IMG/VR virus record: IMGVR_UViG_3300047319_001255
Location: 1 to 38,093 of that record
Direction: 5' to 3' (one strand)
Origin: a virus
DNA length: 38,093 bases
Position 1 is the first letter of the stretch; each line of letters opens with the position of its first letter. Under the pieces are notes generated by a model. The model had not been told where the DNA came from, ran no database searches, and worked only from the letters and a program-made list of their open reading frames with translations. A program made the position numbers and the translations under genes. Shown here piece by piece: positions 1-38,093 of this stretch.

Positions 1-1
1 C

Positions 2-625
2 TCGGCTCCCAATAGCTGCCTCTTTTATTCCGACCTCAACACCGGGGCGGTTTACATGAACGCATCGCGGGATGCTGACAACGTCCGACCCACCGACAGC
101 ACCTGGGCGCGCGTGGGTCCGGCGGCTGTCACGCCTCCGGCGAGCGAGGATGACTTCGGGCTGACCATCATGGGCAACATCGCGGGCCTCACTGCGCTGA
201 CCATCGTCACCGAGACCTCAGCCTTGGGCTACGACATCGAAAACACCTCCGAACTTCTCACCGCGGCCTTCACGCAACTTACCAGCTCCGGACAGTTCGT
301 GGTGTCGAACAACTCCGGGTTGACCTCGTTGAGCGCGCCCCTGATGGCGAGCGTGAGTGGCGCTTTGCAGATTTCGGGCAACGCCGCACTGGCCTCGCTG
401 GACCTGTCGGCCTTCGTGCCGGCGGATGGACAATTCCTAAACCTGGACGGCAACGCCCTGGACGCTGCGGGTGTGAACCTGGTCCTGGCTCGCTGCGTGG
501 CTAACGCGGCCTACGCGAGCGGAACTGTGAACCTGGGTGGTGGAACCAACGCAGCTCCGACTGGCCAGGGGATTATTGACGCAGCGGCTTTATCTGAACG
601 CGGAGTGACGGTGAACACGAATTGA
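2..625 (+). CDS. Phage surface/tail-fibre-like protein, 5' truncated by window edge
   Basis: The reading frame is open from the first complete codon at base 2, so the gene begins upstream of the window; the ATG at 56 is internal. The visible ~207 residues contain repeated leucine-rich-like stretches ('NIAGLTALTIV', 'NNSGLTSLSAPLM', 'ISGNAALASLDLSAF', 'LDGNALDAAGVNLVLA'), the alternating asparagine/leucine pattern of BspA-like or receptor-L-type leucine-rich repeats used in surface adhesion. The stop overlaps a possible TTG start of the next gene. Its place at the head of a tail-gene run suggests a tail tip, fibre or other virion surface protein, but that role is inferred from position. It has no detectable catalytic motif. 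Confidence 0.7.
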   Translation, partial: SAPNSCLFYSDLNTGAVYMNASRDADNVRPTDSTWARVGPAAVTPPASEDDFGLTIMGNIAGLTALTIVTETSALGYDIENTSELLTAAFTQLTSSGQFVVSNNSGLTSLSAPLMASVSGALQISGNAALASLDLSAFVPADGQFLNLDGNALDAAGVNLVLARCVANAAYASGTVNLGGGTNAAPTGQGIIDAAALSERGVTVNTN

Positions 626-630
626 AAGAA

Positions 631-3492
631 ATGAAACCTCTAATTGCTTTAATCCTTCTCGCTGCCACCGGCGCACTCGGGCAAACCATCAGCAACCCGC
701 CTCCATTCAAAACCGATTATCCGAATCGGTGGGCGCAGAGCAATACGATTGTAAAATTCCAATTCGGAGGGGATGGCGGTGGCGGTCTTGGAGGTAACGG
801 GATCAATCCCTATGGGAAAATAATCTGTCAGGACCCAGTGAACTACACGCATGGAATTTACATTTACAACACCGACCACCAGAATCAGTCGGAAACCTCA
901 CCGTGGGATAGCGGGGATTTAAGCGGGGTGTTTGGGAGTGCGGGAAATGTGGAGTCCTGGGCGTTGGGTTTTACAGACATAAACCCAAGCTTTGATTCCC
1001 AGTTTACCGCCATGTTCGGCCAGGTCAAAACTGCATGGCTGACGATTGAGCAGATCGGTCTTTACACGAAGAATTTTTATTATAGCTCCAATCTGACCTT
1101 TCAGGTCTTGAATCCGCAAATTTGGGCTCATTTCGTTTGGGTTGGCCAAAGACTGGTCCCGTCGTATTACGCGGTAAGGGAAAACCCCAATGCCGCGAAG
1201 GATGGGAATCCTTCGATAATGACGCCCATTTTCGGGGACACAGTTTTTACGCGGACTACATTTTTTGATAAGATGTTTCTGTGCATCTGGCCTTATCTGC
1301 GGGCCTGGATGTTTTGTCATCCGACCTACCCCGATCCACCTCTAGATCCGCCCTTTCCGATGCCTCCAGGGTGGCCTGCTCCGAATCCTCCGGGCTGGCC
1401 TATGACCATTATTTTTGATGGACCTCCGCTGCCGCCGCAGCCGTGGCCCCCATGGAAGAATCCTCCAATCGGGCTTTTCCCTCCGATTGAGTTTCCTACA
1501 AACAAGGCGAATATCATACAGGGAAGCGTGAACCTACAAGGTCCGTATGGTGACTATTACGAGGTGAATAGAAATGTATCCTATTCATCTGCGGTCGGAG
1601 GTTCCACCGCGCCATGGAATACGGTTTTAGGATTTTTTCTGGACAGCACAAATTCAACACCCTCGGGTAATGGGGATTCGGTCTGCGTAAGCCTGCCTCT
1701 GATTGAGAACGCTTCGGTGGCATTTTACACCATCACTTGGAGCAATCAACTAGCATGGCCGGTAAGTGGACGACAGGTGCAAACCATTCCACCGGGAGCT
1801 TCAATTATGCTGGCCAATCAATTCTCGCGACTGGATGGCCGGGAGTTTTTAAGCAACTCGATCGCCACCGTCGATGGCGTAGCCGCCAATGGATTTGATG
1901 CGGATGGAAATGCATTCTACGCCACAAACCAGAATGGTGGAGCTTGGTATAGCCGTCCGATGGGATTGCGGCAGAAGTTCACGGGGGACATGGGTGGCGC
2001 TCGGGTGGTTTCTGGAACCGGGGTGCAGCTATCGAATCCATGGACGACCAATGTCCAAGTGATAACTGCGGGCTTCGTGCCGTCCGGTATCTACTCGGTG
2101 GGGATTGCTTCAAATTCATGGCAGATGCTTTCCTGGCCTTTCCCTGATGCGACGGTGAATCTTGCTACGGCAGGATTCCCGATGCAGGCCGGAGACGAAC
2201 TTCACAAGCTCAACAGCGATGGGAAAACTTTCACGGTCTATACCTACGCCGGCTCCAGTTGGGTTCCGAGCGTGCCGACTTTTTCTCGGGGTCAATCCTT
2301 TTGGTTCCTGAACAATCACACGAACAAAACCTGGACCTGCACCGGAGCAAGTCCGTATCGCTACATAACTTTCTGCTCAGACCTGAATACCAACAACGGC
2401 ATGAAGGTCTTCGTGAACTGCCGCCTGGGATTAAACCACACAGTGACAGATTCCACTCTGGGCTGGTGCCCGGGTGACACCGTGGATATTTGCTATGATA
2501 GCAATCCAACGACTGTCGGGACCGCCACGATCATTGATGGACTTATGGATACGACCAACACCTACACGATGAATAATTACTGGACCGCCACGAACACTGG
2601 CGGGGAATATTCCTTCCCGGCCGTTCCGAGCGGCCTGACTCAGTCGGCATGGACAGTTCCGACCGGGCTGAATGTCACGAGTTGGCTTACACGGATTGCC
2701 AGCAACGGAGGAGTACTGCCGTCGGTCCAAACCGTGAACGCTGCCAATGTCTTTGAACTTCGCATCGCAAAAATCAAACCCAAAATTTACCACTGCAACA
2801 TCATCGCACCTGACAGCATCATCGCGTTTCGTGTGCCGCTGATTCGTACTTATGGGAATAGCCTGTGGCTTCCGGTCACGGTGGGAAGTGGTGGAGGGAA
2901 TCACTTGGACGTAAATGGATTCACTGGATACGCCAGCAGTTTAAATGGGACGGTGTACGATACCGGGATCAAATGCTCACTCATTCCATCATTTGGTATT
3001 GGAAATGGAGGTTTGAGTTTATATGAATCTCACGCGAACCTTTTAGGCCTGGACGAAGCAGGTGCACTGGTTGGAGCCCTAGATACTGGTTCGGTTAAAC
3101 GCTTCACACTGACCATCCTGGACAAAACCGGAAACAGCAGTTTTCGTGGTTTCGATTTAGCAAGCCAAGCAAGAGCATTGAACCCCGGTTCGGCTACAAA
3201 TGGGTGTGGAGGATTTTTTAGCGGTAACCGGACCTCATCGGATTACAATGCCCTGTATTACGCAAGTCCAAACACCGCGTTCGAGACTCTGGCGTCATCG
3301 ACGGTTACCGCTGTTCAACTTCCACCGACAACTCCTGTGGCTGTTGGGGGACAAAACCTGGATAAAACCTATACGGTATCCCAGCAGAGGCTATCCTACA
3401 TGTCCGTGCACGATGGCTTCAATTCCTCAGAGGCTAAAATTGAGGCTGATGCAGCAATGGAACTTCGGACCGCTCTCGGTGGTGGCCTATGA
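631..3492 (+). CDS. Large secreted protein with proline-rich segment, tail-region surface protein
   Basis: This is a 953-residue protein if started at ATG 631; a TTG at 622 adds three residues. I prefer 631 because it opens directly with a Sec signal peptide (MKPLIALILLAATGALGQ, likely cleavage after ALG). Around residues 230-290 there is a dense proline/glycine/tryptophan segment with repeats of the form PPGWP. The remainder is rich in Asn, Thr, Ser and aromatic residues and reads as beta-rich extracellular sequence with several cysteines. I do not recognise the family. The stop overlaps the start of the tape-measure-like gene as ATGA, so it belongs to the tail operon. A signal peptide on a protein encoded inside a tail module is unusual. 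It may be a host-surface-exposed or adhesion protein carried by the phage rather than a virion part. Confidence 0.75.
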   Translation: MKPLIALILLAATGALGQTISNPPPFKTDYPNRWAQSNTIVKFQFGGDGGGGLGGNGINPYGKIICQDPVNYTHGIYIYNTDHQNQSETSPWDSGDLSGVFGSAGNVESWALGFTDINPSFDSQFTAMFGQVKTAWLTIEQIGLYTKNFYYSSNLTFQVLNPQIWAHFVWVGQRLVPSYYAVRENPNAAKDGNPSIMTPIFGDTVFTRTTFFDKMFLCIWPYLRAWMFCHPTYPDPPLDPPFPMPPGWPAPNPPGWPMTIIFDGPPLPPQPWPPWKNPPIGLFPPIEFPTNKANIIQGSVNLQGPYGDYYEVNRNVSYSSAVGGSTAPWNTVLGFFLDSTNSTPSGNGDSVCVSLPLIENASVAFYTITWSNQLAWPVSGRQVQTIPPGASIMLANQFSRLDGREFLSNSIATVDGVAANGFDADGNAFYATNQNGGAWYSRPMGLRQKFTGDMGGARVVSGTGVQLSNPWTTNVQVITAGFVPSGIYSVGIASNSWQMLSWPFPDATVNLATAGFPMQAGDELHKLNSDGKTFTVYTYAGSSWVPSVPTFSRGQSFWFLNNHTNKTWTCTGASPYRYITFCSDLNTNNGMKVFVNCRLGLNHTVTDSTLGWCPGDTVDICYDSNPTTVGTATIIDGLMDTTNTYTMNNYWTATNTGGEYSFPAVPSGLTQSAWTVPTGLNVTSWLTRIASNGGVLPSVQTVNAANVFELRIAKIKPKIYHCNIIAPDSIIAFRVPLIRTYGNSLWLPVTVGSGGGNHLDVNGFTGYASSLNGTVYDTGIKCSLIPSFGIGNGGLSLYESHANLLGLDEAGALVGALDTGSVKRFTLTILDKTGNSSFRGFDLASQARALNPGSATNGCGGFFSGNRTSSDYNALYYASPNTAFETLASSTVTAVQLPPTTPVAVGGQNLDKTYTVSQQRLSYMSVHDGFNSSEAKIEADAAMELRTALGGGL

Positions 3493-4931
3493 TGTCATCC
3501 CTCATGGCTGTCCTGGGCTTGGACGCCTCGCCATTCAAGCGCGGGTTGCTCCAGAGCCAAGCTGACGCCCGCGCGGCGGGTAAGGAAATCGCCCACGGGT
3601 TCGGCGAGTTCGTTTCCGAAAAGCTTCCGTTCGCTTCGGCGGTCGGCGCTTTAACAGCCGTCGAAGAGGTTACCCGGCGTTCGATTGAGTGGGGGGAAAG
3701 GATTCAGAACCTGGCCAACCGGCTCGGCATGTCCACCGACGCGGTTCAGCTCTGGGACCATGCGCTGCGGCAGAATGGATCGTCCATGGAGAGCGCCGCA
3801 TCTTTCTTCGCTCTCTTGGGCGCCAACCGCGATAAGGCGATGAAGGGCAGCGAGGCCCAAGTGGATGCCTTCAAACACCTTGGCGTCACGCTGGATGATT
3901 TGAAGAGCAAGCGCCTTGAAGACCTGGCAGCGCAGATTGCAAGAGTCTTTGAAGCTGGGGACCCGCAAAAGTTCTTTGGCGACCTTCGGGCGGTGGGCGG
4001 CCGCGGCGCGAGAGAGATGGTTGCTGCGTTCCGGAACGGATTGGCCGACATGGTTGGGCCGGACCACGAAATCATTTTAGTCTCACCAGAAGCCATCGCG
4101 AACCTCAAGGAAGCCGCCGACCATCTGCGAACGATGGCGGATAACTTGAAGGCCATTGGGGCCATCACGGTCAATGTCGTGTTCACAGCGGGCGGTGAAA
4201 TATTCCGCGAGTTGAAGACGACCGGGGCCGGCATCGGTGGCTTCATTGAAGGCTTCGCGCAGGACGTTGGACGGCAGATAGGCGATGCCGTGTCCGGTAA
4301 AAAGCGCACTTGGAAGGAGGCTTTGGCTGACGTGTTCTCACCGTTCAAGGCTGGCGCTGAAGAGTTCTCCCAAAATAAAGAGATGCTGGAAGGCCTGCTC
4401 ACCGAGGAGGACTTAAAAAAGAACGCGCGCCAAAGACGCATGGGCGCCGGAGACCTGACCGGTGGCGCGGATGAATCGGTTGCGGAGACAAACAAGCAAG
4501 CCAAGGAAGCGCAGCACGAAGCGGAAAAGCTGGCTCGCATCAAAGAACAGATTCAGGGCATCGAGGAGCGCACCGCTTTAATCGGCATGAGTGCCGCGCA
4601 GAAGGTCGAGGAAATCGAGAGGCGCATCGCCGACCTAAAATCCAAGCCCAACGAACATCCGCTCCAACGCGAACTCGAGGAGGCCAAGCTAGGCGAGGAA
4701 TTGGCCCGCGCCAAAGAGGGCGCCGATAAGGAGCGCGAGCGTGAAGAAAAAAAGATGATGCACGACCGAGGCCGGCCCATGGAGGTCAGCCCACTCCAGC
4801 GCATCGGCGGCTACCTCTCCCCCGGCGAGCTCGCCGTCCAGGTCAGCCAGAGCAAAAGCGAGAAGCACCTGGAGAAAATCGAGAAGCACCTGGCCCACAT
4901 GGACCGCAATGTCAGCCGCGCAAAATACTGA
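3489..4931 (+). CDS. Tape-measure-like tail protein
   Basis: The protein has 480 residues. Its N-terminus (LGLDASPFKRGLLQSQADAR) matches the opening common in phage tail tape-measure proteins, 'ldtspfnrgl...a'. The centre carries amphipathic and glycine-rich segments (GAGIGGFIEGFAQDVGRQIGDAVSG). The C-terminal ~150 residues are strongly charged coiled coil (EAEKLARIKEQIQGIEER, EKHLEKIEKHLAHMD). Tape measures set tail length and are threaded in the tail lumen; 480 residues is short, which would imply a short siphovirus-type tail if it is the only one. Start ATG 3489 overlaps the previous stop as ATGA; a second ATG follows immediately. The tail proteins downstream fit the usual order. Confidence 0.65.
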   Translation: MMSSLMAVLGLDASPFKRGLLQSQADARAAGKEIAHGFGEFVSEKLPFASAVGALTAVEEVTRRSIEWGERIQNLANRLGMSTDAVQLWDHALRQNGSSMESAASFFALLGANRDKAMKGSEAQVDAFKHLGVTLDDLKSKRLEDLAAQIARVFEAGDPQKFFGDLRAVGGRGAREMVAAFRNGLADMVGPDHEIILVSPEAIANLKEAADHLRTMADNLKAIGAITVNVVFTAGGEIFRELKTTGAGIGGFIEGFAQDVGRQIGDAVSGKKRTWKEALADVFSPFKAGAEEFSQNKEMLEGLLTEEDLKKNARQRRMGAGDLTGGADESVAETNKQAKEAQHEAEKLARIKEQIQGIEERTALIGMSAAQKVEEIERRIADLKSKPNEHPLQRELEEAKLGEELARAKEGADKEREREEKKMMHDRGRPMEVSPLQRIGGYLSPGELAVQVSQSKSEKHLEKIEKHLAHMDRNVSRAKY

Positions 4932-4934
4932 TTT

Positions 4935-5714
4935 ATGCCTGGACGCGTCATTATCAATGGAACCTTGGCCCCGATTCAGCAGCCGCTGGAAATCGACTTC
5001 GACCCGGTGCGCGGGATGATTCTTACACAGCAGTTCCACAGCGCCGGCGACAACCTGGGCGGCTTGGCGCTCTACTACATCAACAACCGGATCGCCTTCA
5101 AGCTCAAGCGCAGCCCAGTCATGTCCACCATCACCGTCACAGTCTCAGGCGGGCAGGGGGGGCTGGCTGACCTCGCTCAACCCAACTGGCAACTCCTGGG
5201 CAACGAGAATCAGGTCGGGCTGACTGACCTGGCCTTCGTATCGCAAACCGAAGTCGCCTTCCCGGGGACTTACGATGATGCTCAACGCTTCGTGGATGCC
5301 CGGCGCAGTGGCGACGCTGCGACAATGACTGAAATTCAAGACGGTCAGGACCCGGCGGCCGTCACCACGTTCGATTTCCTGGTGGACAAACTCTCCCGCG
5401 GCGAGACCCATATCCCCGTTGGCCAATACGTCCTCAAGCGCACGATGTCCATCAGTAACTTTTACACGGGTCCACTCGACGTGGATGGCAGCGTGGAAAG
5501 CATCTGGAGCACGGGAGAGATTTTAACTCTCCCCATGCCGCCGCGCATGGCGGTGAAAATCAATTCCATTCCAATTCCATCCTTCCCGGCTCCCTACGTC
5601 TGGGGTTGGCGGCAGTTACCCAGCACTGAAGTCACAGGTGCGCAAAACCGCATTGACGTTTCAACTGAGTGGTGGCTGGCGGCTTACGATACCCGGATCT
5701 ACGCACTGCGTTAA
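4935..5714 (+). CDS. Putative tail protein, function unknown
   Basis: The 259-residue protein begins three bases after the tape-measure stop and ends three bases before the next gene, so it is in the same operon. It has no signal peptide. The composition is mixed alpha/beta, with aspartate-rich, Gly-rich loops and several Trp residues in the C-terminal third. The order (tape measure, then this gene) is where distal tail or baseplate-hub proteins usually sit, and I infer a distal-tail role from that alone. No motif is diagnostic. Confidence 0.55.
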   Translation: MPGRVIINGTLAPIQQPLEIDFDPVRGMILTQQFHSAGDNLGGLALYYINNRIAFKLKRSPVMSTITVTVSGGQGGLADLAQPNWQLLGNENQVGLTDLAFVSQTEVAFPGTYDDAQRFVDARRSGDAATMTEIQDGQDPAAVTTFDFLVDKLSRGETHIPVGQYVLKRTMSISNFYTGPLDVDGSVESIWSTGEILTLPMPPRMAVKINSIPIPSFPAPYVWGWRQLPSTEVTGAQNRIDVSTEWWLAAYDTRIYALR

Positions 5715-5717
5715 GCA

Positions 5718-6443
5718 ATGATTGTCGCCCCATCCCCACTCATACCGGAAGGTCCGAACCCGCAGCAGGTATTCGACCGCTGGGTGCGTGACGCGATAGA
5801 GTCGCTCGCGAAAATACAACAGGTGTCCGGCGCGCGCGTGATGCGCACGACGCGAGGGACGGCGGTGATTTCCGATGTAACCGATAAAGTGCCGGTGGCA
5901 GGAACTATCGTATCCCGCCTGGTCCTGCGGGATGTGCTCACTGAATATCTCATATGCGCAAAAATGCCGACTGGACCGGATGGCAGCTCGCCCAACTGGA
6001 AAGGGGCGCTGGCAGCCGACCTCGGTTCGCCATCAGAAAATGACGCCTATTACAACACCAGCTCTAACACTTTCCGAATTTTTTTCAGCGCCGCATGGAG
6101 CGAGATGACGGTCGGGGCCATCGTAAACGTCGCCAAACAGCCAGCCCTGCGCACCAGCTTGCTCGGCGAGAAAATACTTGGCGTGAATCACACCTACACC
6201 TATGGGGACGGACCAAGTGAGACATGGGCCGTTGCAACCGACACCCGGTTCAACAAGACGCGGACGGACGATGACGGCACCGACACCGAAGACCAGCGCG
6301 TCATTCGTCCTTATGTGGACGGAGAGATGATATTCGCGATCCGGGCCGACACTGGAATTGTCACCGAGGGAGAAGGTCCAGTAGCGGTGAAGTTCCTTGA
6401 ATTGACGCCTCGCCTCTGGGCTGGACCAAAAGAGCCGGTGTAA
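5718..6443 (+). CDS. Putative tail protein, function unknown
   Basis: The protein has 241 residues and no signal peptide or membrane segment. The middle (residues ~85-130) includes 'DLGSPSENDAYYNTSSNTFRIFFSAAWSEM', like the short repeats near the tip of tail-fibre proteins that describe displayed virtual 'items' in many phages ('GDAYYNTSTNKFRVY'). That resemblance supports a tail tip or fibre-associated role. It lies three bases after the preceding tail gene and four bases before the next. Function is inferred from context. Confidence 0.55.
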   Translation: MIVAPSPLIPEGPNPQQVFDRWVRDAIESLAKIQQVSGARVMRTTRGTAVISDVTDKVPVAGTIVSRLVLRDVLTEYLICAKMPTGPDGSSPNWKGALAADLGSPSENDAYYNTSSNTFRIFFSAAWSEMTVGAIVNVAKQPALRTSLLGEKILGVNHTYTYGDGPSETWAVATDTRFNKTRTDDDGTDTEDQRVIRPYVDGEMIFAIRADTGIVTEGEGPVAVKFLELTPRLWAGPKEPV

Positions 6444-6446
6444 AAT

Positions 6447-7211
6447 GTGAGCGCGCCATTAGAAAGCCAAAAGCATTCCTGCCAGGAGAGCCCAAGCCAT
6501 GTGCTTAAGATGCATCCCTTCGGCGCTACCTGGTCTGTTTGGTTCAAGATAAACAGCCCGGGTGATTCTAATAATTTATTTAGGTATAGGGCTTTCGACA
6601 TCAGCAGCAATGCGACTTACCTCTACGTGAACCTGGAGGGCACCAATGTCCTGGCGCTGACCATAGGGGGAGGACCCGGAGGTGGAAGTATGGGATACGG
6701 GGTAACCATGGCGGGATTTGATGAAACTCAGTGGCACCTGTTAGTCGTCACCTGGTCAAAGAACGACCTGAAGGTGAGATGCTATATGGATGGTGACTTG
6801 GTACTCTCATCAACCAAACTTTTCCCGGTCGATTATCACACCGGAGCTGTCAGTGCATCCATGATGATTGACGGCGGAAATGGGCCAGTCGGACCTTTCG
6901 CTTCCGCGTCGCTGGACGAACTCTCCGTATGGCTGGGGATTATCTTTGATCCCAACCTACGCGCCGGTCTTTATAATGGCGGTACAGGCATTGAATATCC
7001 TTTCACCGAGCCTCCACCAAACCCGAGCGTTTGCTGGAAGTTCGACAATTCACTAACCGATTCCGTGCTCGGGATTTCTATGGCCAGCCCACCGGGGTTT
7101 ACCAATTACGATTTTGACACCGGGAAGTTTGGGCAGGCACTTCATTCCCTTGCCGCACCGGGCGTCATGATCGTGAATACGGGCCCAGACTCCAGCCTCG
7201 TCATCAGTTGA
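6447..7211 (+). CDS. LamG/concanavalin-like domain tail protein
   Basis: The 254-residue protein starts at GTG 6447, as no ATG lies nearby in frame. It has the pattern of a LamG/laminin-G jelly-roll domain: 'ATWSVWFKINSPGDSNNLFRY', 'DETQWHLLVVTWSKNDLKVR', 'YMDGDLVLSS', 'ASLDELSVWLGIIFDP' and 'RAGLYNGGTGIEYPF'. These correspond to the beta strands and the 'DE..IW.r.L...e...LYN.G' ending of LamG repeats. In phages such domains act in receptor binding on tail fibres or baseplates, often binding carbohydrate. It has no signal peptide, unlike the related LamG-bearing gene at 8608. A virion adhesin role is the best guess. Confidence 0.75.
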   Translation: MSAPLESQKHSCQESPSHVLKMHPFGATWSVWFKINSPGDSNNLFRYRAFDISSNATYLYVNLEGTNVLALTIGGGPGGGSMGYGVTMAGFDETQWHLLVVTWSKNDLKVRCYMDGDLVLSSTKLFPVDYHTGAVSASMMIDGGNGPVGPFASASLDELSVWLGIIFDPNLRAGLYNGGTGIEYPFTEPPPNPSVCWKFDNSLTDSVLGISMASPPGFTNYDFDTGKFGQALHSLAAPGVMIVNTGPDSSLVIS

Positions 7212-7232
7212 CCGCAGCGCATTAATGCTTAG

Positions 7233-7850
7233 ATGAACCTGGACCTCTACATCGACACCGCACGGAAAGAACTCGTTTCAGGCCCGCTTTGCTCCTCTAT
7301 CGTCCAGGTTCCCAGTTTCAACCAAGGCAACACGATAAACATGCGCATTCGGTGCCTGAACCCGACGGCAAATTTCCCAAACGGAAATCCGCCTTACTCC
7401 GTTCTTTCGACAGCAGGACGCTCTCTGCAGCTCGCTTTTGGCACAAAGCAGGGCAACACCTCGACGCATTACGTCGAGCAATTCACCTGGGCGGCCAGCG
7501 TCGCGGACTTAGCCGACCCCTACTTCTACGCCGATGTGGCGATGAACACGGCTGGGATTAGCACTTTGCTCGGCTCTGGCTCGTCAGCGTCGGCGTGGCT
7601 TGAAATTAACCTGGTGGAAGGAACTCCCCGGACCATCCTTAGCAAGCAGGTCACCATTGAGGCGAGTGTCATCAAGAATGATACGCTGACCGTTCCGGCC
7701 GGCCTGACTCCGCTCAGCGCTGAGGCCGCCGCCGCGCTTTACTTGGGCCGAACCATCATCGGAGCCTTCACGCTACAAAACGCCAACGGCAAGGCGATAT
7801 CCATCTACGTGGATGCAGATGGAGCCTTCCACACAGATCCGATTACATGA
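7233..7850 (+). CDS. Putative virion/tail protein, function unknown
   Basis: The protein has 205 residues and no signal peptide or membrane segment. It is beta-rich with small residues ('LGSGSSASAWLEINLVEGTPRTILSKQVTIEASVIKND'), a composition typical of phage tail-fibre or chaperone-like small structural proteins. Its stop overlaps the next start as ATGA, so it is translationally coupled to the secreted protein that follows. Family not recognised. Confidence 0.55.
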   Translation: MNLDLYIDTARKELVSGPLCSSIVQVPSFNQGNTINMRIRCLNPTANFPNGNPPYSVLSTAGRSLQLAFGTKQGNTSTHYVEQFTWAASVADLADPYFYADVAMNTAGISTLLGSGSSASAWLEINLVEGTPRTILSKQVTIEASVIKNDTLTVPAGLTPLSAEAAAALYLGRTIIGAFTLQNANGKAISIYVDADGAFHTDPIT

Positions 7851-8611
7851 ATATTCTGGCGAGCTTTTTATTTCTGGCGCTGGCCTGCATTGAGGTCGAA
7901 GCCTCGACGTTGATTACGGCGACGGTGGCCGTCACCAACGCTGAGGGGACCACCAACGGTCAGACCATCACTGTAAATGGCAGCACGCGGACCTGGACCA
8001 ATTCAGTCCAGGGGGCATCCACGCAAATCCTACTCGGGACAAACCAAGTCCTGACAGCCAGTGCGATGCTGAATCAGTTCGCCACTTATCCATTCACCGG
8101 GCTGCAGCTCGGCCAGACAGCCACCACCAACATCACCCTTGCTGGCCAGACAAATACTGTCACGCTCAGCGCTGGCTGGGGCTCGGTAACTTACACGACC
8201 AACGCGATTGGAAGCGCGGTAGTGGTCACCATGCCTTTCACCCCAACCGCGGTCTCAGCCATCCAGGTAGCTATCGGCGAATTGACCGTCACGGATTTTT
8301 ATCCGCACGACAACGGCACTAATTTCTGGCTCGACTTCAATTCACCGGAATACCGCTTGAGCGCAACGAATGACGTTCACCTGACGGTATCTACAAATTG
8401 GCCATCCACTAACACAGCGTCGCGCGTTTCAGCCGTTCTGTTCAAGGGTGGCGCGGCAGACCACGGGCTTACCTGGAATACGAATTGGGTTTTGCTGGGG
8501 CTCACCAATAGCTCCCTAACCATCCCGAGTAATAAGGTGGCCCGCGCCGCGTTCCGCGTCGATGGTCGAGGCGAAACAAACGTCGTTTGGGGATGGTCCG
8601 TTCAGCAATGA
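7847..8611 (+). CDS. Secreted beta-rich protein in tail region
   Basis: The 254-residue protein opens with a Sec signal peptide (MNILASFLFLALACIEVEAS, likely cleaved near residue 19). The mature part is Thr/Asn-rich with repeated 'TNxxT' and 'VTVSxTNW' motifs ('TNAEGTTNGQTITVNG', 'LGQTATTNITLAGQTNTVT'), resembling extracellular beta-sandwich repeats from verrucomicrobial surface proteins. The start overlaps the previous stop as ATGA, and the stop overlaps the next start the same way. It is probably exported or surface-displayed rather than a cytoplasmic virion part. I do not recognise the family. Confidence 0.6.
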   Translation: MNILASFLFLALACIEVEASTLITATVAVTNAEGTTNGQTITVNGSTRTWTNSVQGASTQILLGTNQVLTASAMLNQFATYPFTGLQLGQTATTNITLAGQTNTVTLSAGWGSVTYTTNAIGSAVVVTMPFTPTAVSAIQVAIGELTVTDFYPHDNGTNFWLDFNSPEYRLSATNDVHLTVSTNWPSTNTASRVSAVLFKGGAADHGLTWNTNWVLLGLTNSSLTIPSNKVARAAFRVDGRGETNVVWGWSVQQ

Positions 8612-9891
8612 GGGCGCTACTGGCAATGCTGCTTTCATGCTTAACCTTTAGCTCGAACGCGCAAGGGCTTCGTGATCCTGAATTCTTAAGCATGGCCGCC
8701 GGCCAAGCGCGGTCGTGGTCACCGCCCGTCGCTCCACCGGGATGGACCAATAGTTCGTTGATTTTGATAAACGACAACACCACCGCGACGCCATACCCGG
8801 CGAATCTGGTTATAAGCGGTTATGGTGATGACCAGCAGGTAATCAGGACGATTTGCGGCGTAATTGGATTCACCCACACTTCCCCGTCCGATGTGCAGTT
8901 GCTCCTGATCTCCCCCGGTGGTCAAACGGTGAAGCTGCTGGATGCAAACGGCGGCTCCACATCCATCACGAACTTAAGCCTTATTTTTGACGACTTCGGT
9001 GCGACTTTTCCAAGCATCCCCCTGCTTAGCGCACGCTACCGTCCTGAAGGTGACGATGGGACCGGCATGACAGGTCCCGCACCAGCAGGTCCATATGGAC
9101 TTTCTTTAGATTCTCTTACCGGCAGCACTCCTAACGGCACATGGAGTCTCTACGCCCTGGATAATGCCGGAGGTGATTCCGGTGCTGTTAGTAACGGCTT
9201 TTGGCTGCAGATCACAACGGCTTCAACTAATCCACCGGCGAGCGGACCGCTGACCAACGGGACGGCGTATGAGACTAACCTATACGCTTATTTCAAATGC
9301 GAGGAAGGCGCTTCGCAAACCGTCGCGGTCGATTCGGTTTACACAAACAACCTTGCCATTAGCGGAATGCCAGCGCCGGCGGTGGGCATTGTGAGCAACG
9401 GATGGAATATGAACTCGTTTAAGTGGCAGCAGTCCGGCCTGGATGCCGCTTATGATTTTGCTGGGCACGATTTCACAATCCGGGCATGGATTCGACCTGG
9501 ACCAGCAACCTTTGATCACAATTTTTTATTTCGTGAATGGACGCTTAAATATAATTCAGCCCGGACGGTCACGTTCATCTCACCAAACGGCAGCGGCATT
9601 GGTGATGTGCGCGTGACCAACTCTATACCGCTGACGACCAATGTATGGCACCGAGTTATTGCCTGGAGTCAGCAGGGCGTCGGGATCGGGCTTCGAGTTG
9701 ATGATGGAACCAACGTCACAGCAGCACAGTCCAGTGCGATCACCAACAACATCGATCGGCTAGTTCTTAATCGCGCCTTCAATGATTTCAACGCGGACGA
9801 AATTGGGATCTGGAAAGACCACGTCCTAACTGATGGCGAGGCGACTGCCGACTGGAACAGTGGGGCCGGCGTTACTTATCCCCTACCTTAA
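8608..9891 (+). CDS. Secreted protein: proprotein-convertase P domain plus LamG domain
   Basis: This is 427 residues from ATG 8608, chosen because it overlaps the previous stop (ATGA) and begins directly with a signal peptide (MRALLAMLLSCLTFSSNAQ); an ATG at 8587 would add seven residues. Residues ~60-205 match the P/Homo B domain of proprotein convertases ('DVQLLLISPGGQTVKLLD', 'FDDFGATFP', 'NGTWSLYALDNAGGDSGAVSNGFWLQI'), a jelly-roll found attached to secreted enzymes and adhesins. Residues ~225-427 are a LamG-like domain ('DFTIRAWIRPG', 'TNVWHRVIAWSQQG', 'NADEIGIWKDHVLTDGEA'). No protease catalytic domain is present. It may attach to the host or virion surface. Confidence 0.75.
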   Translation: MRALLAMLLSCLTFSSNAQGLRDPEFLSMAAGQARSWSPPVAPPGWTNSSLILINDNTTATPYPANLVISGYGDDQQVIRTICGVIGFTHTSPSDVQLLLISPGGQTVKLLDANGGSTSITNLSLIFDDFGATFPSIPLLSARYRPEGDDGTGMTGPAPAGPYGLSLDSLTGSTPNGTWSLYALDNAGGDSGAVSNGFWLQITTASTNPPASGPLTNGTAYETNLYAYFKCEEGASQTVAVDSVYTNNLAISGMPAPAVGIVSNGWNMNSFKWQQSGLDAAYDFAGHDFTIRAWIRPGPATFDHNFLFREWTLKYNSARTVTFISPNGSGIGDVRVTNSIPLTTNVWHRVIAWSQQGVGIGLRVDDGTNVTAAQSSAITNNIDRLVLNRAFNDFNADEIGIWKDHVLTDGEATADWNSGAGVTYPLP

Positions 9892-9897
9892 ATACTC

Positions 9898-10032
9898 ATG
9901 CGCGAATCCTCCCATTCACTTTTGTCGGCGAGTGCAACAAACTCTGTCTCCATTCAGACCGCGCTGGACGGAGCCTCGCCGACAAGCTCTCTTTCTGCCT
10001 ACCGGACCAACCTTTACGGAGGATCCCTGTGA
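9898..10032 (+). CDS. Small coupled protein, 44 aa
   Basis: ATG 9898 opens six bases after the preceding stop and the frame closes with TGA overlapping the next GTG start (GTGA at 10029). The product is 44 residues, Ser/Thr/Ala-rich ('SLLSASATNSVSIQTALDG'), with no membrane segment. The length and the stop/start overlap are the only evidence for it; the sequence resembles short linker-like phage structural proteins. A good ribosome-binding sequence for the next gene (GGAGGATCC) lies inside its end. Function unknown. Confidence 0.5.
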   Translation: MRESSHSLLSASATNSVSIQTALDGASPTSSLSAYRTNLYGGSL

Positions 10033-10415
10033 AACTTACGAAGTTAAAGCTTGGCATCTTGTTGGCGGGAGCGGCGATAGGTCTGGCCGCATCCCTTCCC
10101 CCTATGCCGCGTCAATCTACTGTGCTGCGTTCACCCAAGGACGCCGCGAGCCAGCCAGTGAGCCCGGTCACTCCGCAGCGTCTCACGGTGGTTCAGTTGC
10201 CTCTGAGGCGGGCGGAAATCGTATTCGACGTGAAACCGATGGATGGACTTTGGCAGGTAATGCACCAGGTCGGCATCAGCTCGAGCATCGACCTCAAAAC
10301 CTGGACAGTCATCTGGACTGCGCCCTACCCGACCTCGACCCACATTGACACCGTGCTAACCAACCAGCCGGCCGTCGCCTGTTTCTACCGGGCGTTCTGG
10401 GGAGACAAGCCGTGA
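10029..10415 (+). CDS. Secreted protein with fibronectin/'SSDLKTWT' type domain
   Basis: The 128-residue protein starts at GTG 10029, preceded by a clear Shine-Dalgarno (GGAGGA). An N-terminal Sec signal peptide (MKLTKLKLGILLAGAAIGLAAS) is followed by the segment PMPRQSTVLRSPKDAASQP, which is repeated exactly at DNA level in the gene at 13987. The C-terminal part has 'SSIDLKTWTVIWT...ACFYRAFW', the module common at the C-terminus of secreted Verrucomicrobiota and Planctomycetota proteins. The stop overlaps the next GTG start. It probably acts outside the cytoplasmic membrane; the molecular role is unknown. Confidence 0.65.
   Translation: MKLTKLKLGILLAGAAIGLAASLPPMPRQSTVLRSPKDAASQPVSPVTPQRLTVVQLPLRRAEIVFDVKPMDGLWQVMHQVGISSSIDLKTWTVIWTAPYPTSTHIDTVLTNQPAVACFYRAFWGDKP
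10104..10156 (+). repeat. 53-bp direct repeat, copy 1
   Basis: This 53-bp segment is identical to 14233-14285 and lies in the same reading frame in both genes, encoding the stretch just after the signal peptide. Flanking bases show scattered further matches. The copies are 4,129 bp apart in the same orientation. Confidence 0.95.
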
Positions 10416-10651
10416 CCGCAATCGAGCACGATATTCTTTGGCAGTTGACCAAGGCCGCACTCATAGCGGCCCGGCGCCGCAAGGATGATGAGGCCGCCAA
10501 ACGATTGAGCCAGGAACGGGAGAAATTGAAGCGCCATCGCTGGTGCGTAGACTGTGGCGTTCCTTTATCCGACTCGGCCTGGAGAGTTGGCTCCATCCGC
10601 TGCACGATGCACTCGAACATTCATAAATTTTACCCGCGCGCTTTGGCATGA
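10412..10651 (+). CDS. Small zinc-finger-like phage protein
   Basis: The 79-residue protein starts at GTG 10412, overlapping the preceding stop. Residues ~1-42 are helical and highly charged ('ARRRKDDEAAKRLSQEREKLKRH'). They are followed by a small cysteine cluster 'WCVDCGVPLSDSAWRVGSIRCTMH', which could bind one zinc ion (CxxC...CxxH). This pattern is seen in small phage proteins with unknown roles. It lies just upstream of the holin-like genes. Confidence 0.55.
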   Translation: MTAIEHDILWQLTKAALIAARRRKDDEAAKRLSQEREKLKRHRWCVDCGVPLSDSAWRVGSIRCTMHSNIHKFYPRALA

Positions 10652-10660
10652 AACTCAAAT

Positions 10661-10918
10661 ATGGAATTCATGGAATCGAAACTCCTCAAACTGGCGTTAC
10701 AAATACCGGACCTCATCGTCCTGTTTCTCATTGTTAAAATGTTCCTCGGAGCCATGAAAGATCGTGACATGCTCTTAAAAGAACTTCACGAGGAACATGT
10801 GGCCTCTCGAACAGAATCGCGCATGGTTATCAGCCGCTGTGTGGAGGTGATGGGCGAGACAGTCGAGGCTATTCACAATGTGTCTGACTCGGTTAAACAA
10901 TGCAGCATGAGGAAATAA
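10661..10918 (+). CDS. Single-membrane-segment protein with coiled coil, holin/spanin-like
   Basis: The 85-residue protein has one hydrophobic segment near residues 12-32 (LALQIPDLIVLFLIVKMFLGAM). A charged helical C-terminal part follows (MKDRDMLLKELHEEHVASRTESR). That is the arrangement of inner-membrane spanin-like (Rz-type) or holin-associated proteins. The gene is followed by two more membrane proteins, so a lysis-cassette role is plausible. The start is ATG 10661, nine bases after the previous stop. Confidence 0.5.
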   Translation: MEFMESKLLKLALQIPDLIVLFLIVKMFLGAMKDRDMLLKELHEEHVASRTESRMVISRCVEVMGETVEAIHNVSDSVKQCSMRK

Positions 10919-10921
10919 CAA

Positions 10922-11194
10922 ATGATAAAAAATCTATTTGCAAATTGGAGAACAACCTCGGCTGGCTTGGTCATGCTCATCACCGGATGGGTGCGATTCG
11001 CCTTCGCGCTCAAGGCGCACACCGCAACCGAGAACGAGTGGACCTCGGTCTTAATCACCACCGTGGGAGGAGTCGGCCTTATCCTGGCTGGTGACGCCGG
11101 ATCCAGCGCCACTAAGGTTGAGACTGACGCTATTAAGAACGCCGTCGTTACAGGTGACACAAGCATGTTAAGAAAGACAGACATCAAACCATGA
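10922..11194 (+). CDS. Holin-like two-segment membrane protein
   Basis: The 90-residue protein has two predicted membrane segments (~residues 13-30, AGLVMLITGWVRFAFAL, and ~45-60, VLITTVGGVGLILAGDA) followed by a hydrophilic tail. The pattern 'NWRTTSAGLVMLITG...GVGLILAGDAGSS' is that of a common small phage holin-like family ('NWKTTAAGI...GIGLLFAKDA'). Holins open the inner membrane at the end of infection. The gene begins three bases after the previous stop and its stop overlaps the next start as ATGA. Confidence 0.6.
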   Translation: MIKNLFANWRTTSAGLVMLITGWVRFAFALKAHTATENEWTSVLITTVGGVGLILAGDAGSSATKVETDAIKNAVVTGDTSMLRKTDIKP

Positions 11195-11340
11195 GCACAT
11201 ACTTCCTCATCGCCTTCTTTATTCTGTTCGGAATCATGGACCTCGTGTCCACAAGCATCCCGCACTGGGCGCTTGGGGCGCTGGCGCTGGCTACCGCCCT
11301 GGCTCTTATCATCGGCACAGCTCCCTGGAAAAAACCATGA
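11191..11340 (+). CDS. Small two-segment membrane protein, 49 aa
   Basis: The frame opens at ATG 11191, overlapping the previous stop, and ends at TGA 11338-11340, overlapping the next ATG at 11337. The 49 residues are almost entirely hydrophobic, with two membrane segments (YFLIAFFILFGIMDLV and LGALALATALALIIGT) and a short basic end (PWKKP). Coupling on both sides supports it as real. Its place in the holin-like group suggests a second holin or an antiholin-like regulator, but this is inferred. Confidence 0.6.
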   Translation: MSTYFLIAFFILFGIMDLVSTSIPHWALGALALATALALIIGTAPWKKP

Positions 11341-11570
11341 AACTTTTCTCTCCCCACGATCCGCCCGAACATAAGCCTTGCTCTCCGCTGGACTATCCAG
11401 CCACGCTGCGGGACATCATTCAAAGTGAGGCCCGCATCATAAGCGCCATCAATGGCCTGGCAGGTTCCATTGGAAATACCACCAAGATTTTAGAATTGAC
11501 CGCGGAGTTAAAAGCTCACGCCGATGAGTTACAGAAAAGCATCGACGCGGCTAAACCTCCCGGCCAGTAG
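11337..11570 (+). CDS. Small helical protein in lysis-like cluster
   Basis: The 77-residue protein starts at ATG 11337, overlapping the previous stop. It has a short proline-rich start ('HDPPEHKPCSPLDYP') and then a continuous helix/coiled-coil region (IIQSEARIISAINGLAGS, LELTAELKAHADELQKSID). It has no membrane segment or signal peptide. It is the last gene before a small gap of 36 bases. The family is not recognised. Confidence 0.5.
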   Translation: MKLFSPHDPPEHKPCSPLDYPATLRDIIQSEARIISAINGLAGSIGNTTKILELTAELKAHADELQKSIDAAKPPGQ

Positions 11571-11606
11571 CAAAAGACAAAAACAAAAACACGAAAGGTA
11601 AAATAG

Positions 11607-11861
11607 ATGCCAAATACAATCCTTGATGGACTGGCTGCTCAGGTCACGAATATCACGACCGTTGCCGGTTCCGCCAAAGCACTCATCGACGGCTTTGGAG
11701 CTCGTCTGCAAGCTGCGGTTGATGCCGCGGTTGCCGGTGGCGCTACCGCCGAAGAACTCGCCCCTGTCCAAGCTGAAGTGGATGCCCTTAGCGCAGCCGC
11801 AACAGACTTGGCCGCTTCGGTTGCTGCCAATACGCCAGCCGCCCCAGGCGCCCGCAAGTAA
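11607..11861 (+). CDS. Alanine-rich small helical phage protein
   Basis: The 84-residue protein has a fair ribosome-binding site (AAAGG about nine bases before the ATG). It is almost all helix, rich in alanine and valine ('AAVDAAVAGGATAEELAPVQAEVDALSAAATDLAASVAA'). Similar small Ala-rich helical proteins occur next to lysis and tail genes in many phages, with unproven roles. A strong terminator follows immediately (11872-11913), so this gene ends a transcription unit. Confidence 0.6.
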   Translation: MPNTILDGLAAQVTNITTVAGSAKALIDGFGARLQAAVDAAVAGGATAEELAPVQAEVDALSAAATDLAASVAANTPAAPGARK

Positions 11862-11871
11862 TGCACCTCGC

Positions 11872-11913
11872 GCCAGTGTCGCTTTTCGGAGGAACGGCGG
11901 CACTGGCTTTTTT
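11872..11913 (+). terminator. Rho-independent terminator
   Basis: An 11-bp stem (GCCAGTGTCGC at 11872-11882 with GCGGCACTGGC at 11897-11907, including one G-U pair) with a 14-base loop is followed directly by six T residues at 11908-11913. It lies between the stop of the alanine-rich gene and the ATG of the zincin-like gene, two bases before that start. Because it is so close, the next gene must have its own promoter or rely on read-through. Confidence 0.85.
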
Positions 11914-11915
11914 GT

Positions 11916-12710
11916 ATGAGCCCGATTGCTGACAGCATTCTTTCAGGATTGAAGAACGTCGAGGACGACCTGACCAAGGTCTCGACCGGCATTGGCGCGC
12001 TCTCCGCAGGCGACCCACAGATTGACGTGGTGAACAAATCCACAGTCTTGTCAGATTCAGAATACGCGAAGTATGTGGTCGCAGTTCAAACCCAGGTCAC
12101 GCGCGACTTCGCGCCCCACTGGAAGGTCGACGCCAGGATTACGTTCACGACCATCCCCGATCCGACTCATTGGCAGGTCATTATCCTCGACACCTCCGAC
12201 CAGGCCGGTGCCCTGGGCTATCACGATTTGACCGCTGCCGGTTTGCCCATCGGCTACGTGTTCGCCAAGACGGACTTGGAAAACAGCGCGTCGGTGTCCG
12301 TAACACTTTCCCACGAACTCCTGGAAATGCTGGGGGACCCCTGGATAAATTTAGCGGTGCAAGTAAGCCCCACACAATTCGTCGCGTTTGAAAACGCCGA
12401 TTGCGTTGAAGCCGACGGGGACGGTTACCTTATTGGGGATGTCCTCGTCTCTGACTTTGTGCTGCCATCGTATTTCGAGATGAGCGGGTTGGGTCCGTTT
12501 GATTTCAAAAACTGGCTTAGTGGCCGGATGCCAACGATTCGCCCCGAGGGTTACTTGAGCGTCTGGGACGCTAAGGCTGGTGGCTGGACGCAGGTCAATG
12601 GGTCAAGGGTTATAACACCAGGGGCAAAATTTCGCGCTCGCCCAAAGAACGGTTCACGCCGGGCAAGGCGGATGATTCCGAGAGAACAATGGTTGAAGTC
12701 AACAATATGA
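11916..12710 (+). CDS. Zincin-like putative metallopeptidase
   Basis: The 264-residue protein has the motif 'SHELLEMLGDPW' with HExxE at His133, Glu134 and Glu137, the kind of zinc-binding helix used by zincin metallopeptidases. It is followed by 'FENADCVEADGDGYLIGDVLVSDFVLPSYFEM', a conserved region of the same uncharacterised family, where acidic or Cys residues may provide a third ligand. No signal peptide is present. The start ATG 11916 directly follows the terminator, and the stop overlaps the next ATG. In a region with holins and lipoproteins it could act in lysis or virion entry, but no substrate can be inferred. Confidence 0.6.
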   Translation: MSPIADSILSGLKNVEDDLTKVSTGIGALSAGDPQIDVVNKSTVLSDSEYAKYVVAVQTQVTRDFAPHWKVDARITFTTIPDPTHWQVIILDTSDQAGALGYHDLTAAGLPIGYVFAKTDLENSASVSVTLSHELLEMLGDPWINLAVQVSPTQFVAFENADCVEADGDGYLIGDVLVSDFVLPSYFEMSGLGPFDFKNWLSGRMPTIRPEGYLSVWDAKAGGWTQVNGSRVITPGAKFRARPKNGSRRARRMIPREQWLKSTI

Positions 12711-12862
12711 AAATCAAAGATCGAAAGAAGAACGACCGTGCAGCATTTTTCAACCTTCCAGAAGCTACGTATGCGGCCATGAAAAAGCCACAGAGACGGA
12801 CATGGAGAAAGCCGGAACGATACCTCACCCTAGCCTCATTGCTTCAACTAAAATCAACATGA
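12707..12862 (+). CDS. Small basic protein, 51 aa
   Basis: ATG 12707 overlaps the preceding stop, and the frame closes with TGA 12860-12862 overlapping the next ATG at 12859. Coupling at both ends is good evidence for this gene despite its length. The product is 51 residues and strongly basic (MKIKDRKKND; KKPQRRTWRKPERY), without cysteine or membrane segments. Its function is unknown. Confidence 0.6.
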   Translation: MKIKDRKKNDRAAFFNLPEATYAAMKKPQRRTWRKPERYLTLASLLQLKST

Positions 12863-13341
12863 AAACATACACAAAGTTCTCAATCCTATTAGCAACAATC
12901 GCGGCAGCCTTTGTCGCTGTCTTATTCACCGGCTGTTCCACCCCAAGTCCGGTCGCCCCGGCACTGGTTAGAACAGTGGTTTCAACTGGAGTAGCCGTCG
13001 GCCTCGAACAGTCACCCTCGGCGCGCCCGGCCGTTCAGGCTGCCGGGACGGTGGTTTGTGCTGCTGCTTCCACTACCAGCGTCGATCCGGCTGCGCTAGT
13101 TTTGCAACTTGAAGCCGCCGGGGTGAACACCAACTCCGAAGCGGTCATTATCATGAACGGCGTGATCTCGCTGTATGACGGAATCTTCCAGGGCTACGGG
13201 AGCAACTGGGTCGCGAGCACGCCGGCCCTCGAAACCTATCTGCAAGCCATCTGCGCGGGTGTCAATGACGGCCTGGCCATCGGCACGGGTGGGCCAGGGA
13301 TGAGAACCAAGCCACTTCCGGCACACATGCGAAAGAAGTGA
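12859..13341 (+). CDS. Lipoprotein in lysis-like cluster
   Basis: The 160-residue protein from ATG 12859 (ATGA overlap) begins with a basic start and hydrophobic helix and then a lipobox, 'VLFTGC', with the lipidated Cys at residue 26. An upstream GTG/ATG extension is unlikely because the signal sequence starts here. The rest is Ala/Val/Ser-rich. This predicts an envelope-anchored lipoprotein. A role in lysis or superinfection exclusion is possible; the sequence does not decide. The stop overlaps the next start as GTGA. Confidence 0.65.
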   Translation: MKTYTKFSILLATIAAAFVAVLFTGCSTPSPVAPALVRTVVSTGVAVGLEQSPSARPAVQAAGTVVCAAASTTSVDPAALVLQLEAAGVNTNSEAVIIMNGVISLYDGIFQGYGSNWVASTPALETYLQAICAGVNDGLAIGTGGPGMRTKPLPAHMRKK

Positions 13342-13721
13342 GAGTCTGGCCCCTACTTCTCCTAGCCTGTGCGGGATGCCAAATCGGTAAGTTCAACGCG
13401 CCCCCGACCTGGGCCTCATCCATCACGTCGCATGTCCGGTTCTTCGGTCTCAAAGCCTCCATCCCGATTGGCAGTGGGGAAGTTGTGGGCGTTCAGCTTG
13501 GTTGGGGAAGCTCTACGTGGACGGTGGTTCCGGTCTCGACGAACAAGGTCTATTCCCCGAACGTCGCTGACACGTTCTCGCTCGGGCAGAGTTTGAACCC
13601 GTTCGATACACAGATCAAGGAAGACGTGCTCATGGGCTATGAAGGTAACGGCGGGGCCGCGCCGACGCCACGCTTCCAGCGATTCTTCGATCCAAAGTGG
13701 AAGGATGACAAAGCGCCATGA
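13338..13721 (+). CDS. Second lipoprotein, 127 aa
   Basis: The 127-residue protein starts at GTG 13338, overlapping the preceding stop. It begins with a short hydrophobic signal (MRVWPLLLLACAGC) containing two candidate lipidation cysteines (Cys11, Cys14). The remaining ~110 residues are compact, with Gly/Trp-rich strands ('VVGVQLGWGSSTWTVVPVSTNKVYSP'), likely a beta domain. It sits between two other lipoproteins. The function is unknown. Confidence 0.6.
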   Translation: MRVWPLLLLACAGCQIGKFNAPPTWASSITSHVRFFGLKASIPIGSGEVVGVQLGWGSSTWTVVPVSTNKVYSPNVADTFSLGQSLNPFDTQIKEDVLMGYEGNGGAAPTPRFQRFFDPKWKDDKAP

Positions 13722-13727
13722 GAAAGA

Positions 13728-13856
13728 ATGAAATGGCTTTCCTTGATTCTGGCCTGTCTCGCGCTGACTGGATGTGTGTGGCCGGGTGTCGATACTCACG
13801 AAAAGCACCCCGTAATCGTAAGCCCGGACGAAATGTATCACCCCGGACAAAACTGA
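13728..13856 (+). CDS. Small lipoprotein, outer-spanin (Rz1)-like
   Basis: ATG 13728, preceded by AGAAAG, opens a 42-residue frame with a clean lipoprotein signal: MKWLSLILACLALTGC, lipobox LTGC, Cys16. The mature 27 residues are short, with four prolines and several His and Tyr. Rz1-type outer spanins are tiny lipoproteins of this kind; they link the inner and outer membranes during lysis of Gram-negative hosts. The frame fits better than the longer overlapping frame from 13718, which has no recognisable features. Outer-spanin function is inferred from size, lipobox and the lysis-cluster context. Confidence 0.6.
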   Translation: MKWLSLILACLALTGCVWPGVDTHEKHPVIVSPDEMYHPGQN

Positions 13857-13863
13857 CCTCACC

Positions 13864-13968
13864 GTGCAACGACTGCTGGTATTCGTCGGTATGCTCTCAA
13901 ATCGAATCTTAATTTCCCCGCCCGAGCGATGGTCAGTTAGCGGTTCAGCCAACGGACCTGCGCGATGA
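13864..13968 (+). CDS. Possible 34-aa protein
   Basis: A GTG at 13864 opens a 34-residue frame ('QRLLVFVGMLSNRILISPPERWSVSG') that has coherent hydrophobic-then-polar sequence. There is no overlap with neighbours and no clear ribosome-binding site, so it is only tentative. Confidence 0.25.
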   Translation: MQRLLVFVGMLSNRILISPPERWSVSGSANGPAR

Positions 13969-13984
13969 CGGCGGGGGATTTTCT
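13916..13984 (+). terminator. Possible hairpin before the gene at 13987
   Basis: CCCCGCC at 13916-13922 pairs with GGCGGGG at 13970-13976 and is followed by GATTTTCTTT. The loop is 47 bases, which is long for a terminator, so this could equally be a chance pairing or part of a larger fold. Confidence 0.25.
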
Positions 13985-13986
13985 TT

Positions 13987-14721
13987 ATGCTGCCTCCATT
14001 TGAACCCACTGAGGACATGCAATACGCCAGCGCGACAGAGCTTTTTCGATATGCCTGCGAGGTGATGCGGTTTGCTGGGACCAAATGCCGCACAGAGGAG
14101 GAAATTTATTTATTCGCCAACTGCGTGACCTGTCTGGCGGCACGCATCTACACGTTGGAGAAGAAGGCCAAGAAGATTTTAGTGATGTGCCTGGCGTGCA
14201 TGTGCCTATCGTCAATAGCTTTAACTCCTCCCATGCCGCGTCAATCTACTGTGCTGCGTTCACCCAAGGACGCCGCGAGCCAGCCGGTAAGCCTGATAAT
14301 CGCTACAACTGTGACCGTCGCGCCGGTGAGACAAATAACTCTCGCTTGGAACTATCCGCCGGAGCGGCTGTCATCCGTGCAGTTTGAGCTGTGGTTTGCC
14401 GCCGACCTTTACGCCGCTTCACGGAGCGCGCTGGCTACCTATGATGCCGTCCCGCTCGGCTTTCAACTCTCAGTGACCGCCGAACAACCTCCGGTTACTA
14501 TTCAATCCAACCTTCCGCAGCAATTCTTTATCGTGCGAGCTAAGAGCAGGGCAACTGGAACCTATAGCCCTTGGAATCAGGCCTCGTCTCAAGGTCCGGT
14601 AAAGCTAATCTCGCCCGCTGATGGCTCCGTGGTCGATGGCGCCATTACGCTCGCGGCTGTCATAGATTATCCCTTGAATGCCCCCTGGCCCCCTGGTGGA
14701 CTCACCATTACTCAAAACTGA
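13987..14721 (+). CDS. Protein with internal signal-like segment and fibronectin-III-like domain
   Basis: Read from ATG 13987 the product is 244 residues: a ~56-residue soluble Cys-containing N-terminus, then a basic stretch and hydrophobic helix (EKKAKKILVMCLACMCLSSIAL), then the PMPRQSTVLRSPKDAASQP segment shared with the gene at 10029, then a fibronectin type III-like domain ('ITLAWNYPPERLSSVQFELWF...QFFIVRAKSRATGTYSPWNQ'). A TTG start at 14155 would make a conventional secreted protein and leave the first 56 codons as a separate or fused piece. The repeated segment in the same place after the hydrophobic helix suggests a shared export/linker module. The function is unknown. Confidence 0.55.
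   Translation: MLPPFEPTEDMQYASATELFRYACEVMRFAGTKCRTEEEIYLFANCVTCLAARIYTLEKKAKKILVMCLACMCLSSIALTPPMPRQSTVLRSPKDAASQPVSLIIATTVTVAPVRQITLAWNYPPERLSSVQFELWFAADLYAASRSALATYDAVPLGFQLSVTAEQPPVTIQSNLPQQFFIVRAKSRATGTYSPWNQASSQGPVKLISPADGSVVDGAITLAAVIDYPLNAPWPPGGLTITQN
14233..14285 (+). repeat. 53-bp direct repeat, copy 2
   Basis: Identical to 10104-10156 and in the same frame relative to the encoded peptide. Beyond 14285 the copies still agree at most positions for about ten bases, then diverge. Confidence 0.95.
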
Positions 14722-14722
14722 A

Positions 14723-15130
14723 ATGGTTGTATTCGCATCCAACAACAGTCCACTGGTTCGCACCGGAGACGGCCGCAACTTCGAGCTGCAGGAGGCCGTC
14801 ATCGTCCAGCGCGACGATGGCGCGCGCTTCCGCGTTCCGGTGGGTGCGTTCACTGATGGCGCATCTACGCCCTGTGAACTATGGCCGACGCTTCCACCGT
14901 TTGGCCCCTGGTGGTTAGCGGCATTGGTCCATGACTCGGCCTACCGCGGCTCCCTTCAGCGCCAGCTCCAGGACGGCGGCTGGGCCCCGGCGATGCTCTC
15001 CAAGGACGAAAGCGACTTTCTGTTTATGGACTGCATGATTGCGCTGGGAGTCGAGGAAGTTCCACGTGGAACCTTATACGATGGAGTTAGGCTTTTGGGG
15101 TGGCGCGCGTTTCGGGAGAATCGCAAATGA
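14723..15130 (+). CDS. DUF1353 family phage protein
   Basis: From ATG 14723, one base after the preceding stop, the protein has 135 residues; an upstream ATG at 14678 would overlap the previous gene by 44 bases. The core 'VPVGAFTDGASTPCELWPTLPPFGPWWLAALVHDSAYR...LSKDESDFLFMDCMIALGVEEVPRGTLYDGVRLLGWRAF' is the DUF1353 signature (F.TDGAS.P...PFG....AALIHD.LY). DUF1353 proteins are found in tailed phages near lysis or tail genes and have no established activity. Its stop overlaps the start of the small gene at 15127. Confidence 0.85.
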   Translation: MVVFASNNSPLVRTGDGRNFELQEAVIVQRDDGARFRVPVGAFTDGASTPCELWPTLPPFGPWWLAALVHDSAYRGSLQRQLQDGGWAPAMLSKDESDFLFMDCMIALGVEEVPRGTLYDGVRLLGWRAFRENRK

Positions 15131-15234
15131 GTTTTATACTGGGATTTCTCTGTGGAGTTGTTTTTGTGACCGCAATCGTGATGTTCGTTTATGCCATACT
15201 GCGAAGCGATGGCGTTGACCCAGACCTCAAATGA
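15127..15234 (+). CDS. Single-membrane-segment microprotein, 35 aa
   Basis: ATG 15127 overlaps the previous stop and TGA 15232-15234 overlaps the next ATG at 15231, so both ends are coupled. The 35 residues form one membrane segment (FILGFLCGVVFVTAIVMFVYAIL) and a short acidic tail (RSDGVDPDLK). It may be a small membrane accessory protein; no function can be assigned. Confidence 0.6.
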   Translation: MSFILGFLCGVVFVTAIVMFVYAILRSDGVDPDLK

Positions 15235-15743
15235 TACCGCGAAAGCTTAACCTGGGTTCGGGTGAGAAATATCTTCACGGCTGGATCAATGTGGATGCAT
15301 GTCCGACGGTCATTGCTGATGCTCACTTGGACCTAAATACCTGTTGGCCATGGGAGGACTCCTCTGTCGACTACATCCTAATGGACAATGTGCTTGAGCA
15401 CCTGGACGACGTGGTGGCCACCATGAAACAAATCCAGCGGGTGCTCAAACCTGGATGCTCGGCATTTATCATTGTCCCTTATGCCCATACAGAGGGAGCT
15501 GTTTACGACCCGCAGCATAAGCATCTCTTCCTGCCGCAAACGTTTCATTATTTCACTCCGGAAGGACCACCTTATACCAGGATGAATTTCAAAGCTAAAA
15601 CTAGACTCACATGCCTCTCCCATAACGCCCATCTTCGGATCAGAACCATTATTCCGTTCCGAAGTCTACTGACGCGCTTTATCCGAAACATGTATGACTG
15701 CGTGGAGGCGACGATGACCAAAATGGACCCGGCTGCGCCATGA
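15231..15743 (+). CDS. SAM-dependent methyltransferase (class I)
   Basis: The 170-residue protein has 'LNLGSGEKYLHGWINVDA', the nucleotide-binding motif I region of class I SAM methyltransferases (LnLGsG...gwinvD). It is followed by 'DYILMDNVLEHLDDVVATMKQIQRVLKPGCSAFIIVPY', the motif IV-V region of the Methyltransf_11 type. It is short compared with stand-alone enzymes. A DNA, small-molecule or glycan target cannot be told apart. It starts at ATG 15231, coupled to the microprotein before it and to the small gene after it. Confidence 0.8.
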   Translation: MIPRKLNLGSGEKYLHGWINVDACPTVIADAHLDLNTCWPWEDSSVDYILMDNVLEHLDDVVATMKQIQRVLKPGCSAFIIVPYAHTEGAVYDPQHKHLFLPQTFHYFTPEGPPYTRMNFKAKTRLTCLSHNAHLRIRTIIPFRSLLTRFIRNMYDCVEATMTKMDPAAP

Positions 15744-15919
15744 AATTCCTGCGCCTGGAAATTGACGAGGTGGGCGATGACTGCGAGGAAAAAATGGTCC
15801 ACTTCGATTACGTGCGCATTGACAACGACCTAGGCCTCATTCACACCATGCGATTCATGCTGGCCAAAGCCGCTGAGCGCTTCCCATTAGACCACTCCGA
15901 GCGCGCCGGCCACGATTGA
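15740..15919 (+). CDS. Small phage protein, 59 aa
   Basis: ATG 15740 overlaps the previous stop. The 59-residue product is acidic and mixed alpha/beta ('LRLEIDEVGDDCEEKMVHFDYVRIDND'), with no membrane segment. The next gene starts three bases after its stop. The family is not recognised. Confidence 0.5.
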   Translation: MKFLRLEIDEVGDDCEEKMVHFDYVRIDNDLGLIHTMRFMLAKAAERFPLDHSERAGHD

Positions 15920-15922
15920 TTT

Positions 15923-16096
15923 ATGAAAAAAGGCAAAGTGAAATTCTACCGGGACAAGGACGGGCTCTGGCGCGCCAAGACCATCGCGGCCAACAACCGG
16001 ATCCTCGTCGAGACCAGTGAGAGCTACCACAATAAACAGGACGCGGCGGACGCGTTGGAGCAGTCGGCTATCCTCATCATCAAGAGCCTTTTCTGA
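15923..16096 (+). CDS. DUF1508 (YegP-like) small protein
   Basis: The 57-residue protein matches the DUF1508/YegP pattern: 'KFYRDKDGLWRAKTIAANNRILVETSESYHNKQDAADALEQ' (fy.Dk.G.wRw.l.a.Ng.ii..s.gY..k..a...i). YegP-type proteins are small alpha/beta sandwiches, often single or tandem, with no fixed function; phages also carry them. It begins at ATG 15923 and its TGA may overlap the CTG start of the next gene. Confidence 0.7.
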   Translation: MKKGKVKFYRDKDGLWRAKTIAANNRILVETSESYHNKQDAADALEQSAILIIKSLF

Positions 16097-16392
16097 CCGC
16101 GCGTTCCATCTGTCCCGAGTGCGGCGGCCAGCGGCTACCGCACTGGCACAAGGCCTGGGGACATTGGGAATTCAAGTGCCCGGCCTGCAGGCGCAAAAAG
16201 CACAGACGCAAGCGAATGAAGCCCAGCTCCAAGCCCGATGCCGTCCGGCGCCGGCGCGACGTGTCGCGGCTTCCGGATTGGTATATCCAAATCCGGCTGG
16301 GGTTGAAGGCTGACCGCTGCCCCGCGTGGCTGCTGCGATTGAAGCGCGCCGAACTGATGGCAAAACGAGCCTTATGGAAGCACACGGCTTAA
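16093..16392 (+). CDS. Zinc-ribbon protein, apparent CTG start
   Basis: The frame from 16093 codes 99 residues with two CxxC pairs (SICPECGGQ and KCPACRRK) and a strongly basic middle (RRKKHRRKRMKPSSK). The zinc ribbon lies before any ATG, GTG or TTG in frame; the first in-frame stop upstream is at 16033-16035. The most economical start is CTG 16093, overlapping the previous stop as CTGA in the style of the ATGA junctions elsewhere. Starting at ATG 16216 would lose both CxxC pairs. Nucleic-acid binding is likely. It overlaps the LuxR-type gene by 19 bases. Confidence 0.55.
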   Translation: MTARSICPECGGQRLPHWHKAWGHWEFKCPACRRKKHRRKRMKPSSKPDAVRRRRDVSRLPDWYIQIRLGLKADRCPAWLLRLKRAELMAKRALWKHTA

Positions 16393-16856
16393 CCGAGCGA
16401 CAAACCCAGATTCTGCGAATGCTCGGGCTGGGCATGACGCGCAAGGCCATTGGGGATGAGCTTGGCATCAGTCAAAAGACGGTTGAATTCCATATCTCGG
16501 GCACCGATAACCCCAAGTCGTTAACCGCTTCCCTTGGTCTGGGGAGTCACGAGCTGGTCCGCTTCGCAATCGAGCATGGCATGGTCAAACCCGGAGAAAA
16601 AACAATGAACCCACGAACCCAACCCAACGGCAATGGCCAATCGGCACCGGCTGCCCATAAGCTGAAAAGCACCGGCGACCTGGCGCAAGCCCTGCTGGAT
16701 GCCGCGAGCGCCGCGGCGGCCGGCAGCGCCGATGTCCTCCAGGTAAACGCCCTGTGCCAATGCACCAGCTCGCTCATCGAACTGGCCAAGCTGCAGATCC
16801 AGGCCAACGAAAAGCTTGGCGGGCAAACCAAGGTGCCCTGGCTGCTCAGCGATTAG
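16374..16856 (+). CDS. LuxR-type HTH DNA-binding protein
   Basis: The 160-residue protein from ATG 16374 has 'LTERQTQILRMLGLGMTRKAIGDELGISQKTVEFHISG', a LuxR/GerE helix-turn-helix, in its first 50 residues. A GTG at 16326 would add sixteen residues lacking features. The C-terminal ~85 residues ('NPRTQPNGNGQSAPAAHKLKSTGDLAQALLDAASAAAAGSADVLQ...LIELAKLQIQANEK') are helical and may be an oligomerisation part; an ATG at 16605 could also start it separately. Without an N-terminal receiver or ligand domain it resembles small phage transcription regulators, such as late or delayed-early activators. It is the last gene before the intergenic repeat region. Confidence 0.7.
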   Translation: MEAHGLTERQTQILRMLGLGMTRKAIGDELGISQKTVEFHISGTDNPKSLTASLGLGSHELVRFAIEHGMVKPGEKTMNPRTQPNGNGQSAPAAHKLKSTGDLAQALLDAASAAAAGSADVLQVNALCQCTSSLIELAKLQIQANEKLGGQTKVPWLLSD

Positions 16857-17120
16857 CGGGAAATGTGCAGCGGATGTGCAGCGGACTGAAAAGCTTGCGT
16901 ATTCCCTAGGAAAATCGTGAAAACCAGTAGGCAAGGAACCTACCCTTGGCCCTTTCGCTAAGACCGTGCCAACGGCGCTGCGGGCGCGGTGGAAAGCGCA
17001 TTCCAGCGCGGCGGGCATGGATTGAAACCCACCTCCTTACTTGTTTTTAGTTGTTAGTAGTTGTCACGACTTGTGACAGGTTGTAGTCTAAAAAATGTGC
17101 AGCGGATTGCAGCGTAAATC
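16857..17120 (+). other. Non-coding repeat region, possible attachment/regulatory site
   Basis: This 264-base gap has no convincing gene. It holds three copies of ATGTGCAGCGG: two in tandem (16863-16873 and 16874-16884) and one at 17095-17105, followed by a partial TGCAGCG (17108-17114). Between them are GTAGG/CCTAC (about 16930), and a GTTGT-rich stretch with GTCAC/GTGAC arms around 17060-17080. The next gene is an integrase arm-binding-like fragment and the one after it an excisionase-like HTH, so arm-type recombination sites are conceivable. This is a position-based inference. Confidence 0.4.
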
Positions 17121-17366
17121 ATGCGGGTTTCCCTGGTTCAAAACCATGGCCGGGAGCGCTGGCGCGTCACCTGGCGGGCGCTGGGGCAAACGCACCGGCG
17201 CTTCTTTCCCAGCCGCAAGGTGGCTGAGACCTTCGCCGCAACCATCCGGCAGGAAATCAAAGACTCCGGCGCGCTCTGGTCGGTTATCCCGGCCTCCGAC
17301 CGCTCCATGCTGGCCGAGTGCTGGCGGTCGGCTCAGTCCAAGAAAGCCGGCTCTTTTGCTTTTTAG
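17121..17366 (+). CDS. Integrase N-terminal arm-binding-like fragment
   Basis: The 81-residue product 'RVSLVQNHGRERWRVTWRALGQTHRRFFPSRKVAETFAATIRQEIKDSGALWSVIPASDRSMLAECW' resembles the N-terminal domain of tyrosine recombinases of verrucomicrobial type (a three-stranded AP2-like arm-binding domain, then a short helix). The frame then stops before any core-binding or catalytic domain (no RHRY residues). It could be a decayed integrase, or a stand-alone DNA-binding protein. It converges with the excisionase-like gene, whose last bases overlap its end. Confidence 0.55.
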   Translation: MRVSLVQNHGRERWRVTWRALGQTHRRFFPSRKVAETFAATIRQEIKDSGALWSVIPASDRSMLAECWRSAQSKKAGSFAF

Positions 17367-17581
17367 GCCGCAGTCGCTTCAATGGCGGCAATTAAACTCG
17401 CCGTGTCGATTAGTCGGACGCCGCGCGCCTTGCCTGGGGATTTAAGGCTGAAGCTCCGCACCCGGCCGCTCTTGACCAGGAGATGAAGTTGAGCGCGGCT
17501 AAGGCCGCAAACTGGGTCGCGGGTGCCGACGCGCGGGTACCGGATGAACCGCGGCGTGACTGCTACAATTTTTTCTACCAT
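17363..17581 (-). CDS. Excisionase-like HTH protein
   Basis: The 72-residue minus-strand protein has 'LSRAQLHLLVKSGRVRSFSLKSPGKARGVRLIDTASLIAAIE', a winged-helix/MerR-like excisionase arrangement in which a helix-turn-helix recognises DNA and the wing follows. Similar short proteins in Verrucomicrobiota open with 'RYPRVG.RDP.tGLSR'. Here 'RYPRVGTRDPVCGLSRAQLHLL' matches. A perfect inverted repeat (17579-17601) covers its start codon, which suggests autoregulation. It is next to the integrase-like fragment. Confidence 0.7.
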   Translation of the reverse strand: MVEKIVAVTPRFIRYPRVGTRDPVCGLSRAQLHLLVKSGRVRSFSLKSPGKARGVRLIDTASLIAAIEATAA

Positions 17582-17601
17582 GCTGATTAGGTTTCAGCAT
17601 G
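17579..17601 (-). promoter_or_regulatory. Inverted repeat over the HTH start codon
   Basis: CATGCTGA (17579-17586) and TCAGCATG (17594-17601) are perfect inverted repeats separated by seven bases; the first contains the start codon of the minus-strand HTH gene. It could be an operator, or an mRNA hairpin hiding the start. Confidence 0.5.
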
Positions 17602-17642
17602 TGCGTGGATGGTGCTAGAAATTTAAAGGGAAAGCTTTTTGA

Positions 17643-17738
17643 TTAAGTCTTCCCTTTGGCGAGACGCTGTCTTTCCTTTTTGACGTCCTCTTCAGAGATG
17701 GTATCTGGAAGCATTTGCGCGATTTCTTTGTCGCTCAA
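17643..17738 (-). CDS. Possible short protein or frameshifted gene tail
   Basis: A minus-strand frame reads 'SDKEIAQMLPDTISEEDVKKERQRLAKGKT' and stops at 17643. It has no good start: TTG at 17738 gives 31 residues, while a GTG that overlaps the RHH stop is in a different frame and stops after eight codons. Either the gene is short with a TTG start, or one base is missing near 17740 and a coupled gene (GTGA overlap) has been frameshifted. Confidence 0.3.
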   Translation of the reverse strand: MSDKEIAQMLPDTISEEDVKKERQRLAKGKT

Positions 17739-17757
17739 CTCGCTTGTTTTGCGGTGC

Positions 17758-18018
17758 TCACCGGACGACGTTGACGAGTGCGGCCCTAGCGTTGTCAGCA
17801 AGTGCCGGTAGACGCGAGGCCGCATATAGCGCCACCGAGGCCTCAACCACCTCCGTGTTGGTAAACCCGGTCCTTTCCGCTGCGGTTTCAATGAGCTCGA
17901 TTGCGCCCGGCGACAAACGATAGTTTTTTTGAGCGGATTTTTTGCGTGCGGTGCCAGATTTCCGGTCGGAGTCAAAAACTTTCTTCACAAAGTGTAGTCC
18001 GCGTTTACCGAGGCACAA
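17758..18018 (-). CDS. Ribbon-helix-helix-like protein
   Basis: The 86-residue minus-strand protein has a basic start (KRGLHFVKKVFDSDRKSGTARKKSAQK). Then 'NYRLSPGAIELIETAAERTGFTNTEVVEASVALYAASR' follows, with the strand-helix-helix layout of RHH/CopG-type DNA binding proteins. It ends in 'ALVNVVR'. It faces the RHH gene at 18101 across a shared promoter region. A phage repressor or antitoxin-like regulator is plausible. Confidence 0.55.
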   Translation of the reverse strand: MCLGKRGLHFVKKVFDSDRKSGTARKKSAQKNYRLSPGAIELIETAAERTGFTNTEVVEASVALYAASRLPALADNARAALVNVVR

Positions 18019-18061
18019 TAGCTCTTTGTATAGCCATATGCAAGATTTTGTTATTTTTCTG

Positions 18062-18089
18062 TTGCTATGGTATAGCCGTCGGCTATACT
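18062..18089 (+). promoter_or_regulatory. Promoter with 19-bp palindromic operator
   Basis: TTGCTA (18062-18067) and TATACT (18084-18089), 16 bases apart, resemble a sigma70 promoter pointing to the RHH gene at 18101. Between and over the -10 box lies the palindrome GTATAGCCGTCGGCTATAC (18070-18088). A further half-site TATAGCC occurs at 18029-18035. Repression by one of the RHH or HTH proteins nearby is the simplest reading. Confidence 0.6.
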
Positions 18090-18100
18090 ACGGACAATAA

Positions 18101-18262
18101 ATGAAACTTTCCGGTAGGAAACGTAAAACAATGGTCGCGATGAGGTTGAGCGATGATACGGTAAAATTGCTCCGCAGGCTTCGCAACCAAACCCAAAAAA
18201 CCCAGACCCGCATCATCGAGGAGGCGGTTTATCTGCACGGTAAAGACCTGAAAGCGGCTTAA
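18101..18262 (+). CDS. Small ribbon-helix-helix (CopG-like) protein
   Basis: The 53-residue protein starts at ATG 18101, eleven bases after a -10-like box. The part 'KTMVAMRLSDDTVKLLRRLRNQTQKTQTRIIEEAVYLHGK' shows a short strand (VAMRLS), a helix, and a second helix starting at 'TQTRIIEEAV', the CopG/Arc RHH fold. Such proteins bind palindromic operators as dimers; the 19-bp palindrome in its own promoter is the obvious candidate. It precedes the HTH gene at 18270 by seven bases. Confidence 0.7.
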   Translation: MKLSGRKRKTMVAMRLSDDTVKLLRRLRNQTQKTQTRIIEEAVYLHGKDLKAA

Positions 18263-18269
18263 GAACCCC

Positions 18270-18449
18270 ATGACGCACGCGCAATCCATCATGACCACCC
18301 GGGAGGCCGCGCGTTTTCTACGCCTCTCGCTGGGTGCCCTGCGCGGCCTGGTTAACGCTCGGGTGATTCCCTGCGTGCGGCTCAATGGTCGGACTTGGCG
18401 CTTTCGGCGGGCCAGCTTGGAGCGTTGGGTTGAAACGAGAGAACGATAA
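18270..18449 (+). CDS. Excisionase-type HTH protein
   Basis: The 59-residue protein 'MTTREAARFLRLSLGALRGLVNARVIPCVRLNGRTWRFRRASLERWVETRE' is an HTH_17/excisionase-family fold: HTH, 'vNarvIPcvRlNGrtwRF', then an aromatic 'LERWV' helix. Members bind DNA as excisionases or as small regulators. Its start lies seven bases after the RHH stop, so both are likely co-transcribed from the palindrome-containing promoter. Confidence 0.75.
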   Translation: MTHAQSIMTTREAARFLRLSLGALRGLVNARVIPCVRLNGRTWRFRRASLERWVETRER

Positions 18450-18451
18450 AA

Positions 18452-18643
18452 ATGAGCCTCTACACCTTCAACGTCTGGCCGCGGCTGCGGACAGCGCGAC
18501 GGCTTAGCCTGGAAGAAACCAACCGCGAGGCGGCTATTGAACGCATCCGGCAGGCGGTCCTAAACTGCGAGCTAGCCAAGGCTCGGGCGACTTGTCGCGC
18601 GCTGATGGCGGCGCGGATGGCCAACAAAGGGAGGGGCTTATGA
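18452..18643 (+). CDS. Small basic helical protein
   Basis: The 63-residue protein starts at ATG 18452, two bases after the HTH stop. It is rich in Arg and Ala and entirely helical ('EETNREAAIERIRQAVLNCELAKARATCRALMAARMANKG'), without membrane segments. Its stop overlaps the next start as ATGA. No family is recognised; early-region position only. Confidence 0.5.
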   Translation: MSLYTFNVWPRLRTARRLSLEETNREAAIERIRQAVLNCELAKARATCRALMAARMANKGRGL

Positions 18644-18843
18644 CCCCAGGCGAGGCATACAGGCTCCTCACAGAAGTGCAGAAGGATTACGCGGAAATGG
18701 TGCGAGAGTTGAACGCTCATAAACGATTAGGCACTCCCGTAGACCCTTACCTGATGCCATCCATGCAGCGTTTGAGTAAGGGACGCCGGGATCTGGCTAT
18801 GGCTGCTGGACTTGTCTGGCCGGTGAAAGGAGATCCGCTATGA
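18640..18843 (+). CDS. Small early-region protein, 67 aa
   Basis: From ATG 18640, overlapping the preceding stop, it codes 67 residues; a start at 18592 would overlap the previous gene heavily. It is helical and charged ('LLTEVQKDYAEMVRELNAHKRLGTPVDPYLMPSMQRLSKG'). The stop overlaps the next ATG. The function is unknown. Confidence 0.55.
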   Translation: MTPGEAYRLLTEVQKDYAEMVRELNAHKRLGTPVDPYLMPSMQRLSKGRRDLAMAAGLVWPVKGDPL

Positions 18844-19031
18844 ATTCGCGCGAGGCCCAAAACATTCTGCGCGAGATGTTTCCGAAGGCGCGCATTCAAG
18901 AGGTTGCAGGCAACCCGAATCCGATGGGTTGGTTTTTATTCCTCGTGGACGGCCTGCGGACCTGGGTGGATGAGAACGGCTGCGTCATCGAAGAGCTTCC
19001 ACCGATACCAGCCTCAAAGGAGGCCGCATGA
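18840..19031 (+). CDS. Small early-region protein, 63 aa
   Basis: ATG 18840 overlaps the previous stop, with GAAAGGAGAT just upstream as ribosome-binding site. The 63 residues are mixed alpha/beta ('REAQNILREMFPKARIQEVAGNPNPMGWFLFLVDGLRTWVDENGC'). The stop overlaps the start of the frame that contains the tRNA. The family is not recognised. Confidence 0.55.
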   Translation: MNSREAQNILREMFPKARIQEVAGNPNPMGWFLFLVDGLRTWVDENGCVIEELPPIPASKEAA

Positions 19032-19348
19032 AGGTGGTTTTATTTCTCTGCGCCTGGTGGGCTTGGCTGGTCTTGCTGGCCGCGTGGATTGGCAGGCCGC
19101 GAAAACGATTTTCCGGGATGGAGCAGATGGCAGCTCGCCAGCCTCATAAGCTGGAGGTCGAAGGTTCAAATCCTTCTCCCGGGTCCAATTTGGCGGGAAC
19201 CCAGAGACCCGAAGGCTCCGCACCTGAGCCGCCGGCATTGGAGTGCTTGAATGCTGGCTCCGGGCAAGATGGGACCCGCCATTCATTTGACCGAACTGGC
19301 TTGGGCCGATGGCTCTCGGTATCGCCGCAGCTACAGAAAATGTCATGA
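19028..19348 (+). CDS. Membrane-anchored frame that runs through a tRNA gene
   Basis: ATG 19028 overlaps the previous stop and has AAAGGAGG as ribosome-binding site. The first ~22 residues are a membrane segment (VVLFLCAWWAWLVLLAAWIG). From codon ~29 the frame crosses the tRNA gene at 19112-19187 and continues to TGA 19346-19348, overlapping the next ATG (19345). If real, the tRNA is nested in the coding sequence; alternatively only the first ~28 codons once formed a gene, truncated by tRNA insertion. The downstream part after the tRNA (GSAPEPPALECLNAGSGQDG) shows no recognisable domain. Confidence 0.45.
   Translation: MKVVLFLCAWWAWLVLLAAWIGRPRKRFSGMEQMAARQPHKLEVEGSNPSPGSNLAGTQRPEGSAPEPPALECLNAGSGQDGTRHSFDRTGLGRWLSVSPQLQKMS
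19112..19187 (+). tRNA. tRNA with CAT anticodon (Met or Ile2)
   Basis: A complete cloverleaf fits: acceptor TCCGGGA/TCCCGGG (T-G first pair), D-arm GAGC/GCTC, anticodon stem CCAGC/GCTGG with loop CTCATAA (anticodon CAT, 19145-19147), variable AGGTC, T-arm GAAGG-TTCAAAT-CCTTC, discriminator T and encoded CCA (19185-19187). It lacks the three G-C pairs of an initiator tRNA anticodon stem, so elongator Met or Ile (CAT modified by TilS) is expected. It could help translate phage genes. Confidence 0.9.
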
Positions 19349-19578
19349 GCGCAGTCCCCACAAAAGACCAAAGCCGCGCAATCGTCCGCTGGGCGCACTG
19401 GATAAGTATTGATAGCGCACTGCCTGACGCTGATATGCCGGTGTTGATGGCCCTGGGTAATCATCAAGTCGAGCCCGGCTTTTATGACGGTGATTGCTGG
19501 CGCTTTCTGAGTGCCGAACCGTGCGAGACGCCCGTCAAATTTTGGGCGCATTACCCTGAACCGCCGAACCTTATATGA
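19345..19578 (+). CDS. DUF551-like phage protein
   Basis: From ATG 19345 (ATGA overlap with the frame before) the protein has 77 residues. 'WISIDSALPDADMPVLMALGNHQVEPGFYDGDCWRFLSAE...VKFWAHYPEPP' matches the DUF551 pattern (W.svse.lPe....Vlv...vve.G.yd...W........V..W..lP.pP), common in phage early regions. No activity is established for it. Its stop overlaps the next start. Confidence 0.75.
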   Translation: MSAVPTKDQSRAIVRWAHWISIDSALPDADMPVLMALGNHQVEPGFYDGDCWRFLSAEPCETPVKFWAHYPEPPNLI

Positions 19579-19973
19579 ATGAAAAACTAACAGCCATTAC
19601 AGCAACCGCTTGCACTGACCTGGCAGGCTTCATCCGCGAAAAAGAAGAGGACATTTTAGACGCCTGGAATGCCGCCGAGCAGGAGGCCATAGACCAGGAG
19701 GCTAAGCCTAAGTTTCGGCTGGGCTTCACCATCACGCTCGACCTGGACGCCGATACCATGGAGACAGCCCTTGGCTGGTCTGTGCGCCACAAGGTCAGCA
19801 ACACCCAGCAGATACCCGACCCGAGCCAGCCCAACTTGAAAGGGATGGATGACGCCACAGTCACCATTGAAACTAATGGCGAGACGACTGGACCAATTCC
19901 AACCAAAGTTTTCAAGGCCGCCGTCAAAGACCTGGAGCACCAGATGCAGCGCTCGCTCAAGTCGGCCAAATAA
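19575..19973 (+). CDS. Phage early-region protein, 132 aa
   Basis: The 132-residue protein starts at ATG 19575, overlapping the previous stop. The N-terminal third is helical ('IREKEEDILDAWNAAEQEAIDQEAKPK'). The rest, 'FRLGFTITLDLDADTMETALGWSVRHKVSNTQQIPDPSQPNL', forms beta strands. Similar proteins appear beside recombination genes in phages with the same pattern ('f.lgf.i..dld.......lsws.r'). No activity is known. Confidence 0.6.
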   Translation: MNEKLTAITATACTDLAGFIREKEEDILDAWNAAEQEAIDQEAKPKFRLGFTITLDLDADTMETALGWSVRHKVSNTQQIPDPSQPNLKGMDDATVTIETNGETTGPIPTKVFKAAVKDLEHQMQRSLKSAK

Positions 19974-19981
19974 ACCCATCT

Positions 19982-20182
19982 ATGTTCGTTATTCGCAGTG
20001 TTTCAGTTCAACCCTTGCCCAAGTTCGCCGTGGTTGAAACTTGGGACCTTGGCGGCAAGGACATCGGGTGGTTTTTTACGGAACGGGATGCCCAAGATTA
20101 TCAGGAGTTTCTGAAACGAAAGCAAAGTGAAGCTGAAACAATTTTGCGCGCCGACTCCACTGCGGGTTCTCCAACATCATAA
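19982..20182 (+). CDS. Small early-region protein, 66 aa
   Basis: The 66-residue protein 'FVIRSVSVQPLPKFAVVETWDLGGKDIGWFFTERDAQDYQEFLKRK' has an N-terminal beta part and a C-terminal helix, a pattern like small nucleic-acid-associated phage proteins. It starts eight bases after the previous stop. The family is not recognised. Confidence 0.5.
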   Translation: MFVIRSVSVQPLPKFAVVETWDLGGKDIGWFFTERDAQDYQEFLKRKQSEAETILRADSTAGSPTS

Positions 20183-20234
20183 ATCCGTAAATCAAACGCT
20201 TCTCAACCGCAACGGCGCGCAGCCCTTTTTTATT

Positions 20235-20420
20235 ATGAGCACCCAAACTGAAAGCCGATTCATCATCATCAAACGCGACGGTGCCACAGCCAAGTTTCTG
20301 CGGCACGAAGGGCACAACCACTTTTGGACCCTTCAGCGCACCGAGGCCATGGAATACACCAAACTGGAAGTGGCTGAGGCGCTCGCCAAAAAGAACGGCG
20401 GCACTGTGTCGCTGGCGTGA
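20235..20420 (+). CDS. Small early-region protein, 61 aa
   Basis: I start it at ATG 20235, as an upstream start (20127) would overlap the previous gene by 56 bases. The 61 residues 'SRFIIIKRDGATAKFLRHEGHNHFWTLQRTEAMEYTKLEVAEALAKKNGG' show beta strands and a helix. There is no recognised domain. It lies 46 bases before the RecT gene. Confidence 0.55.
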   Translation: MSTQTESRFIIIKRDGATAKFLRHEGHNHFWTLQRTEAMEYTKLEVAEALAKKNGGTVSLA

Positions 20421-20466
20421 GGCCGCATAACAAAGTTCAAACCCAAAACGAAAGAAAGGAAAGCAA

Positions 20467-21507
20467 ATGAGTCCAACCCAATCAGTTCAAAAAAATGACA
20501 CATCGGAAAAACCAATCGTTTTCAAACCCTTCGGCGCTGCTGACGAGATCCGGCTGTCGATTAAGATCGTCCAGAACGTAATCGCTGTCCGCACTAAAAC
20601 TGGGCGCACCTGTTCCGAGCGCGACGCCCTTAAGTTTGTCATGCTTTGCCAGTCGCAGCGGCTGAACCCATTCGCGGGCGACGCCTATCTTGTCGGATAC
20701 GACTCGCGCGACCAAAATGGAAACATCGTCCCGACGTTCTCGCTGATCACGGCCCATCAAGCCTTGCTGAAGCGCGCCGAAGCTAGTGCAGATTTTGAGG
20801 GCATGGACAGCGGGATCATCCTACTGGATGAGGCTGGCAAGGTGTCCGAACGCGAAGGTGATTTTCATCTTGAGGATGAAAAGGTTGTTGGCGGATGGGC
20901 GAGAGTTTACCGCAAGGGACGGAGACCAACCTACCGGCGCCTTGCAATCGCGCAGCGAAAACCAAAATATGATTCTCAGTTTTGGAGTGGCAATAAGGCC
21001 AGTGAGCAAATAGTAAAAACAGCCGAAGCTGACGCGCTGCGCAGCACCTTCCCAACTCTGGTCGGCGGGCTCTATATTGAGGGAGAGCGGGACGAACGCG
21101 CGGATCACTTTGTCTCTGAGATTTCCTCGAATGGGAACTCAGGCGGCTTTGACCCGAAGGGCTTGGTTGAAACGACGCCAGCGACGGCGAGCGCAACGCA
21201 AACCCAAGACCGGGGCCAAGCCGAGAAGGAACAATTCACCGACCCAGGCGACGATAGCGACCTGGCACCACAGAAGGCGAAGGCCGAAACAGCACCAGAA
21301 TCCAAACTCCAAGATGAACTAAGCAAGCTGGTTTTGGAATCCGGCTTCACCTTTGAGCACCTGGCTAAGTGGGGTGAAGGGTCTGGGAACATTCCTGATG
21401 CCTCGTCTATGCCTGGATTTGAGGCTGTCCCAACTGATGTTTGCCGCAGGCTCCTGCGGGCGCGGGCTGGGTTGTTGAAAGGCTTAAAGGAGGCGAAGGG
21501 ATCATGA
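20467..21507 (+). CDS. recT: RecT/Bet-family single-strand annealing protein
   Basis: The 346-residue protein matches the RecT/Bet annealase family: 'FVMLCQSQRLNPFAGDAYLVGYDSRDQNGNIVPTFSLITAHQALLKRAEASADFEGMDSG', then 'GGWARVYRKGRRPTYRRLAIAQRKPKYDSQFWSGNKASEQIVKTAEADALRSTFPTLVGGLY' (the 'k.a...alR..fp...ggly' end). It anneals complementary ssDNA in phage recombination. The C-terminal ~110 residues are a low-complexity linker and a charged helix. Ribosome-binding site GAAAGGAA precedes ATG 20467. The next gene is coupled. No exonuclease partner gene was recognised in the window. Confidence 0.85.
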   Translation: MSPTQSVQKNDTSEKPIVFKPFGAADEIRLSIKIVQNVIAVRTKTGRTCSERDALKFVMLCQSQRLNPFAGDAYLVGYDSRDQNGNIVPTFSLITAHQALLKRAEASADFEGMDSGIILLDEAGKVSEREGDFHLEDEKVVGGWARVYRKGRRPTYRRLAIAQRKPKYDSQFWSGNKASEQIVKTAEADALRSTFPTLVGGLYIEGERDERADHFVSEISSNGNSGGFDPKGLVETTPATASATQTQDRGQAEKEQFTDPGDDSDLAPQKAKAETAPESKLQDELSKLVLESGFTFEHLAKWGEGSGNIPDASSMPGFEAVPTDVCRRLLRARAGLLKGLKEAKGS

Positions 21508-22223
21508 GCGCCCAAGCTTTGATTAGGCGGGATGACGCAGCCTTAAAAGCCGACTTCACCGAGACCGCAGTCGCGCTCAAGTCCACCGCGCTCGAGGCCG
21601 CGGCTCTCATCGGTAAGGTCAATTCGGCTGAGACGCAGGAAGCGGCCGTAAACGCCCAGCGCCAGATAGCTGAACTCCTGGGCCTGGCTGAGAAGGCGCG
21701 CGAGGCCTGCAAGCACCCAGTTCTGCTGTTTGGACGGCGCATTGATGAGACTGCGCGAGCCTTCTGTAAGGAATTGAAGGAGGAACAGATCCGCATCGCT
21801 ATCCTTGTGGGAAACTTCCAGGCCTTAGAACAGGCCCGCGTCCGGGCCGCGCAGCAGGCCGAGAATGACCGGCTCTTGGCCTTGGAGCGCGAAAAGGCCA
21901 AGGAGCTGCAGAAGGCAGAGACTCATGAACAATTCGATGCCATCGCTGAGAAATTCAACAATCGCGCCGCGGCGGAAGCGCCAGCGGAACCCATCGCCCC
22001 AGTCCGCGCCACCGGGCAGCGTGTGCGCGAGGAATGGAACGTCACCGTCACTGACATCTGGCTTTTAGCCCGAGCACACCCCACCTGCGTCAAAATCGAA
22101 CCGATGATTGGCGAGATTAAGACGCTGCTCAACGCCGGGATAAAGGTCTCGGGCGTGAAAGCGGAGAAGGAAATCAGGGCTGGCGTTGTCGCGGGGCGGA
22201 GAATGTCGGCGATCGAAGTTTAG
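21504..22223 (+). CDS. Coiled-coil protein coupled to RecT
   Basis: From ATG 21504, overlapping the RecT stop, it codes 239 residues; upstream starts lie inside recT. Residues ~10-150 are a long charged helical/coiled-coil region ('KSTALEAAALIGKVNSAETQEAAVNAQRQIAELLGLAEKAREACK', 'QAENDRLLALEREKAKELQKAETHEQFDAIAEKF'). The last ~70 residues ('WNVTVTDIWLLARAHPTCVKIEP') form a small domain. Proteins of this layout follow recT in many phages. It is probably involved in phage recombination, but no activity is known. Confidence 0.6.
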   Translation: MSAQALIRRDDAALKADFTETAVALKSTALEAAALIGKVNSAETQEAAVNAQRQIAELLGLAEKAREACKHPVLLFGRRIDETARAFCKELKEEQIRIAILVGNFQALEQARVRAAQQAENDRLLALEREKAKELQKAETHEQFDAIAEKFNNRAAAEAPAEPIAPVRATGQRVREEWNVTVTDIWLLARAHPTCVKIEPMIGEIKTLLNAGIKVSGVKAEKEIRAGVVAGRRMSAIEV

Positions 22224-22369
22224 GGCCCACTGATCACTTTTGCAGAACGTAATTCGGTAACACCACGAAATAATATGAACACCACAAACTCGCGGATGGA
22301 CGGTGAACCATGTCGGGAAGGAGGATGCCCAACCCAAAACGATTAACTCTCAGGCCTTTAGGTTTCAAA

Positions 22370-23134
22370 ATGGCCTGGATTGAGAGCCATACTGTCCTGA
22401 TTAGGCACCGCAAGCTAAGAGACTTCGCGCGTGACCTTCGTATTCGACCCAGCTACGCAATGGGGCACCTGCACGCACTCTGGCACGCTGCCATGGAGCA
22501 ACGCGAAGACGGTGATCTCTCGGATTGGTCCGACGACTTCATCGCCGAAATGAGCGACTTCCCTGGCAACGCCCCGCAGTATGTCCGGCTGCTTCAAGAG
22601 CACGGCTGGCTTGATGGAAAGGTCATCCACGATTGGGTAGACTATGCGGGCCTATTCCTGACAAGAAAGTACTCATCCAGCGAAACAGGTAAGGCGCGCC
22701 TCGGCGAGATTTGGTCAAAGCACGACCGGGTTTATGGCGAAGCGAACAGGACGCGAACAGTAACCGAACAAGGTGTGAATGTACCTAACCTACCTACCTT
22801 AACCAACCTACCTACCGCGGGGTGCGCGAATGGTAAACCGACGTGGGAAATGGTTAAAAAATGGCTGGTTCAGTCAAATAAGGGAGGTTCGGACTACTCC
22901 GAATTGGAAGCCAAGGGGGCCTTCCTGGCGTTAGGTGCTGGGGGTTGGATGTGGGGTAAAAGGCCTGTGGCAGACTGGCGCGCGGCGATAGAGAGACAAG
23001 TTCAAAGCGACAGACAACATGGACGAACAGATAAAAAAAATATCGCAAGTTGCAGGTCGGGTGCTGACCGAAACGCTGGCACCGCCAACGCAAAGCGAAT
23101 TGGTCAATACTCTGGAGTGGGCAAAGTTCCTTGA
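22370..23134 (+). CDS. Replication initiator-like protein (winged-helix)
   Basis: I start it at ATG 22370, where the conserved part begins ('MAWIESHTVLIRHRKLRDFARDLRIRPSYAMGHLHALWHAAMEQREDGDLS'), as in phage replication-initiator proteins; a longer start at 22310 is possible. The N-terminal ~120 residues form the winged-helix pattern of phage replisome organisers ('GHLH.LW..a....dGdls'). A linker with threonine/proline repeats follows. The last part overlaps the helicase-loader gene by 116 bases, an unusually long overlap with an eight-A run inside it. Its neighbour is a DnaC-like loader, the usual initiator-loader pair. Confidence 0.7.
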   Translation: MAWIESHTVLIRHRKLRDFARDLRIRPSYAMGHLHALWHAAMEQREDGDLSDWSDDFIAEMSDFPGNAPQYVRLLQEHGWLDGKVIHDWVDYAGLFLTRKYSSSETGKARLGEIWSKHDRVYGEANRTRTVTEQGVNVPNLPTLTNLPTAGCANGKPTWEMVKKWLVQSNKGGSDYSELEAKGAFLALGAGGWMWGKRPVADWRAAIERQVQSDRQHGRTDKKNIASCRSGADRNAGTANAKRIGQYSGVGKVP

Positions 23135-23678
23135 GTTCGACTTAAACTCTGGAGATGACCGTGACAGCCTGGAGGCTATGGTGAATGCTTCAGCGCGATT
23201 CATCAGGGCTATAAAGGCGAAGAAAAAGCCTTACTGGCTGTCACTTCTTGGCACCAGCGGCGCCGGTAAGACCTTTCTGGCGAAGAAGATTTGGCGCTGG
23301 TATAAGCGCTCAATTTTCTTCCAATCCAAAGTCCACGAGGACACTGGAGAAATCGAATACCCAGGCCAGTTTTGCTTCTGGCCCAACATGGCCGGGAACC
23401 TTCTTGGAAACCAGGGCTATGGATTACTAGACGACCTTGGGCAAGACCGGTTAGTCGTGTTCGACGAGATAGGAGCCGATAGGGACCCAAGTGGCCACGT
23501 CCGAGACTGCTTGGCGCGCGTCCTGTCAAAGCGCGTTGGCAAATGGACCATCATCACCAGCAACAAGTCACTGGAGCAAATTCAAACCGACATCGATACC
23601 CGTGTTGCAAGCCGCATGGTGCGCGATGGGAGCGAGGTGGTGGATGTCGAGGTGACAGACTATGCGCTGAGGAAATGA
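23019..23678 (+). CDS. DnaC-like helicase loader ATPase
   Basis: The 219-residue P-loop ATPase has Walker A 'GTSGAGKT' (residues 78-85), Walker B 'LVVFDE' (145-150) and a sensor 'IITSN' near 178-182. Then 'RVASRMVRDGSEVVDVEVTDYALR' follows, the layout of DnaC/IstB-type helicase loaders. It would place a replicative helicase at the phage origin; no helicase gene of DnaB type was seen here, so host DnaB is probably used. It starts inside the initiator gene and its stop overlaps the next ATG. Confidence 0.85.
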   Translation: MDEQIKKISQVAGRVLTETLAPPTQSELVNTLEWAKFLEFDLNSGDDRDSLEAMVNASARFIRAIKAKKKPYWLSLLGTSGAGKTFLAKKIWRWYKRSIFFQSKVHEDTGEIEYPGQFCFWPNMAGNLLGNQGYGLLDDLGQDRLVVFDEIGADRDPSGHVRDCLARVLSKRVGKWTIITSNKSLEQIQTDIDTRVASRMVRDGSEVVDVEVTDYALRK

Positions 23679-23887
23679 AAATTCAACCTACCAAACCCAC
23701 TCCGACCTGGTCTGGCTTCGCGCTATTTCCAAACGAACTGCGCCAGCAGCAGCGCAAGGAGAAGCGCAGAGCCTACGTCCGTGCGTGGCGCAAGCGCAAC
23801 CCAGAGCAACCCCGCAAGAAGCGCGACTTGAACGGGCTCAGCAAAGACCACGCGGCCTACATGCATTTTTGGAGGCAGAAGCCGTGA
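23675..23887 (+). CDS. Small basic protein, 70 aa
   Basis: From ATG 23675, overlapping the loader stop, it codes 70 residues; upstream starts are inside the loader gene. It is very basic ('ELRQQQRKEKRRAYVRAWRKRNPEQPRKKRDL') and ends in 'YMHFWRQKP'. This resembles short nucleic-acid-binding phage proteins. The stop overlaps the GTG start of the nuclease gene. Confidence 0.55.
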   Translation: MKIQPTKPTPTWSGFALFPNELRQQQRKEKRRAYVRAWRKRNPEQPRKKRDLNGLSKDHAAYMHFWRQKP

Positions 23888-24801
23888 AACATACGAAGTC
23901 CAGCATCAGTGAAAGCGCTTTAATTGAGTCTTACCAGCGGACTCGCTCTGTTTGGAAAACCGCCGCAGAGTTCGGGCTTTGCGGTCAAACGGTCCATGAA
24001 AGATTAAGGCGGATTGGCGCGAACACGCCGATGCATCTGTTGTCTCGTGCGGATAAGTTTGCAATTATCGACCTTTATTCCGACGGCTTCGGACGCGGCG
24101 ATGGGAGGCTCGATGAGTTGGCTGCAAGACTTGGAAGGACCAAGCAGTTCGTGTGTCGGTTTGCCGGTAAGCTCGGGTTCACTAATTCCTGGAGGCCAAG
24201 GTCTCAAGAATTCAACAGGAAAGTTGGGGATAGAGTCAGGAAGTGGATTGAAGAAAATGGCCACCCGCGGGGAGCTTTGGGGATAAAACATGGCGCGCTG
24301 ACAAGGTCTAAAATATCCAAAAAGTCCAAGCAAGCTTGGTCTCAAATGTCGGAGTTGAAGCGCGCCCAAAGGTCAGAAAAGATTCTCAAGTCTCGGCTTG
24401 CCAAGTTTGGCACGTTGGCACCGCCACGGATGAATACCTCATGGAAGTCTGGTTGGCGTGAGGTTTCTGGGCAGAGATTATTTTTCAGAAGCAGATGGGA
24501 GTTTAATTACGCGCTTTATCTGGAGGCGCTAAGGGAAAAGGGGTTGATTCAAAAATGGGAGCACGAGCCTGAGACATTTATTTTTGGTCCGCTTAGTTAC
24601 CTCCCCGATTTCAGGGTAACACCAAACACTGGCGCGGCTGAATATCGGGAGGTTAAGGGTTGGATGGATGAGCGGAGTAAAAAGAAGTTGCAGGCCTTCA
24701 GGATAAATAAACCAGGCACTTTACTGCGCGTTATTGGTCCTGTTTGGTTTAAAAAGCATGAACGGATTCTTTGCAGAATCGTTACATCATGGGAACACTA
24801 A
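23884..24801 (+). CDS. Phage endonuclease, PD-(D/E)XK-type, with N-terminal HTH
   Basis: From GTG 23884 (GTGA overlap) the protein has 305 residues. The N-terminus has HTH-like repeats ('VWKTAAEFGLCGQTVHERLRRIG' and 'LDELAARLGRTKQFVCRFAGKLG'). The C-terminal third has 'FFRSRWEFNYALYLEALREKGLIQKWEHEPETF...LSYLPDFRVT...EYREVKGW', an E...D...ExK arrangement of PD-(D/E)XK nucleases seen in phage putative endonucleases. It stands just before RusA. A homing or structure-specific role is possible; target unknown. Confidence 0.7.
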   Translation: MKHTKSSISESALIESYQRTRSVWKTAAEFGLCGQTVHERLRRIGANTPMHLLSRADKFAIIDLYSDGFGRGDGRLDELAARLGRTKQFVCRFAGKLGFTNSWRPRSQEFNRKVGDRVRKWIEENGHPRGALGIKHGALTRSKISKKSKQAWSQMSELKRAQRSEKILKSRLAKFGTLAPPRMNTSWKSGWREVSGQRLFFRSRWEFNYALYLEALREKGLIQKWEHEPETFIFGPLSYLPDFRVTPNTGAAEYREVKGWMDERSKKKLQAFRINKPGTLLRVIGPVWFKKHERILCRIVTSWEH

Positions 24802-25328
24802 TCATAGAGGTCATCGGCATCCCCCAAACCGCCGGCAGCAAGCGCAGTTTTGTAATTCCACGCGCGGGACAACCTTTAGCTGTCACCGGCCCAAACGGCA
24901 GGCAGCGGTTCAATGGTCGTGTGATTATCACCGACGATAATCCGAATAGTCGTGACTGGAAAAACCGCGTAGCACAAGAGGGCCAGGTCGCAATGAGGGG
25001 GCAATCATTCGAGAGACCGCTATTCGAAGGTCCTCTGGCGGTCACTTTTGTTTTTAGAATGCCGCGCATCAAAGGGCACTATCGCGCCTCTGGGGAACTC
25101 AAGCCAAACGCGCCAATGCGTCCGACTGTTCGACCTGACGCGCTCAAGCTGGCCAGGGCCGCAGAGGATGCGCTAACCGGCGTCGTGTGGCGTGACGATT
25201 CCCAAATCGTGATTGAGCACCTCGAAAAGGTTTATGACGAGAAGCCCGGCTGCACCATCACTGTCACACCGCTGGGCGAGCCTATACCCAAACCCAAACC
25301 CGCCAGAGAAATGGAGTTGAAACTGTGA
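24789..25328 (+). CDS. rusA: RusA-like Holliday junction resolvase
   Basis: From ATG 24789, overlapping the nuclease stop by 13 bases, it codes 179 residues with the RusA pattern: 'GIPQTAGSKRSF', then 'RPTVRPDALKLARAAEDALTGVVWRDDSQIVIEHLEKVYDEKPGCTITV', containing the catalytic aspartates (D in 'RPD', 'RDDSQIV') of RusA. RusA-type resolvases cut four-way junctions that arise in phage recombination and replication, matching the RecT here. The stop overlaps the next GTG start. Confidence 0.85.
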   Translation: MGTLIIEVIGIPQTAGSKRSFVIPRAGQPLAVTGPNGRQRFNGRVIITDDNPNSRDWKNRVAQEGQVAMRGQSFERPLFEGPLAVTFVFRMPRIKGHYRASGELKPNAPMRPTVRPDALKLARAAEDALTGVVWRDDSQIVIEHLEKVYDEKPGCTITVTPLGEPIPKPKPAREMELKL

Positions 25329-25735
25329 GCGAACAAGAACAACGCATAGCGATAGCGGAGTGGTGTGGTGTTGAGTGTAAACGCTGCTACGGGAAAGGGA
25401 AATACTTGAGGTATGGAAATCATGAATGGTTCAGAATTAGACTGTCGCAAAAAAATGCCCCCGAGGAGCAACCGTTTGTTAAATGTGACCATTTTACAGA
25501 GGATGAACACACTCCATTCAAGCAACTGTTACCCGATTACCTCCACGACCTCAACGCCATGCATGAGGCTGAAAAAAAGCTAAAAACACATTGTGATCTA
25601 GGAGAAGCAACGGACGCATTAATTTATAGAATGCTCCTTAAAAAGGTTGCGGGATACGGTGGAGCATATACAGCCACCGCCAACCAACGCGCAGAGGCTT
25701 TGCTGAGAATGATTGGGAAATGGAGGGATGAATGA
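25325..25735 (+). CDS. Phage ABA-sandwich-like protein
   Basis: The 136-residue protein starts at GTG 25325, overlapping the RusA stop. 'LPDYLHDLNAMHEAEKKL' and 'ATANQRAEALLRMIGKW' match the phage ABA-sandwich family ('y..dln.m.e...l...........ata.qraeAll.....w'). A 'CKRCYGKGK' motif near residue 18 suggests a small metal-binding finger at the start. The family has no known activity. Its stop overlaps the next ATG. Confidence 0.65.
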   Translation: MSEQEQRIAIAEWCGVECKRCYGKGKYLRYGNHEWFRIRLSQKNAPEEQPFVKCDHFTEDEHTPFKQLLPDYLHDLNAMHEAEKKLKTHCDLGEATDALIYRMLLKKVAGYGGAYTATANQRAEALLRMIGKWRDE

Positions 25736-25953
25736 GCCAAGCCTGTTGCAAAGTCGAACTGTTCTACGCCATCGAGATTATCTCCCAGGTGAGTGGTGAG
25801 CCATTTTTAGCGATCGGGGGAACTGGCGCCGGACCGATTCTGTTTTACTGGCACAAAGACGCGGTGAAAATAAAAAACGGGTTTTGTGAGCACGGATTCA
25901 AACCCGCCCGCGTCGTGCACGTCAAAGCGACCTACGAATGGGAGGGAAAATGA
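25732..25953 (+). CDS. Small early-region protein, 73 aa
   Basis: ATG 25732 overlaps the preceding stop. The 73 residues ('FYAIEIISQVSGEPFLAIGGTGAGPILFYWHKDAVKIKNGFCEHGFKPARVVHVKATYEW') form a beta-rich small domain with a GGTGAG loop. No family is recognised. The stop overlaps the next ATG (25950). Confidence 0.5.
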   Translation: MSQACCKVELFYAIEIISQVSGEPFLAIGGTGAGPILFYWHKDAVKIKNGFCEHGFKPARVVHVKATYEWEGK

Positions 25954-26090
25954 AGAAGAGCGACTCGCTGCTTATGATATCACAACTCTGGTTAGTTGCG
26001 TCGTTTTGGTTTCCGCAGAAGCCGGGGATGATTGTCATCGGTGGCATCTACCTGGTCTTAGCCGCCTACGCGGCATTTAAGGAATTATGA
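25950..26090 (+). CDS. Small two-segment membrane protein, 46 aa
   Basis: ATG 25950 overlaps the previous stop, with GGAGGG six bases upstream, and TGA 26088-26090 overlaps the helicase ATG at 26087. The 46 residues contain two hydrophobic segments (LLMISQLWLVASFWF and GMIVIGGIYLVLAAYAAF). Coupling at both ends supports it. No function is evident. Confidence 0.6.
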   Translation: MKKSDSLLMISQLWLVASFWFPQKPGMIVIGGIYLVLAAYAAFKEL

Positions 26091-26575
26091 CCTACGAACA
26101 ATTTGTATCAGCAAAAATACCACACGAGCACAGCGCTGGCTTTGAGCCAAGGCTGGCGATTAACAGCAAGCTTTTTGACTGGCAACAGAAGCTAGTCAGG
26201 TGGGCGCTTAAGCTCGGCCGGGCCGCCTTGTTTGAGGACTGCGGGCTCGGTAAAGGACCACAGCAGCTTGAGTGGGCATCACAGGTTCAGGCCTATTCCA
26301 GCCGCCCTGTGCTGGGATTGTGTCCCCTGGCTGTGGCAGACCAGATGGTTTCTGAAGGCTCCAAGTTTGGATACCGGGTCAAGAAGTGCCGTGGGCTGGA
26401 TGACTTCGATCCCTCCGCGATAAATTACACAAACTACGAGCGGCTGCACCTGTTCGAGAATATCATCACCGAACTAGCTGGGGTCATGCTCGACGAGAGC
26501 AGTATACTCAAGGATGTTTCCGGCAGCACGAGCCAGCATCTTTGTGAGGTGTTTTCTGGTAGTGGGCTACTTTGA
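26087..26575 (+). pseudogene. N-terminal part of IS-interrupted SNF2-like helicase-methyltransferase
   Basis: The gene opens at ATG 26087 and reads through helicase motifs, including a P-loop-like 'DCGLGKGPQQLEWA' and 'LDESSILKD' (Walker B/DEAH region). The canonical P-loop is GKT/S; here it is GKG, an unusual change. The frame runs into the insertion element at 26558 and stops at 26575, so only ~157 true codons remain. The other half is at 28357-30096. Without the insert the gene would encode an SNF2-type helicase fused to a DNA methyltransferase of ~736 residues. Confidence 0.85.
26550..26557 (+). repeat. Target-site duplication, left copy
   Basis: TGTTTTCT at 26550-26557 equals 28349-28356, directly flanking the element. 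Removing the element plus one copy restores the reading frame exactly. Confidence 0.9.
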
Positions 26576-26576
26576 A
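26558..26576 (+). repeat. IS left inverted repeat
   Basis: Begins GGTAGTGGGCTACTTT and pairs with the right end at 28330-28348. The GGT start is typical of IS1-family ends. Confidence 0.9.
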
Positions 26577-26613
26577 ATTGTTCATGCAAATAGCTAACAG
26601 ATGGGTAAAGTTT

Positions 26614-26628
26614 GGGCATGAAATGCCC
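26614..26628 (+). promoter_or_regulatory. Palindrome at passenger-gene start
   Basis: GGGCAT and ATGCCC with a three-base gap enclose the ATG. It may be an operator or a start-hiding hairpin; a chance origin is possible. Confidence 0.4.
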
Positions 26629-26854
26629 GCATTGTGGTAACGAGATTAACATCGGCTCCTTGCTCGGGAGAACAACGTCAAAGCGCAAGGCGCGAGCGGC
26701 CAAGCGTAACGCTAAGCTCGGCGGCTGGCCAAAAGGCCGGAAGCGTGGCAAGCGCAAGCCGACAGACCCAAACGTCATCGCGCATGGCGTGGTCAAACAG
26801 GCCGAAGCGCTCACGCAGCAAGCCTCCGTTCTTCAATTTCCAAAAGCGAAATAA
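26618..26854 (+). CDS. IS passenger: small basic zinc-finger protein
   Basis: From ATG 26618 it codes 78 residues with one zinc knuckle 'MKCPHCGNEI' and a strongly basic middle ('TTSKRKARAAKRNAKLGGWPKGRKRGKRK'), then a helical end. It converges on the transposase and overlaps its last 44 bases. Similar short zinc-knuckle/basic proteins are frequent in Verrucomicrobiota. The inverted repeat GGGCAT/ATGCCC (26614-26628) surrounds its start. A DNA- or RNA-binding role is plausible; a role in transposition is not shown. Confidence 0.6.
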   Translation: MKCPHCGNEINIGSLLGRTTSKRKARAAKRNAKLGGWPKGRKRGKRKPTDPNVIAHGVVKQAEALTQQASVLQFPKAK

Positions 26855-27650
26855 GTTCGGCCAGTTCCCAAACGTGGTCCGTGAGACCTGCGGCCATCGC
26901 GGGCGTCACGCGCAGCGTTTGGTGAATCCGCGCAAAGTTGTAGTGGACGAAATGCACCGCGCAAGCGAGGCGGTGGTTTTCCAGCTTCTTGCTGAATCCA
27001 TTTGTCAGGCGCGTGAACCGGCGCATTTGCATACGCACCGTGAGATTGTTCCGCTCTGCGTGACTGGTGCAAATCGTCGCTTCATTGGGCAGGCCAAGGA
27101 TTGTCTCGCGTCGAATCCCAGTCAAAGCGTTCGGACTGTATTTCCCCTGCTCCCCGTCGCCGTAAATTTTGACGAGCATTCCGTAGTCAATCGTGCGAGC
27201 GAGGAACGCGGCCTTGACCGCGACAAGGTATGCGTGATGTCCATCGGTCGAGAGTTGCACGCGGTTGGCAAGCCGTCGTTCAAGATTGCGCATGAATTTG
27301 TAAGCGCTCTCTGCGGTGCGGTCGCCAACGAACCAAGCCGGAATCAATTTCGTTTTCTGGTCAATCGCAATCCAGGTCCAGGCATCACCCCATCCATCCT
27401 CGCTATCGCTTTTGACGTTCTTCGCCTTGCAGCCGACAAAGCTCCAAATCTCGTCGCACTGGATATGCTCGCACGTAAGGCCGGTCATTACCTTGTCGGC
27501 GAAGCGCTCGCACGCCTCGCCAAACTCAACCAAGAGCCGCGAGACCGTGCGCTTGCAAATGCCGGTTATACGGACAGTGGACCGGATGCTGTTGCCTTCG
27601 ACAAGGCAAGCCAGCACCCGGCAGCGGTCTTCGTTAGAGAGGCGGTTCAT
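26811..27650 (-). CDS. IS1-family transposase
   Basis: From ATG 27650 (MNRLSNEDRC...), chosen because the conserved N-terminal HTH begins here and an upstream gene ends at 27656, the protein has 279 residues. It has an HTH region ('NSIRSTVRITGICKRTVSRLLVEFG'), then the catalytic acidic residues: D in 'QCDEIWSFVGCK', D in 'STDGHHAY', E in 'HAERNNLTVRM', the DDE of the IS1-type transposases of this group. It moves the element by DNA cleavage and joining. All key residues are intact, so it may be active. The opposite-strand long frame is a shadow. Confidence 0.9.
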   Translation of the reverse strand: MNRLSNEDRCRVLACLVEGNSIRSTVRITGICKRTVSRLLVEFGEACERFADKVMTGLTCEHIQCDEIWSFVGCKAKNVKSDSEDGWGDAWTWIAIDQKTKLIPAWFVGDRTAESAYKFMRNLERRLANRVQLSTDGHHAYLVAVKAAFLARTIDYGMLVKIYGDGEQGKYSPNALTGIRRETILGLPNEATICTSHAERNNLTVRMQMRRFTRLTNGFSKKLENHRLACAVHFVHYNFARIHQTLRVTPAMAAGLTDHVWELAELISLLEIEERRLAA

Positions 27651-27655
27651 TCTTT

Positions 27656-27793
27656 TTAAGAAAGGTGAATGTGATGCAAACACCAAATAATTATCTCTAC
27701 GGCCTTCCAAACCCCAAGCGGCAGAAAACAGGCGAGCACAATCAGGAGAAAAACGAGGGCTTTGAAGGCTCCTGAAAAATCGTAATCACTCAT
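27656..27793 (-). CDS. IS passenger: 45-aa membrane protein
   Basis: ATG at 27793 overlaps the preceding minus-strand stop (ATGA) and the frame ends five bases before the transposase start. The product is 45 residues with a membrane segment (ALVFLLIVLACFLPLGVWKAVEIII). Coupling to the gene upstream supports it. It is the last of the passengers before the transposase. The role is unknown. Confidence 0.5.
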   Translation of the reverse strand: MSDYDFSGAFKALVFLLIVLACFLPLGVWKAVEIIIWCLHHIHLS

Positions 27794-27972
27794 ATCTCTT
27801 TCCCACAATGAGGACAGATTTGCTTAGCCCAAAATTGCTGCCGCCAAAGACTGACCGCCTCATCTGATAATGATTTGGCCTTTTGATAATCCGGAGAACC
27901 ATTACGCCGCTTTTTCTCGGCATCTATTGCGAGCGCAACAAGGTGAATTGCCTCAAGCTTACCTGAGTTCAT
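27790..27972 (-). CDS. IS passenger: 60-aa helical protein
   Basis: From ATG 27972, overlapping the preceding stop, it codes 60 residues: a charged helix ('EAIHLVALAIDAEKKRRNGSPDYQKAKSLSDEAVSLWRQQF') ending in 'KQICPHCGKEI', a zinc-knuckle half like that in the plus-strand passenger. Its stop overlaps the start of the membrane protein. Function unknown. Confidence 0.5.
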   Translation of the reverse strand: MNSGKLEAIHLVALAIDAEKKRRNGSPDYQKAKSLSDEAVSLWRQQFWAKQICPHCGKEI

Positions 27973-28265
27973 ATCACGCTCCCCGCCCCAGAACCGCGAA
28001 CAACCCAAACACCCATCCCCACATGAACCTCTCCGGTTCTCTTTTCAACAAGCGCAAGAATTGTCGGCAAGGCCCCAAGAATCCAAGCGTCGCTTACAGC
28101 AGGAGTGTAGCAATGCCCATCGACAAAAACGTCTTTGGTGGATTCAAGTTGACGGCCAGACAACCACTCGCGACTGACAATCGAGACGCGGGCATTAATC
28201 GCAGTCGTGGCAACAGTCTGTTTTTCTCTGAGGTTGGACCAGTGTTTCATAAAGTTTTCTTTCAT
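27969..28265 (-). CDS. IS passenger: 98-aa protein of unknown function
   Basis: ATG 28265 opens 98 residues with no membrane segment, cysteine motif or signal ('KHWSNLREKQTVATTAINARVSIVSREWLSGRQLESTKDVFVDGHCYT'). It lies next to the right inverted repeat with a promoter-like sequence upstream. Its stop overlaps the following gene's ATG. I do not recognise it. Confidence 0.5.
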   Translation of the reverse strand: MKENFMKHWSNLREKQTVATTAINARVSIVSREWLSGRQLESTKDVFVDGHCYTPAVSDAWILGALPTILALVEKRTGEVHVGMGVWVVRGSGAGSVI

Positions 28266-28293
28266 GGTTCAACGATATACCTACCTGTTAGGT

Positions 28294-28323
28294 ATTGCAA
28301 CAAGAAAATGAGCATTTTGTCAA
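28294..28323 (-). promoter_or_regulatory. Inward promoter of the IS passenger operon
   Basis: On the minus strand TTGACA (28323-28318) and TGCAAT (28299-28294) with an 18-base spacer form a plausible sigma70 promoter inside the right end. The palindrome TACCT-GTT-AGGTA (28282-28294) sits at the -10 and may be an operator. It would drive the three passengers and the transposase. Confidence 0.5.
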
Positions 28324-28329
28324 ACTATG

Positions 28330-28348
28330 TTGAAAGTAGCCCACTACC
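28330..28348 (-). repeat. IS right inverted repeat
   Basis: Reads GGTAGTGGGCTACTTT on the minus strand; matches the left end with one difference in 19 bases. Confidence 0.9.
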
Positions 28349-28356
28349 TGTTTTCT
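28349..28356 (+). repeat. Target-site duplication, right copy
   Basis: TGTTTTCT repeats 26550-26557 at the other side of the element. Confidence 0.9.
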
Positions 28357-30092
28357 CGAACACCCTACCGCTTAGCCTGCACTGCAACCCCGGCGCCGAA
28401 TGATTACGAGGAGTTTGGCATGCACGCCGAATTTCTTGGATACGGCACTCGCCGGGACATGCTTACAACCTACTTCGTTCATGATTCAGCAAACACGTCT
28501 GACTGGCGGTTAAAGAAGCACGCGCAAAAAGAGTTTTGGCGCTGGGTGGCGACCTGGGCCGCGTGCGTATCAAAGCCATCAGACTTAGGCTATCCTGATG
28601 ATGGATTTAATCTCCCGCCCCTAAACATCGAGACCGTCGAGGTGCGCGTGGATGAGGCTGATGATACCGGCAACGAATTGTTTCGGGCCCCGTCCATGTC
28701 CAGCGCATCCATGCATAAAGAGATGCGGCTGACGTGCTCGGTGCGAGCCTCGAAAGCTGCAGAGATTGTGAGCGCCGCAGCCGGCCCGGTAGTCGTCTGG
28801 TGTAATACCAACTATGAGGCCGATGAACTGGTAAAACTCCTGCCTGAGGCGCTTGAGGTTCGCGGTTCTGATTCGCCTGAGGCAAAAGAGGAAAAGCTGA
28901 GGGCCTTCACCTTTGGTTCAGCGCGCGTCATTATCACCAAACCTGGGATCGCGGGCCATGGGCTTAATTGGCAGCATTGCAACCGGCATGTCTTTGTTGG
29001 CCTGAGCTACAGTTTCGAGGAGTTCTACCAAGCTATACGCCGCGGCTATCGCTTCGGACAGAGCCGGCCATTTACCGCAACGGTCATTCAAGCCCAGACT
29101 GAAGGTCCTATCAAAAAAGCCATCCTGGAGAAAATCGAGCGCCACGACCGAATGCGCGAAGAAATGAAACTTGCCGCAAAATCCCTCAATATGAATCAAA
29201 AAAGCCATAGCACGATGAAAACTGGAATCGAAAAAGAACAGGGCGAAAGCTGGACCGTTTATCACGGGGACTGTGTTCGCGTCGCACAAACCCTACCTGA
29301 TGAGTCGGTGGATTTCTCCATCTACTCGCCTCCCTTTGCGGCCCTTTACGTCTATTCGTCCGACCCGCAAGACATGGGCAACTGCGCAACGGATGATGAT
29401 TTTATCGACCAGTATCGCTATTTATTAAAGGAGCACTTCCGCATGACCAAGCCGGGCCGCATTGCGGCTGTCCATTGCGCCGACATCACCGCGCAACTCT
29501 GGAAGGATGGAGTTATCGGCTTAAAAGACCTCACCGGCATGGTGATTGCCGCGCACCAGGAATGCGGCTGGATTTATCACTCCCGCGTCACCATCTGGAA
29601 AGATCCGGTCGTTGAGATGCAGCGCACTAAGGCGCTGGGCCTGCTCTACAAACAGTTGCGCAAAGACTCCACCCGCTCGCGTGTCGGCAACCCTGACTAC
29701 CTGATTATATTTCGCAAGCCCGGAGAGAACCCAGAGCCGGTCGAGCACACCCCAGATGAATACCCATTAGACCAGTGGCAGAAGGACGCATCTCCCGTGT
29801 GGATGGATGTTAACCAGACCAACGTGCTGAACAATGAAGGCGCGCGAGAGGTGAATGACGAGCGCCACATTGCGCCGCTGCAACTGGACGTAATCCGGCG
29901 CGCCCTGCGATTGTGGAGCAACCCTGGCGACATGGTTTACTCTCCGTTCGCCGGCATTGGGTCTGAGGGATTCTGTGCGGTTGAAATGGGCCGATGCTTC
30001 GTTGGCTCTGAATTGAAGCGCAGCTATTTTACCCAAGCCATTCAGTGGCTGCGCCGGGCTCAAGCCGAAATGCCGATGTTCAAACTAGGCGC

Positions 30093-30329
30093 ATGAAATC
30101 CCTCTCCGACCTTCTAACCTTCGCCCAAAACCTGCGTGGCGCCATAGTCCGCGGCGACTTGAAGCGCGTGGCCAACGATGAGATGACCGCCGAGGCCGCC
30201 GCCGAGCGCAGCGAGTGCATGGACGGCATTGTGGCGAGTCTGCAACTGCGCGTGGACCTGGCGGAGGTCGGCGAGGAGATGAAGAAGTTCAGCGCGCAAG
30301 AGGCCGCACAACCGGAGGTGAGGAAGTGA
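30093..30329 (+). CDS. Small helical protein with cassette C-terminus
   Basis: From ATG 30093, overlapping the methyltransferase stop, it codes 78 residues: a helical, acidic protein ('SDLLTFAQNLRGAIVRGDLKRVANDEMTAEAAAERSECMDG'). It ends in 'AAQPEVRK', the shared C-terminus of the four-gene array. The last bases form junction repeat 1, including a perfect ribosome-binding site. No family is recognised. Confidence 0.6.
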   Translation: MKSLSDLLTFAQNLRGAIVRGDLKRVANDEMTAEAAAERSECMDGIVASLQLRVDLAEVGEEMKKFSAQEAAQPEVRK

Positions 30330-30332
30330 AAC
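30302..30332 (+). repeat. Junction repeat 1 (stop/start and ribosome-binding cassette)
   Basis: The unit ends one gene, carries GGAGGTGA and starts the next at GTG 30326 (GTGA). The four copies at 30302, about 30496, 30648 and 30812 are nearly identical over ~30 bases; copies 1 and 3 match over 31 bases. Confidence 0.9.
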
Positions 30333-30523
30333 TCAGCAAAAATAAGATTACCATTAGCCGATTGCGGGCCGCTAAGGAAATACCTTCAAACTGGCTAGAC
30401 CCATTGCTGTCAGGGCCAACTAAAGTCATTAGCAATCCGCCATATACTTGCAGAGACATCGAACAGCTTCTAAATGCTATACGCGCACGCCTCTTAGCCG
30501 CACCACCGGAGGTGAGGAAGTGA
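30326..30523 (+). CDS. Small basic protein with cassette C-terminus
   Basis: GTG 30326 is seven bases after GGAGG in the junction repeat. The 65-residue product 'KLSKNKITISRLRAAKEIPSNWLDPLLSGPTKVISNPPYTCRDIEQLLNAIRARLLAAPPEVRK' is basic, with helices and one 'NPPY' sequence. That motif recalls methyltransferases but is too isolated to call. It ends in 'LAAPPEVRK', the shared tail. The function is unknown. Confidence 0.6.
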   Translation: MKLSKNKITISRLRAAKEIPSNWLDPLLSGPTKVISNPPYTCRDIEQLLNAIRARLLAAPPEVRK

Positions 30524-30526
30524 ACT
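30496..30526 (+). repeat. Junction repeat 2
   Basis: Same cassette as copy 1, with differences at the variable bases before CCGGAGG and after the stop. GTG 30520 starts the next gene. Confidence 0.9.
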
Positions 30527-30675
30527 GCCCGAAGTGCGGCCAAAAAGCCGAGTTTGTTAGAATTAGAAACATGCCATCTGGACCGCTACCTGTGTGGACG
30601 TGTAACTTTAAAAAGTGCACTTATTACATGCTCTATTTTTATGAGAGGGCCGCACAACCGGAGGTGAGGAAGTGA
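30520..30675 (+). CDS. Small zinc-ribbon protein with cassette C-terminus
   Basis: GTG 30520 opens 51 residues: a zinc ribbon with two C-x(2)-C-like pairs ('NCPKCGQKAEF' and 'WTCNFKKCTYY'), then 'ERAAQPEVRK'. It most likely binds nucleic acid. The gene is bounded by junction repeats 2 and 3, and its stop overlaps the next GTG. Confidence 0.65.
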   Translation: MNCPKCGQKAEFVRIRNMPSGPLPVWTCNFKKCTYYMLYFYERAAQPEVRK

Positions 30676-30678
30676 AAC
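30648..30678 (+). repeat. Junction repeat 3
   Basis: Identical to copy 1 over its 31 bases. It carries the ribosome-binding site and GTG 30672. Confidence 0.9.
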
Positions 30679-30839
30679 TGGCGATCAAAATCAGGAAGAT
30701 TGAGCGCCACATCCAAACCGCTGAAACATTGCAGCCCAAGACGCCTGAAGCTAAAAGCACCATTTTTACATATCTCCACGAAAAGAAGGTTGAACTGCAA
30801 AACTTGAAATTGGCCGCACGCCCGGAGGTGAGGAAGTGA
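30672..30839 (+). CDS. Small coiled-coil protein with cassette C-terminus
   Basis: GTG 30672 opens 55 residues: a continuous charged helix ('KIRKIERHIQTAETLQPKTPEAKSTIFTYLHEKKVELQNLKL') ending in 'AARPEVRK'. It has no cysteine or membrane segment. It is bounded by junction repeats 3 and 4. Function unknown. Confidence 0.6.
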   Translation: MKLAIKIRKIERHIQTAETLQPKTPEAKSTIFTYLHEKKVELQNLKLAARPEVRK

Positions 30840-30842
30840 AAC
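30812..30842 (+). repeat. Junction repeat 4
   Basis: Same cassette; differs from copies 1 and 3 at the two bases before CCGGAGG. It provides the ribosome-binding site and GTG 30836 for the ParB-like gene, whose own end has no further copy. Confidence 0.9.
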
Positions 30843-31438
30843 GCAAACCTGAAATCCCCATCCACTGCGCCTTCACGCGCCTAGTTCCACTCGCGGAAGT
30901 GAAACCCAATCCACGCAACCCCAACACCCATCCCGACTCCCAGCTCGACCTTTATGCCAAGGTTATCGAACACCAGGGCTGGCGTCGCGCTGTAGTGGTG
31001 AGCAACCAGAGCGGCTTCATCGTCACCGGCCACGGCGCGGCTGAAGTCGCCAAGCGCAAGGGCTGGAAAACCGTCCCAGTGGACTTCCAGGACTTCGCTA
31101 GCGATGCCGACGAAAAAGCCCATATGCTCGCTGATAATAGGATCCCAGAATTAGCCGAGCTGGACGCCACAACAACCAAGGCGCTGGAGGATGAAATCTC
31201 AGCAGCCGGCTTGAGCTTGGACTTAAGCGGGCTGGAAATAGACTTCTCACCCGAGGGTCAGTTGGTTGAGGTTAAACCTATGGCGGCCCCGGCCCGATGC
31301 TGGTTTCTGATTGGCTTCCCCACCGTGCGCATGGCTGAGCTGCAACCGCTGATTGACCAGGTGGCCGCGCTTCCCGGGGCCTACATTCAGCACACCATCA
31401 ACAACGACAATGCCGGTCTCATTCAAGAAAACCGATAA
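30836..31438 (+). CDS. ParB-like nuclease/sulfiredoxin-fold protein
   Basis: GTG 30836 overlaps the preceding stop inside junction repeat 4. The 200-residue protein has 'LVPLAEVKPNPRNPNTHPDSQLDLYAKVIEHQGWRRAVVVSNQSGFIVTGHGAAEVAKRKGWKTVPVDF', the ParB/Srx N-terminal domain pattern (V.ip...l.pnp.NpR.H...qi..la.sI...G...pivV....g.ivaGhgR..Aak..G....p). In phages such proteins often accompany DNA methyltransferases or act in DNA modification. The C-terminal half ('CWFLIGFPTVRMAELQPLIDQVAAL') is unassigned. It overlaps the next gene by 29 bases. Confidence 0.75.
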   Translation: MKRKPEIPIHCAFTRLVPLAEVKPNPRNPNTHPDSQLDLYAKVIEHQGWRRAVVVSNQSGFIVTGHGAAEVAKRKGWKTVPVDFQDFASDADEKAHMLADNRIPELAELDATTTKALEDEISAAGLSLDLSGLEIDFSPEGQLVEVKPMAAPARCWFLIGFPTVRMAELQPLIDQVAALPGAYIQHTINNDNAGLIQENR

Positions 31439-32114
31439 CCGCTGCTTGGGGCTCAAGCTCCTCCTGCGGCGTGACTTCCTGGACCGCTATCACCCCGCCG
31501 GCGCGACGGTCTTTGACGCCTGCCAGGGCAACGGCGAACTGTGGCGCAGGCTGCGCACGGGCCTAAACCACTTGAAATACTGGGGCGTGGACGTGAAACC
31601 GGCGCGCGGTCGCGTAAAGGTGGACTCTGAGCGCGTCCTGCAGATTCCTGGATGGAGCTTTGATGTTATCGACGTGGATACCTACGGGATGCCATGGGGA
31701 CATTGGAAGGCCATTTTGGCGAACGGGAAGGGGCCCGTGACGGTCTTTTTGACCGTGGGCAACCTGACATTAGGCTCGAAAGTGTGCAAGGAGGTGATGG
31801 AGACTTTGGGCGTCCAGTGTTTCAATCTGCAAAACGCCATTGCAGCCAAGTTGAACGGAGATTTCACCCTGGAAATGATAGGCCACGCCGAGGCCGCCGG
31901 CTGGCGCATCGTGGAAGCAAAAGAGGCCGTCCCGTTTAATCCCGGGACAGCCCGTTACTTTGGCGTGAGGATTGAGCCTAAAACAACAGCGAGCAAACCC
32001 AGCGCCAGGCCCGCCGCAAAGCGCGCGCGCAAGCCGAGCGCCGGTGAAGCCGAATCCATTCCTGATACGCTTGGTCCACCTGAGCCTGAGCTAAAGTCAG
32101 TTGCGATTTCATAG
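31410..32114 (+). CDS. Class I methyltransferase-fold protein
   Basis: From ATG 31410, inside the ParB-like gene's last codons, it codes 234 residues; an upstream start at 31353 would overlap more. 'TVFDACQGNGELWRRLRTGLNHLKYWGVDVKPARGRVKVDSERVLQIPGWSFDVIDVDTYGMPWGHW' matches the SAM-binding core (motif I DACqGnGelw, then GvDvkp). The catalytic 'DVDTYGMPWGHW' region resembles phage-borne methyltransferase-like proteins. The last ~35 residues are a disordered charged tail. It converges on the radical SAM gene, overlapping it by six bases. Confidence 0.65.
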   Translation: MPVSFKKTDNRCLGLKLLLRRDFLDRYHPAGATVFDACQGNGELWRRLRTGLNHLKYWGVDVKPARGRVKVDSERVLQIPGWSFDVIDVDTYGMPWGHWKAILANGKGPVTVFLTVGNLTLGSKVCKEVMETLGVQCFNLQNAIAAKLNGDFTLEMIGHAEAAGWRIVEAKEAVPFNPGTARYFGVRIEPKTTASKPSARPAAKRARKPSAGEAESIPDTLGPPEPELKSVAIS

Positions 32115-33068
32115 CAGCACAGATCCTTCCCCCTGGCGCGCGGCCCACCAGGCTTTAGAATCTTTCGTGACGTATTGCAGGAAGCGCAGCTTGCTCGGTG
32201 GGATGACCTGGCAATGCGCCTCGAAGGTCGCGCGCGCGTAATTTTCCCAAGCCGCTTTGTCGTTTGTGACCGATTCCAGTATGCGCGCTTCCTGGTGAAA
32301 CCCGCCAGCGTTCAAGGCGGCCAGGGTGCGCTTGAAGGATTCGCCCCGGAGATTAATCACTTCAGCCCAAACGTGTTCGCAGCGGTCCACGCGAATAGCT
32401 GCGGCCATCTCCTGGGCGAAGCTGGCGTAGTCCAACTGCGGCAACGATGGGCAAATCATGCCGAAGGTCCGGTAGCCGTGGTCCTGGAGCCAGTGCAAGG
32501 ATTCGATGCGTTTGCTGACCAGCGGCGTGCCTGCCTCGAAGGCTTTGGCCAGGTCGTTACCGAGGGTGCCAGTCGAGACGCCGAAGATTACGCGGCTCTT
32601 CCAGCGAGGGATGAGCTGCTCCGCGACCTTGGGCAGCAGGTTGGACTTTGAGAGTAGCCGAATGTCCCAGGCCGTGTAGTCCAGAATCTCCCGGCAAGCC
32701 TCAACGGTCTCGCTGACCAGTTCCATGTTGGCCGCCACATCCACGAGCGGGCTGGCATAAATGACCAGCTTTTGCTGCGCCAGGGAGCGGCCCTTAGCGG
32801 ATTTTAGTTGCTTCACCATGGCCCTGATGGCTCCCTCGCGCCGGATGACCGTTTGCTCGAAGGGCTGCGCCAGGTTGGACGCGTGCGGATTCTTGCGCAT
32901 CAAGTCCGGCACGTAACAGAAGGAGCAGGAGTAGGCGCAGGCTGACCCGGTCGAGAACGTGAGCCCGTCGCAAAGCAGCTTGTGCTTAAAAGCGGAGTCA
33001 AAATTCACGACCGAGAGGGCTGGCACGTTTACGACCGGCTTACCGTTCATGGAGGTTCGTTCGCTCAT
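32109..33068 (-). CDS. Radical SAM protein (SPL-like)
   Basis: From ATG 33068, overlapping the preceding minus-strand stop as ATGA, the protein has 319 residues; the extra residues from 33089 add nothing recognisable. It holds the radical SAM cluster 'CAYSCSFC' (CxxxCxxC) and motifs 'LVIYASPLVDVAANME', 'VIFGVSTGTLGNDLAKAFEAGTP' and 'KRIESLHWLQDHGYRTFGMICP', matching the spore-photoproduct-lyase-like radical SAM group. These enzymes use SAM to make a 5'-deoxyadenosyl radical. The substrate is unknown; DNA repair or modification is conceivable beside a AAA+ ATPase and RadC. Confidence 0.85.
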   Translation of the reverse strand: MSERTSMNGKPVVNVPALSVVNFDSAFKHKLLCDGLTFSTGSACAYSCSFCYVPDLMRKNPHASNLAQPFEQTVIRREGAIRAMVKQLKSAKGRSLAQQKLVIYASPLVDVAANMELVSETVEACREILDYTAWDIRLLSKSNLLPKVAEQLIPRWKSRVIFGVSTGTLGNDLAKAFEAGTPLVSKRIESLHWLQDHGYRTFGMICPSLPQLDYASFAQEMAAAIRVDRCEHVWAEVINLRGESFKRTLAALNAGGFHQEARILESVTNDKAAWENYARATFEAHCQVIPPSKLRFLQYVTKDSKAWWAARQGEGSVLL

Positions 33069-33289
33069 TTGACCCTTTCCCGCGCCCATTGCGCGATGGT
33101 GTAAAGGGTGGCGTGGGCGACTGCGTTCTTATCGCAAGGCTCAAGCGCATCGGCCATGTCCTCCGCGACGGCTGGGACTTTGGAGAAGTCGGGCCAGCAT
33201 TCCGTCCTGAGGATGGACGCCGCGACTTCAGGCGAGCCGAATAGCTGGGCGAGCTTGATGAATTTAGTTGCTGTGATTGCTTTGCTCAT
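33065..33289 (-). CDS. Small helical protein in minus-strand operon
   Basis: The 74-residue protein 'KAITATKFIKLAQLFGSPEVAASILRTECWPDFSKVPAVAEDMADALEPCDKNAVAHATLYTIAQWARERVK' is helical with no membrane segment. It is coupled by ATGA to genes on either side. No family is recognised. Confidence 0.55.
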   Translation of the reverse strand: MSKAITATKFIKLAQLFGSPEVAASILRTECWPDFSKVPAVAEDMADALEPCDKNAVAHATLYTIAQWARERVK

Positions 33290-33552
33290 AGTGATTTTCC
33301 CTCCGCTTTGGCGATGGCGGCGCTGGCTTGGTCTTGAGACTCGGCGATTTCGTCCAGCGCGGCGGTTGTAAAGGCTTCCTGAAGCGTCCTTACAGCGGCA
33401 TCCAGCCGGATCAATGCGGCCAGCAAGTCAGGAAACGCCTCAATCTGGTTGCGGGTGATTTTAGGCCACGGTGAAGGGTGACCCTTTTCAACTGCGTGCT
33501 GCGTGCCACAGCAAGGGCACCAGCGAGCACTCGTATCTTTTGCTTCGCTCAT
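33286..33552 (-). CDS. Small protein with CxxC motif
   Basis: The 88-residue minus-strand protein has a 'WCPCCGTQHAVEKGH' start, a half zinc ribbon, and a helical remainder ('IEAFPDLLAALIRLDAAVRTLQEAFTTAALDEIAE'). It begins three bases after the ATPase stop and its own stop overlaps the next start. It may aid the AAA+ protein or radical SAM enzyme; unknown. Confidence 0.5.
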   Translation of the reverse strand: MSEAKDTSARWCPCCGTQHAVEKGHPSPWPKITRNQIEAFPDLLAALIRLDAAVRTLQEAFTTAALDEIAESQDQASAAIAKAEGKSL

Positions 33553-33555
33553 AAT

Positions 33556-34341
33556 TCACGCCAGTTTGACCGCGTTCATCCCCGGCGCCAGCCGCAGTCC
33601 AGCGCGCACTTCCTGCCAGTATTTTTGCGCGATGCCGACCCGGCTTGAGTCTTTCCCCTTGGCTTCGCCCGTCTTTCCGGTGCGCTGCTCTGGCAGCACG
33701 CCGAACTGAATCCAACTGGACGCCTGCAACAGCGCCTCGCGCACGTTTCCGCAGCACGAGATAGAGATCCACTCCGCGGCGGTTTCGGCCACGCGCCATT
33801 TGCGCATAAGCCATTGTTTGATGACCGACTGCTCCGGGGAGGCCACCTTGACGACCTGGAAGCGGCTCATGAAGCGGTCGCTCAAGGTCTCCATGCTCTC
33901 GTTGCTGGTCGCAATAACCGCAAAGCGCGGGCGCAATTCATCGAGATAGCTCAACATCAATTCCTGCGCGGCCATCGGCACCAGGTCCAGCTCATTAATG
34001 ACCTTCACCGTCCAGCCGCCGAACATCGAACCATAGCAGGAGTTTTTCTGCCAGTCGCGCACAACCTCAATCGTGACGTTCCGGCCGTTCAAGCGCTCCA
34101 CCTCCAACGGTTGCACGCAGAGCGCGTCCGCAATCAGATTGGCGAGCGTGGTTTTACCCGTGCCTGGCTTCCCGCAGAAGCAGGCTTTGAGATGCCCGTT
34201 GCGCTCCCCTTTGATGCGCATCGTGTGTGCCATGACGGCCATGCCCAGGGCGGCGGCCGGCCCGAGCAAGTCCTCAGGGCAGCGCGGGATGAACTCGGAT
34301 GGACTTTTCATGAACTCCACTGGTATTTTCTTTGCTTTCAT
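33556..34341 (-). CDS. AAA+ ATPase
   Basis: The 261-residue protein has Walker A 'CGKPGTGKTTLANL', a Walker-B-like 'VKVINELDLV', a sensor-1 'AVIATSNES' and an arginine-finger-like 'LSDRFMSRFQ', in the AAA+ order of clamp-loader/RuvB-like proteins. The layout suggests a substrate-unfolding or DNA-acting ATPase. It lies between a structured RNA region (34368-34457) and small genes leading to the radical SAM gene. ATG 34341 has no clear ribosome-binding site; CAGAATCC lies just upstream. Confidence 0.8.
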   Translation of the reverse strand: MKAKKIPVEFMKSPSEFIPRCPEDLLGPAAALGMAVMAHTMRIKGERNGHLKACFCGKPGTGKTTLANLIADALCVQPLEVERLNGRNVTIEVVRDWQKNSCYGSMFGGWTVKVINELDLVPMAAQELMLSYLDELRPRFAVIATSNESMETLSDRFMSRFQVVKVASPEQSVIKQWLMRKWRVAETAAEWISISCCGNVREALLQASSWIQFGVLPEQRTGKTGEAKGKDSSRVGIAQKYWQEVRAGLRLAPGMNAVKLA

Positions 34342-34367
34342 AGGATTCTGTTTTTAGTTTTCGGTTT

Positions 34368-34457
34368 TGCGGGCGCCCCCGGCTGTCACCGGGTTGCCTC
34401 TGTTTTGGATTAGGATTCTGGCGGAGGCTTGGCGCCCGCATTGGGCCGCCAGAATCC
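34368..34457 (-). ncRNA. Structured inter-gene leader (hairpin and pseudoknot pairing)
   Basis: GGATTCTGGCGG (34413-34424) and CCGCCAGAATCC (34446-34457) form a 12-bp perfect hairpin just downstream of the RadC-like stop on the minus strand. Its 21-base loop contains GGCGCCCGCA (34431-34440), which pairs perfectly over ten bases with TGCGGGCGCC at 34368-34377, giving a possible pseudoknot. A third pair CCCGG/CCGGG is at about 34377-34394. No T-run follows, so it is not an ordinary terminator. Likely an attenuator-like or protein-bound leader of the ATPase gene. Confidence 0.5.
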
Positions 34458-34469
34458 CGGTTGATGTTT

Positions 34470-35258
34470 TTAGGAGTAAAAATATCCCAGCTCGCGCAAG
34501 CTGCTGTGATTCCCACGGCCAATGACCACATGATCCAGCACTTCAATTTTAAGCATCTGCCCGCCGCGAATCAGGTCGCGGGTCACTTTGATATCGGCCT
34601 CGCTTGGGCTGCTCTCGCCGCTCGGGTGATTGTGCATCAGGATAATGGCCGCCGCGTTGGCGACAATCGCCGGGCGAAAAACCTCGCGGGGATGAACTAA
34701 AATGGTGTCGAGTGTGCCGTTGGAAACGAGATGATACCCGGTGACCTTCCGGCGCGTGTTGAGGATGAGGATGTAAAAGGATTCCACGTCCGGCTTGTGC
34801 GTCGGGCTGGTCGCAATTATATGATTCCAGAAATCAGCGGCTTTGCTGGGAACGTGGCAAAGCGCCAAGTCATCCGGAAGCGGGACTTCCCGCAGGCATA
34901 CGACCTTGAACTCGCGCGCGTTGAAAAGATGGGCGCTCGGGGTTTTGTCTGGTTCAGCCTTCAGCCCGGCATTGGCGCGCCGGGTTTCCCATGCCTTTTG
35001 CGCCGGGGTTTTTTCTGTTTCGTGGACGTCATATCGGCTTCCGGGGAGAATTACAGAGTCGCCACCGCAAAGAGGATTTGAGGGGACTGAGTTCCCATTG
35101 AGCCATGTGCCGATAAGAACGCCGCGCTCAACTGGGCAGCATGAGATAATGAAGGAATCGGCGCCGACCTGATAAAGAGAAGTGGCAGCGCCTTTGAGGC
35201 TGTATTGAATTGCCTCCGCGCGGGCCGCGCTGAGGTTTTTGCTTTCACTGGTTTTCAT
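34470..35258 (-). CDS. RadC-like JAB/MPN-domain protein
   Basis: The 262-residue protein has a C-terminal RadC domain: 'DVESFYILILNTRRKVTGYHLVSNGTLDTILVHPREVFRPAIVANAAAIILMHNHPSGESSPSEADIKVT' with HNHPSGxxxPSxxD as the JAMM metal site. The N-terminal ~110 residues lack the usual helix-hairpin-helix of RadC and are of unknown type. RadC/MPN proteins may act as metalloproteases or in DNA metabolism; many are carried by mobile elements. It is the first gene after a consensus promoter at 35319-35347. Confidence 0.8.
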   Translation of the reverse strand: MKTSESKNLSAARAEAIQYSLKGAATSLYQVGADSFIISCCPVERGVLIGTWLNGNSVPSNPLCGGDSVILPGSRYDVHETEKTPAQKAWETRRANAGLKAEPDKTPSAHLFNAREFKVVCLREVPLPDDLALCHVPSKAADFWNHIIATSPTHKPDVESFYILILNTRRKVTGYHLVSNGTLDTILVHPREVFRPAIVANAAAIILMHNHPSGESSPSEADIKVTRDLIRGGQMLKIEVLDHVVIGRGNHSSLRELGYFYS

Positions 35259-35318
35259 TTCGGATTCTGGTTTTTTTGTTTTTGGCCCCTGTCAGAGCCG
35301 TGTTTTTTTTTTTGGTAA

Positions 35319-35347
35319 AGAATAATTCACAACTGGCTGACTGTCAA
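35319..35347 (-). promoter_or_regulatory. Promoter of the minus-strand operon
   Basis: Minus-strand TTGACA (35347-35342), 17-base spacer, TATTCT (35324-35319). It is upstream of the RadC-like gene at 35258 and is the only consensus -35 box seen in the phage part of the minus strand. Confidence 0.65.
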
Positions 35348-35353
35348 CAGTTT

Positions 35354-35382
35354 ACAGAATAAAAACGACAAGTTTATTCTGT
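35354..35382. promoter_or_regulatory. Palindromic operator-like element
   Basis: ACAGAATAAA (35354-35363) and TTTATTCTGT (35373-35382) are perfect inverted repeats with nine bases between. Overlapping TCAACAG/CTGTTGA arms extend to 35344 and 35385. It sits directly upstream of the -35 box, the place of an activator or repressor site. The rest of the 35259-35462 gap holds an A/T-rich run and no gene. Confidence 0.5.
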
Positions 35383-35462
35383 TGATATGACGTGCTTTAC
35401 GCAGAATCCGCGAAAAAACTGCAAAATAAATGGCCTTCTGCGCTGATTTTCCGAGAGGTTTT

Positions 35463-37463
35463 TCAGTATCCCCGACCCCAAGTGCCAACACGAATGCGCC
35501 TGCGCCCAGTTGCTGGATTGATTCCCGGCGTGGCGGCGACCGGCTGCGCTGGATTTTTCAGAATATATTCTTTGGGCGCGGTCGGAGCGGATGCCGGGCT
35601 GCCTATTGCGGGCGCCATCCTCAATCGCTTGGCGATGCGCGTGAGCGACGGCTTCAAAATGTCAATCGCGGCCAGAAGATAAACGCGAATGTCCAATGCC
35701 TCGTTCCGGTCCCTGGTCTTTTCATAATGCTGCGTGGGCCGGAACTGTTTGTAATCGGTTTTCAAAACCTCCGCCGTGAGCTGCGCAAAGTATTCCTCGT
35801 TGTAACCCTGGCCCGTTGGCCAGTGCATGAAGCGCGCGCCGGGCTCCGGCACCATCATCCGTGAAAAAATTGTGTCCTTGGCAATCTTCCCGTCGACGGC
35901 GTAGGTCCGCATCGCGTAATGCCGGTTGAACCTGGTTGTCACGAGCAGATTGTTTCCTCCGGCGGCCACGCCATACACTGGATACACGCGCGGGAAACCG
36001 CAGCGCCTGATGTAATTGCGCACACGCTGCGGTTTGTGCCGCATGTCAATCGAAGTCGCCGTGATTGGAATTTCAATCCCGTCCTCGCGCCGGAACTTCT
36101 GCGCCAGGAAGTCTGAGAGGTCCTGCCAGACGTCGTCCTGCTCCGGGTCCCCTTGGAAGATTTTCGATTCAATGCCCCAGGTCTCATCATCCAGACCCAA
36201 GCCCATGGCCTCGACCTGCAGCCAGGACTTCTGCACATCCACTGCGCTCAGTGCAATAATGACGCCTTCCGGCAGCGACTGCGGGCTGTAATCCTCCGCG
36301 CGGCTCATCAATGGGCCCGGCTCAAGCTTTGATGAATCGGCTTCCTCGAAGGTCTCGGCAAGAAAGGTGTTGGTCCAGGCTTTAAGAGTTTGACGGCCAC
36401 CGGCATCAGCTTCCAGGAACTGGGCAACCATCTGATGGAGACGCGTCTTAAAACCTTTTTTGGCGCGGAAGGGGGAATAGATTCCGTTGAGATGATACCC
36501 GCGCTTGCCTTTGAATGGAGCGGTTGCGCGCCATTCGCCAGCCCGGACCATTTTAACTCGCTCGCCATCACTGAGGTGTGAATGACAATGTTCGCAGGCA
36601 TAAACCGCGTCCGAACCGTCCAAGGCAACCACCGCGAACTTCGATTGGGCATCGGCGGCCGCCATAACGCCATGCGTGACGAGGTGATCTATTCTGCGTT
36701 TCCCCCACAGCACCTGGCGCCATTTCAAGGTCTGATGCTGGCTGCACTTCGGGCAGGGGCAAAACCAGTAGCGCATGTCGGTCTGATCGAACTCCTTTTC
36801 GATGCGGGAGAAACCCTTGACCGTGGGCGAGCTGGATTTGAAAATGACGGCGTTCCAAAAGCTCTCAGTTCGCTTCTCAGCGAGTAGGCAGGGGTCCCCC
36901 TCGGTCCCGGCGCTAGCCTTGAACCGGTCAATCTCGTCCATCAGCACCACGCGCCGCGGTCGCATGGCCAGGCCGCCCGGGGCGTTCGCGCCGGCAACAG
37001 CAATGTCGCCTCCCAGGAAGGTCTTGGATAGAATGGTATTCCCCGAATCCCTCGACCGCGGGTCCCGAACCTTACCCCGGAAGCAGGGGCAATCGCGCAA
37101 CATCGGGGCCAGGCGCGTCTTGCTCCAGGACTCAGCCATCTCGAGCGTGGGCTGGACCATGAGGACCGGGGCCGGGTCCACGTCGATGAAATAGCCGACG
37201 ACGTTGTTTTCAATCTCGGTTTTCCCGACCTGGCTGGCCCACATCAAAACCGTTCCCTGAACGGTTGGATCATGCGGTGTGTCCATCGGCTCGCGCTGGT
37301 AAGGCGCCAGGCTGGACCGAAACTTACCCGGCTGGCTGCTACTCTCCCGCGACAGATACCGGCGCCGGTCCGCCCATTTGCTCACGGTGAGCCTGGGCGG
37401 CCGCGTCAGAATCGGACGAATCCTCCTGGCCGCTTCGATGAACGGGGCGCTTGATAGCTTCAT
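35463..37463 (-). CDS. terL: Terminase large subunit (lambda GpA-like)
   Basis: The 666-residue protein has the GpA-type terminase layout: 'LTVSKWADRRRYLSRESSSQPGKFRS...PYQREPMDTPHDPTVQGTVLMWASQVGKTEI' (ATPase P-loop WASQVGKT), Walker B 'RRVVLMDEIDRF', a zinc-like 'WFCPCPKCSQHQTLKW', and a nuclease region ('IIALSAVDVQ...' and 'AVDGKIAKDTIF'). It packages DNA into the procapsid, cutting concatemers at cos-type ends in GpA relatives. It overlaps TerS by 125 bases. No portal or capsid genes follow on this strand; a promoter-operator region and RadC-like gene lie downstream. Confidence 0.9.
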   Translation of the reverse strand: MKLSSAPFIEAARRIRPILTRPPRLTVSKWADRRRYLSRESSSQPGKFRSSLAPYQREPMDTPHDPTVQGTVLMWASQVGKTEIENNVVGYFIDVDPAPVLMVQPTLEMAESWSKTRLAPMLRDCPCFRGKVRDPRSRDSGNTILSKTFLGGDIAVAGANAPGGLAMRPRRVVLMDEIDRFKASAGTEGDPCLLAEKRTESFWNAVIFKSSSPTVKGFSRIEKEFDQTDMRYWFCPCPKCSQHQTLKWRQVLWGKRRIDHLVTHGVMAAADAQSKFAVVALDGSDAVYACEHCHSHLSDGERVKMVRAGEWRATAPFKGKRGYHLNGIYSPFRAKKGFKTRLHQMVAQFLEADAGGRQTLKAWTNTFLAETFEEADSSKLEPGPLMSRAEDYSPQSLPEGVIIALSAVDVQKSWLQVEAMGLGLDDETWGIESKIFQGDPEQDDVWQDLSDFLAQKFRREDGIEIPITATSIDMRHKPQRVRNYIRRCGFPRVYPVYGVAAGGNNLLVTTRFNRHYAMRTYAVDGKIAKDTIFSRMMVPEPGARFMHWPTGQGYNEEYFAQLTAEVLKTDYKQFRPTQHYEKTRDRNEALDIRVYLLAAIDILKPSLTRIAKRLRMAPAIGSPASAPTAPKEYILKNPAQPVAATPGINPATGRRRIRVGTWGRGY

Positions 37464-38028
37464 CTAAAATCCTTCCCAGGTCGTCAATCAGTTCGTCGCG
37501 CTCATCCTCGGTCAAAGTGCTGGCAAGAATCCGCTGGCGCATCGAGCCAATCGCCGGCGTGAGCCGGGCCACCATCTCATCAACCGGGATGAGCTGCGCG
37601 CTGCGTTCGGCGATTTCGATTTCCAAAAGCTCATTCTCATTGTCCAGCTTGCGCTCGCGCTTTTGGCCCAAGGTCTTGTCCCGGCGTTGGTGCAGTTCCT
37701 TGAAGTATCGAATGATACCGGCGCACGTCGCCTCGACCTGGTAATGACCACGTATCGGCGCGGGGAAGTGCCCCTCGTTGGCCAACTGCCGGTGGCGCTG
37801 GTCTGAGAGGCCGGTGATGGTGCGCAGCTTGTCCTTGTCCCATGTGAGCGGCTTGGTCACCTGGTCGAAGCGAAACAGGAAGGCGCCCTTGATGCTCTCG
37901 TTTAGATTGTATCGCCCGCCGGCCGGCTTGGGAATGCGCCCGGCTTTTACGCAGTCGCGAATTTCCTCCACCGTGAGCTTGGTAAACCCGGAGAGCTGGT
38001 CCGCGCTAACAAGGGCAGCATCAGCCAT
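37339..38028 (-). CDS. Terminase small subunit-like (Nu1-type)
   Basis: The 229-residue protein has two winged HTH-like stretches: 'LVSADQLSGFTKLTVEEIRDCVKAGRIPKPAGGRYNLNES' and 'DKDKLRTITGLSDQRHRQLANEGHFPAPIRGHYQVEAT'. They are typical of Nu1-type small terminases and Nu1-like DNA binding. A charged helical region ('NENELLEIEIAERSAQLIPVDEMVARLTP') follows, and an acidic, disordered C-terminus. It recognises packaging sites for TerL. The C-terminal tail overlaps TerL by 125 bases in another frame. Confidence 0.75.
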   Translation of the reverse strand: MADAALVSADQLSGFTKLTVEEIRDCVKAGRIPKPAGGRYNLNESIKGAFLFRFDQVTKPLTWDKDKLRTITGLSDQRHRQLANEGHFPAPIRGHYQVEATCAGIIRYFKELHQRRDKTLGQKRERKLDNENELLEIEIAERSAQLIPVDEMVARLTPAIGSMRQRILASTLTEDERDELIDDLGRILDEAIKRPVHRSGQEDSSDSDAAAQAHREQMGGPAPVSVAGE

Positions 38029-38093
38029 GCTGCTTGCGGTTGAACTCGCGCATGTGCGGCTCCATGTCCTCCTCCATGTGCCGTTGCAACTCG
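38021..38093 (-). CDS. Unknown protein, C-terminal part cut by window edge
   Basis: The minus-strand frame runs off the right edge. The visible end reads 'ELQRHMEEDMEPHMREFNRKQHG', a charged, Met-rich tail. It ends at TGA 38021-38023 and overlaps the TerS start by eight bases, so it belongs to the same operon. Nothing else can be said. Confidence 0.5.
   Translation of the reverse strand, partial: ELQRHMEEDMEPHMREFNRKQHG

Follow-up and report, generated by a model that had tools for sequence, protein, structure and literature searches.

The viral contig IMGVR_UViG_3300047319_001255 raises the question of why four consecutive gene junctions should carry almost the same sequence, and of whether this sequence would only join small genes or would also serve for exchanging them. 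The contig has 38,093 bases, all of which were analysed (hereafter, the window), and it encodes a large terminase and a tape measure protein, so that it can be attributed to a tailed phage.

Organization of the junction array

The repeated unit, GCCGCACNNCCGGAGGTGAGGAAGTGAA, was found as four direct copies of 29–32 bp between positions 30302 and 30843. Copy 1 (GGCCGCACAACCGGAGGTGAGGAAGTGAAACT) lies at 30302..30333, copy 2 at 30496..30527, copy 3 at 30648..30679 and copy 4 at 30812..30843, all of them on the plus strand. An 18-nt core, CCGGAGGTGAGGAAGTGA, was exact in the four copies, the chance level in shuffles of the window being 0.03 expected matches with up to 3 mismatches. The exact run shared by copies 1 and 3 is 32 bp long and those of the remaining pairs are 19–21 bp. 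In each copy the TGA stop codon of the upstream gene lies within a GTGA, giving a 4-nt stop/start overlap, and the downstream gene begins at the GTG; an 8-nt Shine-Dalgarno sequence (GGAGGTGA) is located inside the upstream reading frame. Both the four near-identical copies of about 31 bp and the combination of stop, Shine-Dalgarno and overlapping GTG at every junction, as claimed in a preliminary description of this DNA, were thus confirmed. The upstream proteins end in AAQPEVRK, AAPPEVRK, AAQPEVRK and AARPEVRK (copies 1 to 4, respectively). Therefore, the common ending -AAxPEVRK also reported there is present at the four junctions but is not wholly fixed, as one codon varies (CAA, CCA or CGC, for Q, P or R).

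The array adjoins a helicase-methyltransferase gene. It is bounded upstream by gene A (30093..30329, plus strand, 78 aa) and downstream by a ParB-like gene (30836..31438, plus strand; PHROG 620 ParB-like, E 6e-25), after which one more gene and a radical SAM gene are found. Four unrelated genes, the ParB-like one among them, had been placed between the copies, but only three are there, since gene A lies upstream of copy 1 and the ParB-like gene downstream of copy 4. These three inserts, all on the plus strand, are o1 (30326..30523, 65 aa, GC 46%), basic by inspection and of no recognised family, o2 (30520..30675, 51 aa, GC 42.5%), which is zinc-ribbon-like, and o3 (30672..30839, 55 aa, GC 43%), helical or coiled-coil-like by inspection. 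They are unrelated where compared, the similarity found by BLAST between o1 and o2 and between o1 and o3 being confined to the tail. Neither o1 nor o3 had a Pfam or PHROG match, and o2 gave a weak match to Lar that was below threshold (E 0.004). A search for promoters in the array gave none. No unit is present at 25325 and 30093, which are also 4-nt overlaps of this strand, and consequently the unit is not simply the way in which this phage joins its genes.

The helicase-methyltransferase region contains an IS1-like element (26558–28348) with 19-bp terminal inverted repeats (26558–26576 and 28330–28348) and a transposase gene on the minus strand (26811–27710). At the matching region of the nearest relative, locus L006, there is a single gene of 866 aa.

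Distribution of the unit in other genomes

The extended unit, written in pattern form as GCCGCACNNCCGGAGGTGANGAAGTGAA, recurred in one other phage only among 2.9 million viral contigs, barring one single match that is probably due to chance. The exact 19-base pattern matched one other viral contig, IMGVR_UViG_3300046690_000366 (the second phage, locus L005). Looser patterns added a third copy in this contig and one unconvincing single match (GCCGCACGACCGGAGGTGA) in locus L134, which was taken as chance because it is a single copy with a different tail and spacing. Among bacterial and archaeal genomes only two single Halobacillus matches were obtained, also taken as chance, and in cultured phages and plasmids no match covered the unit. 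Loci L006, L135 and L007 do not contain it.

In the second phage the three copies are at junctions of other genes, namely downstream of a 152-aa gene and on either side of a 148-aa gene, and all of them are in the same frame as the window units. Two of these copies share 24 bp exactly, copy 3 shares less than 19–21 bp, and copy 2 is at a junction without GCCGCAC. No DNA of the two records is more alike than the unit segments (27–30 bp, with an identity of up to 97%), barring matches of chance length (about 15–17 bp). Their other DNA matches have 74–77% identity over 65–210 bp, the best longer one being 75% over 210 bp, and protein similarity is limited to a few stretches or genes, with the best values (50–60% identity) around window positions 10.3–14.7 kb. 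For gene A and the 148-aa gene, no relatives were found other than L006 and L005 itself, and cultured phages gave no homologues of o2 and of the 152-aa gene. The window gene at 25325 was considered as a homologue of the 148-aa gene and was dropped, as only 15 residues match.

Two further observations were made on the DNA of these phages. A 68-bp direct repeat with 94% identity (10097–10164 and 14226–14293, 4.1 kb apart) lies within a region of the window where similarity to the second phage is also found. Outside the main shared region, a short DNA stretch of the two phages (window 13916–13978 and L132 2883–2945) is 77% identical.

A survey of 205 loci (1.85 Mb), a non-random sample chosen by pattern or by ParB similarity, revealed no other array as long and uniform, barring a low-complexity repeat in L099. 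The linker array is real and uncommon. Shorter start-associated repeats were present in L014 and L110. On the minus strand of L014, four starts (6776, 7909, 8550 and 10123 on the reverse complement) have a CATAGGAGNAAATGACCATG-like sequence that resembles start-associated sequences.

Comparison with start-associated sequences

The start-associated sequences (SAS) of Cluster K mycobacteriophages comprise 13 bp (GGGATAGGAGCCC) and are present in 11–19 copies per genome, mostly at ATG starts; about half have an additional 17-bp imperfect inverted repeat (ESAS), and the upstream stop is inside them only sometimes (PMC3203893). Analogous motifs are known in Microbacterium Cluster EF phages (PMC7302621), and those who described SAS already proposed them as possible targets of homologous recombination (PMC3203893, PMC7302621). 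The unit is like SAS in being repeated, one-directional, provided with a Shine-Dalgarno sequence, located just upstream of the starts of unrelated non-structural genes and conserved beyond the rRNA pairing. It differs in its length of about 30 bp, its single cluster of four, its GTG starts and the upstream stop and last codons included in every copy. In addition, the unit does not match the SAS consensus and has no sequence similarity to it, so that it is not a member of the Cluster K family. The parallel with start-associated repeats drawn in the preliminary description was apt: the unit works like SAS and additionally contains the upstream stop and tail, and the Cluster K and EF sequences are its nearest known kind.

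This likeness brings in the most serious alternative, a start-associated regulatory or translation-enhancing sequence in which the whole unit would be selected by the binding of a host or phage factor to DNA or mRNA, with no gene exchange. The conservation does reach upstream of the Shine-Dalgarno sequence to GCCGCAC in both phages, and Cluster K SAS behave in this manner, some of their conserved positions having no rRNA pairing (PMC3203893). However, GCCGCAC is missing from one junction of the second phage (copy 2), the same flanking genes do without the unit in L006, and there are only four copies in a single cluster. Neither an inverted repeat nor an unusual RNA structure was found: the window has no inverted repeats of at least 22 nt, inspection by eye showed none of lesser length upstream of the copies, and the RNA structure of the junctions was no better than that of shuffles (z −0.5 to +0.9). 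A regulatory sequence is, for these reasons, unlikely.

Gene content of the array and of its relatives

The order of gene A (70%), the ParB-like gene (77%), the next gene (74%) and the radical SAM gene (72%) is kept in L006, in which a single 181-aa gene of another family takes the place of o1–o3. The core of gene A is conserved, its residues 1–64 having 70% identity with L006 2665–2856, and its last residues are replaced by the AAQPEVRK tail; the similarity is lost some 20 bases upstream of the unit. At the other border, the homology of the ParB-like gene starts exactly at the GTG that copy 4 provides. The o2 protein shares 48% identity over 44 aa with L135 2802–3020 (E 2e-16), a homologue situated about 3 kb upstream of ParB and with a longer N-terminus, and the match begins immediately past the GTG and AAC codons and reaches the beginning of the tail. 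Thus, the unit coincides with, or lies close to, the limits of homology to relatives in gene A, o2 and the ParB-like gene. The pooled GC content of the three inserts, 44%, is below that of all record windows of equal length (mean 55.6%, sd 3.9) in a purely descriptive comparison of composition. This suggests a foreign origin of the inserts, and says nothing of their route of entry.

Lambdoid boundary sequences are short shared sequences at gene borders that phage annealing proteins can use for modular exchange; there is usually one for each module border, common to different phages. The present unit is similar in that two phages share it at gene borders and encode RecT and ERF, respectively, and differs in being repeated at consecutive junctions of one genome. 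The gene content between the same flanks differs in L006 and the window, but L006 lacks the unit. Mosaicism through short homologies has been attributed to Rad52-like recombinases (PMC3945230). The proposal of modular exchange between junctions was therefore supported in part, by the different gene content of L006, the foreign-looking inserts, the ends of homology near the unit and the presence of the unit in the second phage; on the other side, no exchange across two units was found, nor any pair of relatives that both carry units and differ in the gene between them.

An alternative is passive spread, in which duplication and replacement would have carried one good junction to the ends of nearby genes, the repeats having no role in gene acquisition. 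The near identity of the copies suggests a recent origin, and the direct relatives searched lack units, the closest of them being L006 and L135; this agrees in part with a simple duplication. However, tandem duplication alone cannot make an array with unrelated genes between the copies, and the unit at another locus of a distant phage opposes a purely local event. We rate passive spread as improbable, slightly below the regulatory sequence.

Origin of the C-terminal tail

The common tail could also be a functional C-terminal peptide tag on small proteins, for instance a degradation or interaction signal, as PEVRK ends six of the seven tails. Nevertheless, the seventh (L005 copy 3) is PEVMK. 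Synonymous changes are absent from the constant codons of the five long copies, and the only codon that varies (Q/P/R) alters the amino acid, which points to DNA identity, and not the peptide, as what is held constant; being drawn from few and similar copies, this is indicative only. In addition, a GGAGGTGA Shine-Dalgarno sequence four bases before a GTGA or ATGA overlap forces the upstream gene to end in -E-V-x-K. Among 74 junctions of unrelated phages carrying the core (core sites, among the matches listed, with a downstream frame of at least 40 codons), the PEVxK frame was the longest open upstream frame in 57. The tag that the junction had been said to impose is thus most likely a side effect of the frame in which the genes overlap: the EVxK ending does follow from the junction, but largely by geometry that is the same in unrelated ones. 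A role as peptide signal is accordingly very unlikely.

In a separate locus, L073 (4096–5521), several small proteins share a C-terminal stretch ending in AKLKEKN, and within its codons is AAGGAG, which serves the next gene as ribosome-binding site. It is an independent case of a junction fixing the C-terminus.

Two readings have hardly any probability. The first, convergence, would have a strong Shine-Dalgarno overlap evolving independently at each junction, and the core alone (CCGGAGGTGANNAARTGA) is indeed found in more than 100 viral stretches among the matches listed, nearly all unrelated to the window. However, at about 85 independent core sites among these matches the GCCGCAC positions were close to random, none having more than 5 of 7. 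As other core junctions do not share GCCGCAC, it is not a requirement, and the extended unit marks common descent, which refutes convergence for it; the scarce and divergent genes shared by the two phages likewise argue that the unit descends from a common source. The second is an integron-like cassette system with the unit as site-specific recombination site, suggested by single genes flanked by direct repeats; unlike attC-like sites, the unit is not palindromic, by inspection it has no GTTRRRY-type core, and a reading of the window ORF list revealed no integrase.

A linker with a proposed role in coupled translation and gene exchange

Termination-reinitiation coupling is known at ATGA and GTGA overlaps (PMC6728339). 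The junctions described here have the same 4-nt overlap, with a Shine-Dalgarno sequence in the upstream gene at working distance, whereas ordinary overlaps are not repeated as an identical 30-bp sequence. The unit is, by its own architecture, a compact gene-to-gene linker containing the tail and stop of the upstream gene, a Shine-Dalgarno sequence and an overlapping GTG. On such a joint, a ribosome finishing one small gene could re-initiate on the next. This coupling architecture is well supported by the arrangement of the four junctions. The derivation of the copies of the extended unit from one source common to distant phages is also well supported, on sequence grounds.

Recombination between units may insert, delete or substitute a small gene. 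Since the joint and its frame are the same in every copy, a swap at the units can leave the neighbours translatable. The exchange would be carried out through short homology, within the same phage or with another one, by an annealing protein. The window has a candidate for this, a RecT-family single-strand annealing protein (20467..21507, plus strand; PF03837, E 7e-23), and the second phage encodes ERF, RecT being absent from L005; both proteins are Rad52-like. Exact identities of about 23–27 bp for Redbeta and of 31–34 bp for RecA are needed (PMC3945230). Most copy pairs, with 19–21 bp, are slightly under the Redbeta threshold, and the 32 bp common to copies 1 and 3 would make possible the loss of o1 plus o2. 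Gene exchange through the linker is accordingly plausible, as we infer from these identities and from the recombinases.

Our preferred reading, to which we assign a probability of about 0.55, is that of a translational-coupling linker, shared by descent, whose short homology would also allow small genes to be acquired or exchanged. More tentatively, and with the odds somewhat against it, the linker could be portable across phage lineages, so that any small gene bearing it would join or be swapped in a coupled array by means of an annealing recombinase; such a gene would be in frame and would bring along its own stop, ribosome-binding site and start. It is a standing question how a phage can acquire or shed small genes of unknown function and still keep its operons intact. 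If the proposed role is true, a linker uniting stop, ribosome-binding site and start in a single recombinable segment would answer it in a concrete and testable way, and the unit would constitute a ready-made joint for building coupled operons.
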